NCBI GenBank assembly: GCA_913055575.1 | Contig: CAJXLI010000004.1 | Location: 1 to 42,723, forward strand | Direction: 5' to 3' | From: an uncultured Ectothiorhodospiraceae bacterium | GTDB lineage: Bacteria > Pseudomonadota > Gammaproteobacteria > Nitrococcales > Halorhodospiraceae | DNA: 42,723 nt | Shown: one piece after another, positions 1 to 42,723 of the stretch | Layout: every line of letters begins with the position of its first letter | Position numbering within the stretch: the stretch's first letter is position 1 | Notes under the pieces: generated by a model | Told to the model about the DNA's origin: nothing | Database searches by the model: none | The model's input: the letters and a program-made list of their open reading frames with translations, nothing else | Program-made: the position numbers and the translations under genes

Positions 1-210
1 GGGGTGGGTATCGAGGACGATGCCGGCGTGGCCCTGGAACTGGTGCACAGTCCACCCGCTGGGGGCGAACGACTCGAAGTACGGCTTGAGCACGCCGTAG
101 GTCATCGCCCCCTCGAGGCCGATCGGGCTCGGCGCGGCGAGGACCTCGCGCATCCGGGCGAACTGCGCCTCCGGCATGGGCTGGGTCCAGGGCTGGTCCT
201 GCTGGGTCAT
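1..210 (-). CDS. Metallopeptidase-like protein, N-terminal 70 residues (gene runs off the window)
   Basis: This is an open frame from ATG at 210 down to base 1, preceded by a good Shine-Dalgarno (GAGAGGAAG). The visible part begins MTQQDQPW and contains APSPIGLEGAMTYGVLKPY and GHAGIVLDTHP. That pattern (a short helix, 'APSPxGxE', then a strand ending at the first metal-binding region) resembles the start of M20/M42-type zinc exopeptidases. No metal ligands lie within the visible part, so the family call is tentative. It is transcribed away from the FGGY kinase gene, with 77 bases between the two start codons. The function cannot be settled from this fragment. Confidence 0.5.
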   Translation of the reverse strand, partial: MTQQDQPWTQPMPEAQFARMREVLAAPSPIGLEGAMTYGVLKPYFESFAPSGWTVHQFQGHAGIVLDTHP

Positions 211-287
211 GGGCTTCCTCTCGCGTGTCGCGGCTAGATTGGGCGATACTGATCGTTCACCTCGCCTACCATAGCGCAGCTGACACC

Positions 288-1562
288 GTGGCACCGAACC
301 GCAGAACCGCGAGCGCCGGAGTGGACGTGGGCACCTCCGGCTGCAAGGCCGCTGTCGTCGACCCTCAGGGGACGGTCCTGGCACGCTCCCGCATCGCGTG
401 GCCCGGCGGGCGCATGCCCGCAGAGCCGGAAGCCTGGAGCGCGGTCGCGGAGGCTGCCCTGGCGGCTGCCGTGTCCCGGACGCGCCGGCGGGTGGGCGCC
501 GTGGCGGTGGACGGCACCTCCGGCACCGTGCTGTGGGCAGCGCCGGACGGTACGCCGCTCACCCCCGCCATGCGGTACGACGAGCCGGCCGCCGAGGCCT
601 GGGTGGCAGCCGTCGCCGAGCACGCCCCGGCAGCGAGCGGCGCCCACGGCGCTGGCTCAGGGCTGGCCCGCGGCCTGCACCTCGCTGCCCGCTACGGGGT
701 GCGCGGACCTTGCCGGCTGCTCAGCCAGGCCGACTGGATCGCCGGGCACCTGTGCGGGCGCTTCGACCTCACCGACGAGAACAACGCCCTGAAGCTGGGC
801 TACGACGCGGTCGAGCGCCGCTGGCCGGCGTGGCTACAGGCCCTGCCCCTATCGGCGGACTGCCTGCCCAGCGCCCTCGCCCCCGGTACCACTATGGGGA
901 CGGTCCGGGCCGAGGCCGCCCGAGCCACCTCCCTGGGAGCGGACTGCCGCGTGGTCACCGGCACCACCGACGCCATCGCCGGCTTCCTGGCCACCGGCGC
1001 CGGCGAGGACGGCGACGCCGTCACCTCCCTGGGGACCACCCTGGCGCTCAAGCAAGTCGCTGCGCAGCCCGTCTTCTCACCCGGGCACGGCGCCTACAGC
1101 CACCGGCTCGGGGCACACTTCCTCGCCGGGGGAGCCTCCAACTGCGGCGCCGGCATCCTGGCCCGCTACTTCACCGACGAGCAGCTCGAGGCCCTCACCG
1201 CGCAGCTCGACCCGGGACACGACACCGGGCTGGACTACTACCCGCTCCCTGCCCCCGGCGAGCGCTTCCCCCACGCCGACCCGGGCCTGCAGCCCCGCCT
1301 GGAACCGCGCCCCGCCGATCCGGCGCGGTTCCTGCAAGGGCTGATGGAGGGCATCGCCGCCGTGGAGGCCGAGGGGTACCGGCGCCTGCAGGCGCTCGGG
1401 GCCCCACCTCTACGGCACGTCACCACCGTCGGCGGCGGCGCCGCCAATCCGGCCTGGAGCCGCATCCGCAGCCGCTACCTCGGGGTGCCGGTGGCAGCGG
1501 CGGAGGAAGCCGAGGCGGCCGTGGGGGCAGCGTGGCTGGCCGGACATCCGCCGGGCGCCTGA
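288..1562 (+). CDS. FGGY-family carbohydrate kinase (D-ribulokinase / plant XK1-like)
   Basis: The product is an ATP-dependent pentulose (or related sugar) kinase of about 424 residues. The N-terminal phosphate-binding loop GVDVGTSGCK is at residues 11-20. The C-terminal ATPase half carries GTTDAIAGFL near residue 225, followed by DAVTSLGTTLALK, and ends with the adenosine-site motif VGGGAANPAWSRIR. The segment DENNALKLGYD and the late GERFPHADPGLQPRLEPRP resemble, from memory, the cyanobacterial/plant ribulokinase branch rather than classical XylB; this sub-assignment is tentative. I chose GTG at 288 because the Gly-rich loop then falls about ten residues in. The frame stays open upstream to an ATG at 225, which would add 21 non-conserved residues. 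No sugar-pathway partner is adjacent. Confidence 0.8.
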   Translation: MAPNRRTASAGVDVGTSGCKAAVVDPQGTVLARSRIAWPGGRMPAEPEAWSAVAEAALAAAVSRTRRRVGAVAVDGTSGTVLWAAPDGTPLTPAMRYDEPAAEAWVAAVAEHAPAASGAHGAGSGLARGLHLAARYGVRGPCRLLSQADWIAGHLCGRFDLTDENNALKLGYDAVERRWPAWLQALPLSADCLPSALAPGTTMGTVRAEAARATSLGADCRVVTGTTDAIAGFLATGAGEDGDAVTSLGTTLALKQVAAQPVFSPGHGAYSHRLGAHFLAGGASNCGAGILARYFTDEQLEALTAQLDPGHDTGLDYYPLPAPGERFPHADPGLQPRLEPRPADPARFLQGLMEGIAAVEAEGYRRLQALGAPPLRHVTTVGGGAANPAWSRIRSRYLGVPVAAAEEAEAAVGAAWLAGHPPGA

Positions 1563-1739
1563 CCCGTAGCACCGCCTGTCGCCTGATAGCGCCTTGCCTC
1601 TTGCCGTCAACACCGCAGAATGGGAGGCATAGAGGCGCGCGGTCGACCTCCGCCCCGCTGCGAGGCAGGCTCGGCCGACAACCCCGGGACCCGTTGGGCC
1701 TGGGGCGCGACCACGCACCGCAAGCCGCCTGGAGCCCCG

Positions 1740-3098
1740 ATGAGCGAGCGCAACGCCGAGCTGAGCCACCGCGACCTGAGCGTGCTCTGGCACCCCACCA
1801 CGCAGATGCAAGACCACCACGATGGCCTGCCTCTGCTCCCGGTGGCGGAGGGCCGGGGCGCCTGGCTGCGAGATCGCGACGGCAAGTGGTACCTGGACGC
1901 CATCAGCTCCTGGTGGGTGAACCTCCTCGGCCACTGCAACCCACGCATCAACGAGGCCATCAAGGCGCAGCTCGAGCGGCTGGAGCACGTCATCCTCGCC
2001 GGCTGCTCCCACGAGCCGGCGGTGGAGCTCGCCGAGCGGCTGACCGCCCGCAGCCCGCAGGGGCTGGAGCGGGTCTTCTACACCGACAACGGCGCCTCCA
2101 GCATCGAGGTGGCGCTGAAGATGAGCCACCACTACTGGCGCAACACCGGCCATCCGGAGAAGACCCGCTACATCAACCTCGCCAACAGCTACCACGGCGA
2201 CACCCTCGGCGCGCTGAGCGTCGGCGACGCCGGGGTCTTCAAGGCGGCCTACGAGCCGCTGCTCATGGAGCCGATCACCGTGCCCTCGCCGGACTGCTTC
2301 CACCGCGAGGCGGGGGTGGACTGCGCGGAGCACGCCGCGCAGATGTTCGTGCACATGGAGGCCGCCCTCCAGGAGCACGCCCACGAGACGGCAGCGGTGA
2401 TCGTCGAGCCCCTGGTGCAGGGCGCCGGCGGGATGCGCATGTACCACCCGGTCTACCTGGAGCGGCTGCGCGAGGCTTGCGACCGGCACGGGGTCCACCT
2501 GATCGCCGACGAGATCGCCACCGGCCTCGGCCGGACCGGTACCCTGTTCGCCTGCGAGCAGGCCGGCATCGCACCGGATTTCATGTGCGTCTCCAAGGGG
2601 ATTACCGGCGGCTACCTGCCCCTGGCTGCGGTGCTGCTCACCGAGACCGTCTATCGGGCCTTCCTCGACGATTTCACCAACCTGACCGGCTTCCTGCACT
2701 CGCACAGCTACACCGGCAACCCGCTGGCCTGCGCCGCCGCCCTGGCCACGCTGGATATCCTCGACAGCGACGACATCCTCAACCGCAACCAGGAGACCGC
2801 GCAGCGCATGGCCGAGGCCGCCGCCCCCCTGGGCGAGCACCCCAACGTGGGCGAGATCCGCCAGACCGGCATGATCCTCGCCATCGAGATGGTCCAAGAT
2901 AAGGCGCAGCGGACCCCCTTCCCCTGGCACGAGCGCCGCGGGCTCATCGCCTACCGCCACGCCCTCGAGCGCGGCGCGCTCCTGCGGCCCATCGGCAACG
3001 TGCTCTACTGGATGCCGCCCTACGTGATCGAGCCGGACGAGATCGACTGGCTCGCGACCGTGACGGCCGAGGCCATCGACCAGGCGACCCAGGACTAG
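1740..3098 (+). CDS. bioA: Adenosylmethionine-8-amino-7-oxononanoate aminotransferase
   Basis: BioA makes 7,8-diaminopelargonate from KAPA using SAM as amino donor, the step before BioD. It is a PLP fold-type I class III aminotransferase of 452 residues. Visible motifs are DAISSWWVNLLGH near the N-terminus, the substrate-binding SSWW, the cofactor aspartate in IADEIATGLGRTG, and the Schiff-base lysine in CVSKGITGGYLP (Lys286). The ATG at 1740 begins MSERNAELSHRD, and upstream in-frame codons look non-coding. The other bio genes lie near 19.7-24.2 kb on the opposite strand, so bioA is split from its pathway. rsmE follows 12 bases downstream, a linkage also known from Pseudomonas. The 177-base gap upstream has no clear promoter or riboswitch. 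Confidence 0.95.
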   Translation: MSERNAELSHRDLSVLWHPTTQMQDHHDGLPLLPVAEGRGAWLRDRDGKWYLDAISSWWVNLLGHCNPRINEAIKAQLERLEHVILAGCSHEPAVELAERLTARSPQGLERVFYTDNGASSIEVALKMSHHYWRNTGHPEKTRYINLANSYHGDTLGALSVGDAGVFKAAYEPLLMEPITVPSPDCFHREAGVDCAEHAAQMFVHMEAALQEHAHETAAVIVEPLVQGAGGMRMYHPVYLERLREACDRHGVHLIADEIATGLGRTGTLFACEQAGIAPDFMCVSKGITGGYLPLAAVLLTETVYRAFLDDFTNLTGFLHSHSYTGNPLACAAALATLDILDSDDILNRNQETAQRMAEAAAPLGEHPNVGEIRQTGMILAIEMVQDKAQRTPFPWHERRGLIAYRHALERGALLRPIGNVLYWMPPYVIEPDEIDWLATVTAEAIDQATQD

Positions 3099-3110
3099 CA
3101 GGCGCTCCCC

Positions 3111-3833
3111 ATGCCCCGGCTGTTCGTGCCGCAAGCGCTCACCCCGTACGAGACCCTCGAGCTCACCTCCGAGGCCGCTGCCCACGCCCGGGCGCTGCGG
3201 CTGCGTCCCGGCGATCCGGTGACGCTGTTCAACGGCGAGGGCGGCGAGCACCCGAGCGAGGTGGCGGCGGTGGAGCGACGCCGGGTCGCGGTGCGCGTGG
3301 GCGAGCACGACGCCGTCGAGCGGGAGATGCCGGTACCGGTGCAGCTCCTGCAGGCGGTGGGCAAGGGCGAGCGCATGGACACCGCGGTGGAGAAGGCCAC
3401 CGAGCTGGGGGCCGCGGAGATCGTGCCAGTACTCACCGAGCGGACCGTGGTCCGGCTCGACGACCCGAAGCGGGCGGCCAAGCGCCGGCGCCACTGGGCG
3501 GCGGTAGCGCGCAGCGCCTGCGAGCAGTGCGGCCGCAACACCCCGCCCCGCATCGCCGAGCCAGTGGCCCTGCCCCGGGCGTGGCAGCAGGCAGCGGCCT
3601 ACCCGCTGCGGCTGACCCTCGACCCCCTGGCAGCCCCGCGGCTGAGCAGCCTCGTCGGAGCGCAGGCCACGGCGCTGCTCATCGGCCCGGAGGGCGGGCT
3701 CAGCCCCGCTGAGCAGGAGGCGGCGGCGGCCAACGGCTTCCAGCGCGGCGGGATGGGGCCGCGGGTGCTACGCACCGAGACCGCCGCCGTCGCCGCCCTC
3801 ACCGCCGTCGGCCTCGCCCTCGGCGAGCTGTAG
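3111..3833 (+). CDS. rsmE: 16S rRNA (uracil(1498)-N3)-methyltransferase
   Basis: RsmE methylates N3 of U1498 in 16S rRNA in the assembled 30S subunit, using SAM. The protein has 240 residues, the usual family length. It has an N-terminal PUA-like domain (roughly residues 1-70) and a SPOUT methyltransferase domain with a trefoil-knot C-terminus. The diagnostic motifs are KGERMDTAVEKATELG, LLIGPEGGLSPAE and GPRVLRTETAAVAAL. The start ATG at 3111 gives MPRLFVPQAL, matching the family's typical beginning. It lies 12 bases after bioA and is probably cotranscribed with it. A promoter for gshB begins just downstream. Confidence 0.95.
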   Translation: MPRLFVPQALTPYETLELTSEAAAHARALRLRPGDPVTLFNGEGGEHPSEVAAVERRRVAVRVGEHDAVEREMPVPVQLLQAVGKGERMDTAVEKATELGAAEIVPVLTERTVVRLDDPKRAAKRRRHWAAVARSACEQCGRNTPPRIAEPVALPRAWQQAAAYPLRLTLDPLAAPRLSSLVGAQATALLIGPEGGLSPAEQEAAAANGFQRGGMGPRVLRTETAAVAALTAVGLALGEL

Positions 3834-3845
3834 GGGCGCCCCTCC

Positions 3846-3874
3846 TTCGTCGCCCGCCACGGGTCGGTTACACT
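3846..3874 (+). promoter_or_regulatory. Candidate sigma-70 promoter of gshB
   Basis: A -35-like TTCGTC at 3846-3851 and a -10-like TACACT at 3869-3874 are separated by 17 bases. They sit in the only gap between rsmE and gshB. Transcription would start about 20 bases before the gshB ATG. Assigned by eye. Confidence 0.5.
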
Positions 3875-3899
3875 GGGGCAGATTGTCTTGCTGCGGTAG

Positions 3900-4856
3900 A
3901 TGCGCTCCCCTATGACTGCCCGACTCGGCGTCGTGATGGCCCCCATCAGCGCCATCAAGCCAGCCAAGGACTCCACGCTCGCCCTGCTGCTGGAGGCGCA
4001 GCGCCGGGGCTACGAGCTGTGGTATCTGGAGACCCGCGATCTGTACGCCGACAGCGGCCTGGCCTGCGGGCGAGCACGGCCGCTGACCGTCCACGATGAT
4101 CGCCACCGTTGGTACAGCCTGGGCGAGCCGGTAGCAACGGCGCTACGCGATCTGGGGACCCTGCTCATGCGCGAGGATCCGCCGGTGGACGCAGCCTACC
4201 TCAGCGCCACGCATCTGCTCTCGCTGGCCGAAGCGCAGGGGGCACGGGTGGTCAACCGGCCGGCGGCCCTGCGCGATGCCAACGAGAAGCTCTTCGCCCT
4301 GCACTGGCCCCACCTGTGCCCGGCGACCCGGGTCTCCGCCGACCCGGCGGTGCTGCGCGGGTTCATCGCCGAGCAGGGCAAGGCGGTGCTCAAGCCCCTG
4401 GACGCCATGGGCGGGGCGTCCATTTTCGTCCTCGCCGACGGCGATCCCAACACCACCGTCATCCTCGAGACCCTCACCGAGGGCGGCCAGCGCTACGCCA
4501 TGGCCCAGCAGTACCTGCCGCGGATTGCCGAGGGGGACAAGCGGGTGCTCGTCTTCGGTGGTGAGCCCCACCCGCACGCCCTGGCGCGGGTGCCGGCGCA
4601 GGGCGAGACGCGGGGCAACCTCGCCGCCGGCGGCAGTGGCGAGCCGGCGCCGGTGACCGACGGCGAGCGCGCCGTCTGCGCCGAGCTGGCGCCTACCTTG
4701 CGGGCGCACGGCCTGGAGCTCGTGGGGCTGGACTTCATCGGGGAGCGCCTCACCGAGATCAACGTCACCAGCCCGACCTGCCTCCGCGAGATCGACGCCC
4801 TCTTCGGGGACAACACCGCCGGCGCCTTCTTCGACCACCTGGAGGGCCGATCTTGA
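3900..4856 (+). CDS. gshB: Glutathione synthetase
   Basis: GshB ligates gamma-glutamylcysteine and glycine with ATP to give glutathione in the cytoplasm. The protein has 318 residues, close to the E. coli length of 316. It starts with the conserved GVVMAPISAIKPAKDSTLALL, followed by the ATP-grasp domain with KPLDAMGGASIF and LVFGGEPHPHALAR, and ends with LDFIGERLTEINVTSPT containing the Mg-binding Glu/Asn. The first ATG is at 3900; a second ATG at 3912 (MTARLGVVM) is equally plausible because no strong Shine-Dalgarno decides between them. The stop codon overlaps the TTG start of apbE as TTGA, suggesting coupled translation. gshB upstream of yqgE-ruvX-pyrR is also the arrangement in Pseudomonas. 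Confidence 0.95.
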   Translation: MRSPMTARLGVVMAPISAIKPAKDSTLALLLEAQRRGYELWYLETRDLYADSGLACGRARPLTVHDDRHRWYSLGEPVATALRDLGTLLMREDPPVDAAYLSATHLLSLAEAQGARVVNRPAALRDANEKLFALHWPHLCPATRVSADPAVLRGFIAEQGKAVLKPLDAMGGASIFVLADGDPNTTVILETLTEGGQRYAMAQQYLPRIAEGDKRVLVFGGEPHPHALARVPAQGETRGNLAAGGSGEPAPVTDGERAVCAELAPTLRAHGLELVGLDFIGERLTEINVTSPTCLREIDALFGDNTAGAFFDHLEGRS

Positions 4857-5908
4857 GCCGTCGCGGTCCCTGTATGCGGCGCTGGCTGGCGCCCTTGGCC
4901 CTGGTAGCTACCGCGGCAGGGCTGGCCGGCTGCAGCCAGGAGCCGGATAGCGCCCAGCTGCAGTTCCTCTCCCTGGGGACCCGGGTGGAGGTGAGCGTCC
5001 GCGACGCCAGCGACGGCAGCCCCCGGGCCGCCGCCGAGGCGGCGCGCGCCGAGATCGAGGCCATCGACGAGGCCTGGCAGCCGACGCGGGGCTCCGAGCT
5101 AGGCAGGCTGAACGAGCACCTGGCCGAGGGCGAGGCCATGGAGGTCAGCGACGAGCTGATCACTGTCCTCGAGCGGGCCCGGCAGATCGAGGCGCAGAGC
5201 GGCGGCCGCTTCAGCCCGGCCATCGGCGGGCTGATCGAGCTGTGGGGCTTCTCCTCGGCAGAGGGGCCGCTATCCGCCCCGCCCCCCGAGGCCAAGATCC
5301 AGGCCTGGGTAGAGAAAGCGCCGCGCGTCGCCGACCTGCGCTGGGACGACGAGAACCGCGTCACCACCCGCAACGACGCCGTGCGCCTGGACCTGGGCGG
5401 CATCGGCAAGGGCTTCGCCGGGCTGCGCGCCGCCGAGGCGCTGCGCGAGCACGGCGTACGTGCCGCGCTGATCAGCCTGGGCGGCGACCTGGTCACCGTC
5501 GGCAAGCCCGCGGAGCGGCCGTGGCGGATGGGTGTCCGGGACCCCCGCGAGGACAGCGTGCTGGCTGCCGTCGAGGCCCGTGCCGACGAGAGCGTCTTCA
5601 CCTCCGGCGACTACGAGCGCACCTTCACCCACGAGGATCGGCGCTACCACCACATCCTCGACCCGACCACGGGCTACCCGGCCATGGGCAGCCGCTCGGT
5701 GACCGTCATCCACGAGGACCCCGTCCTCGCCGACGCGGCGGCCACCGCGCTGTTCATCGCCGGCCCGGAGGGCTGGCAGGCGCTGGCCGAGAGGCTGGGG
5801 ATCCGCCACGTGCTGCTCATCGACAACGACGGCGAGGCGTGGCTGACCGAGGCCATGGCGGAGCGTGTGGAGCTGCGGCACGAGCCGGAGGCGGTCCACA
5901 TCGAGTAG
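4853..5908 (+). CDS. apbE: FAD:protein FMN transferase, lipoprotein (ApbE family)
   Basis: ApbE transfers FMN from FAD to threonines of periplasmic flavoproteins such as NqrC/RnfG. A signal sequence ends in a lipobox (LAGC, Cys27 from the TTG start or Cys20 from an inner ATG), so it should be a membrane-anchored periplasmic lipoprotein. Diagnostic motifs are RLDLGGIGKGFAG, ALISLGGDLVTVG and YHHILDPTTGYPA (HHILDP at residues 266-271), the Mg/FAD site. The TTG at 4853 has GGAGG seven bases upstream and overlaps the gshB stop as TTGA. ATG at 4874 (MRRWLAP) is the alternative and gives a more compact signal peptide. No Nqr or Rnf genes occur here to name its target. Confidence 0.9.
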   Translation: MSRRGPCMRRWLAPLALVATAAGLAGCSQEPDSAQLQFLSLGTRVEVSVRDASDGSPRAAAEAARAEIEAIDEAWQPTRGSELGRLNEHLAEGEAMEVSDELITVLERARQIEAQSGGRFSPAIGGLIELWGFSSAEGPLSAPPPEAKIQAWVEKAPRVADLRWDDENRVTTRNDAVRLDLGGIGKGFAGLRAAEALREHGVRAALISLGGDLVTVGKPAERPWRMGVRDPREDSVLAAVEARADESVFTSGDYERTFTHEDRRYHHILDPTTGYPAMGSRSVTVIHEDPVLADAAATALFIAGPEGWQALAERLGIRHVLLIDNDGEAWLTEAMAERVELRHEPEAVHIE

Positions 5909-5942
5909 CCGGGACGGGCAGCCTGGGCGGGGCCGCGGCAGG

Positions 5943-5969
5943 CGCCGGCGATCGGGCCTGGCGCCTCCC
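5943..5969 (+). other. Inverted repeat after apbE, possible weak terminator
   Basis: The arms AGGCGCC and GGCGCCT flank an 11-base spacer in the apbE-yqgE gap. No T-tract follows, so termination would not be classically intrinsic. In DNA this GC-rich such a repeat may be chance. Coordinates are approximate by one or two bases. Confidence 0.25.
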
Positions 5970-6042
5970 TCGCAGTGGCAGGAGACGCCTGCTCGCCGCC
6001 GGCGCCGGGCGCGCGAGGGCGCAAGCGCCGGACCGCGCACCC

Positions 6043-6072
6043 TTGCCCCGCCAGCAGCGGGTAACGGATACT
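6043..6072 (+). promoter_or_regulatory. Candidate promoter of yqgE-ruvX-pyrRBC' operon
   Basis: TTGCCC (6043-6048) and GATACT (6067-6072) are separated by 18 bases. The -10 box ends only six bases before the yqgE ATG at 6079, so initiation seven bases downstream would fall on the start codon itself. No Shine-Dalgarno is visible before this ATG, which fits a leaderless message. Assigned by eye. Confidence 0.4.
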
Positions 6073-6078
6073 GGTTGC

Positions 6079-6660
6079 ATGTCAGAGATAGCTACCCAAG
6101 GGAGCGGCGACCGGCTGACCAATCAGTTCCTGATCGCCATGCCCACGCTGGATGACCCCAACTTCGCGCAGACGGTTACCCTCATCTGCGAGCACTCCGA
6201 GGAGGGGGCCATGGGCGTGGTCATCAACCGCTCCACGGAGGTCACGCTGGGGGATCTGTTCCAGCACCTGGAGCTGGAGATCGCCGATCACAGCCCCCAG
6301 GACCGGATCGTCTTCGCCGGCGGCCCGATCCAGCGCGAGCGGGGCTTCGTGCTCCACCCGGCGGGCCCGCAGTGGGAGGCCACCACGCAGATCTCCGAGG
6401 CGGTGGCCCTGACCACCTCCCGCGATATCCTCGCCGATCTGGCGCGCGGCGAGGGGCCGGAGCGCTTCATGGTGGCCCTGGGCTACGCCGGCTGGGACGC
6501 CGGGCAGCTGGAGGAGGAGCTGGCGCAGAACGCCTGGCTCTCCGGGCCGGTGGACGCCAGCATCATCTTCGAGGCCGACCCGGAGCAGCGCTGGCGGGCC
6601 GCAGCGGCCCAGCTGGGCGTGGATATCTCGCTGCTCTCCTCGGAGAGTGGCCGTGCCTGA
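6079..6660 (+). CDS. yqgE: YqgE/AlgH family protein
   Basis: This is a DUF179-family protein of 193 residues (E. coli YqgE has 187), with no firmly established biochemical function; the family name AlgH comes from a Pseudomonas alginate regulator. Typical signatures are present: LTNQFLIAMPTLDDPNF near the N-terminus, GAMGVVINRSTEVTLGDLF, IVFAGGPIQRERGFVLH and FMVALGYAGWDAGQLEEEL. The ATG at 6079 lacks a recognisable Shine-Dalgarno. Its 3' end overlaps the ruvX start by a few bases. The yqgE-ruvX-pyrR-pyrB order matches Pseudomonas. Confidence 0.92.
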   Translation: MSEIATQGSGDRLTNQFLIAMPTLDDPNFAQTVTLICEHSEEGAMGVVINRSTEVTLGDLFQHLELEIADHSPQDRIVFAGGPIQRERGFVLHPAGPQWEATTQISEAVALTTSRDILADLARGEGPERFMVALGYAGWDAGQLEEELAQNAWLSGPVDASIIFEADPEQRWRAAAAQLGVDISLLSSESGRA

Positions 6661-7081
6661 CCGGGCCAGCGGCACGCTGCTCGGCTTCGATCCCGGGCAG
6701 CGGCACATCGGCGTCGCCGTCGGCGAGGCGCTGCTCGGTACAGCGCGGGGCCTGGCGACCCTACCGGCGCGGAACGGCCAGCCGGAGTGGGGCGAGGTGG
6801 CGACCCTGCTCGAGCGCTGGGCGCCCCAGGCCCTGGTCGTCGGCCTGCCCAGCCACGCCGACGGCACCGACTCGGACAGCACCGTGACCGCGCGGCGTCT
6901 CGCCGGCCGCCTGCACGGGCGCTTCGGCCTGCCGGCGTATACCGTCGACGAGCGCCTCTCCTCCCGCGCCGCGGAGCAGCGGCTCGAGCCGCGGCAGCAC
7001 CAACGGGACCCCCAGGCGATCCACGCCGAGGCCGCTGCGGTTATCCTGGAGACCTACTTCGCCCAGCAAGGGATGGCATGA
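6653..7081 (+). CDS. ruvX: Pre-16S rRNA nuclease / Holliday junction resolvase-like YqgF
   Basis: YqgF (RuvX) is an RNase H-fold nuclease implicated in 5' maturation of 16S rRNA. The protein has about 142 residues, the normal size. Family motifs are [17 protein letters not shown] (with the first catalytic Asp), [12 protein letters not shown], and [16 protein letters not shown] with the acidic pair. Near the C-terminus, [13 protein letters not shown] replaces the usual D-x-xAAxxILQ. GTG at 6653 is preferred because GGAG ends seven bases upstream; GTG at 6647 adds two residues but lies one base from that Shine-Dalgarno. The stop overlaps the pyrR ATG as ATGA. Confidence 0.92.
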
Positions 7082-7590
7082 CCGGCATGGATCTCGATAT
7101 CCCGCACCTGCTCGACAGCGTCGCCGCGGCAACCACCAACGAGCTGCAGGCGCGCGGCATCCGCTCGCCGATCCTGGTGGGCATCCACACCGGCGGCGCC
7201 TGGGTGGCCGAGGCGCTGCACGAGCGCCTCCAGGCGCGACCGCCGGTGGGCACCCTGGAGGTCGCCTTCCACCGCGACGACCACGCCACCTCCGGGCTCA
7301 AGGCCGCGGTGCAGAGCTCCGAGGTCCCCGTGAGCCTGGAGGATCGGCCGGTGCTGCTCGTCGACGACGTCATCCATACGGGCCGTACCATCCGCGCGGC
7401 GCTCAACGCGCTGTTCGACTACGGCCGCCCCGGGCAGGTACTGCTCGCGGTACTCGCCGACCGCAACGGCCGCGAGCTACCGATCCAGCCGGATGTGGCC
7501 GGCACGCGGCTGACGCTGCCCGAGGGGCAGCGGCTCAAGCTACGCGGCCCGGACCCGCTGCGCTTCACGCTGGAGGGGAATCGATCGTGA
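7078..7590 (+). CDS. pyrR: PyrR bifunctional protein (uracil phosphoribosyltransferase/pyr regulator)
   Basis: The product is a 170-residue type I phosphoribosyltransferase. PyrR proteins convert uracil and PRPP to UMP, and in Gram-positive bacteria bind pyr mRNA. The PRPP loop is [34 protein letters not shown] precedes it and VEVAFHRDD-like residues follow. The ATG at 7078 overlaps the ruvX stop, and the TGA overlaps the pyrB GTG (GTGA), so pyrR-pyrB-pyrC' are tightly coupled. In Pseudomonas the equivalent pyrR precedes pyrB and its RNA-binding regulatory role is less certain. I saw no attenuator between pyrR and pyrB, since the genes overlap. Confidence 0.92.
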
Positions 7591-8573
7591 GCGTCCAGCT
7601 CGATCCGCAGGGCCAGCTGCGCCACCTGATCAGCACCGAGGGGCTGCCGCGGGAGCTACTCACCCGCATCCTCGACACCGCCGAGTCGTTCTCGGGGGTG
7701 CTCGGCAAGTCCGTCAAGAAGGTACCGCTGCTGCGGGGCCGGACCATCGTCAACCTGTTCTTCGAGCCGAGCACGCGCACCCGCACCACCTTCGAGCTCG
7801 CCGCCCAGCGCCTGTCCGCCGATGTGCTCAACATCGACGTGGCCACCTCCTCCACCAGCAAGGGGGAGAACTTGCTCGACATGCTGCGCAACCTGGAGGC
7901 CATGCAGTGCGACGCCTTCGTGGTACGCCATGCCGATAGCGGGGCGGCGGAGTTCATCGCCCGCAACGTCGCCCCCGGGGTCTCGGTGATCAACGCCGGC
8001 GACGGCCGCCACGCGCACCCGACCCAGGCCCTGCTCGACGCCTTCACCATCCGCCGCCACAAGGGCCCGCTCGAGCCGCTGACCATCGCCATCGTCGGCG
8101 ATATCCTCCACTCCCGGGTGGCGCGCTCGCAGATCCACGCCCTGCTCGGCCTCGGCGCCGGCGAGGTACGGGTTATCGCCCCGCGGACGCTGCTGCCGCG
8201 GGCCATCGAGCACCTCGGGGTGCAGGTCTACGAGGATATGGACGCCGGGCTCGAGGGCGCCGATGTGGTGATGATGCTGCGCCTGCAGCACGAGCGCATG
8301 CAGGGCGCCCTGCTGCCGAGCGAGGGCGAGTTCTTCTCCCGCTACGGGCTCACCGAGCAGCGCCTGGAGGGCTCCCACCCCGAGGCCATCGTCATGCACC
8401 CCGGCCCGGTCAACCGCGGCGTTGAGCTCGACCCGCGAGTGGCCGACGGCCCCCGCTCAGTGATCCTGCGCCAGGTGACCAACGGGATCGCAGTACGCAT
8501 GGCAGTGATGTCCATCGTCCTGGGTGGCCAGGGCGAGGCGCCCACGGAGCCGCTCGAGGAGGTGGCGAATTGA
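7587..8573 (+). CDS. pyrB: Aspartate carbamoyltransferase catalytic chain (class A type)
   Basis: PyrB condenses carbamoyl phosphate and aspartate, the committed pyrimidine step. It has 328 residues, with an N-terminal extension relative to E. coli PyrB (311) like that of Pseudomonas. The carbamoyl-phosphate motif [19 protein letters not shown] starts at about residue 57, the loop [13 protein letters not shown] near 90, and the C-terminal [12 protein letters not shown] and [15 protein letters not shown] are intact. No pyrI regulatory-chain gene follows; instead an inactive dihydroorotase homologue overlaps it (TTGA). This predicts the dodecameric PyrB6-PyrC'6 enzyme, which in Pseudomonas depends on PyrC' for assembly. 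GTG start at 7587. Confidence 0.96.
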
Positions 8574-9877
8574 GCCGGATCCACATCCGTGGCGGCCACG
8601 TTGTCGATCCTGCCTGCGGGCTGAACGAACCGCGCGACGTCTACGTCGGCGACGGCCGCATCCTCGCCATCGGAGAGGCGCCGGCAAGCTTCGTCGCTGA
8701 CGAGACCCTCGCCGCCGAGGGGCAGATCGTCGCCCCCGGTCTGGTAGACGGCGCAGCGCGCCTGCGCGAGCCCGGGGCCTCGCGCAAGGGCGGCATCGTC
8801 CCGGAGGCGCGGGCCGCAGCCACCGGCGGGATTACCACCCTCGTCTACCCGCCCGATACGCGCCCGGTCATGGACACCCCCTCCGTGGTGGAGCTGGTGC
8901 ACAGCCGCTGCCAGGCCGCCGGTGCCGCCCGGGTGCAGCCGCTCGGCGCCCTGACCCGCGAGCTCGAGGGGGCGTACCTCGCCGAGATGGCCGCGCTGCG
9001 CGACGCCGGCTGCGTCGCGGTCTCCGACGGCGGCCACCCGGTAGCCGACACCCTGATCCTACGCCGCGCCATCGACTACGCCGCCACCTTCGCCCTGCCC
9101 GTGATGCTCACCCCGGAGGATCCCACCCTAGCCGAGGGCGGCCGGGTCCACGAGGGCGAGACCGCCACGCGGCTGGGCCTGCCGGGGCAGCCGTCGGCCA
9201 CCGAGACCGCCGCGGTCGGCCGGATCCTGGCCCTCGTGGAGGAGAGCGGCACGCCGGTCCACCTGGGCCGGCTATCCACCGCGCGCGCGGCGGAGATGGT
9301 CGCCGCGGCGCAGCGGGCGCAGCTGCCGGTGACCGCCGACGTGGCCATCCACCAGCTGTTCCTCACCGAGCACGATTGCGACGCGTACAACACCGAGGCC
9401 CTGGTGCGCCCGCCCCTGCGCACCGCCGCCGACCGGGACGGGCTGCGCCGGGCGGTGGCCGAGGGGACCATCTCCGCGATCTGCTCGGACCACCAGCCCC
9501 ACGATCCGGACGCCAAGGCGTGCCCCTTCGCCGACAGCGAGACCGGGCTCAGCGGCGTGGACACCTTCCTCGCGCTAGCCCTGCGCCTGGTGGATGAGGG
9601 GCTGCTGAGCCTCCCCGAGGCCATCCACCGGGTCTCCCTCGGCCCGGCGCGCGCGCTGGGCCTGTCCGCTGGTACCCTGCGCCCGGGCAGCGCCGCGGAC
9701 GTAGCCATCATCGACCCACGGGCGGCGTGGCGGGTGACGCCGGAGAGCCTGCGTAGCCGCGGCCGCAACACACCTTTCATCGGCTGGGACCTGGCGGGGC
9801 GGGCCACGGCCACCCTCGTCGGCGGGCGCGTCGCCCACCCTGGTAACGAAGCCGAATCGAGCCGGAGGCAATCTTGA
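8570..9877 (+). CDS. pyrC': Non-catalytic dihydroorotase homologue PyrC' (PyrX-like)
   Basis: This is an amidohydrolase-superfamily protein of 435 residues related to class I dihydroorotase, but its metal site is broken. The usual D-x-H-x-H-x-R-E-P reads DGAARLREP (residues 60-68), so both histidines are lost (Ala62, Arg64). The metal-ligand histidine before E-D-P is Thr181 (LTPEDP). The histidine before the S-T pair is Arg234 (HLGRLST). The late aspartate survives in [11 protein letters not shown] (Asp307). In Pseudomonas such PyrC' proteins are structural partners of PyrB. A catalytic dihydroorotase must therefore be encoded elsewhere. The TTG start at 8570 overlaps the pyrB stop as TTGA; no nearby ATG gives the family N-terminus ([12 protein letters not shown]). 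Confidence 0.92.
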
Positions 9878-10734
9878 GCGAATCGCCCAACGTCATCGAC
9901 GTGACCGCGGAGAACTTCAGGGAGCAGGCCATCGACGCCTCGATGCAGCAGCCCGTCCTGATCTACTTCTGGGCGGAGTGGTGCCAGCCCTGCAAGACCC
10001 TCAGCCCCGTCCTGGAGAAGCTCGCCGACGCGTACAAGGGCGCCTTCCGCCTGGCCAAGGTGGATTGCGACCAGCAGCAGGAGCTCGCCGCGCAGGTGGG
10101 GGTGCAGAGCCTGCCCACCGCCCTCCTGGTCAAGGAGGGCCAACCCGTAGACCAGTTCACGGGCGCCCTTCCGGAGGGCGAGCTGCGCCAGTGGCTCGAC
10201 CAGTACGTGGAGGCGCCCCAGGCGGACCCGCTCGAGCAGGCCCGGGAGCTGCTGAGCGCGGGCCGCTCCAGCGAGGCGGTACCCTACCTGCGCGCGGCAC
10301 GGGAGCAGCATCCGGACGACGCCAATGTAACCCTCGACCTCGCCCGCGCCCTGCTGCAGAGCGGCGAGACCGATGAGGCCGTCGGCCTGGTCGAGGGGCT
10401 GTCGAGCAACGACCAGCAGGACCCGCGGGCCCAGGGCATCCTGGCGCGCAAGGAGCTCGCGGAGCGGGTACGCGACCTGCCGGCGCTGGAGGAGCTGGAG
10501 CAGCGCCTTGAGGCTGACACCAGCGACGGCCAGGCCCGCCTGGATCTGGCCCTGCGCCTCGTGGTCGCCGGCGGCGAGCTGGAGGCGCTCGACCACCTGC
10601 TACACCTCGTCCAGCGCGATCCGGCGCACCGCGACGAGGCCCACCAGGTAGCCCTCCAGGTGCTTGGCATGCTCGGCCCGGAGCACCCGGAGGCGCGGCG
10701 CTACCGGCAGCGCCTGTTCCAGCTGCTGCACTGA
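9874..10734 (+). CDS. cnoX: Thioredoxin-TPR chaperedoxin (CnoX/YbbN family)
   Basis: This 286-residue protein has an N-terminal thioredoxin domain (about residues 8-110) and a C-terminal TPR-like domain, the size and layout of E. coli CnoX (284). The family combines a holdase with redox rescue and hands clients to GroEL and DnaK. The active site WCQPC (Cys37, Cys40) keeps both cysteines, unlike the SXXC of E. coli CnoX, so it may still act as a disulfide reductase. VQSLPTALLVKEG carries the cis-proline. Repeats follow from ARELLSAGRSSEAVPYL onward. It starts at TTG 9874, fused to the pyrC' stop (TTGA), with GGAGG five bases upstream. It is the last gene of this run and faces the transglycosylase gene. 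Confidence 0.92.
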   Translation: MSESPNVIDVTAENFREQAIDASMQQPVLIYFWAEWCQPCKTLSPVLEKLADAYKGAFRLAKVDCDQQQELAAQVGVQSLPTALLVKEGQPVDQFTGALPEGELRQWLDQYVEAPQADPLEQARELLSAGRSSEAVPYLRAAREQHPDDANVTLDLARALLQSGETDEAVGLVEGLSSNDQQDPRAQGILARKELAERVRDLPALEELEQRLEADTSDGQARLDLALRLVVAGGELEALDHLLHLVQRDPAHRDEAHQVALQVLGMLGPEHPEARRYRQRLFQLLH

Positions 10735-10762
10735 GACCGGGCCCTGGCCGGCGGACGAGCTC

Positions 10763-11536
10763 TCAGGAGGCCTCTCCGATCCGCCCACGCCGGCCGCTGC
10801 GCTCCAGGACCCGCTCGATGAAGGCCCGGGTCTCGTAGGGGGCGCGGTGAGCGAGCAGGTAGCGCAGCTCCCGCAGCTCCTGGAGCCTGGTCCCCGAGAG
10901 GAGGTGGCGATAGACGTTGCCCGGCCCCCAGTTGTACGCCGCCAGGGCCAGCCAGGTGGCTACAGGCTCGCCGTAGTCGGCGTAGCGCTCGCGGAGCCGG
11001 GCCAGGTAGTAGCTGCCGACGAGCAGGTTCAGGCGCGGGTCGGCGAGCTCCTGCCGGCCGAGATCGACGCCCTCGGACGCGCTGACGCGCTCCAGCCACT
11101 CGGGGCGCTCCTCCTCGAGGTGCGCCGCAGTCTCGGGATGGACCTGCATCAGGCCCACCGCACCGGCCTCGCTAACCGCCCCGGGGCGGTAGTCGCTCTC
11201 GGTACGCGCCACAGCCCGGATCAGCTCCGCGCTCAGGCCGGTGGCTGTGGCGGCCTCCGCGACCAGCTCATCCAGCCGCTCCGGCTCGAGCGCCCGGTTG
11301 GAGTTGAGCCAGGCCCGGCGCCGGTGGGCGGCGGCCAGGGCGTCGACGACCTCGCGGGAGACCGCAGGCAGGCCTGCCGCAGCCCGCAAGGCCTCGAGCT
11401 CGGTCGAGCCGGTGGCGGCCACCACGGGCCCGGCGCCACGCGCCTCCGCCCAGGCCGAGTGCTGCACCTGGTAGGCGCCGAGTGCGGAGAGGATCAGGCT
11501 GCCGCCCACGGTGATCCAGTCGGCACGGTTCCTCAT
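10763..11536 (-). CDS. Lytic transglycosylase, SLT domain
   Basis: The product is a predicted periplasmic murein transglycosylase of 257 residues, cleaving MurNAc-GlcNAc bonds to form 1,6-anhydro ends. An uncleaved or cleaved N-terminal signal segment spans roughly residues 8-30 (ITVGGSLILSALGAY). The SLT catalytic domain follows: AVARTESDYRPGAVSEAGAVG with catalytic Glu113, then GLMQVHPETA, LNLLVGSYYLARL and AYNWGPGNV. ATG at 11536 is chosen; an in-frame TTG at 11560 has its AGGA directly abutting the codon. It is convergent with cnoX (28 bases apart) and divergent from yggS. It belongs to the MltC/EmtA-like superfamily, but I would not choose a named subfamily. Confidence 0.85.
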   Translation of the reverse strand: MRNRADWITVGGSLILSALGAYQVQHSAWAEARGAGPVVAATGSTELEALRAAAGLPAVSREVVDALAAAHRRRAWLNSNRALEPERLDELVAEAATATGLSAELIRAVARTESDYRPGAVSEAGAVGLMQVHPETAAHLEEERPEWLERVSASEGVDLGRQELADPRLNLLVGSYYLARLRERYADYGEPVATWLALAAYNWGPGNVYRHLLSGTRLQELRELRYLLAHRAPYETRAFIERVLERSGRRGRIGEAS

Positions 11537-11614
11537 AGGCTCGTAGCCTTCGCTTGGCAATCCTTGAATCGTAACACGGGAATAACGAGCGCCAGCCGCG
11601 GCTGGCTACGACGG

Positions 11615-11644
11615 TTCGACGCGGCCCACGCCGGCCCGTATCAT
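11615..11644 (+). promoter_or_regulatory. Candidate promoter of yggS-proC-yggT operon
   Basis: TTCGAC (11615-11620) and TATCAT (11639-11644) are separated by 18 bases. They lie in the 146-base gap between divergent transglycosylase and yggS genes. The yggS ATG is 38 bases downstream of the -10 box and has CCAGGAG before it. Confidence 0.4.
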
Positions 11645-11682
11645 CTGCCGGCGTCAGCCCTACCGAGCGGACCAGGAGCGCC

Positions 11683-12366
11683 ATGAGCGATATCGCCACG
11701 CGCCTGGAGGCAGTGCTTGAGCGGGTCCGTGCCGCGGAGGCCGACTACGGCCGTACGCCGGGCAGCGTCCGGGTGCTGGCCGTGAGCAAGCGCCACCCGC
11801 CCGAGGCGATCCGCGCCGCGCATGCGGCAGGCCAGCGCGCCTTCGGCGAGAACTACCTCCAGGAGGGCATCAGCAAGCAGGAGGCGCTCGCCGGGCTGGA
11901 GCTCGAGTGGCACCTCATCGGCGGGCTGCAGTCGAACAAGACCCGCGAGGCGGCGGAGCGCTTCGACTGGGTCCACACCGTGGACCGGAGCAAGCTCGCC
12001 CACCGCCTCAGCGAGCAGCGCCCCGCGGAGATGGCGCCGCTGAACGTGTGCCTGCAGGTGAACATCAGCGAGGAGCCGCAGAAGGCCGGCTGTCTGCCAG
12101 CGGAGGCGGCGGAGCTGGCCGCGGTCGTGGCAGGCCTGCCGGGGCTGCGCCTACGCGGGCTGATGGCCCTGCCGGCGCCGGCGGAGACGCTCGCCGCCCA
12201 GCGCGTGCCGCTGGCCCGCCTGCGAGCCCTGCAGGCCAGGCTGCGCCAGGCCGGCCACGAGCTCGACACCCTGTCCATGGGCATGTCGGCCGACCTCGAG
12301 GCCGCGGTCGCGGAGGGGAGCAGCATGGTACGGATCGGCACCGCGATCTTCGGAGCGCGGGACTAG
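11683..12366 (+). CDS. yggS: PLP homeostasis protein (YggS/PLPBP family)
   Basis: This is a single-domain, fold-type III PLP-binding protein of 227 residues that helps control free pyridoxal 5'-phosphate and amino-acid pools; no catalytic activity is known for the family. The PLP lysine is in VRVLAVSKRHPPEAI, and the other markers are FGENYLQEG, EWHLIGGLQSNKTR, LQVNISEEPQKAG and LSMGMSADLEAAVAEG, which closes the phosphate site. ATG at 11683 follows AGGAG. It sits 13 bases before proC, as in many gammaproteobacteria. Confidence 0.95.
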   Translation: MSDIATRLEAVLERVRAAEADYGRTPGSVRVLAVSKRHPPEAIRAAHAAGQRAFGENYLQEGISKQEALAGLELEWHLIGGLQSNKTREAAERFDWVHTVDRSKLAHRLSEQRPAEMAPLNVCLQVNISEEPQKAGCLPAEAAELAAVVAGLPGLRLRGLMALPAPAETLAAQRVPLARLRALQARLRQAGHELDTLSMGMSADLEAAVAEGSSMVRIGTAIFGARD

Positions 12367-12379
12367 AGGAGGAGCAACC

Positions 12380-13210
12380 ATGACCCGTGAAGCCCAGATC
12401 GCCTTCATCGGCGGCGGCAATATGGCCCGCTCCCTGATCGGCGGGCTGATCACCGACGGCTACCCGGCCGACCGCATCGTGGTCAGCGAGCCGGACGCGG
12501 ACCGGCGCGACCGGCTGAGCGCGGAGCTGGGGGTGCAGGCCACCGAGGACAATACAGCCGCGGCGCAGGGGGCCGAGGCGGTGATCCTGGCGGTCAAGCC
12601 GCAGGTCCTGCGCGGCGTCGCCGAGGCGCTCGGACCGACGATCCGCCAGCAAGGCGCGGTCGCCGTCTCCATCGCTGCCGGCGTGCGCCTCGGGGACCTG
12701 GAGCGCTGGCTCGGCGACAGCACACCGCTCGTGCGGACCATGCCCAACACGCCCTCGCTGGTGGGCAGCGGGGCCACCGCACTGATCGCCAACGCGGCGG
12801 CCTCGACCGCGCAGTGCAACCTCGCCGAGCGGCTGCTGCGCGCTGTAGGGCAGACCCGCTGGCTGGATACGGAAGGGCAGATGGACGCTGTTACGGCCCT
12901 CTCCGGCAGCGGGCCGGCCTATTTCTTCCTGATCATGGAGGCCCTCGAGGACGCCGGCGCGGAGCTAGGCCTGGACCGGGAGACCGCCCGGCTGCTCACC
13001 CTGGAGACGGCCCTCGGGGCCGCTCGCATGGCCCTGGAGGCGGAGGATACGCCGGCGCAGCTACGCCGCCGGGTCACCTCCCCCCAGGGCACCACCGAGC
13101 AGGCGCTGGAGGTCCTCGAGGACGCCGATTTGCGTGGCGCCCTGCAGCGCGCGGCCCGGGCCGCGGCTGAGCGTGCCGATGAGCTTGGCAACCTGCTTGG
13201 AGAGCAGTAA
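12380..13210 (+). CDS. proC: Pyrroline-5-carboxylate reductase
   Basis: ProC makes proline from pyrroline-5-carboxylate with NAD(P)H, the last step of proline synthesis; proline can also serve as a compatible solute. The protein has 276 residues. The Rossmann motif IAFIGGGNMARSLIGGL is at the N-terminus, with VILAVKPQVL and TPLVRTMPNTPSLVG following. The C-terminal signature is DAVTALSGSGPAYFF together with RRVTSPQGTTEQAL. ATG at 12380 is preceded by GAGGAG. Its TAA overlaps the yggT start by one base (TAATG), so the two genes are probably coupled. Confidence 0.96.
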   Translation: MTREAQIAFIGGGNMARSLIGGLITDGYPADRIVVSEPDADRRDRLSAELGVQATEDNTAAAQGAEAVILAVKPQVLRGVAEALGPTIRQQGAVAVSIAAGVRLGDLERWLGDSTPLVRTMPNTPSLVGSGATALIANAAASTAQCNLAERLLRAVGQTRWLDTEGQMDAVTALSGSGPAYFFLIMEALEDAGAELGLDRETARLLTLETALGAARMALEAEDTPAQLRRRVTSPQGTTEQALEVLEDADLRGALQRAARAAAERADELGNLLGEQ

Positions 13211-13788
13211 TGGACTCGAACTATTTGACCAATCCGCTGATCTTCCTGATCGGCACCGCCTCCTCCCTCTACATCCTGGCGGTCATGCTGCGCTTCCTGC
13301 TCCAGACGGTGCGCGCCGACTTCCTCAACCCGATCTCGCAGTTCCTGGTGCGCGCCACCTCGCCGGTCCTCAACCCGCTGCGCCGGGCCATCCCGAGTGT
13401 CAGCGGCGTCGATACGGCGTCCCTCGTCCTGATGCTCATCCTCCAGCTGGTGGCGCTCTACCTGATCTTCCTGCTCGCCTACGGCCAGCAGCCGCCCCTC
13501 GGGCCGCTGACGCTGGCCTCTGTCGGGCGCCTGATCGGCCTGGTGCTCAACCTCTACACGGTATTGATCCTGGTCGGCGTCATCATCAGCTGGGTCAACC
13601 CCACCGCCACCCACCCAGGGCTGAACCTGCTCCACCAGCTGGTCGGCCCGGTGCTGCGCCCGATCCGCTCCTCCCTGCCGGACATGGGCGGCATCGACCT
13701 CTCCCCGCTGGTCGCGCTGGTGCTCATCCACGTCGTGCGGATGCTGACGGTGTATCCGCTGGAAGCGCAGCTACCGCTGCCGATCTAG
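13210..13788 (+). CDS. yggT: YggT family integral membrane protein
   Basis: This is an inner-membrane protein of 192 residues with two tandem YggT repeats. Each repeat has a hydrophobic helix, an N-P motif, then a second helix (LRFLLQTVRADFLNPISQF in the first and VISWVNPTATHPGLNLL in the second). Four or more transmembrane segments are evident. The family occurs beside proC and has been linked to osmotic tolerance and cell-shape or division roles, but the molecular function is not established. It overlaps proC by one base; the yggU-like gene follows after 10 bases. Confidence 0.9.
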   Translation: MDSNYLTNPLIFLIGTASSLYILAVMLRFLLQTVRADFLNPISQFLVRATSPVLNPLRRAIPSVSGVDTASLVLMLILQLVALYLIFLLAYGQQPPLGPLTLASVGRLIGLVLNLYTVLILVGVIISWVNPTATHPGLNLLHQLVGPVLRPIRSSLPDMGGIDLSPLVALVLIHVVRMLTVYPLEAQLPLPI

Positions 13789-13798
13789 GGCGGCCGCC

Positions 13799-14101
13799 AT
13801 GACCTGGGCCCAGCGGGATAGCCGAACCGGGGAGTGGCTCCTGAGCCTGCGCGTCACGCCCCGCGCCAAGCAGGAGGCGCTAAGCGTGGAGGGGGAGCAG
13901 CTGCGCGTACGGCTGAAGGCACCGCCCGTGGAGGGCAAGGCCAACACAGCGCTGCGCAAGCTGCTGGCCAAGCGTCTACGGGTGCCGAAATCAGCGATCA
14001 ACGTAGAGGCCGGCGAACGGGGGCCCGACAAGAGGATTCGCATCACGGCCACCCCTAGTTGGCCCGAGGAGCTCCCTGACCCGGAGGGCCCAGGCTCGTG
14101 A
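13799..14101 (+). CDS. YggU/DUF167 family protein
   Basis: This small soluble protein of 100 residues belongs to DUF167. The signature is [16 protein letters not shown] at the N-terminus, then [22 protein letters not shown] and a basic [21 protein letters not shown]. Function is unknown in the family. It follows yggT by 10 bases with the same polarity, as in E. coli (yggT-yggU), so it likely ends this operon. A separate promoter for metX begins just after its stop. Confidence 0.9.
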
Positions 14102-14107
14102 TGCGCC

Positions 14108-14137
14108 TTGTCGCATCGATCTCCGGCTCGCTAGACT
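14108..14137 (+). promoter_or_regulatory. Candidate sigma-70 promoter of metX-metW
   Basis: TTGTCG (14108-14113) and TAGACT (14132-14137) lie 18 bases apart, directly after the yggU-like gene. The metX ATG is 31 bases further on, with CAGGAG before it. I see no SAM riboswitch in the short leader. Confidence 0.5.
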
Positions 14138-14168
14138 GAGCGGCTACCGGGCAGCAAGCAGGAGCGTC

Positions 14169-15317
14169 ATGGTCAAGCCCCCCTCGGCCGACTCCGTCGG
14201 ACTCGTCACGCAGCACAAGGCGGCCTTCGAGGAGCCGCTGCCGCTAGTCTGTGGACGGGAGCTACCTCGGTACGAGCTGGTCTACGAGACCTACGGAGAG
14301 CTCAACCGCGAGGGGACCAACGCCATCCTGGTCTGCCACGCGCTCTCCGGGAACCACCACGCCGCCGGCTACCACTCGGAGCACGACCGCAAGCCGGGCT
14401 GGTGGGAGACCTGCATCGGGCCGGGTAAGCCGCTGGATACCAACCGCTTCTTCGTCGTCTGCAGCAATAACCTCGGCGGCTGCCACGGCTCTACCGGGCC
14501 GGCGAGCATCAACCCGGAGACCGGCAAGCCCTACGGCGACGATTTCCCGGTCGTTACCGTCCGCGACTGGGTGCGCAGCCAGGCGCGGCTCGCCGATCAG
14601 CTGGGCATCCGCCAGTGGGCGGCGGTAGCCGGCGGCAGCCTCGGCGGTATGCAGGCGTTGCAGTGGGCCATCGACTACCCGGACCGGTTGCGCCACGCCA
14701 TCACCATCGCCGCCGCGCCGCGGCTCTCGGCGCAGAATATCGGCTTCAACGAGGTCGCGCGGCAGGCCATCATGAGCGACCCGGAGTTCCACGGCGGGCG
14801 CTACTACGACTACGGCGTCTCGCCCCGACGGGGGCTCGCCGTGGCACGGATGCTGGGCCACATCACCTACCTCTCCGACGACGCCATGCGCGCCAAGTTC
14901 GGACGCGACCTGCGTGGCGACATCAGCTTCGACTTCGAGGAGGTGGACTTCGAGGTCGAGAGCTACCTCCGCTACCAGGGGCAACGCTTCGTGCAGGACT
15001 TCGACGCCAACACCTATCTGCTCATGACCAAGGCGCTCGACTACTTCGACCCGGCCGCCGAACACGACGACGACTTCTCCGCGGCGCTGGCGAGCATCGA
15101 GTGCTCGACGCTGCTGCTCTCCTTCTCCAGCGACTGGCGCTTCCCGCCCTCGCGCTCGCGGGAGATCCTCCGCGCCCTGCTGGAGAACAACAAGCCGGTC
15201 AGCCATATGGAGATCGAGGCTACCCAGGGCCACGACGCCTTCCTGATGCCCATCCAGCGCTACCTGGAGGCCTTCTCCGCCTACATGGGCAACGTCGCCC
15301 GGGAGGTGGGGGCGTGA
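14169..15317 (+). CDS. metX: Homoserine O-acyltransferase (acetyl- or succinyl-)
   Basis: MetX activates homoserine for methionine synthesis. It is an alpha/beta hydrolase-fold enzyme of 382 residues. The nucleophile is Ser157 in [13 protein letters not shown]. The catalytic Asp and His are in [12 protein letters not shown] and [11 protein letters not shown]. Other signatures are [17 protein letters not shown] and [15 protein letters not shown]. Published work on this family shows that MetX proteins of many gammaproteobacteria use succinyl-CoA rather than acetyl-CoA; the sequence alone does not let me decide here. The stop overlaps the metW GTG as GTGA, as in other metXW pairs. Confidence 0.94.
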
Positions 15318-15928
15318 ATCCGCTGCGCCGCGAGCTGGAGATCGTCGCCGACTGGGTGGAGCCGGGCTCCCGCGTCCTGGACCTGGGCTGCGGCGATGGG
15401 GCGCTGCTGCAGTACCTGATCGAGCGCAAGGGGGTTACCGCCTACGGCCTGGAGCTCGACCCGCGCAAGGTCACGGGCTGCATGGCCCGCGGGGTCAACG
15501 TGGTGCGCGCGGACCTCGACGAGGGGCTGAGCGATTTCCACCGCGACAGCTTCGACCACGTCATCATGAGCCAGACCATCCAGGCGGTCCGCTACCCGGA
15601 CAAGCTCCTCGAGGACATGCTGCGGGTGGCCCACCACGGCATCGTCACGTTCCCCAACATCGGCTACTGGCGGCTGCGCGTGCAGCTGCTGCTCCAGGGG
15701 CGCATGCCCCGCAGCCCGGCGCTGCCCAACGCCTGGTACAACTCCCCGAACATCCACCTGTGCACAGTCAGCGACTTCGAGCGCCTGTGCGCCAGCATGG
15801 GCGTGCAGATCCGCGAGCGCCGCCTGCTCGACCGCGCCCACCGCTCCACGCCGGTGATCGACCTCGCCCCCAACCTGCTCGGCGAGATCGCCATCTACCG
15901 TTTCGTACGCGGCAGCGAGTCGCTGTAG
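15314..15928 (+). CDS. metW: Methionine biosynthesis protein MetW
   Basis: This class I SAM-dependent methyltransferase-fold protein of 204 residues is nearly always encoded next to metX. It is needed for, or enhances, MetX-dependent homoserine acylation in several proteobacteria. Motif I is [16 protein letters not shown], followed by [32 protein letters not shown] and the family-specific [23 protein letters not shown] substrate to be methylated is not established. GTG at 15314 overlaps the metX stop. A terminator-like hairpin begins about 20 bases after its stop. Confidence 0.94.
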
Positions 15929-15945
15929 AATCGCGGCCACGGGAT

Positions 15946-15982
15946 GGGCCCGGCCTGCTGCGCACGGGCCCGCAGGCTTTTT
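15946..15982 (+). terminator. Terminator-like hairpin with competing upstream arm (metXW end / speE-like leader)
   Basis: GCCTGC (15953-15958) pairs with GCAGGC (15972-15977) and is followed by five T residues (15978-15982), an intrinsic-terminator shape. A second perfect pair, GGGCCCG (15946-15952) and CGGGCCC (15965-15971), interleaves with it, so the two stems cannot easily coexist. A promoter-like TTCGTA-18-TAGAAT (15902-15931) overlaps the metW stop upstream. Only 24 bases separate the T-run from the next start codon, so transcription of the next gene must pass through this element. Confidence 0.5.
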
Positions 15983-16006
15983 CACCTCGCAGGACCGGAA
16001 CGGCCT

Positions 16007-16693
16007 ATGCAGCCCGAGTATGTCCGATACAACCAGACGATCGTGGAGCGGCACCGCTCCCCCTACCAGGATATCGTGATCGCCTACGATCCGGCCGTCG
16101 GGCACCTGCTCTACCTCAACGACGACCTCCAGATCGCCAACGCCGACGAGCCGTATAACCGGACGCTCATCGAGCCGCTACGCCAGCGCGGCGCCGTCGG
16201 CGACGTGCTCATCCTCGGCGGCGGTGACGGCGGGGCCCTGCGGGCGCTGCTCGACGCCGGCGCCCGCCGGGCCGTGCTCGTGGATATCGACGCCGAGGTC
16301 ATCGAGCTCTCCCGGCAGTACCTGCCCGACCTGTGCGGTGACGCCTTCGACCGCGAGAGCGCCGAGGTCGTCGTCGGCGACGCCTTCGCCCGCCTCGAGG
16401 CCGAGGAGCGCTGGGACGGGATCGTCTACGACCTGACCATGGACCCGGTCCGCGAGGACCAGCCACGCACCGCGTATATCCGCGAGATCCTCGGCAAGAT
16501 CGCGCGGCGCCTACGCCCGGGCGGGGTGATGTCGATGCAGTGCTGCGGCACCGACGAGCCCGGCCTGCGCGAGGAGATCCGCGCGGGGCTGGACCATACC
16601 TTCGCCGAGTGGAATGATTGGGAGGTGCAGATCCCCTCCTTCGACATCCCCTGGGTCTTCGCATGGGCGCGCGCCCCGCAGGAGGAGCCTTGA
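16007..16693 (+). CDS. Atypical polyamine aminopropyltransferase (spermidine synthase-like)
   Basis: This 228-residue protein has a spermidine-synthase fold and would transfer aminopropyl from decarboxylated SAM to a diamine. The N-terminal strand domain has HRSPYQDIVIAYD and LLYLNDDLQIANADE. The methyltransferase-like core carries DVLILGGGDGGALRALL, AVLVDIDAEVIELSRQYLP and VVVGDAFARL. Two features differ from SpeE. The catalytic D-x-T-D-P region reads YDLTMDP, with an extra residue. The E-F-x-Y-H-E-M region reads DEPYNRTLIEP, so the substrate may differ. ATG at 16007 has AGGA upstream; an in-frame ATG at 15944 lies inside the hairpin region and is unlikely. It overlaps a deacetylase-family gene as TTGA. 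Confidence 0.8.
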   Translation: MQPEYVRYNQTIVERHRSPYQDIVIAYDPAVGHLLYLNDDLQIANADEPYNRTLIEPLRQRGAVGDVLILGGGDGGALRALLDAGARRAVLVDIDAEVIELSRQYLPDLCGDAFDRESAEVVVGDAFARLEAEERWDGIVYDLTMDPVREDQPRTAYIREILGKIARRLRPGGVMSMQCCGTDEPGLREEIRAGLDHTFAEWNDWEVQIPSFDIPWVFAWARAPQEEP

Positions 16694-17613
16694 CCACCTG
16701 GCTGATCACGCACCCGCAGTGCACGGAGCACGACGCCGGCGACGGACACCCGGAGAGCGCCGAGCGGCTCCAGGCCATCCTCCGGGCCCTGCAGCACCAG
16801 ACCTTCGAGTACGTGCTGCGCGAGACGGCCCCCCGGGCGAGCATCGAGCAGCTCGAGCAGGCCCACGAGCCGGGCTACGTGCGCTCGGTGCTCGACAGCG
16901 TACCCAGCGAGGGGCGCCACGAGCTCGACTCGGATACACGGCTCTGCCCGGCCTCCGGCGAGGCGGCCCTGCGCGCCGCCGGCGCCGTCTGCCACGGTGT
17001 CGACGGCGTCCTCTCGGGCAAGGCCCGGCGCGCCTTCTGCGCGGTACGGCCGCCCGGCCACCACGCCGAGTCGAACCGGGCCATGGGCTTTTGCTTCTTC
17101 AACAATATCGCCGTCGCCGCCGGCTACGCCGTCGCCCACTACGGCCTGCAGCGCGTCGCGATGGTCGACTTCGACGTCCACCACGGCAACGGCACCGAGG
17201 AGATCAGCCGGGGCCGGCCCGGGCTCTACTACTTCTCCACCCACCAGCACCCCCTCTTCCCCGGCACGGGAACTCCCACGGACGACGTCCCGGCGAACAT
17301 CATCAACGCCACCCTCGCCGACGGCGACGGCTCCGAGGCCTTCCGCCGGGCCTTCAACGAGACCATCCTGCCGCGGCTCGACGCCCTGGAGCCGGAGCTG
17401 ATCCTGATCTCCGCCGGCTTCGACGCCCACCGCGCCGATCCACTGGCCACGCTCCACCTGGACGAGACGGACTTCGCCTGGGCCACCCACGAGCTCGGGG
17501 CTGTAGCACGGCGGCACTGCCAGGGGCGGATGGTCTCGGTCCTCGAGGGCGGCTACAACACCGCCATGGTAGGCCGCTGCGCCGCCGCCCACCTGGAGGC
17601 GCTCATGATGTAG
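16690..17613 (+). CDS. Histone deacetylase/acetylpolyamine amidohydrolase superfamily protein
   Basis: This zinc-dependent amidohydrolase has about 307 residues. Family motifs are GDGHPESAERL, the active-site RPPGHHAES, GFCFFNNIAVAAGYA, the zinc-binding DFDVHHGNGTEE, and the second zinc aspartate in LISAGFDAHRADPLA. All expected catalytic residues are present. Bacterial members deacetylate acetylpolyamines, acetyl-lysines or small amides. Overlap with an aminopropyltransferase-like gene makes acetylpolyamine the favoured substrate by inference. The TTG at 16690 forms TTGA with the upstream stop and has GGAGGAG just before it. The downstream 56-codon gene follows after 40 bases. Confidence 0.88.
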   Translation: MTTWLITHPQCTEHDAGDGHPESAERLQAILRALQHQTFEYVLRETAPRASIEQLEQAHEPGYVRSVLDSVPSEGRHELDSDTRLCPASGEAALRAAGAVCHGVDGVLSGKARRAFCAVRPPGHHAESNRAMGFCFFNNIAVAAGYAVAHYGLQRVAMVDFDVHHGNGTEEISRGRPGLYYFSTHQHPLFPGTGTPTDDVPANIINATLADGDGSEAFRRAFNETILPRLDALEPELILISAGFDAHRADPLATLHLDETDFAWATHELGAVARRHCQGRMVSVLEGGYNTAMVGRCAAAHLEALMM

Positions 17614-17653
17614 GGGCCTGCCCCCGGGCCCCGTGCAACGTAGAGGTACGACG

Positions 17654-17824
17654 ATGACGAGCGATCAACAGCAGGCCCGCACCGACAACGAGCCACGGGC
17701 ACTGTCGGACCACCGGGTCCGCGAGAGGCACAGCCCGGAGCAGATCCAGCACTGGCGGGAGGAGGCGGAACGCCACCACCGGCGGTGGTTCAGCGTCATG
17801 AACAACCCCTACGGCCGAGAGTAG
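17654..17824 (+). CDS. Small hypothetical protein, 56 residues
   Basis: I do not recognise this gene. It encodes a hydrophilic, charged peptide beginning MTSDQQQARTDNEP and ending MNNPYGRE. The middle is helix-prone and rich in Arg, His and Trp (SPEQIQHWREEAERHH). It has no cysteines, no signal peptide and no membrane segment. The start is supported by AGAGG seven bases before the ATG, and codon use matches the neighbours. It is downstream of the deacetylase-family gene on the same strand and might be cotranscribed. It could be a small regulator, but nothing shows this. Confidence 0.6.
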   Translation: MTSDQQQARTDNEPRALSDHRVRERHSPEQIQHWREEAERHHRRWFSVMNNPYGRE

Positions 17825-17839
17825 AGCCGCCGCGCGCCC

Positions 17840-18472
17840 CTAGCCGGCCGGCACGCGCGGGTTGAGGCTGTAGGTAGCCGTCAGGCGCGCCCATCCGAGG
17901 ACGCGCGGATGGACGGCGGCGAGCAGCTCGCGCCCGCGGAAGCCCTCTGCCAGCGGGAGCCGCGCCGCATCCAGGGCGTAGAGGGTGAAGACGTAGCGGT
18001 GGGGGATGGCGTCGTTCCACGGCGGGCAGGGGCCAGCGTAGCCGTAGTAGGTCCCCTCGAGGGCGGCGTCGCCGGCGAGGCCATCGGTGCCGTCGGTCAC
18101 GCCCTGCCGGCTGCCGTGCGGACCCTCGGGGGGATACCTCCCCCCGAGGACGACCCCGCCGGTGCAGGCCCCTTCCGCCAGCTCCGCCACCTCCGGATCC
18201 AGGTCCGCGAGCAGCCAGAGGAAGGCGTCCCGCCGAGGCAAGTCCGCCGGCACCTCCCGATCCTCGCGGTTGACCGCACGGGCCTGGCCGGGGGCGTCGG
18301 GATCGTGGCAGACCAGGGCCAGGGAGCGGGTCGCCGTCGGCAGCTCCGTCCAGGCGATGTGGGGGCTGCGGTTCCGGCCCGGTGCCGTGTGCCGCTCCGG
18401 ATCCGGCGTGGCGAGGGCGCACCGCTCGGGCACCGGCTCCCCCTCGGCCAGGCTCCGGCTGATCAGCCGCAT
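17840..18472 (-). CDS. YbhB/YbcL family PEBP-like protein
   Basis: This phosphatidylethanolamine-binding-protein-fold protein has 210 residues and is cytoplasmic by lack of a signal peptide. Family signatures are LALVCHDPDAPG (ligand pocket Asp-Pro-Asp), the core segment FLWLLADLDPEV, and YAGPCPPWNDAIPHRYVFTL, the late G-P-x-P-P ... H-R-Y motif. Bacterial members have no clear biochemical role. ATG at 18472 has AGGAGAGG upstream; in-frame codons further up look non-coding. It faces the gene of the 56-residue protein (16 bases apart) and is divergent from the gamma-glutamylcyclotransferase-like gene, sharing a 69-base promoter region. Confidence 0.85.
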   Translation of the reverse strand: MRLISRSLAEGEPVPERCALATPDPERHTAPGRNRSPHIAWTELPTATRSLALVCHDPDAPGQARAVNREDREVPADLPRRDAFLWLLADLDPEVAELAEGACTGGVVLGGRYPPEGPHGSRQGVTDGTDGLAGDAALEGTYYGYAGPCPPWNDAIPHRYVFTLYALDAARLPLAEGFRGRELLAAVHPRVLGWARLTATYSLNPRVPAG

Positions 18473-18541
18473 TACCGCCTCTCCTGCTGTCCGGGTTAGC
18501 CTCCATTGTGGGAGTGTAGCCACCAACGACGGGGCGTGACG

Positions 18542-18970
18542 ATGCAGACACGGATCTTCGCCTACGGCACGATCCTGGAGGGGGCTAGCGACCCCCGCGT
18601 CGCGGCGGCCATCGACCGCTACGCCGAGCGTGTCGACGAGGGGCGGGTGCCAGGCTGGCTCTACGATCTAGGCCCGTTCCCCGGGGCGATCCCCCATAGC
18701 CCCGAGGACACCCGGCAGGCGTGGGTCGCCGGGGTCATCCTCACCCTCCTGGACCCGCGCCGGGTCTTCCAGGTGCTCGATCCCTACGAGGACTGCGATC
18801 CGGACCGCCCCCGGGCCGGCATGTACCGCCGCGAGTGGGCCTCGGCCACCCCGCTCGGCGAGCCGGCGCACCCGATCCGCTGCCAGGTCTACTGGCTCAA
18901 CAAGGTGCCCTACTACGCCCGGCGCATCGAAGGGGGCGACTGGCGCGCCCACATCCGCGCCCGGCGCTAA
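18542..18970 (+). CDS. Gamma-glutamylcyclotransferase-like protein (AIG2/GGCT fold)
   Basis: This is a 142-residue GGCT-fold protein. The N-terminal substrate loop is IFAYGTILEGASDP, in place of the common YGSL. The probable catalytic glutamate is in FQVLDPYEDCDPDRP, equivalent to L-D-x-Y-E-G, and YRREWASATP and CQVYWLNKV follow. Characterised relatives release 5-oxoproline from gamma-glutamyl peptides or amines. The substrate here is unknown, and gshB is far upstream and unlinked. The start at 18542 has only a weak Shine-Dalgarno. The stop codon abuts the A-run of the terminator that serves the opposite-strand Hsp20 gene. Confidence 0.8.
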   Translation: MQTRIFAYGTILEGASDPRVAAAIDRYAERVDEGRVPGWLYDLGPFPGAIPHSPEDTRQAWVAGVILTLLDPRRVFQVLDPYEDCDPDRPRAGMYRREWASATPLGEPAHPIRCQVYWLNKVPYYARRIEGGDWRAHIRARR

Positions 18971-18992
18971 AAAAAGCGGGCATATGCCCGCT
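18968..18992 (-). terminator. Intrinsic terminator of the Hsp20 gene
   Basis: Read on the minus strand, a perfect seven-base stem, AGCGGGC-ATAT-GCCCGCT, is followed by seven T residues. The stem is at 18975-18992 and the T-run at 18968-18974. It is the clearest intrinsic terminator in the window. The T-run overlaps the last bases of the convergent gamma-glutamylcyclotransferase-like gene. Confidence 0.85.
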
Positions 18993-19034
18993 CAGGAGAT
19001 GGCAGCGTAGAGATCGCCCGGCTCCTCAAGGCGA

Positions 19035-19053
19035 GCCCCGCAGGACGCGGGGC
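19035..19053 (-). other. Additional GC hairpin downstream of the Hsp20 gene
   Basis: The arms GCCCCGC (19035-19041) and GCGGGGC (19047-19053) are separated by five bases. It lies between the Hsp20 stop and its T-run terminator. It may protect the 3' end of the transcript. There is no T-tract of its own. Confidence 0.4.
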
Positions 19054-19067
19054 GGCCGGCGAGGCGC

Positions 19068-19580
19068 TCAGTCCGCTCGCTGGACCTCGATCCGGCGGGC
19101 CTGCTCGGCCTCCTGGGCCTTGGGCAGGGTGACCGTGAGCACGCCGTTGCGGAACTCGGCGTTGATCTGGTCGTCGTTGATCGCCCGGCTCAGCGGGATC
19201 TGCCGCTCGAAGCGGCCGTAGGCGCGCTCGGTCACGTGCACCTGACGGCCCTGGTCCTCCTGCTCCGAGCGCTTCTCGCCGGCGATGCGGAGCACGCCGT
19301 CGTTGTACGTCACCTCGACGTCATCCTCCGTCATGCCGGGCATCTCAGCGCTGACGTAGAGGTTGCTATCGTCCTCCTGCACGTCGACCTGCGGCGCGGC
19401 GATGCCCGGCCCCATGGCCCCGCCGGCGGGCGCCTCGAGGCCGCCGCGGCGCAGGTCATCGAAGAAGCGCATCATCTCCGTCTGCAGGGCGGAGAAGGGA
19501 TCGCGCGCCATGGTGTCGCGATTGGCAACCCGGCCTTGCGGACCCGCATCCGTGACAGGGAAGAGGCTCCGACGCACCAT
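19068..19580 (-). CDS. Small heat-shock protein, Hsp20/alpha-crystallin family
   Basis: This ATP-independent holdase has 170 residues. A variable N-terminal arm (residues 1-60, with DPFSALQTEMMRFFDDL) precedes the alpha-crystallin domain, which starts near AAPQVDVQEDDSNLYVSAEMPGM and ends with the diagnostic FRNGVLTVTLPKAQEAEQ. The C-terminal tail RRIEVQRAD carries an I-x-V anchor motif. The domain is strongly acidic, as in halophiles. The ATG at 19580 has an exceptional 11-base Shine-Dalgarno and a heat-shock-like promoter, and the gene ends in its own terminator, so it is a stand-alone unit. An inner ATG (MARDPFSA) would drop 23 residues, but the Shine-Dalgarno favours the outer start. Confidence 0.93.
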   Translation of the reverse strand: MVRRSLFPVTDAGPQGRVANRDTMARDPFSALQTEMMRFFDDLRRGGLEAPAGGAMGPGIAAPQVDVQEDDSNLYVSAEMPGMTEDDVEVTYNDGVLRIAGEKRSEQEDQGRQVHVTERAYGRFERQIPLSRAINDDQINAEFRNGVLTVTLPKAQEAEQARRIEVQRAD

Positions 19581-19584
19581 ACGG

Positions 19585-19597
19585 TATCACCTCCTTG
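19585..19597 (-). promoter_or_regulatory. Unusually long Shine-Dalgarno of the Hsp20 gene
   Basis: On the minus strand AAGGAGGTGAT precedes the ATG by a short spacer. It is complementary to 11 consecutive bases of the usual 16S rRNA 3' end. Neighbouring genes have only four to six matching bases. Upstream GGTCCACC (19608-19615) could pair imperfectly with GGTGATACC (19583-19591), which includes part of this site. Confidence 0.7.
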
Positions 19598-19670
19598 CTC
19601 TGCTCCCGGTGGACCTAGCTGGACCCTGCTACACTTGGCTTGCGGAGATCTTCCCGCTCTCATTCCACCA

Positions 19671-19700
19671 TCTATAGGCGGCAGCTGGGCTCTTCAAGGG
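19671..19700 (-). promoter_or_regulatory. Heat-shock (sigma-32-like) promoter of the Hsp20 gene
   Basis: On the minus strand CCCTTGAAGA (19700-19691) matches the sigma-32 -35 consensus CTTGAAA in six of seven places. CGCCTATAGA (19680-19671) resembles the CCCCATNT -10 region, at sigma-32-like spacing. The predicted leader is about 80 bases. Confidence 0.6.
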
Positions 19701-19740
19701 GGAGGACACGAGCGGTGCGCGGCTCGATCCCGGACCGGCG

Positions 19741-20457
19741 CTAGCGGGCCCAGGCGGACGGCGGCCGCAGGTAGCCGGCTACCCGGTCCGGGCTCGGGTC
19801 CGCCAGGCAGGGGACCCGGCCCAGCCGCGGCGCCGGCAGCCGGGCGTCGAGGGCGGCGATCTGCGCCTCCCGGCGCGGGTCGCCCGCATCCAGCTCACAG
19901 GCCACCCAGCCGGCCAGCGCCAGGCCGTCCGCGCGGACGGCCTCGGCGCTGAGCCGGGCGTGGTTGAGGCATCCCAGCCGGATGCCCACCACCAGGACCA
20001 CCGGCAAGCCGATACAGCGGGCCAGGTCGGCGACATCCTGGTCCCCGCTCAGCGGGGCCCGCCAGCCGCCAACCCCCTCGACTACCGTAAACCGCGACCG
20101 GGCCAGCCGCCGGGCGGCCGCGGCCAGGCCGGAGACATCGACGGCGTGGCCCTCCTCGGCGGCTACCAGGTGCGGCGCGGCGGCCGCCTCCAGGGCGCAG
20201 GGGTTTACCGTCGCGTAGTCCGGCGTCGGCGTGATCAACGATCGGAGGCGATCGGCGTCGTCATTGCGCAGCCCGTCGGCGGTGCGGCGGCAGCCGGAGG
20301 CTACCGGCTTCATGGCCACCACCGCCAAGCCGCGCTGCTGCAGGGCACGGATCAAGCCGCCGGCCACCACGGTCTTGCCGACCTCGGTATCGGTGCCGGT
20401 GACGAAAGCGCCCCCGGCGGCCGCGCCCTCGGTGAGGCCGTCCAGGCGCCCGGTCAT
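19741..20457 (-). CDS. bioD: Dethiobiotin synthetase
   Basis: BioD closes the ureido ring of dethiobiotin from diaminopelargonate, CO2 and ATP. The protein has 238 residues. The P-loop is GGAFVTGTDTEVGKTVVAGG at the N-terminus; VAMKPVASGC carries the substrate lysine, and VVEGVGGWRAPLSGDQDVADL the nucleotide/Mg motif. It is the last gene of the bioB-F-H-C-D operon, and its ATG overlaps the bioC stop as ATGA. About 160 bases separate its stop from the Hsp20 start; these hold the Hsp20 promoter and leader. Confidence 0.95.
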   Translation of the reverse strand: MTGRLDGLTEGAAAGGAFVTGTDTEVGKTVVAGGLIRALQQRGLAVVAMKPVASGCRRTADGLRNDDADRLRSLITPTPDYATVNPCALEAAAAPHLVAAEEGHAVDVSGLAAAARRLARSRFTVVEGVGGWRAPLSGDQDVADLARCIGLPVVLVVGIRLGCLNHARLSAEAVRADGLALAGWVACELDAGDPRREAQIAALDARLPAPRLGRVPCLADPSPDRVAGYLRPPSAWAR

Positions 20458-21338
20458 CGCCGGCGCCGCCCGATACCGCTGGCATCCAGGCAGACGGCGC
20501 CGGTCTCGTCGACCCGTTGCGGCGCGCCCTCCATACCCCAGGCGTGGCCGTAGACCACCTCATAGGTGGCCGGCACGCGGCCGTCCTCCTGGCGCCAGGC
20601 CGCAGCGTAGGCCGCCTCCACCCGGGCGAGCCGATGGCGGGAGAGCAGCCCGCGCGGGCGGCCGGTGCTGGCGTTGGCAGCGCCGAGGGTCTTGAGCTCG
20701 CGCATCACGCTCCGGGGGTGATCGTAGGTGAGCGTGAAGGGCTCACTATCGAGGACGGGATCGACGAAGCCGGCCTCGAGCATGCGGTCGCCGACGTCGT
20801 GCTTGTCGGCGAAGCGATTGACGCGCTCGTGGCCGTCCCACTCGGCCCAGGCCCCGCGCAGCTCGCGCAGGGTATCCGGGCCGAAGGTGGCGAACATCAC
20901 CGCCCCCTCCGGGGCCGTCACACGCTGCATCTCACGGAGCGCGCGGGGCAGGTCATCGGCCCACTGCAGGGCCAGGCAGGAGAAGACCAACTCGAAGCTG
21001 TCGTCGGGGTAAGGCAGCGCGTGGAGATCGGCGCAAACGCAGCGCGGCCGCCGCAGCCAGGGCGCGCGGCGGCGGGCCCGGTGCAGCATCGCCGGGGCGA
21101 TATCGACGGCGTGGATCTGCCCCTTGCGGTAGCGACGCATGAGAGGTCGCGTGGCGTAGCCGGTGCCGGCACCGAGGTCGAGCACCCGGGCCGGGTCGAT
21201 GCGCACCGGATCCAGCCGGCCTAGCAGCCGGTTGGCCACCTCGCGCTGCAGGACCGCGACCTCGTCGTAGCGCGGCGCCGAGGCGTCGAAGTGGCGCCGC
21301 ACCCGGCCGCGGTCGATAGGGGGATCGTCTGCGCTCAC
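20454..21338 (-). CDS. bioC: Malonyl-[ACP] O-methyltransferase
   Basis: BioC methylates the free carboxyl of malonyl-ACP to prime fatty-acid synthesis toward pimeloyl-ACP methyl ester. It is a class I SAM methyltransferase of 294 residues. The N-terminal RRHFDASAPRYDEVAVLQRE is typical of BioC, motif I is RVLDLGAGTGYATRPL, and then come SCLALQWADDLPRALREM and VMFATFGPDTLRELR, both characteristic of the family. GTG at 21338 starts two bases after the bioH stop and has a GGAGGTGAGG ribosome site. The frame is open far upstream within bioH but that is antisense-free shadow reading. Confidence 0.94.
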   Translation of the reverse strand: MSADDPPIDRGRVRRHFDASAPRYDEVAVLQREVANRLLGRLDPVRIDPARVLDLGAGTGYATRPLMRRYRKGQIHAVDIAPAMLHRARRRAPWLRRPRCVCADLHALPYPDDSFELVFSCLALQWADDLPRALREMQRVTAPEGAVMFATFGPDTLRELRGAWAEWDGHERVNRFADKHDVGDRMLEAGFVDPVLDSEPFTLTYDHPRSVMRELKTLGAANASTGRPRGLLSRHRLARVEAAYAAAWRQEDGRVPATYEVVYGHAWGMEGAPQRVDETGAVCLDASGIGRRRR

Positions 21339-21340
21339 GG

Positions 21341-22054
21341 TTACCTCACCTCCACGAAGGCCCGGATCGCCTGCGCCACGCTGGCGCAGTGCGTGTAGTG
21401 GGGTACGTGGCCCGCATCCGCCAGGATCCGGGCCTCTCCGCCGCAGGCCGCGGCGGCCCGGCGGACCGCTTCCGGCGGCACCAGCGGATCGCGCTCGCCG
21501 CCGAGCCACAGGGTGGGCACCGAGATGCCCGCAGCGGCTGACCGCCCGTCGGCCTCGGCTAGCGCGGCCAGCCCGGCGGCCAACCCGGCCGGCGTAGCCG
21601 CAGTGGTGCCGGCAACCGCGGCGGCGTCGGCGTCGGAGACGCTGCCCAGTCGACGCCGGAAGCGCCGCACCGTTGCGGCGGGACTGCGCGCTAGCCCCGC
21701 CCGCATGGCGGCCAGCTCCTCGGCCGGGACGGCCCAGGGCCAGCCGTCAGCCCTGGTAAACCGCGGGGTCGCGGCGATCAGGACCGCTCCGCGCAGGGGC
21801 TTGCCACGGCACAGGGCCGACAGCGCTAGTGTCCCTCCCAGCGACCAGCCCACCCAGACGGCGCCGTCGGGGATCTCCGCCGTTAGCGGCTCCACCATAC
21901 CCGCCAGGTCGGTGGTGGCCGGATCGGCCTGGCCACCGTGGCCCGGCAGCTCGACGGCCGTCGCTGGCACCGCCTCGCCGAGGGCCGCCCGCAGGGGGCC
22001 GAAGACCGCGGCGTCGAAGGACCAGCCGGGGACCAGGCACAGGGGCGCACTCAT
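21341..22054 (-). CDS. bioH: Pimeloyl-[ACP] methyl ester carboxylesterase
   Basis: BioH removes the methyl ester from pimeloyl-ACP methyl ester, ending chain assembly. It is an alpha/beta hydrolase of 237 residues, slightly shorter than E. coli BioH (256). The first motif is LCLVPGWSFDAAVFGPL. The nucleophile elbow is VGWSLGGTLAL with Ser71. The acid is in WLGGERDPLVPPEA, and the catalytic His in LADAGHVPHYTH. Its ATG overlaps the bioF stop as ATGA. Context between bioF and bioC makes the assignment firm, although esterases are hard to tell apart alone. Confidence 0.92.
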   Translation of the reverse strand: MSAPLCLVPGWSFDAAVFGPLRAALGEAVPATAVELPGHGGQADPATTDLAGMVEPLTAEIPDGAVWVGWSLGGTLALSALCRGKPLRGAVLIAATPRFTRADGWPWAVPAEELAAMRAGLARSPAATVRRFRRRLGSVSDADAAAVAGTTAATPAGLAAGLAALAEADGRSAAAGISVPTLWLGGERDPLVPPEAVRRAAAACGGEARILADAGHVPHYTHCASVAQAIRAFVEVR

Positions 22055-23253
22055 GGCGAGGGCTCGACGGGGTGGTGATCGGCCGCAGCGGCCAGGGCGT
22101 CCAGGAGGCGGTCCACGTCCGCCTCGGCGTGGCAGGCGGTGAGGCTCACCCGCAGCCGCGCAGTACCGGCGGGCACCGTCGGCGGCCGGATGGCCGCTAC
22201 GCGGAGCCCGCGGGCCGCCAGGGTCTTGCTCCAGGCCAAGGCCGCGGCGGCGCTGCCGACGACCACCGGCTGGATCGGGGTGCTCGGCCCGGACCGCTCC
22301 GGAACCGGCAGGCCCAGCTGCCGGGCCCCGGCGCGGAAGCGGGCTACCAGGGCCTGCAAGCGCTCACGGCGCCACGGCTCGGCGCGGGCAATGCGCACCG
22401 CCTCCAGCGCCGCTGCCGTCTGCGCCGGGCCGGGTGCGGTGGTATAGATATAGGTCCGCGCCAGCTGCCGCAAGGCGTCGATCAGGGTGCCGCTACCGGC
22501 CACGAAGGCGCCGAAGCTCCCGAAGGCCTTGCCCAGGGTGCCGATGAGCACCGGCACGCGGCGCGGATCGCACCCGGTGGCCGGGACGCTGCCGCCGCCC
22601 TCCGGGCCGAGCACGCCCAGGCCGTGGGCGTCGTCGACCACCAGCGTCGCCCCCGCCTCTTCCGTGGCGGCCGCCAGTTGCGGCAGCGGGGCCACATCGC
22701 CGTCCATGCTGAACACCCCATCCGTGACGGCCAGGGTGGCGGCACCGCCCAGGCGCCGCGCCAGGTGCGCCGGGTCGGCGTGGCGGTAGCGCCGCGGCCG
22801 GGCCCCAGCGAGGCGCACGGCATCGATCAGCGAGGCGTGGTTGAGCCGGTCCTCGGCCACGGTGTCGCCGCGGCCGGCCAGGGCCGTGACCACCCCCAGA
22901 TTGGCCATGTAACCGGTGGAGAACAGCAGCGCTGCCTCACGCCCGGTGAGCGCCGCCAGCTCGGCCTCGAGGGCCTCGTGCTCGGTGCGGTGCCCGGTGA
23001 CCAGGTGGGCGGCCCCTGCGCCGCTCCCCAGGCGCCGGGCCTTGTCGGCCAGCACCGCCGCCGGACGCGGATCGGCCGCCAGGCCCAGGTAGTCGTTGCC
23101 GCACAGCACCGTCACCCGACGGCCGTCCGGGGTCACGGCGGCGGCCCCGTCGTAGCCCGCCAGAGGCTCGGCACGGCGATAGAGCCCCGCCTGCCGCCGC
23201 TCCTCGAGCAGCGGCGCCAGACGGCCGTCGAGCCGGGCCACCGGGTCGCTCAA
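22051..23253 (-). CDS. bioF: 8-amino-7-oxononanoate synthase
   Basis: BioF condenses pimeloyl-ACP (or CoA) with alanine to KAPA. It is a PLP enzyme of the alpha-oxoamine synthase family with 400 residues. Signatures are LCGNDYLGLAADPR, GSGAGAAHLVTGHRTEHEALE, the aspartate in LVVDDAHGLGVLG and the Schiff-base lysine in IGTLGKAFGSFG (Lys242). It begins at TTG 23253, fused to the bioB stop (TTGA). The next downstream candidate would delete conserved residues. It is the second gene of the operon. Confidence 0.95.
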   Translation of the reverse strand: MSDPVARLDGRLAPLLEERRQAGLYRRAEPLAGYDGAAAVTPDGRRVTVLCGNDYLGLAADPRPAAVLADKARRLGSGAGAAHLVTGHRTEHEALEAELAALTGREAALLFSTGYMANLGVVTALAGRGDTVAEDRLNHASLIDAVRLAGARPRRYRHADPAHLARRLGGAATLAVTDGVFSMDGDVAPLPQLAAATEEAGATLVVDDAHGLGVLGPEGGGSVPATGCDPRRVPVLIGTLGKAFGSFGAFVAGSGTLIDALRQLARTYIYTTAPGPAQTAAALEAVRIARAEPWRRERLQALVARFRAGARQLGLPVPERSGPSTPIQPVVVGSAAAALAWSKTLAARGLRVAAIRPPTVPAGTARLRVSLTACHAEADVDRLLDALAAAADHHPVEPSP

Positions 23254-24227
23254 GGCTCGAGCTCGGCGCAGGCGTGCTCGCGCGGCTCCAGGCCCATCCC
23301 TAGCCGGGCGAGCAGCTGCCGGTCGTGGTCCTCGTCCGCATTGTCCGTGGTCAGCAGGCGGTCACCGAGGAAGATGCTGTTGGCGCCCGCAGCGAAGCAC
23401 AGGGCCTGGAGCTCATCGCTCATCCGCTCGCGGCCCGCCGCCAGCCGCACATAGGAGCCCGGCATGGCGATGCGTGCCGCTGCGATGGTGCGCACCATCT
23501 CGAACGGATCCACCGGCTCAGCATCCTCCAGCGGGGTACCGGGGATGGGGATGAGCTGGTTGATGGGCACGCTCTGCGGCTGGACCGGCTGATTGGCTAA
23601 GGTCTCGAGCATCTCCACGCGGTCGGCGCGGCTCTCGCCGAGGCCGACAATCCCGCCCGAGCACACCCGCATGCCGGCCTGGCGGATACGCTCCAGGGTC
23701 TCCAGGCGCTCCTCGTAGCTCCGCGTAGAGACCACCTGGTCGTAGTGGGAGGCGGAGGTATCCAGGTTGTGATTGAAGTAGTCGAGACCGGCCTCCGCGA
23801 GCCGCTCCGCCTGGCCCTCGGCGAGCACCCCGGCGGAGAGGCAGGCCTCCAGGCCCTCCGCCTTCACGGCCTGGACCATGGCGATCAGGGTGTCGAGATC
23901 AGCCTCCCCGGGCCCCCGCCAGGCGGCCCCCATGCACAGCCGCGTCGCCCCGGCCTGGCGAGCCTGGTGGGCGGCGGCGCGCACCGTCGCCACATCCAGC
24001 AGCCCCTCGCGCTCCAGCCCGGTCCGGTGGTGGGCGCTCTGCGCGCAATAGGCGCAGTCCTCGGAGCAGGCGCCGGTCTTGATGGATAGCAGGGAGCAGG
24101 CCTGCACCTGTCCCGGATCGAAATGGCGCCGCTGGGCCTCCTGGGCCCGGTACAATAGCTCCGGCAAGGGGAGATCGAAGAGCTCGTCGATCTGCTCTCG
24201 GCGCCAGCGCGTCTCGGGCTCGCTCAT
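23250..24227 (-). CDS. bioB: Biotin synthase
   Basis: BioB is the radical SAM enzyme that inserts sulfur into dethiobiotin. The protein has 325 residues. The [4Fe-4S] cysteines are in GACSEDCAYCAQ (Cys54, Cys58, Cys61). The auxiliary-cluster region includes CLSAGVLAEGQ and YFNHNLDTS, with SGGIVGLGESRADRVEML downstream; IFLGDRLLTT is near the end. ATG at 24227 (MSEPETRW) follows GGGAGGT; the frame extends further upstream but without conservation. A promoter lies at 24349-24376, overlapping the start of divergent comF, giving a leader of about 115 bases. A BirA-type palindrome is not evident. Confidence 0.96.
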   Translation of the reverse strand: MSEPETRWRREQIDELFDLPLPELLYRAQEAQRRHFDPGQVQACSLLSIKTGACSEDCAYCAQSAHHRTGLEREGLLDVATVRAAAHQARQAGATRLCMGAAWRGPGEADLDTLIAMVQAVKAEGLEACLSAGVLAEGQAERLAEAGLDYFNHNLDTSASHYDQVVSTRSYEERLETLERIRQAGMRVCSGGIVGLGESRADRVEMLETLANQPVQPQSVPINQLIPIPGTPLEDAEPVDPFEMVRTIAAARIAMPGSYVRLAAGRERMSDELQALCFAAGANSIFLGDRLLTTDNADEDHDRQLLARLGMGLEPREHACAELEP

Positions 24228-24341
24228 GGGTACCTCCCGGTGGGGAACGGAAGCCGGGACGGCCGCCACCGGGCTACCCCGCGGCGCCACGGCTAGGCCG
24301 CCTACCGGAATGACGGCGTACATGGTAGCAGGGAGGCCGCC

Positions 24342-25058
24342 ATGATCAACTATAAACGGCAACGATCAGTCAACAAATGGGCAGAAATTATACAGACCAC
24401 CCTCTACCCACTCCGCTGCCGCCTCTGCGGCGATCCGGGCACCGAGGGGCTGGACCTCTGCACGGCGTGCCGGGCTGACCTCCCCTGGAATACACCGCGC
24501 TGCCCGCGCTGCGCCCTGCCTACCGGCAACGCCCCCTGCCCTTGCCGGGCACGCCAGCTGCCCTTCGAGCGTGCCGTCGTGCCGCTACGCTACGAGGGCC
24601 CGATCCCATCCCTCGTAGGCGCTTTCAAGTTCCAGGGCCGCCTCGCCGACGGCCAGCTCCTGGGCGGCCTGCTCGGCCGCGCCCTGCTTGAGGAGGCAGC
24701 CCCGCTACCCGAGGCCATCGTCCCCATCCCCCTGCACGCACGACGCCTACGCCAGCGCGGCTTCGACCAGACCGCTGAGCTCGCCCGCGCCCTGCGCCGC
24801 CAGATCACCCCTCTGCCCGTGCGCCGCGCCCTGGGCCGGCGTGGGAGCGGCGCTCGCCAGGCCGAGCTGCCGGCGCAGGCGCGCCGTAGCAACATCCGCG
24901 GCGCCTTCACGGCCCATCGCCGGCGTACGCCGCGCCACGCGGCCCTGCTGGACGACGTGGTCACCACCGGCGCCACCGCGGAGGAGGCGGCCTGGCAGCT
25001 CCTGGCAGCGGGCGCGGAGCGGGTGGATCTATGGGCGGTCGCGCGGACGCCGGCCTAG
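24342..25058 (+). CDS. comF: ComF family phosphoribosyltransferase-like protein
   Basis: This 238-residue protein combines an N-terminal zinc-ribbon-like part (CRLCG, CTAC, CPRC and CPC pairs, residues 26-69) with a type I phosphoribosyltransferase domain. That domain holds VPIPLHARRLRQRGFDQTAELA and the PRPP-like loop ALLDDVVTTGATAEEA. ComF members aid DNA uptake in transformable species; the exact reaction is unknown. ATG at 24342 has GGGAGG upstream. The first 18 codons are A+T-rich compared with the rest because they contain the bioB promoter. comF divergent from bioB is a recurrent arrangement in gammaproteobacteria. It converges on ubiA with a 75-base gap in which I see no clear terminator. 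Confidence 0.92.
   Translation: MINYKRQRSVNKWAEIIQTTLYPLRCRLCGDPGTEGLDLCTACRADLPWNTPRCPRCALPTGNAPCPCRARQLPFERAVVPLRYEGPIPSLVGAFKFQGRLADGQLLGGLLGRALLEEAAPLPEAIVPIPLHARRLRQRGFDQTAELARALRRQITPLPVRRALGRRGSGARQAELPAQARRSNIRGAFTAHRRRTPRHAALLDDVVTTGATAEEAAWQLLAAGAERVDLWAVARTPA
24349..24376 (-). promoter_or_regulatory. Candidate sigma-70 promoter of bioBFHCD, inside the comF start
   Basis: On the minus strand TTGTTG (24376-24371) and TATAGT (24354-24349) are 16 bases apart in a locally A+T-rich patch. The site lies within the first codons of divergent comF. Transcription of the two genes may therefore interfere. Confidence 0.5.
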
Positions 25059-25133
25059 CCGGTGTTCGGCGCGGTCGCGGGGGCCTCGAGGGCGCTCTCC
25101 GGTCCCGCGGCCGCCCCCTCGCGGCAGGCGCGC

Positions 25134-26030
25134 CTAGCCGCTCAGGTGGATATCCGCCGCCAGGCCGGCGAAGATCGCACCGCCCAGCCAGGCGTTATTG
25201 AGGAAGGCCCGGAAGCACTCGTGGCGCTCCCGGTTACGGATGAGATACTGCTGGTAGGCGAAGAGCCCCGCCGCCGCCGCCAGGCCCAGGTAGTAGGCGG
25301 CCCCCGCCTCCAGGTACAGCCCTGCCACCACCATGGCCCCGAGCATCAGCGCCTGCAGGACGGCGATCATGACGCGGTCCCGCTCGCCGAAGAGGATCGC
25401 TGTTGACTTCACGCCGACCTGGAGGTCGTCCTCGCGGTCCACCATGGCGTACATGGTGTCGTAGACCGTGGCCCAGAGGACGGTGGCGATCAGCAGCAGC
25501 CACGCCTCTACCGGTATCGTCCCGGTCTGCGCGGCGAAGGCCATGGGGATCGACCAGCCGAAGGCGAGGCCGAGGTGGACCTGCGGCAGGTGGGTGTAGC
25601 GCTTGGTGAAGGGGTAGGTGGCGGCCAGGACCACGGCGACGAAGGACAGCAAGATGGTGAGCAGGTTGGTGAGCAGCACCAGGCCGAAGGCCAGCAGGCA
25701 GAGGGCGACGAACACGCCCAGGGCCTCACGCTCGGAGACCCGCCCGATGGCGAAGGGGCGTTGCCGCGTGCGCCTGACGTAGCCGTCGATGTGGCGGTCG
25801 GCGAAGTCGTTGATCACGCAGCCCGCGGCACGCATGATCCAGACCCCGAGGATGAAGATCACCAGCAGGCCCGGATCCGGTACCCCGTCGGCAGCCACCC
25901 AGAGGGCCCAGAGCACCGGCCAGAGCAGCAGGAAGTTGCCGATGGGCCGGTCGAGCCGGGCCAGCTGCGCATAGGTGCGCAACCGCTCGGCCAAGCCCGA
26001 GGGCTCACCGCTTTGCACCTCGCCGCTCAC
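25134..26030 (-). CDS. ubiA: 4-hydroxybenzoate octaprenyltransferase
   Basis: UbiA prenylates 4-hydroxybenzoate in the inner membrane, the second step of ubiquinone synthesis. It has 298 residues and about nine hydrophobic segments. The first Asp-rich motif is [21 protein letters not shown] and the second is [20 protein letters not shown], both intact. The N-terminal [21 protein letters not shown] is typical of the family. GTG at 26030 overlaps the ubiC stop (GTGA). It is the last gene of the rpoZ-to-ubiA run. Confidence 0.95.
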
Positions 26031-26632
26031 CGTATTGCGTCCTCCTCACGCACCGTCGACCAGGGGAAAAAGACCTCGGTTATCAGGATGCTCCGCCCTC
26101 GGGCCGAGAGCGTCGAGCGCCGCGCCCAGGCGTCACGCACGGGCGTTAGGCCGTAGCCGCAGAGCCAGCGGGCCAGCGGCTCGTGGCCCCGCAGGCGCGC
26201 CACCGCTACAGGGCCGCGCTCCACGTCCGGCGCCGAGAAGAGGAGCCGGCCCAGCGGCCGCTCGCCGAGCCGGGACAGCTGCTGCCCCGGCCCGGGCAGG
26301 CGGTGGGGCGCTAGGCTGCGGGCGTAGACTCGGGCATTACCCTCGCAGGCGAGAACCACCTCCCGCAACCAGGCGTGTCGCCCCAGCGGCAGGCCGAGCG
26401 CAACAGCCTCGTCCAGGGTCGGGCGCTGCCGACCCTGGCGCAGGACATCGACCCGGACCGGCCCGAGGCGCTCCAGGCGCGCTGTCAGCGAGCCGCGCTC
26501 GGCGAGCAGCGCCCGCATCCAGCGCGGCGGCCGGCCGGGGGCCGCGGCGATCCCCGGTCGCCAGGCCGCTAGACGCGGCTGCCATCCGTTGCCCTGTCCG
26601 GTCCTGTCTGCCAAATCGAACCCGCTATCCAT
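26027..26632 (-). CDS. ubiC: Chorismate pyruvate-lyase
   Basis: UbiC makes 4-hydroxybenzoate and pyruvate from chorismate, supplying UbiA. The protein has 201 residues, longer than E. coli UbiC (165) because of an N-terminal extension. Family signatures are [35 protein letters not shown] and [22 protein letters not shown] near the C-terminus, with the expected Arg and Glu. ATG at 26632 lies 11 bases after the recG stop, and the end overlaps ubiA. Confidence 0.93.
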
Positions 26633-26643
26633 CGTGGTCCAGG

Positions 26644-28719
26644 CTAGACTTGCCCGTAGCGTTCCGCCTCCCCGACCCAGCCCTGGATGAGCGCCTCGGC
26701 AGCTGCCGGATCCTGCTCCAGCAGGCGGCCCCCCTCGCGCTGGACCGCCTCAAGCAGGTCCGCGTCGCGGTGCAGATCGGCCATGCGCAGATTAAGGGCA
26801 CCGGTCTGCCGCGCGCCGAGGAGCTCGCCGGGGCCGCGGATGGCCAGATCGCGCTGGGCGATGGCGAAGCCATCGTCGGTCTCGCGCAGGACGGCGAGCC
26901 GCTGGCGGGCGCTCTCGGAGAGCGTGCCATGGTACACCAGCACACAGGCCGACGCCGCGCGCCCCCGCCCGATCCGGCCGCGCAGCTGATGGAGCTGGGC
27001 CAGGCCCAGGCGCTCGGCATTGTCGATGACCATCAGGGTAGCGTTGGGGACGTCTACGCCCACCTCGATCACCGTGGTAGCTACCAGCAGGGCCACCTCG
27101 CCCCGGGCGAAGGTGGCCATCGTACGCTCCTTCTCGCCGGCGGCCATGCGGCCGTGGACCAGGGCCACCCGATGCTCGCCGAGGGCCTGGCCGAGCTCGG
27201 CGGCGGTATCCACTGCCGCCTGGGCCCCGACCTCCTCGGAGGCCTCGATGAGGGTGCAGACCCAGTAGGCCTGACGGCCCTCGTCCAGCGCGGCGCGGAC
27301 GCGCTCGACCACCTCGCTGCGGCGCTGCCCGGAGACGACCACCGTCTGCACCGGCTGGCGTCCGGGCGGGCGCTCGTCCAGGGCAGAGACGTCCAGGTCG
27401 GCGTAGGCGGTCATGGCCAGGGTGCGCGGGATCGGGGTGGCGGTCATGGTCAGCTGGTGGGGCTCAGCGCCACCGCCGCCCTTGTCCTTGAGCGCCAGGC
27501 GCTGATGGACCCCGAAGCGGTGCTGCTCGTCCACGACCACCAGGCCCAGGCTATGGAAGACGACCTGGTCCTGGAACAGGGCGTGGGTCCCCACGGCGAC
27601 GCCGGCCTGCCCATCGGCCAGGCGCTCCAGGGCCGCACGACGCTCGGCGGCGGGCGCGCCGCCGGAGAGCCACGCCACCTCCACCCCCAGCGGCGCCAGC
27701 CAGCCCTGCAGGCTACGGCAGTGCTGCTCGGCGAGCAGCTCCGTGGGGGCCATCAGGGCAGCCTGGCAGCCGCTACCCACCGCCCGGGCACAGGCCAGGG
27801 CCGCCACCACGGTCTTGCCGGAGCCCACGTCGCCCTGGAGCAGGCGCAGCATCGGCGCCGACTGCGCCATATCGGCGGCCAGCTCAGCGTCCACCCGCTG
27901 CTGGGCACCCGTGAGCGCGAAGGGCAGCCCCTCGCGCAGGCGCTGCGCCAGCGGCTGGCCCCGGTCCAGGCGCGGGGCCTCGGCCGCGGCGCGCAGGGCC
28001 TGGCGCCGCCGGCGCAGGGTCATGTGGTGGGCGAGCAGCTCCTCGCAGGCGACGCGGCGCACGGCCGGGTGCCTCCCCTCGAGCAGGGCCTCGGTATCCG
28101 TATCCGGCGGCGGGCGGTGGATCGTGCGCAGGGCCTCGGCCAGGCCGGGCCAGTCCGGCTCGAGCCAGGCCCCGGGGGGCAGGCGCTCCGGGGCGATCTC
28201 GGGCAGCAGGGCCAGGCCGGCTGCCACCAGCCTGCGCAGCTGCCCCTGGTAGAGCCCCTCGGTGCTGGCGTAGACGGGGGTCAGGGCGTCCTCGGCGGGC
28301 GCATCGGCATCCCCGGGGGTGACCAGCTGGTACTCCGGGTGGACCATCTGCAGCACGCCGTAGCCGCTGCGCACCTCACCGAAGCAGCGCAGGCAGGTAC
28401 CGCGGCGCAGGTGCTCGGCCTGGCGGGGATAGAAGTGGAAGAAGACCAGGTCGAGCTGGCCGGTGCCGTCGCCGACCCGGCAGAGCAGGCGCTTGCGCCG
28501 GCCCCGGGCGACCTCGGACCACGCCACCCGCCCCTCGAGGAGCACCCGCTCGCCCGGACGGAGGGTCCCGATCGGGCGCAGCCGGGTACGGTCCTCGTAG
28601 CGGATGGGCCGGTGGAGCAGCAGGTCCCCCACCGTGTACAGGCCCAGCCGCTCCAGTCGCTGGGCCAGCCGCGGGCCGACGCCCGGCAGCGTGGTCAGCC
28701 GCCGCTGCGCCCCCTCCAA
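26644..28719 (-). CDS. recG: ATP-dependent DNA helicase RecG
   Basis: RecG is a monomeric superfamily 2 translocase that remodels stalled forks and Holliday junctions. It has 691 residues (E. coli 693). The N-terminal wedge and OB region begins LTTLPGVGPRLAQRLERLGL. Helicase motifs are Walker A LLQGDVGSGKTVVAAL (Lys302), the DEQH box VVVDEQHRFGVHQR, TATPIPRTLAMTAY, then VATTVIEVGVDVPNAT and QLRGRIGRG. The TRG motif region and C-terminus are complete. It starts at TTG 28719, nine bases after ridA; the ribosome site is weak. The linkage spoT-ridA-recG is common in gammaproteobacteria. Confidence 0.96.
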   Translation of the reverse strand: MEGAQRRLTTLPGVGPRLAQRLERLGLYTVGDLLLHRPIRYEDRTRLRPIGTLRPGERVLLEGRVAWSEVARGRRKRLLCRVGDGTGQLDLVFFHFYPRQAEHLRRGTCLRCFGEVRSGYGVLQMVHPEYQLVTPGDADAPAEDALTPVYASTEGLYQGQLRRLVAAGLALLPEIAPERLPPGAWLEPDWPGLAEALRTIHRPPPDTDTEALLEGRHPAVRRVACEELLAHHMTLRRRRQALRAAAEAPRLDRGQPLAQRLREGLPFALTGAQQRVDAELAADMAQSAPMLRLLQGDVGSGKTVVAALACARAVGSGCQAALMAPTELLAEQHCRSLQGWLAPLGVEVAWLSGGAPAAERRAALERLADGQAGVAVGTHALFQDQVVFHSLGLVVVDEQHRFGVHQRLALKDKGGGGAEPHQLTMTATPIPRTLAMTAYADLDVSALDERPPGRQPVQTVVVSGQRRSEVVERVRAALDEGRQAYWVCTLIEASEEVGAQAAVDTAAELGQALGEHRVALVHGRMAAGEKERTMATFARGEVALLVATTVIEVGVDVPNATLMVIDNAERLGLAQLHQLRGRIGRGRAASACVLVYHGTLSESARQRLAVLRETDDGFAIAQRDLAIRGPGELLGARQTGALNLRMADLHRDADLLEAVQREGGRLLEQDPAAAEALIQGWVGEAERYGQV

Positions 28720-28728
28720 GACCCGGTC

Positions 28729-29121
28729 TCAGCCCGCCCGGGGGAGGTGGAGGACCGCGTCCATCTCCACCGCCGCCCCCTTGGGCAGCGCAGCGACCCC
28801 GAGCGCTGCCCGCGACGGGTAGGGCTCGGACAGGTACTGGGCCATCATCTCGTTGACCAGGCCGAAATGGCCGAGATCGGTGAGGTAGATGGCGATGCGC
28901 ACGGCGTCGGCCAGGCTCCCGCCCGCGGCCTCCGCCACGGCGGAGAGATTCTCGAAGACCCGCGCGATCTGGCTCTGCATATCGGCCCCGACCAGCTCGC
29001 CGGAGGCCGGATCCAGCGGGATCTGGCCGGAGATATAGACGAAATCGCCGGCTCGCACGGCCTGGCTGTAGGGGCCGATGGCGGCCGGAGCGGCGTCGGT
29101 GTGGATGATCTCTCGGGACAT
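28729..29121 (-). CDS. ridA: RidA family enamine/imine deaminase
   Basis: RidA hydrolyses reactive 2-aminoacrylate and other enamines or imines made by PLP enzymes such as threonine dehydratase. The protein has 130 residues and is trimeric in the family. Motifs are [25 protein letters not shown] at the N-terminus (only part needed for recognition), [16 protein letters not shown], and the key arginine in [23 protein letters not shown] at 29121 is 13 bases after the spoT stop and has GGAGAG upstream. Confidence 0.94.
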
Positions 29122-29134
29122 ACAGGGGCTCTCC

Positions 29135-31330
29135 TCAGCCGTCTTTCTTGCGCACGATCCGCTGCACCGGGGCGATGGCCCGCAGGTGGCGCATCACCGT
29201 CGCCAGGTGGCGGCGGTCGCGGACCAGGATCAGGAAGTGCACGGTCGCTACCATCCCGTCGCGCTCCTCGATATGGACATTCTCGATGCTTGCCCCCCGC
29301 TCGGAGATCCCGTGGGCGAGCTGGGCCAGGGCGCCGCGCTCGTTGACCACGTCGAGGGCGATCTGCGTGGGGAACTCGGCGTCCACGCTCGTCTCCCAGT
29401 CGACATCCACCCAGCTCTCGGAGCGCTTGCGCTGGTTGGCGGCGACGTTCTTGCAATCCCGGTGGTGGATGACCACGCCCCGGCCGGTGCTGGCGAAGCC
29501 GACGATGGGATCGCCCGGGATGGGCCGACAGCAGCGGCCGAACGTGATCACGGCGCCCTCGTTGCCGCGGATGGTCAGGTGGCCGTGCGGCTCGTGCTCG
29601 TCATCGCGGCCCTCCTCGAGCTCTACGTCCGCCTGCTCCAGGCCGCTGAGCTGCTGCGCCACCAGCCACGGGACGCGGTTACCGAGGCCGACCTCACGGA
29701 ACAGCTCGTCCAGGCTATGCACGCCGATAGCCTCCAGGGTCTCGTCGATACGCGCCTGCTCGAGGCTATCGAGACTCAGCGATAGCGCGGACAGGGCGCG
29801 CCCGACCATGCGCCGGCCGAGCTCGACGGCCTCGCTGTCCTGCTGGCGCTTGAGGGCGTGGCGAATGGCCGTGCGCGCCTTGGCGGTGACCACGAAGTCG
29901 AGCCAGACCGGATTGGGCCGGGCCGCGGGGGCGGTGATGATCTCCACCATCTGCCCGGTCTGCAGCGGCGTGCGCAGCGGCGTCAGGCGGTGGTCCACCT
30001 TGGCGGCGACGCAGGCGTCGCCGATATCCGAGTGGATGGCGTAGGCGAGATCGACCGGGGTGGCTTTGCTCGGCAGCTCCAGGATATCGCCCTTGGGCGT
30101 GAAGACGTAGACATCATCCGGGACGAGGTCGATCTTGACGTTCTCGATGAACTCCTGGGTATTGCCCACGCTGCGCTGGATCTCGAGCAGGTCCTTGACC
30201 CACTCCCGGGCACGGACCTGGGCGGTATTGGCGCCCTCGCCCACACCCTTGTAGAGCCAATGGGCGGCGATCCCCGATTCCGCCACGGCGTGCATCTCCC
30301 GGGTGCGGATCTGCGCCTCGAGACGGATCCGGTGCGGACCCACCAGCGTGGTGTGCAGCGACTGGTAGCCGTTGGCCTTGGGGATGGCGATGTAGTCCTT
30401 GATACGGCCGGGGCGAGGCTTATAGAGGCGGTGGAGGATGCCGAGGACGCGGTAGCAATCGTCGATGCTGTCGACCACCACCCGGAAGCCGTAGACGTCG
30501 AAGATATCGCGGAAGTGGAGCTGCTTCTGGGCCATCTTGCAGTAGATGGACCACAGGTGCTTCTCCCGGCCCTCCACCCGCGCCTCGACCCCGGCCTCCT
30601 GGAGCCGCGAGCGGACCTGCTCACAGACGGTGTCGAGGATGACGCCGCGGCGCCCCCGCTGGCGGGTGAGCTTCTCCTTCAGGGCCCGATAGCGCAGTGG
30701 GTAGTGCGCCGCGAAGCTGTGGTCCTCAAGCTCGGTACGCACGCTGTTGATGCCCAGCCGCTGGGCAATGGGCGCGTAGATATCGAGGGTCTCACGCGCG
30801 ATCTGCCGCCGCTTCTCCGGCGGCATGATCCAGATGGTGCGCATGTTGTGGAGGCGATCGGCGAGCTTGATGAGGATGACCCGGATGTCCCGGGCCATGG
30901 CCAGGATCATCTTGCGGAAGCTCTCCGCCTGCGCCTCCGCCTTGGTCCTGGCGTCGATGGCCCCCAGCTTGGATACGCCGTCGACGAGCTCCGCCACCTG
31001 CTCGCCGAAGCGCTCGATGAGGCACTCCTTGGCGGTCGGGGTATCCTCGATGACGTCGTGGAGCAGTGCAGCGATGATCGCCTCGGCGTCGAGGCGCATC
31101 TCGGCGAGGATACGGGCTACGGCGATGGGGTGGACGATGTACGGCTCACCCGAGCGCCGCCGCTGCCCCTCGTGGGCGGCGGCGCTGAACTGGTAGGCCG
31201 CGTAGACCTGCTCAACCTGCTGCGGCTCCAGGTACGCCTCGAGCAGCGCACAGACCTCCTGGATGCGCTGCTCCGGCTGGGCCGCCGAGGCCGACTCACC
31301 GGCGTTGATTACGCTCCCGGCACGCGGCAT
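29135..31330 (-). CDS. spoT: Bifunctional (p)ppGpp synthetase/hydrolase
   Basis: This long RSH enzyme of 731 residues sets alarmone levels. The hydrolase HD site is intact ([10 protein letters not shown], His91-Asp92). The synthetase domain contains [19 protein letters not shown], with the R-x-K-D signature (Arg309, Lys311, Asp312) of bifunctional SpoT/Rel rather than the E-x-D-D of RelA. A TGS domain follows ([16 protein letters not shown]), then a helical and conserved-cysteine region ([15 protein letters not shown]) and a C-terminal ACT domain ([15 protein letters not shown]). It lies 18 bases after rpoZ, the usual order. Confidence 0.96.
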
Positions 31331-31348
31331 ACCGATCCCGGCACAGGG

Positions 31349-31732
31349 TCACGAGGCCGGGTCGGGATCGTCCCCCTCGGGCTCGGCGCCGACACCGGGA
31401 TCACCGGCCGCCTCGTCGAAGGAACGCTCCTGGCTGGCGCTGGGGTCCGGCTGCACCGGGCCGCCGCCTACCTCGGCCTCGACGTCAGCGGCGCTGAAGC
31501 CCCCGAGGCCCAGGCTCTCGGCCGCTGCCTCCTCGGCCCGGGTCAGGATCTCCGAGGTCACGTGGCCCTCGGCGATCTCCCGCAGCGCCACCACGGTGGG
31601 CTTATCGTGCTGCCAGTCCACCTTCGGCTCGATCCCGTTGGCGAGCTGCCGGGCCCGCTTGGCGCTCGCGAGCACCAGCTCGAAACGGTTCTCGACATTA
31701 TCCAGGCAATCCTCGGCAGTTACACGGGCCAT
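31349..31732 (-). CDS. rpoZ: RNA polymerase omega subunit with acidic tail
   Basis: RpoZ assists RNA polymerase assembly and forms part of the ppGpp binding site in proteobacteria. The protein has 127 residues; the canonical part, [20 protein letters not shown] through about residue 75, is normal. Beyond it is an acidic, Pro/Gly-rich tail of some 40-50 residues (ending [10 protein letters not shown]) that E. coli omega (91 residues) lacks. ATG at 31732 with GGAGGA is preferred over an upstream in-frame codon at 31750. gmk normally precedes rpoZ but here lies nearly 4 kb away on the opposite strand. Confidence 0.94.
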
Positions 31733-31751
31733 CGCGTCCTCCAGGCACAAT

Positions 31752-31798
31752 TCTGCAAGCTATATGAAGATTCTACAGCCTTGCCGCTACGCTAGGAA
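31752..31798 (-). promoter_or_regulatory. A+T-rich promoter-like region upstream of rpoZ
   Basis: On the minus strand TAGAAT (31775-31770) and a second box TATAGC just downstream are candidate -10 elements. The -35 match is poor. This is the only A+T-rich patch before the rpoZ-spoT-ridA-recG-ubiC-ubiA run. Confidence 0.35.
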
Positions 31799-31877
31799 GG
31801 CGCATCGCCGCACATACCGGGCCCTTGCCGACGGCGTGGCTCGAGATGGTCCCTGCCCTGCCCGGGGCACGGCGGCA

Positions 31878-33044
31878 TCAGGGCATCAGCTCCAGCAGCA
31901 GGCTATCGAGCATCTCCAGGCCCGCTGCGCTGGGCCGGATCCGATCCGCCTCCGTCCACACCAGCCAGCCACGCTCCCGCACCGGTGCCAGCCAGGCGGC
32001 CAGCTCGGCCCGGCTGCAGCCGCTGCGCGCCGCGGCCAGCGTCGCGGGGATGCCCTCGCACAGCCGGAGCCCGTTGAGGAAGACCTCGAAGCGCAGTGCC
32101 GGCCCGCTGAGCACCTCGCGCTCGCCCTCCGCCTCGGGGCCGCCGGCGGCGGCCATCCAGCGTTGCGGGGCAGGCTCCTGCCGGGTACGGACCACCCGCC
32201 CGTCGGCGCCGGTGAGCTTGCCCGCCGCCCCCGCCCCCAGGCCCAGGTAGTCACCGAAGGTCCAGTAGCCGATATTGTGGGCACTGCGCTGCCCCGGCCT
32301 GGCGAAGGCGGAGACCTCGTAGCGCGCCAGACCGGCCGCCGCCAGGCGCCTGCGGCAGGCGGTCTCCATGGCGAGGACCGCTGCCTCATCGGGCAAGTCC
32401 GCGGGCGGGCGGCGGCCGAAGGGGGTCTCCGGCTCGATGGTCAGCTGGTAGTGGCTGACGTGGTCCACCCCTAGCTCGAGCACACCGGCCACATCCGCCT
32501 CGGCATCCGCCACCCCCTGCCCCGGAAGGCCGTACATGAGATCGGCGTTGATGCCGCGGAAGCCGGCAGCCCGGGCCTCGGCCACCGCCGCCCGCGCTGC
32601 GGCGGCGTCGTGGATGCGGCCGAGGCGCGCCAACGAGGCGTCATCAAGGCTCTGCACCCCCAATGACAGCCGCGTAACCCCGGCCTCACGGAAGCGGGCG
32701 AGGCGCGCGGTCTCGGTGGCACCGGGATTGGCCTCCAGGGTGATCTCGGCCCCTTCGGCCACCCCCAGGACCCGATCCAGGTCGGCGAGCAGATCGCCGA
32801 TGGCCTCCGGGGGGAAGAGGCTCGGCGTCCCGCCGCCGATGTAGACGCTGGCCACGCGGCGCCCCAGGGCGTCCCCGGCCTGCCGGCGCAGCTCCCGGCC
32901 CAGCGCCGCGACGTACGCCTGCGTCGGGAGCTCGCCGCGCAGGGCGTGGGCGTGAAAGTCGCAGTACCCGCAGCGCTGCAGGCACCAGGGCAGGTGCACA
33001 TAGACCGCCAGCGGCGGCACGCCCGGGGCCGAGACAGCGCTCAT
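31878..33044 (-). CDS. hemW: Heme chaperone HemW (radical SAM)
   Basis: HemW is a radical SAM-family protein related to HemN that binds and delivers heme rather than oxidising coproporphyrinogen. It has 388 residues. The cluster motif is WCLQRCGYCDFHA (Cys21, Cys25, Cys28), without the extra upstream cysteine arrangement of true HemN. ASVYIGGGTPSLFPPE and EITLEANPG are typical, and a C-terminal HemW domain follows (NIGYWTFGDYLGLGAGAAG). The H-N-x-x-Y-W motif supports HemW. It is 13 bases downstream of rdgB and ends the rph-rdgB-hemW operon. Confidence 0.93.
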   Translation of the reverse strand: MSAVSAPGVPPLAVYVHLPWCLQRCGYCDFHAHALRGELPTQAYVAALGRELRRQAGDALGRRVASVYIGGGTPSLFPPEAIGDLLADLDRVLGVAEGAEITLEANPGATETARLARFREAGVTRLSLGVQSLDDASLARLGRIHDAAAARAAVAEARAAGFRGINADLMYGLPGQGVADAEADVAGVLELGVDHVSHYQLTIEPETPFGRRPPADLPDEAAVLAMETACRRRLAAAGLARYEVSAFARPGQRSAHNIGYWTFGDYLGLGAGAAGKLTGADGRVVRTRQEPAPQRWMAAAGGPEAEGEREVLSGPALRFEVFLNGLRLCEGIPATLAAARSGCSRAELAAWLAPVRERGWLVWTEADRIRPSAAGLEMLDSLLLELMP

Positions 33045-33057
33045 GGCGCGGCGCGGC

Positions 33058-33654
33058 TCAGCGGCGGAGCTCGGCAGCGAGACCGTCGATCAGGGCGCGC
33101 AGGGCCTGGCCGCGGTGGCTGCGCGCGTCCTTCTCCGGGGCGTCCAGCTCGGCCCCCGTACGGCCGAGCTCGGGATCCTCGAAGAGCGGATCGTAGCCGA
33201 AGCCCTGCGTCCCCCGGGGCGCCTCCGCGATCGACCCGTGCCAGCTGCCGTGGGCGATCAGCGGCGCCGGATCCGCGCCGTGGCGCAGGTAGACCATCAC
33301 GCAGTGGAAGGTAGCGCGCCGATCACCGTCGCACGCTGCCAGCTCGGCGAGCAGCTTGCGGTTGTTGGCGGCGTCGTCGCCCTCGGGGCCGGCGTACCGG
33401 GCCGAGTAGACGCCCGGCTCGCCGTCGAGCGCCGGCACCACCAGCCCGGAGTCGTCGGCCGCCGCCGGCAGGCCGCTGTGCTCGGCGCAGTGCCGCGCCT
33501 TGAGCAGGGCGTTCTCGACGAAGGTGACGCCGGTCTCCACCGGCGGATCGATGCCCAGGTAGGCCTGGCTGACCACCTCCACGCCGTAGCCCTCGAGCAT
33601 GCGCGTCAGCTCGGCGAGCTTGCCGGCATTGCCCGTCGCCAACACCATCCTCAT
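33058..33654 (-). CDS. rdgB: XTP/dITP diphosphatase (RdgB/HAM1)
   Basis: RdgB hydrolyses dITP, XTP and related non-canonical purine triphosphates to their monophosphates, keeping them out of nucleic acids. The protein has 198 residues. Motifs are [60 protein letters not shown] and [17 protein letters not shown] at 33654 overlaps the rph stop as ATGA. The rdgB-hemW pair is conserved in gammaproteobacteria. Confidence 0.95.
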
Positions 33655-34367
33655 GCTGCCAGCGCCTCCCGCTGATGCTGCATCAGCCCCGTCACGCCGT
33701 GCTCGGCCAGGGCGAGCATGCGGTCGAGCTCATGGCGCCGGAAGGCGTGGCCCTCGGCGGTGCCCTGGAGCTCGATGAACCCGCCGGCGTCGTTCATGAC
33801 CACGTTCATGTCGGTCTCCGCCTCCCCATCCTCGGCGTAGTCCAAGTCGAGGACCGGCTCACCGCGATAGACGCCCACCGAGACCGAGGCCACCTGGCCG
33901 TGGATGGGCGAGCTGCTCAGCACCCTGTCGCGGAGCAGACCGGCCACCGCGTCGCGGAGCGCTACATAGCTGCCGGTAATAGCGGCGGTCCGGGTGCCGC
34001 CGTCGGCCTGCAGGACATCGCAATCGACCACGATACTGCGCTCGCCGAGGGCCTCGGCGTCCACCGCGGCGCGCAGGGAGCGGCCGATCAGGCGCTGGAT
34101 CTCCACGGTCCGCCCCTGCTGCTTGCCGCGGGCCGCCTCACGGTCGCTGCGGGTATGGGTGGCGCGCGGCAGCATACCGTACTCAGCGGTCACCCAGCCC
34201 TGGCCCTTGCCACGCAGCCAGGGCGGGACCCGGGCCTCAACGCTGGCCGTACAGAGTACCTTGGTATCGCCGAAGGCGATGAGCACCGACCCCTCGGCGT
34301 GCTTGGTGAACTGCCGCTGGATGGCAACCGGGCGAAGCTCGTCGACCTGTCGACCGCTCGGGCGCAT
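33651..34367 (-). CDS. rph: Ribonuclease PH
   Basis: RNase PH trims tRNA 3' ends phosphorolytically as a hexamer. The protein has 238 residues, matching the family. Signatures are [53 protein letters not shown] with the phosphate-site residues, [17 protein letters not shown] and [18 protein letters not shown] at 34367 follows AGGAGG; the upstream open frame is non-conserved. A ten-base perfect hairpin lies just before the ribosome site, and a promoter nearly 200 bases upstream suggests a long leader. Confidence 0.95.
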
Positions 34368-34385
34368 TCGTGCCTCCTGATCGGG

Positions 34386-34410
34386 GGTGCGGCGCCGGCA
34401 GCGCCGCACC
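34386..34410 (-). other. Perfect ten-base-pair hairpin in the rph leader
   Basis: GGTGCGGCGC (34386-34395) and GCGCCGCACC (34401-34410) flank a five-base loop. The stem ends about ten bases from the rph AGGAGG. No T-run follows, so it is not an intrinsic terminator. It could stabilise the mRNA or act as a processing or regulatory structure. Confidence 0.6.
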
Positions 34411-34568
34411 GGTATGCGGAGCGTAGATGCGGTATGGCCATGGCCCCCGCCGGACCGGCTCGCCGACATCCCTGCCCGGCGAGGCCTTCGAGCGCATCGG
34501 TGGCCACGCCACGAGGATCGCCCCACCGCCACAACGCGAGCCGCTATCTGGACATGCCGCGCACGCGC

Positions 34569-34596
34569 ATTCTACGGGATGTGGAGATACCTGCAA
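34569..34596 (-). promoter_or_regulatory. Candidate sigma-70 promoter of rph-rdgB-hemW
   Basis: On the minus strand TTGCAG (34596-34591) and TAGAAT (34574-34569) are 16 bases apart, one of the best consensus matches in the window. It predicts an rph leader of about 195 bases. Confidence 0.5.
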
Positions 34597-34683
34597 TCGG
34601 GCCATCATGCCCATCCCCAGGGGGAGTGCTGCGGCGCCATCTGATATACTGGTCCATTCCCCATTGCCGTGGAGAAGGCACCG

Positions 34684-35565
34684 TTGATCCACAGCATGAC
34701 CGCCTTCGAGCGCCGCGAGGCCCGGGGCGAGTGGGGTGGCCGAGCCGGGCGCCTGGCCTGGGAGCTGCGCTCGGTCAACCACCGCTACCTGGAGATCCAG
34801 CCGCGCCTGCCCGAGGAGCTCCGCAGCCTCGAGCCGTCGATCCGCGAGCGCGTCCGGAGTCAGCTCGGGCGCGGCAAGGTCGAGTGCCATCTGCGCTACA
34901 CCGCCGAGCCCGGCGGCGCCGGCGGGCTGGAGGTCGACTGGGAGCGGGTCGACGCGCTGGCACGGATCGCCGCGGAGATCGGCGCCCGCCTCGGCGATGC
35001 GGCGCAGCCGGCCTCCACCGCCGAGATCCTGCGCTATCCCGGCGTCATCGGCGAGCCGGCGGCGGACCCGGAGCCGCTGCAGGAGGCGGCCCTGGCGCTG
35101 CTCGACGAGGCCCTGACGGGCCTGCGCGCCCACCGCGCCCGCGAGGGGGAGCAGCTGGCCGAGCACCTCCGAAGCCGCGCCGAGGCGGCCCAGGCGACGG
35201 TCGCACAGCTGGCGGCGGACCGCGAGCAGCTCAATGAGCGCATCCGCAAGCGCCTGACCGCCCGGTTAGCGGAGCTGCCCGAGCCGGCCGACCCCGGCCG
35301 CCTGGAGCAGGAGCTGGCCTACATCGTCCAGCGGCTGGACATCGACGAGGAGCTCGAGCGCCTCCAGGCCCACCTGCAGGAGACCCTGCGCCTGCTGGAT
35401 GCGGCGGAGCCGGTGGGCCGGCGGCTCGACTTCCTGATGCAGGAGCTCAACCGCGAGGCGAACACCGTGGCCTCGAAGTCCGGCCGTGTGGAGAGCAGCA
35501 ACGCCGCCCTGGAGCTGAAGGTCCTTATCGAGCAGATGCGCGAGCAGGTCCAGAATGTCGAGTGA
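34684..35565 (+). CDS. yicC: YicC family endoribonuclease-like protein
   Basis: YicC proteins are stress-linked proteins with reported endoribonuclease activity in E. coli and a conserved link to gmk and rph. This one has about 293 residues. It opens IHSMTAFERREARGEW and continues ELRSVNHRYLEIQPRLPEELR and RSQLGRGKVECHLRY. The C-terminal DUF1732 part has GRRLDFLMQELNREANTVAS and NAALELKVLIEQMREQVQNVE. The TTG at 34684 matches the start of E. coli YicC (MIRSMTAY) and has GGAGAAGG at good spacing. It overlaps gmk by 11 bases. Confidence 0.93.
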   Translation: MIHSMTAFERREARGEWGGRAGRLAWELRSVNHRYLEIQPRLPEELRSLEPSIRERVRSQLGRGKVECHLRYTAEPGGAGGLEVDWERVDALARIAAEIGARLGDAAQPASTAEILRYPGVIGEPAADPEPLQEAALALLDEALTGLRAHRAREGEQLAEHLRSRAEAAQATVAQLAADREQLNERIRKRLTARLAELPEPADPGRLEQELAYIVQRLDIDEELERLQAHLQETLRLLDAAEPVGRRLDFLMQELNREANTVASKSGRVESSNAALELKVLIEQMREQVQNVE

Positions 35566-36196
35566 GGTAGCACCGCCCCGCGGCAACCTCTTCATCGTCT
35601 CGGCGCCCTCCGGCGCCGGCAAGACGAGCCTGGTGCGCGCCCTGCTGAGCCGGGTCCCCGGCCTGGAGCTGTCCGTCTCCAGCACGACCCGCCCCCCGCG
35701 TCACGGGGAGAGCGACGGCGTGGACTACCACTTCCTCGACGAGGCGCAATTCGTGGAGCGCGTCGAGGCCGGCCGCTTCCTGGAGTATGCCCGCGTCTTC
35801 GACAACCTCTACGGCACCTCGCGGGACGCGGTGGAGACGCGCCTGGACACCGGCGCCGACGTGATCCTGGAGATCGACTGGCAGGGGGCGCAGCAGGTAC
35901 GCCAGGCCCTGCCGGAGGCTGTCTCGGTCTTCATCCTGCCGCCCTCGCGGGCGGAGCTCCGACGCCGGCTCAGCGAGCGCGGCCAGGACCCGGCAACGGT
36001 CATCGAGCGCCGCCTGGCCGAGGCGGTCGAGGAGATCTCGCACTACGCGGAGTACGACTACCTCGTCGTCAACGACGGCTTCGAGCAGGCGCTGTCCCAG
36101 CTGCACAGCCTGGTCGAGGCGCAACGGCTGGCCCGCGGGCGCCAGGGGCAGGTCCACGCGGCGACCCTGGCGGAGCTCCTCGGGGAAGGGGGCTGA
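35555..36196 (+). CDS. gmk: Guanylate kinase
   Basis: Gmk phosphorylates GMP to GDP with ATP. The protein has 213 residues. The P-loop is FIVSAPSGAGKTSLVRAL (Lys23), followed by SVSSTTRPPRHGESDGVDYHF for GMP binding, EYARVFDNLYGTS and VILEIDWQGAQQVR. ATG at 35555 overlaps the end of yicC by 11 bases. In most relatives rpoZ-spoT follow directly; here the next gene is on the opposite strand. A stable stem-loop lies 14 bases after the stop. Confidence 0.96.
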   Translation: MSSEVAPPRGNLFIVSAPSGAGKTSLVRALLSRVPGLELSVSSTTRPPRHGESDGVDYHFLDEAQFVERVEAGRFLEYARVFDNLYGTSRDAVETRLDTGADVILEIDWQGAQQVRQALPEAVSVFILPPSRAELRRRLSERGQDPATVIERRLAEAVEEISHYAEYDYLVVNDGFEQALSQLHSLVEAQRLARGRQGQVHAATLAELLGEGG

Positions 36197-36209
36197 CGCG
36201 GCCGCGTAG

Positions 36210-36240
36210 GCCGGCTCGCTACCACCTGGGGTAGCCCGGC
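36210..36240. terminator. Stem-loop between convergent gmk and NYN genes
   Basis: GCTACC (36218-36223) pairs with GGTAGC (36230-36235), extended by GCCGG and CCGGC outside a three-base bulge. It sits in the 69-base convergent gap and could act on both transcripts. There is no T-run, so termination strength is uncertain. Confidence 0.45.
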
Positions 36241-36265
36241 AGAGAGCCGCTACCGGCCGGGCACG

Positions 36266-37099
36266 CTAGACGCGCTGGATCTGCGCGGCCTGCAGCGCCC
36301 CCTCCTTGACCGGTGACGGCACCACCTCGAACTCCAGCACGATCTGGTGGCTCGGCAAGTCCGCCGGATTGACATCCTCCGGCAGGTCCACGTCGCGGAA
36401 GAAGGCCGAGGCGTAGGGCGAGTCGGGGTCCCGGGTATCGGTGACCCAGAGGTTGTCCCGCCAGTCGAGATCCCCGCGCAGGTAGCGCAGGAAGCCGTAG
36501 CTACCCTCCTGGGCGTGGTAGTAGCAGGTGCCCCGCACCCGCGAGCCGATCTCGCCCCAGGCAGGGTGGCCGTTGCCGCCGCGGCGGCTCGGCAGCAGCC
36601 CGGGGATCAGGTAGCCGGAGATGAAGTCGTCCGCCTCGCGCTTGAGGTCGCCGGAGATGTTCTCGAAGGCGATGATCTCCACGCGGCAGCCCTGATCCTG
36701 CAAGGCGCGGACCACCTGCACGAAGTCGCCGTCGCCGGTGACCAGGACCACTCGGGAGAGGTTACGGGACTGGGTGAGGGCGTCCACGGCCATCTCCAGG
36801 TCGGCGTTGGCCTTGGCGTAGCGGTTGCCCTCGTCATCGGTATACCAGCGGAAGTGCTTGACGATGACCTTGTAGCCGAACTCCCGCAGGGAGCCGAAGA
36901 AGTTGTTGATCTTCTGCTGGTAGGCGGCGTCCTTGTAGGCCCGGGAGTCGTCGTAGACCGCGTAGACATTGAGGCGCAGCGCCTCTCTCCCGCCCCGGCA
37001 TGCCAGCCGGCGCAGCACGTCGTACTGCATGCCGAAGCCGCCATTGGCCTGGATGTTGGCAACGTCTACATAGATGCCGACAGCGCTCGCTGCGCCCAA
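36266..37099 (-). CDS. NYN-domain protein with C-terminal cold-shock/OB-like domain
   Basis: This 277-residue protein has an N-terminal NYN (PIN-like) nuclease domain. Acidic residues expected for metal binding are at GIYVDVANI (Asp12), AKANADLEMAVDAL (Asp100) and VLVTGDGDFVQVV (Asp123, Asp125). The C-terminal part (about residues 187-275) has RGTCYYHAQEGSYGFLRYL, resembling the cold-shock-domain RNA-binding strand, and ends VLEFEVVPSPVKEGALQA, like the last CSD strand. The combination suggests an RNA-targeted nuclease, by inference. The start is TTG 37099 with GAGGGAGG upstream; 30 bases separate it from the Irr-like gene, so the two may be cotranscribed. Confidence 0.8.
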   Translation of the reverse strand: MGAASAVGIYVDVANIQANGGFGMQYDVLRRLACRGGREALRLNVYAVYDDSRAYKDAAYQQKINNFFGSLREFGYKVIVKHFRWYTDDEGNRYAKANADLEMAVDALTQSRNLSRVVLVTGDGDFVQVVRALQDQGCRVEIIAFENISGDLKREADDFISGYLIPGLLPSRRGGNGHPAWGEIGSRVRGTCYYHAQEGSYGFLRYLRGDLDWRDNLWVTDTRDPDSPYASAFFRDVDLPEDVNPADLPSHQIVLEFEVVPSPVKEGALQAAQIQRV

Positions 37100-37129
37100 A
37101 TACCCTCCCTCGCTATGCGGTGGATACGC

Positions 37130-37573
37130 CTACCCCTTATGCTCGCGCAGGCGGACGACGATATCCACCCCAGCGATGCGCTTGCCGGACGGGACCTCTA
37201 CCTTGCGGCGCACCTGCTCCTCGTCCACCTCCAGGTGGACGTCCTCGATCTTGCCGCTGTCCTCGTCGTAGAGGTGGTGGTGCGACTCGGTCTTGGTATC
37301 GAAGTAGGACTTGCCGGCGTGGACGACGACCTCACGCAGCAGCCCGGCATCCTTGAACTGGTTCAGGGTGTTGTAGACCGTCGCCAGGGAGACCCTCACC
37401 CCCTGCGCCGTGGCCTCCTCGTAGAGCGATTCAGCGGTTACGTGGCGATCCTCGCCGGAGAACAGCAGCCCAGCGAGCGCAAGCCGCTGCTGGGTGGGGC
37501 GCAGGCCCACCGCGCGGAGGTAGCCGGCCCCCTCGTCCTCCTCGAACTTCGGGGTTGGGCGGGTCTCGGTCAT
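37130..37573 (-). CDS. Fur-superfamily regulator, Irr-like
   Basis: This 147-residue winged-helix regulator is related to Fur. The helix-turn-helix region is LRPTQQRLALAGLLFSGEDRH through VSLATVYNTLNQFKDAGLLRE. The metal/heme region SYFDTKTESHHHLYDEDSG carries three histidines (98-100). The wording of these segments is closer, from memory, to alphaproteobacterial Irr (iron/heme response) than to Fur or Zur. There is no cysteine anywhere, so the structural CxxC zinc sites of Fur and PerR are absent. ATG at 37573. A palindrome in the divergent control region suggests autoregulation and control of cls. Confidence 0.85.
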   Translation of the reverse strand: MTETRPTPKFEEDEGAGYLRAVGLRPTQQRLALAGLLFSGEDRHVTAESLYEEATAQGVRVSLATVYNTLNQFKDAGLLREVVVHAGKSYFDTKTESHHHLYDEDSGKIEDVHLEVDEEQVRRKVEVPSGKRIAGVDIVVRLREHKG

Positions 37574-37605
37574 AGGGCCCTCTGGTCCGATCGCTATACC
37601 GTGGA

Positions 37606-37634
37606 TTAATGCAGAATTAGTTTAATCCTAATAT
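37606..37634 (+). promoter_or_regulatory. Candidate promoter of cardiolipin synthase gene
   Basis: TTAATG (37606-37611) and TAATAT (37629-37634) are 17 bases apart in an A+T-rich island. The predicted leader is about 50 bases to the ATG at 37691. The spacer contains the inverted repeat at 37616-37632. Confidence 0.45.
37616..37632. promoter_or_regulatory. Candidate operator (17-base inverted repeat) between the Irr-like gene and cls
   Basis: ATTAG and CTAAT flank seven bases (TTTAATC). The repeat overlaps the predicted cls promoter and lies 43-59 bases before the regulator ATG. Its size and A+T content resemble Fur/Irr-class operators, although it does not match the published Irr element closely. 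Confidence 0.4.
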
Positions 37635-37690
37635 AACGCCAGGCTCAACCCAAAGCCCGGTTCCCAACTGCGACGAAAACGCCGACACTG

Positions 37691-39115
37691 ATGCCCATGG
37701 ACCTTGCCGCCTGGATCCTCGCCACCGTCAGTGTCCTCGCCGCCCTCGCCGGCCCTATCGCTGCTGGACACGCCCTGCTCACCAAGCAGGAGCCCCAGGT
37801 AGCGACAGCATGGATCACCGTCTGCCTGCTCTTCCCCCTGGCCGGCGCGCTCTTCTACTACACCTTCGGCATCAACCGTGTCCGGACGCGGGCGCGCAAG
37901 TTGATGGCCGAGGAGCGGGCCCCGTCGGGCCCGGCCCCCTCGGCGAGGAGCCATACGCCCGCCATCGGCCCGGAGTACGCCGAGCAGGTCCGCATATCGG
38001 ACGCCGTGACCGGCCGGCCGCTGCAGCACGGCAACCGGATCCAGAGCCTGCACAACGGCGAGCAGGCGTACCCCCGTATGCTCGAGGCCATCGACACCGC
38101 GCAGCACTCGGTCTACCTGAGCACCTACATCTTCGGCACGAGAGCCAGCGGCTGGCAGTTCATCCGTGCCCTGGCTGCCGCCTACCGCCGCGGCGTAGAC
38201 GTGCGCGTGCTCATCGACGGCGTCGGTGACCTCTACGCCTGGCCCCGCGCCAGCCGGCTGCTGCGCCGCGCCGGGATCCCTACCGCCCGCTTCCTGCCGC
38301 CACGCCTGCTGCCCCCGCAGCTGTCGATCAACCTGCGCAACCACCGCAAGCTGCTGGTAGTGGACGGCCAGCGCGGCTTCACCGGCGGCATGAACCTCAG
38401 CGACCGCCACGTGCTGCAGAGCGATAGGCCCCGCCTGGTCGACGACATCCACTTCCTGATCGACGGGCCGGCCGTGGCGCAGATGGAGCAGGTCTTCCTC
38501 GAGGACTGGGCGTTCACCACCGGCGACCCCCAGGGGCTGTCCGTGCCCGGCCAGCCACACAGCGAGGGTGCGCTGTGCCGGATCATCACCGATGGCCCCA
38601 ACGAGGATCTGGATCGGCTGGTGATGACCTTGATCGGGGCCCTGTCCGCGGCACGGGAGGAGGTCTGGGTCGTCACCCCCTACTTCCTGCCCATGCGCTC
38701 GCTGACGACGGCGCTGGAGGCAGCGGCCCTGCGCGGTGTCGAGGTCAACGTCCTGCTGCCCGAGCGCAACAACCTCCCCTTCGTCCACTGGGCGACGCGG
38801 CACATGCTCGCTGAGCTGATCCAATGGGGCGTCCAGGTCTACTACCAGCCGCCGCCGTTCGCCCACTCCAAGCTGTTCGTGGTGGATCGGCGCTACGCGC
38901 AGATCGGCTCGTCGAACATGGACCCGCGCAGCCTACGCCTGAACTTCGAGCTCAACGCGGAGATCTACGACCCGACCCTCGCCGGAGATATGGCCACCGA
39001 CTGCCGGCGCATGCGCGCTGGATCGCGGCAGATCAGCCGCTCCGAGCTGGCACAGCGGACACCTGCGGAGCGCCTGCGGGACGCGGTGTCCTGGCTCGCA
39101 TCCCCTTACCTGTAG
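37691..39115 (+). CDS. cls: Cardiolipin synthase
   Basis: Cls condenses phosphatidylglycerol molecules to cardiolipin in the inner membrane. It is a phospholipase D-superfamily protein of 474 residues with two N-terminal hydrophobic segments (LAAWILATVSVLAALAGPIA and TVCLLFPLAGALFYYTFGI). It has two HKD motifs: NHRKLLVVDGQRGFTGGMN (His218, Lys220, Asp225) and HSKLFVVDRRYAQIGSSNMD (His392, Lys394, Asp399). The length is typical. ATG at 37691 or 37697 could start it, as no strong ribosome site is seen. It is divergent from the Irr-like regulator. Cardiolipin rises in many halophiles at high salt. Confidence 0.94.
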   Translation: MPMDLAAWILATVSVLAALAGPIAAGHALLTKQEPQVATAWITVCLLFPLAGALFYYTFGINRVRTRARKLMAEERAPSGPAPSARSHTPAIGPEYAEQVRISDAVTGRPLQHGNRIQSLHNGEQAYPRMLEAIDTAQHSVYLSTYIFGTRASGWQFIRALAAAYRRGVDVRVLIDGVGDLYAWPRASRLLRRAGIPTARFLPPRLLPPQLSINLRNHRKLLVVDGQRGFTGGMNLSDRHVLQSDRPRLVDDIHFLIDGPAVAQMEQVFLEDWAFTTGDPQGLSVPGQPHSEGALCRIITDGPNEDLDRLVMTLIGALSAAREEVWVVTPYFLPMRSLTTALEAAALRGVEVNVLLPERNNLPFVHWATRHMLAELIQWGVQVYYQPPPFAHSKLFVVDRRYAQIGSSNMDPRSLRLNFELNAEIYDPTLAGDMATDCRRMRAGSRQISRSELAQRTPAERLRDAVSWLASPYL

Positions 39116-39130
39116 CGGCATAATAGCCGC

Positions 39131-40603
39131 ATGAGCGAGACCCAGCCCCACCCGGGCCTGGCCGGGGCGTTGCGCGAGCGCCTCGGCGAGGCAGCGGTCG
39201 TGACCGACCCCACTCGGCTCGCGCCGTACATGGCGGAGCAGCGCGGGCTCTACACTGGGCAGGGCCGGCTGGTCGTACGGCCTGCGGACACCGACGGCGT
39301 GGCCGCCGCGGTCCGGCTATGCCGCGACTACGGCGCAGCCGTGGTCGCCCAGTCCGGCAACACCGGCACGGTCGGAGGCGGCGCCCCCCGCCATGCCGGC
39401 GAGGTGGTGATCAGCCTCGAGCGGCTCCGGCGCATCCGCCACCTCGACGCCGAGGACGGCCACCTCGTTGCCGAGGCCGGCTGCACCCTGGCCGCCCTCC
39501 AGGAGGCGGCGGCCCGGGCCGGGCGCTATCTGCCCCTGAGCCTGGCCTCCGAGGCAGAGTGCCGGATCGGCGGCAACCTGGCCACCAACGCTGGCGGGCT
39601 CAATGTGCTGCGCTACGGCAACGCCCGCGCGCAGACGCTCGGCCTCGAGGTGGTGCTCGCCGACGGCCGGATCTGGCGTAGCCTGCAGGGGCTGCGCAAG
39701 GACAACAGCGGCTACGATATACGCGACCTGTTCATCGGCTCCGGCGGCGAGCTCGGGATCATCACCGCCGCCACCCTGCGCCTGCACCCGATCCCTAGCA
39801 ACCGCCGCGTGGCGCTGCTGGCCATGCCCGAGCTAGGGCCCATCCTACCCCTGGTGCGCGCTGCCCAGGCCGAGAGCGGCGACGCCGTCGTGGCCGCCGA
39901 GCTGATGAGCGCCGAGGCCCTGGCCATGGGCCAGCACCTCGAGGACACCCCGGCGAACCCGCTGCCCGGCTCTCCCTGGTACCTGCTAGTGGAGCTGGCT
40001 ACACCGGACCCCCGGGCCGACCTGGACGCGGCGCTGGCAGCGGCCCTGGAGCCGCTGCAGGAGGCAGGCCAGATCGACGACGCCCGGCTCGCCCCCACCG
40101 AGGCGGCAGCGGCCCGGCTCTGGCGGCTGCGCACCGCCATCCCCGACGGCCAGAAGCGCGTCGGGGCGAGCATCAAGCACGACATCTCGGTCCTGCCCGG
40201 CGACATCGCCGCCTTCGTCCCGCGGGCGCTGGCCGCGGTACAAGGGCTCGACCCCCGGGTACGGCCCTGCGTGTTCGGCCACGTGGGCGACGGCAATCTC
40301 CACTTCAACCTGACCCAGCCGGCGGACGCCGACGGCGCGGCCTTCCTCGCCCAGAGGGCGAGCTACCACCGCATTGTCCACGATGAGGTACGCCGCTTCG
40401 CCGGCTCGGTGGCCGCCGAGCACGGGGTCGGGCAGCTCAAGCGCGACGAGGTCCGCAGCTACGCCGATCCGCTAGGCATCGAGCTGATGCAGCACCTCAA
40501 GCAGGCCCTGGATCCCGACGGCCTGCTCAACCCCGGCAAGGGGGCGGCTGCCACCGGCCCGCGCACCGCCGACCTCAACCCTGGAGACGATGCGTCATGC
40601 TGA
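39131..40603 (+). CDS. FAD-binding oxidase/dehydrogenase (D-2-hydroxyacid / GlcD type)
   Basis: This is a flavin-dependent 2-hydroxyacid dehydrogenase of 490 residues. The PCMH-type FAD domain spans about residues 40-230, with VVAQSGNTGTVGGGAP, SEAECRIGGNLATNAGGLN and DLFIGSGGELGIITAATL. The C-terminal FAD-oxidase domain has the metal/substrate motif CVFGHVGDGNLHFNLTQP and AAEHGVGQLKRDEV. These fit D-2-hydroxyglutarate or D-lactate dehydrogenases and glycolate oxidase GlcD; the substrate is not determined. It begins 15 bases after cls, close to a CATAAT box, and ends overlapping mlaA by seven bases. Confidence 0.9.
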   Translation: MSETQPHPGLAGALRERLGEAAVVTDPTRLAPYMAEQRGLYTGQGRLVVRPADTDGVAAAVRLCRDYGAAVVAQSGNTGTVGGGAPRHAGEVVISLERLRRIRHLDAEDGHLVAEAGCTLAALQEAAARAGRYLPLSLASEAECRIGGNLATNAGGLNVLRYGNARAQTLGLEVVLADGRIWRSLQGLRKDNSGYDIRDLFIGSGGELGIITAATLRLHPIPSNRRVALLAMPELGPILPLVRAAQAESGDAVVAAELMSAEALAMGQHLEDTPANPLPGSPWYLLVELATPDPRADLDAALAAALEPLQEAGQIDDARLAPTEAAAARLWRLRTAIPDGQKRVGASIKHDISVLPGDIAAFVPRALAAVQGLDPRVRPCVFGHVGDGNLHFNLTQPADADGAAFLAQRASYHRIVHDEVRRFAGSVAAEHGVGQLKRDEVRSYADPLGIELMQHLKQALDPDGLLNPGKGAAATGPRTADLNPGDDASC

Positions 40604-41418
40604 AGCACTGGCACTACCGGACCCTCCTGCTGGCGCTGCTGCCGCTGCTCACCGCTTGCGCCGGCACGGGCACCACCGAAGAAGATCCCGCAGACACCAC
40701 CAGCACCGCAGACGAGGCCGCGTGGGACGATGGCTGGGAGCAGGGGACCCAGGATCCCCTGGAGCCCTACAATCGGTGGGTCTTCGCCTTCAACCAGACG
40801 GTGGACGACTACGCCCTCCGCCCGGTCGCCGTAGCCTATCGGGACTACCTCCCCACCGCCGTGCGCCGGCCCATCGGCAACGCCCTGGACAACCTGCGCG
40901 AGCCCTTCAGCGCGGGCAACTACTACCTGCGGGGCAAGCTCGGCGAGGGCAGCCGCAGCACCGCCCGCTTCCTCCTCAACACCACGGTGGGGGTGCTCGG
41001 CCTATTCGACGTCGCCGGCGCCGCCGGCCTGGAGCAGGAGCAGACCGACCTGGGCCTGACCCTGGGGGAGTGGGGCACACCAGCGGGGCCCTACCTGGTC
41101 CTGCCCTTGCTCGGGCCGAGCAACATCCGCGATACCACCGGCCTGGCCGGGCGCTACCTCACCCGCGACTACCACGACCCCCTACACTGGGCCGACGTGG
41201 AGAGCGCCACACGCTACGGCGTAACCGCCCTGAACATCGTCGATACCCGGGCCGAGCTGCTCTCGCTGGACGAGCTCATGGCCGACTCGGGCGCCGATCC
41301 CTACATCTTCATGCGCGAGTCGTACCTGCAGAACCGGCGCGAGCGCCTGGCGGAGGACGAGTGGGGCGAATGGGACAGCGGCGGCTGGGAGGATGGCGGC
41401 TGGGAGAACGGTGGCTAG
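40597..41418 (+). CDS. mlaA: Outer-membrane lipoprotein MlaA (VacJ)
   Basis: MlaA removes phospholipid from the outer leaflet of the outer membrane and feeds the Mla pathway. The protein has 273 residues. The signal peptide and lipobox end at LLTAC (Cys21). An acidic linker precedes the VacJ domain, which starts QDPLEPYNRWVFAFN and includes FSAGNYYLRGKLGEGSRSTARF, NTTVGVLGLFDVA and GPYLVLPLLGPSNIRDT. The last 20 residues are an unusual Trp/Gly/acid run (WGEWDSGGWEDGGWENGG). mlaBCDEF genes are not in view. The start overlaps the upstream oxidase gene. Confidence 0.93.
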   Translation: MLKHWHYRTLLLALLPLLTACAGTGTTEEDPADTTSTADEAAWDDGWEQGTQDPLEPYNRWVFAFNQTVDDYALRPVAVAYRDYLPTAVRRPIGNALDNLREPFSAGNYYLRGKLGEGSRSTARFLLNTTVGVLGLFDVAGAAGLEQEQTDLGLTLGEWGTPAGPYLVLPLLGPSNIRDTTGLAGRYLTRDYHDPLHWADVESATRYGVTALNIVDTRAELLSLDELMADSGADPYIFMRESYLQNRRERLAEDEWGEWDSGGWEDGGWENGG

Positions 41419-41547
41419 GACGAACTCGCGGGCCGAGGGCACCGGCGCTGCCAGCTCAGGGCCCCTGGGAGCCGCCGCGGCAGCCCGGCGTGATCCCCCT
41501 GCGAGCCGGAGGTAGCGCCGGTGAGCACGGATGCGGGGCGCGCCTGA

Positions 41548-41685
41548 TCAGTCGTGGGCCTGGCCACCGCCGAGGGAGCTGCCCAGCAGGCCGGTCATCC
41601 GCGGATAGATGCGGTCGAGGCAAAGCGCCTCCCCGGTTGCCTGATCGCGGGCCAGCGCCTCGTGGATGACGGAGGCACGGGCCAT
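41548..41685 (-). CDS. Possible small protein, 45 residues, downstream of dxs
   Basis: I do not recognise this short frame. It starts at ATG 41685, 16 bases after the dxs stop, with AGAGG upstream, and reads MARASVIHEALARDQATGEA through SSLGGGQAHD. Third codon positions are mostly G or C, as in neighbours. It is soluble and has one cysteine, with no domain I can name. It may be a real small gene at the end of the dxs operon, or chance coding potential in GC-rich DNA. Bases 41419-41547, between mlaA and this frame, show nothing I can identify. Confidence 0.35.
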   Translation of the reverse strand: MARASVIHEALARDQATGEALCLDRIYPRMTGLLGSSLGGGQAHD

Positions 41686-41700
41686 CAAAGCGCCTGCCTC

Positions 41701-42723
41701 TCAGATCAGCCCCTGCAGCTTGCGCCGGAGGCCATCGGCATCCAGCCCGTGCTCGGCCAGGACGTGGTCACGGGCGCCGTGGTGGATGGGCACATCCGGC
41801 AAGCCGAGGTGGGTCACCGGCACGTTGTGGCCGGAGCCGGCCAAATACTCGGCCACACCGCTACCGGCGCCGCCGGCGATGACGCCCTCCTCCAGCGTCA
41901 CCAGGCGCCGGTGATCGCCGGCAAGGCGGTGCACCGTGGCCTCGTCCAGCGGCTTGACGAAGCGCATATTGACCACGGTGAGCCCCAGCTCCTCGCCCAC
42001 CGCCTCGGCCACCGGCAGCAGCGCTCCGAAGACGAGCAGCGCCACGCCGCTACGGCCTTCGCGGCGCACCTCGGCCTGCCCCACCGGCAGCGTCTCCAGC
42101 CCCTCGGGCAACGCCTCGCCGGGGCCAGCCCCGCGCGGGTAGCGTACCACCGCCGGCCCGTCCAGGCTCAGGCCGGTGGAGAGCATGCGCCAGCACTCGG
42201 CCTCATCGCCCGGCGCCATGATCGTCAGGTCCGGGATGCAGCGCAGGTAGCTCAGGTCGTAGGTCCCCTGGTGCGTCGCCCCATCGGCCCCGACGATCCC
42301 GGCGCGATCCACGGCGAAGAGCACCGGCAAGCGCTGCAGGGCGACGTCGTGCACAAGCTGATCGTAGCCCCGCTGCAGGAAGGTGGAGTAGATGGCCACC
42401 ACCGGGCGAACGCCCTCGCAGGCCATGCCCGCGGCCAGGGTCACGGCATGCTGCTCAGCGATCCCCACGTCGAAGAAGCGCTGCGGGAAGCGCTGCGCGT
42501 ACTCCACCAGCCCGGAGCCCTCGCGCATGGCGGGCGTAATAGCCGTGACCCGCGTATCCGAGGCCGCCGCGTGGCAGATCCAGTGGCCGAAGACGTCGGT
42601 GTAGTTGAGCCGGCTCCGCTGCCCCTTGGTGAGCCCGCGCTCGGGATCGAAGCGGCTGACGCCGTGGTAGGAGATGGGGTCCTCCTCGGCGGGGGCGTAG
42701 CCCTTGCCCTTGCGGGTGACCAC
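41701..42723 (-). CDS. dxs: 1-deoxy-D-xylulose-5-phosphate synthase, C-terminal part (runs off the window)
   Basis: Dxs joins pyruvate and glyceraldehyde-3-phosphate with thiamine diphosphate, the first step of the MEP isoprenoid pathway. About 340 C-terminal residues are visible; the thiamine-binding N-terminal half lies outside the window. The transketolase pyrimidine-binding domain has [19 protein letters not shown] with the key glutamate, and [20 protein letters not shown]. The C-terminal domain ends with [11 protein letters not shown] and [14 protein letters not shown]. The frame is open across the window edge, so the V at 42721-42723 is internal. In relatives xseB and ispA precede it. 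Confidence 0.95.

Follow-up and report, generated by a model that had tools for sequence, protein, structure and literature searches.

We consider it fairly probable that a solo aminopropyltransferase (APT) of the spermine synthase type, making a tetraamine, has been inserted beside a lysine-deacylase-type HDAC gene that works independently of it. Both genes lie on the forward strand of the window, i.e. the whole stretch of 42,723 nucleotides that was analysed. The APT-like gene (16007..16693; PF01564) runs from an ATG at 16007 to a TGA stop at 16691-16693 and encodes 228 residues, and the deacetylase gene (16690..17613; PF00850) runs from a TTG start at 16690 to a stop at 17611-17613 and encodes 307. 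In the reading frames of the window, the stop of the first gene and the start of the second share TTGA; the overlap of a speE-like gene with a zinc-deacetylase gene described in the initial annotation is thus present in both frames and measures 4 bp. That annotation joined these genes and a 56-codon neighbor into a possible three-gene acetyl-polyamine pathway, which now appears unlikely, but the APT itself is worth testing.

The view that the first gene encodes a real, divergent aminopropyltransferase is supported. Its product matches PF01564 with 80.8 bits (gathering cut-off 22.9) and misses the cut-offs of the canonical SpeE equivalogs TIGR00417 (91 against 249.55 bits), NF002010/PRK00811 (111.1 against 260) and NF002956/PRK03612 (112.7 against 472). 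The DxTDP loop and the YH pair are absent in their usual register, DLTMDP being one residue longer and the DEPYN segment one residue shorter. The motifs YDLTMDP and DEPYNRTLIEP had been read correctly and the enzyme called atypical on their account; the divergence stands, but the motifs are the hallmark of a subfamily, common to human spermine synthase, and are no sign of an unknown pathway.

The YDLTMDP loop occupies residues 141-147 (16427..16447, forward strand); its Asp142 matches Asp276 in the active site of human spermine synthase. The codon of Asp74, within GGGDGG (16226..16228, forward strand), corresponds to human active-site Asp201, a site described as discriminating between decarboxylated AdoMet (dcAdoMet) and AdoMet (PMC3725402, PMC3585406), where Asp is reported to accompany the use of dcAdoMet rather than AdoMet (PMC3725402). 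Asp74, Asp142, Tyr50 (human Tyr177), Gln42 and Gln178 are invariant in all 42 rows of the subfamily alignment. The acceptor site of the window protein differs from that of human spermine synthase (SMS), with Asn51 for Thr178 and Ile214 for Glu353. At the Glu353 position Glu is found in 27 of the 42 rows, and all 8 rows from the window's own (Halorhodospira) family have Val or Ile preceded by Asp; the acceptor may therefore differ from spermidine. This acidic residue, near the acceptor-site end, is kept by most relatives of the enzyme.

An AF2 model of the APT (pLDDT 96.1, pTM 0.92) has its best VIA structural match in 3c6m_C (Z 28.1, rmsd 2.5, 224 aligned residues), a human spermine synthase structure containing spermine and MTA; when ranked by Foldseek E-value, 1uir comes first and 3c6m_C sixth. 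Overall sequence scores place archaeal and Thermus APTs above the human enzyme, both in profile searches of the PDB (7xif 163 bits, 1uir 145, 3c6k 128) and in single-sequence searches (115, 99.5 and 71 bits, respectively). Around both odd motifs and at the C-terminal end, the protein aligns to human spermine synthase free of gaps, and one gap is needed at each odd motif in 7xif, 3anx, 1uir and 6bq2, two of which are from Thermus.

Motif-bearing loci numbered 57, comprising 38 AdoMetDC-APT fusions and 19 solo forms (18 gamma-type, one from Balneolaceae). Both domains were present in each of the 23 fusions scanned, and the window APT is a solo form that lacks the N-terminal AdoMetDC-derived domain. 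In a tree built without the short, cut or fragmentary sequences L052, L081, L082 and L093, and without the accessions of the two published AdoMetDC-APT fusions, 37 fusions, the 19 solo forms and human SMS (57 rows) separate from 25 canonical APTs with support of 99/95. The human branch is very long (2.27) and may fall either within or beside the bacterial members (87/47). The tree leans towards an origin of the solo forms in fusions that lost AdoMetDC, the fusion L056 grouping as their sister (95/84), but a fusion-only clade is not rejected by a topology test (p-AU 0.41).

Of the 25 fusion genomes searched, 24 have no AdoMetDC match other than the fusion, and in 5 of 26 non-gamma genomes the fusion is the sole PF01564 match; the subfamily is therefore likely to carry out real polyamine synthesis there. 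Two published fusions, of 358 and 376 aa, are reported to produce both spermidine and spermine, thermospermine being formed in much smaller amounts than spermine, and the animal spermine synthase is described as derived from such bacterial fusions (PMC12803844). PMC11107197 dates the functional identification of spermine synthases in bacteria to as late as 2024.

Outside the window, the source genome encodes SpeD (C68) and a canonical SpeE (G000:C66). In the mechanism that we propose, SpeD would supply decarboxylated AdoMet and the canonical SpeE would supply spermidine, to which the solo APT would transfer an aminopropyl group from dcAdoMet, yielding a spermine-type tetraamine and methylthioadenosine. 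Judged from sequence, addition of a second aminopropyl group to give a spermine-type product is the most likely reaction, acceptor and product both being predictions. A polyamine measurement for Halorhodospira was not found in the literature listings searched.

Two other reactions were weighed against spermine synthesis. Use of another acceptor, such as agmatine, diaminopropane, cadaverine or norspermidine, or of the other end of spermidine to give thermospermine, is unlikely but deserves to be taken seriously, given the substitutions for Thr178 and Glu353, the top overall PDB scores of archaeal and Thermus APTs and the documented differences in substrate range among bacterial APTs (PMC11107197). 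Against it stand the gap-free SMS-type motifs and the predominance of spermine over thermospermine reported for the two published fusions (PMC12803844). That the protein might instead be an AdoMet-using methyltransferase, like putrescine N-methyltransferase (PMT), is scarcely credible. General methyltransferase profiles do match it, Methyltransf_11 barely above its cut-off (21.9 against 21.2 bits), and PMT is reported to have evolved from spermidine synthase (PMC3725402). However, PMT has Ile at the position of the invariant Asp74, the D-to-I change alone is reported to have left SPDS inactive (PMC3725402), and AdoMetDC is fused to members of the subfamily, pointing to dcAdoMet; this candidate was rejected on Asp74 and the fusions.

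The deacetylase matches PF00850 with 293.2 bits, and its zinc-dependent HDAC-type residues (H123, H124, D161, H163, D244 and E285-G286-G287-Y288) are invariant in 8 of 8 rows. Its PDB scores are 268 bits for 5ji5, about 182 for 5zmp and 5g0x, and 91 for the acetylpolyamine amidohydrolase 9gkz; as a control, the deacetylase of L140 scored 138 bits with 3men and 52 with 5ji5. The gatekeeper triplet, placed by alignment to the PDB matches, is P250-L251-A252 (PLA), as compared with PEG in HDAC10 and PIS in bacterial ApaH. The protein thus has neither the PIS of ApaH (cluster 4) nor the Glu gatekeeper of HDAC10-type enzymes, the residue at this site being Leu251. Among the bacterial enzymes assayed by Graf et al., acetyl-polyamine activity was found in cluster 4 only. 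On its sequence features the deacetylase looks like an HDAC6/HdaH-like enzyme of the protein- rather than polyamine-deacetylase type, and most likely has a job of its own, stripping acyl groups from what would be lysine substrates. The acetylpolyamine-amidohydrolase-type role suggested for it initially finds no support in the scores or the triplet, and since the enzyme is HDAC6/HdaH-like with a Leu gatekeeper, and not ApaH-like, an acetyl-polyamine cycle is unsupported.

The history of the locus can be read from its neighborhood. Upstream, on the same strand, are a gene for a protein with an alpha/beta hydrolase fold (14169..15317; PF00561), which we take to be metX, and metW (15314..15928; 204 aa; PF07021, 257.2 bits). 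Among 12 sampled relatives outside the family, 11 have a deacetylase orthologue just downstream of metX-metW, and the order metW-APT-deacetylase is found in all 12 family loci. The APT gene has slipped in between metW and the deacetylase gene, and the APT and deacetylase genes would therefore now be read in tandem. This insertion, beside a long-resident lysine-deacylase-type HDAC gene, would have occurred in the ancestor of the Halorhodospira family. Close deacetylase orthologues are also present in genomes without this APT (e.g., G013, G018 and G022). A terminator-like hairpin lies between metW and the APT gene (15958..15975, forward strand), but because it is unconserved (a T-run is present in 2 of 12 family loci) and the stretch folds little better than shuffled sequences (z -0.81), no transcription boundary is claimed after metW. 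A promoter scan at the locus found none, and in the window neither Rfam nor tRNA searches gave anything at their thresholds.

Adjacency limited to one strain had been named in the initial annotation as grounds for rejecting a unit, and a survey of co-occurrence as the means of checking it. The pair in fact extends well beyond one strain and is also carried by H. neutriphila DSM 15116 (L041). All 12 family genomes have the two genes side by side on the same strand, with intergenic distances of -4 bp (7 genomes), 4-5 bp (4) and 19 bp (1), but the genes are unlinked outside the family, where none of 10 further relatives having both has them adjacent. When the deacetylase was searched by tblastn against 80 named loci, matches were confined to L038-L044. 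Grouping of neighboring ORFs around the APT in 57 loci gave a largest group of 7 loci and mostly single-lineage groups; these ORFs were chosen by length, several being antisense artefacts in GC-rich DNA, and neighbor counts were taken instead from tblastn with named proteins. Plasmid and viral collections held distant APTs only (3 records at 29.5-33.3% identity and 4 contigs at 28-31%, respectively).

The third member of the proposed unit fared worse. The Arg/His-rich ORF of 56 codons (17654..17824, forward strand) encodes a conserved small protein of Halorhodospira-type genomes that has no match in Pfam. Of the 11 family loci in which the flanking sequence extends some 0.5 kb beyond the deacetylase, only the window and its nearest relative have this ORF immediately 3' of the pair, and the three-gene unit was rejected on this count. 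In 4 further named family loci a homologue is found 0.6-3.4 kb downstream of the deacetylase; the search gave no match in L042, and the contig of L043 ends before the expected place. The protein is probably a separate one.

What the adjacency means for the two remaining genes admits further readings. In a protect-extend-deprotect unit, an N-acetylated amine would be lengthened by the APT, or acetyl-polyamines would be recycled, with the deacetylase freeing the product. In its favor are the overlap or short gaps in all 12 family genomes and the loss, in the same lineage, of the acidic residue at the Glu353 position, a change that might accommodate a neutral acetyl end; an APT-agmatinase-ApaH gene run also occurs in two genomes of the same order. 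We nevertheless regard such a unit as improbable. The deacetylase is HdaH/HDAC6-like with PLA replacing PEG or PIS, acetyl-polyamine activity was confined to cluster 4 among the bacterial enzymes that Graf et al. assayed, close orthologues of the deacetylase are sited at metX-metW in genomes that lack this APT, and the loss of Glu and the adjacency amount to a single event on one branch. More improbable still is the specific version in which, in these extremely halophilic Halorhodospira-type bacteria, the solo APT, having lost its acidic acceptor-site residue, extends an acylated and partly neutral amine, from which the overlapping deacetylase then takes the acyl group to leave a polyamine that is long or unusual. 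As a separate observation, the APT-agmatinase-ApaH operon of the two relatives is a more convincing acetyl-polyamine candidate than the pair described here.

It is also possible, though doubtful, that the insertion was neutral and the adjacency a frozen accident, with at most a shared transcript and co-expression without benefit. One event would account for all 12 family genomes, and the genes are unlinked in 10 of 10 others. However, across three genera the APT retains 58-93% identity and an intact set of active-site residues, and the tight junction has been retained in all 12 genomes. This reading overlaps with a solo spermine-synthase-type APT beside an independent deacetylase, so the likelihoods given to the readings need not sum to one. 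The two genes are presumably co-expressed, and the tight junction over three genera suggests some benefit from co-expression, for which the favored explanation does not account.

The apparently broken motifs are the signature of the spermine synthase type of APT, and the type also occurs as a solo enzyme in gammaproteobacteria, those of the Halorhodospira type and their relatives, whose genomes encode SpeD and SpeE as well. If its product is spermine, extreme halophiles would have a second step of polyamine synthesis that is open to testing. Because bacterial spermine synthases were functionally identified so recently (PMC11107197) and the animal one is described as fusion-derived (PMC12803844), solo forms are useful for finding the residues that set the acceptor.

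When compared with known systems, the window APT resembles the bacterial AdoMetDC-APT fusions in its DLTM(H/D/E)P-type and D..YN motifs, in its C-terminal end and in belonging to one tree subfamily with the 37 fusions used, the published accessions lying outside this comparison; unlike them it has no AdoMetDC half, its final Trp is preceded by Ile instead of Glu, and Asp replaces the His of DLTMHP. With human spermine synthase (3c6k, 3c6m) it shares gap-free odd motifs (human sdlaYtra and DLTAVP), a short C-terminus and the top VIA Z score, but identity is 27%, and the human enzyme has Glu353, a long branch and, as reported in PMC12803844, an extra N-terminal AdoMetDC-derived domain. The canonical SpeE of the same genome has the same fold and dcAdoMet site, but carries DSTDP, YHE and a longer C-terminus. 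The deacetylase finds its best matches, over nearly its full length, in the HdaH/HDAC6-like lysine deacylases (5ji5, 5zmp, 5g0x and HDAC6), whereas with ApaH (9gkz, 3men, 3q9b) it shares the zinc amidohydrolase superfamily, but its 91 bits with 9gkz fall far short of the 268 reached with the best HDAC match, and its triplet is PLA where ApaH has PIS.

The three genes that the initial annotation grouped into a possible polyamine unit were confirmed as open reading frames on the forward strand: an aminopropyltransferase (APT)-like gene at 16007-16693, a deacetylase gene at 16690-17613 and a 56-residue ORF at 17654-17824. The first starts with ATG at 16007 and encodes 228 residues that match PF01564 (80.8 bits) and miss the SpeE equivalog cut-offs widely (TIGR00417, 91 of 249.55 bits). 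Its stop codon overlaps the TTG start codon of the deacetylase gene (16690; PF00850, 293.2 bits) in the tetranucleotide TTGA, and the 56-residue ORF matched no Pfam family. Rfam and tRNA scans of the window found no gene. As contig C4, the window belongs to a 2.0 Mb source genome (155 contigs, 83.71% completeness), and its nearest named relatives are records of Halorhodospira and Ectothiorhodospiraceae. The same genome encodes SpeD (C68) and a SpeE with DSTDP and YHE (C66), beside which an apparent speA, called by eye, lies on the opposite strand.

There is a strong case that the window protein is a real, conserved and divergent aminopropyltransferase. In a survey of 59 genomes (its own and others of the same genus, family, order and class), 25 contained an APT homologue (at least 46% identity, E 1.5e-51 or better) and 55 some HDAC-type match. 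One homologue from a MAG (L024, on G037:C173) has one in-frame TGA within the match, which reflects either decay of that copy or an error in the sequence. A wider scan of genome contigs gave 220 pattern matches and 164 confirmed relatives, of which the best 80 were retained. The motif YDL(T/S)(M/S/L)xP occurs in 57 of these best 80, in a scan biased towards motif-bearing forms because the odd motif itself served as one of the two search patterns. At 38 of the 57 loci the match is the C-terminal part of a longer ORF, mostly of 355-378 residues; 31 of the 38 contain a stretch ESH...H..(P)E, which we take to be the AdoMet decarboxylase (AdoMetDC) processing site, and all 23 that were scanned match both PF02675 (AdoMet_dc) and PF01564. 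Sources of these fusions include Nitrospirota, Myxococcota, Thermodesulfobacteriota, Latescibacterota, WOR-3, Stahlbacteria, Omnitrophota, Bacteroidota and Ignavibacteriota, among others. The other 19 loci encode solo forms (18 gamma-type, one Balneolaceae). The solo records (L038-L055 and L057) include Halorhodospira, Alkalilimnicola, Aquisalimonas and one Balneolaceae, many of these presumably salt or soda-lake lineages, and one MAG labelled Lysobacteraceae.

AdoMetDC was found in all 39 genomes searched, two of which are repeats by coordinates (G059 of G014, G060 of G020). In 24 of 25 fusion genomes the match is single and lies in a long open frame, in keeping with a fusion; G073 has a second. 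As 5 of 26 non-gammaproteobacterial genomes (G064, G065, G075, G078, G082) have a single PF01564 match, the fusion subfamily is likely the sole aminopropyltransferase in several genomes. Most of the other 21 have an extra PF01564-matching open frame of at least 700 codons, perhaps a membrane protein with an APT-like domain; within G061-G086, such frames occur in most fusion-bearing genomes. All 11 gammaproteobacteria searched have a second, canonical-scoring PF01564 match.

In a tree of 82 rows (37 fusions, 19 solo forms, human spermine synthase (SMS) and 25 canonical or PDB APTs), 57 rows are split from 25 with support 99/95, and the solo rows form one clade (100/99). Human SMS lies on a long branch, and its placement relative to the bacterial rows is supported at 87/47 only. 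The AF2 model of the window APT (pLDDT 96.1, pTM 0.92) has its best VIA match in 3c6m_C, human spermine synthase with spermine and MTA (Z 28.1, rmsd 2.5, 224 aligned), followed by yeast spermidine synthase (26.9), another SMS chain (26.9) and E. coli SpeE (22.8). By Foldseek E-value a Thermus APT comes first and 3c6m_C sixth, and Pyrobaculum and Thermus APTs outscore SMS in sequence comparison, so that the designation "spermine synthase type" rests on indels, motifs, the C-terminal end and the tree rather than on the overall score. When a profile of 20 solo forms was aligned to PDB chains, both odd motifs of the window APT (YDLTMDP and DEPYNRTLIEP) aligned without gaps to human SMS (sdlaYtra; DLTAVP; end VPSYLELWVF), whereas 7xif, 3anx, 1uir and 6bq2 required a one-residue gap at each.

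Glu353 of human SMS takes part in acceptor binding. This position is Glu in 27 of the 42 rows of the subfamily alignment, and Val or Ile in all 8 rows from the window's Halorhodospira-type family and, by eye, in all 12 family rows of a separate alignment. Asp74, Asp142, Tyr50, Gln42, Gln178 and Trp216 are invariant in all 42 rows. Window residues Asp74, Asp142, Tyr50, Asn51 and Ile214 correspond to Asp201, Asp276, Tyr177, Thr178 and Glu353 of human SMS, with an assumed 15-residue construct offset that reproduces D201, D276 and T178 as named in the available part of PMC3585406. Given the divergent acceptor end in the family, our confidence in a spermine-type product of the window APT is moderate. 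At window 16643-16657 (residues 213-217), the Glu that stands two positions ahead of the invariant Trp has become Val or Ile, with Asp one place earlier, in 8 of 8 Halorhodospira-type rows; this change lies on the same branch where the APT gene came to adjoin the deacetylase gene.

According to the available text of PMC12803844, AdoMetDC-APT fusions of 358 residues (deltaproteobacterial) and 376 residues (Krumholzibacteria) yield spermidine and spermine but much smaller amounts of thermospermine, and animal spermine synthase has its closest bacterial matches among such fusions. Pelagibacter fusions are described as producing spermidine and spermine/thermospermine (excerpt of PMC11107197), and a D103I spermidine synthase (SPDS) as inactive in that role with a first trace of PMT activity (excerpt of PMC3725402).

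Adjacency of APT and deacetylase genes, to which the initial annotation had drawn attention, extends beyond one strain. The two adjoin on one strand in 12 of 12 family genomes, with a gap of -4 bp in 7, 4-5 bp in 4 and 19 bp in 1; one of the 12 deacetylase genes is cut by a contig end. Outside the family, a close deacetylase orthologue co-occurs with the APT in 10 genomes, mostly drafts (G012, G014, G016, G017, G019, G025, G029, G031, G041, G045), and by coordinates the genes are neighbours in none; in the single contig of G016 they are ~1.4 Mb apart. G020, G023 and G037 have the APT and a weaker or absent HDAC match.

Stretches around the deacetylase orthologue were taken from 12 of 47 searched genomes outside the family. 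In 11 (L129-L139; L128 is the sole exception) the deacetylase gene is preceded by metX and metW on its own strand, with metW ending 0.08-0.94 kb from it; metW of L131 was verified by Pfam, and in L138 a DUF4426 gene (Pfam) intervenes. The family order is metX-metW-APT-deacetylase (window; L142), and metW is upstream of the pair in all 12 family loci. At 11 loci from other Ectothiorhodospiraceae-type genomes (L045-L055), metW was absent from the available APT flanks, which vary in length (only 0.5 kb on the left of L052). Given these gene orders, the simplest reading of the locus is a one-insertion history, in which the APT gene would have entered between metW and the deacetylase gene.

The 56-residue ORF appears to encode a genuine, conserved small protein, with homologues (54-73% identity) in 5 of 7 named loci, themselves from the same 12 family genomes. 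Its proposed place as third member of the unit was not borne out: homologues occur at varied distances 3' of the deacetylase gene (0.07 kb in L038, 2.0 in L039, 2.4 in L040, 0.6 in L041, 3.4 in L044). An AFG1-type ATPase gene (L039) or a PilZ gene (L044) lies between the deacetylase gene and that of the Arg/His-rich protein.

The case for a joint acetyl-polyamine pathway of the APT and the deacetylase is weak. Literature searches on polyamines of Halorhodospira and Ectothiorhodospira, on APT-HDAC gene clusters and on ApaH together with spermidine synthase and APT gave no paper whose title or opening abstract lines concern the pair or Halorhodospira polyamines; the one paper found for the last two topics, PMC9992855, concerns viral polyamine enzymes. 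The top PDB matches of the window deacetylase are 5ji5 (268 bits), 5zmp and 5g0x (182 each) and the HDAH 1zz0 (158); HDAC6 scores 262 bits for two domains, about 130 each, and the ApaH 9gkz 91 bits. Residues 250-252 are PLA, whereas the HDAC6 domains have PKG or PLG. In the available text of Graf et al. (PMC11532494), HDAC10 has the triplet PEG and bacterial ApaH the triplet PIS, and changing the HDAC10 Glu to Leu raises lysine deacetylase and lowers polyamine deacetylase activity. Among the bacterial enzymes assayed there, polyamine deacetylase activity is confined to cluster 4; those of cluster 1 named as assayed are from 1b only, and sub-clusters 1c and 1d consist largely of alpha- and gammaproteobacterial sequences annotated as ApaH. 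The window orthologue group might belong to 1c or 1d.

Two genomes of the same order, G015 (L140:4450-7294) and G038 (L141:4477-7260), merit a search for an acetyl-polyamine unit: in them, genes for an APT, an agmatinase-family ureohydrolase and an ApaH-like deacetylase overlap or almost touch in one run on the reverse strand, which may serve an aminopropylagmatine route that includes a deacetylase. The APT of the run carries GDLVDFNDPDD where DxTDP is expected. The APT-agmatinase pair is present in all five loci checked (L029-L033), and an ApaH gene lies beside it, within 1.5 kb flanks, in two. The G038 deacetylase is 55% identical to that of G015, which is ApaH-like (3men 138 bits versus 5ji5 52), the reverse of the PDB ranking of the window deacetylase.
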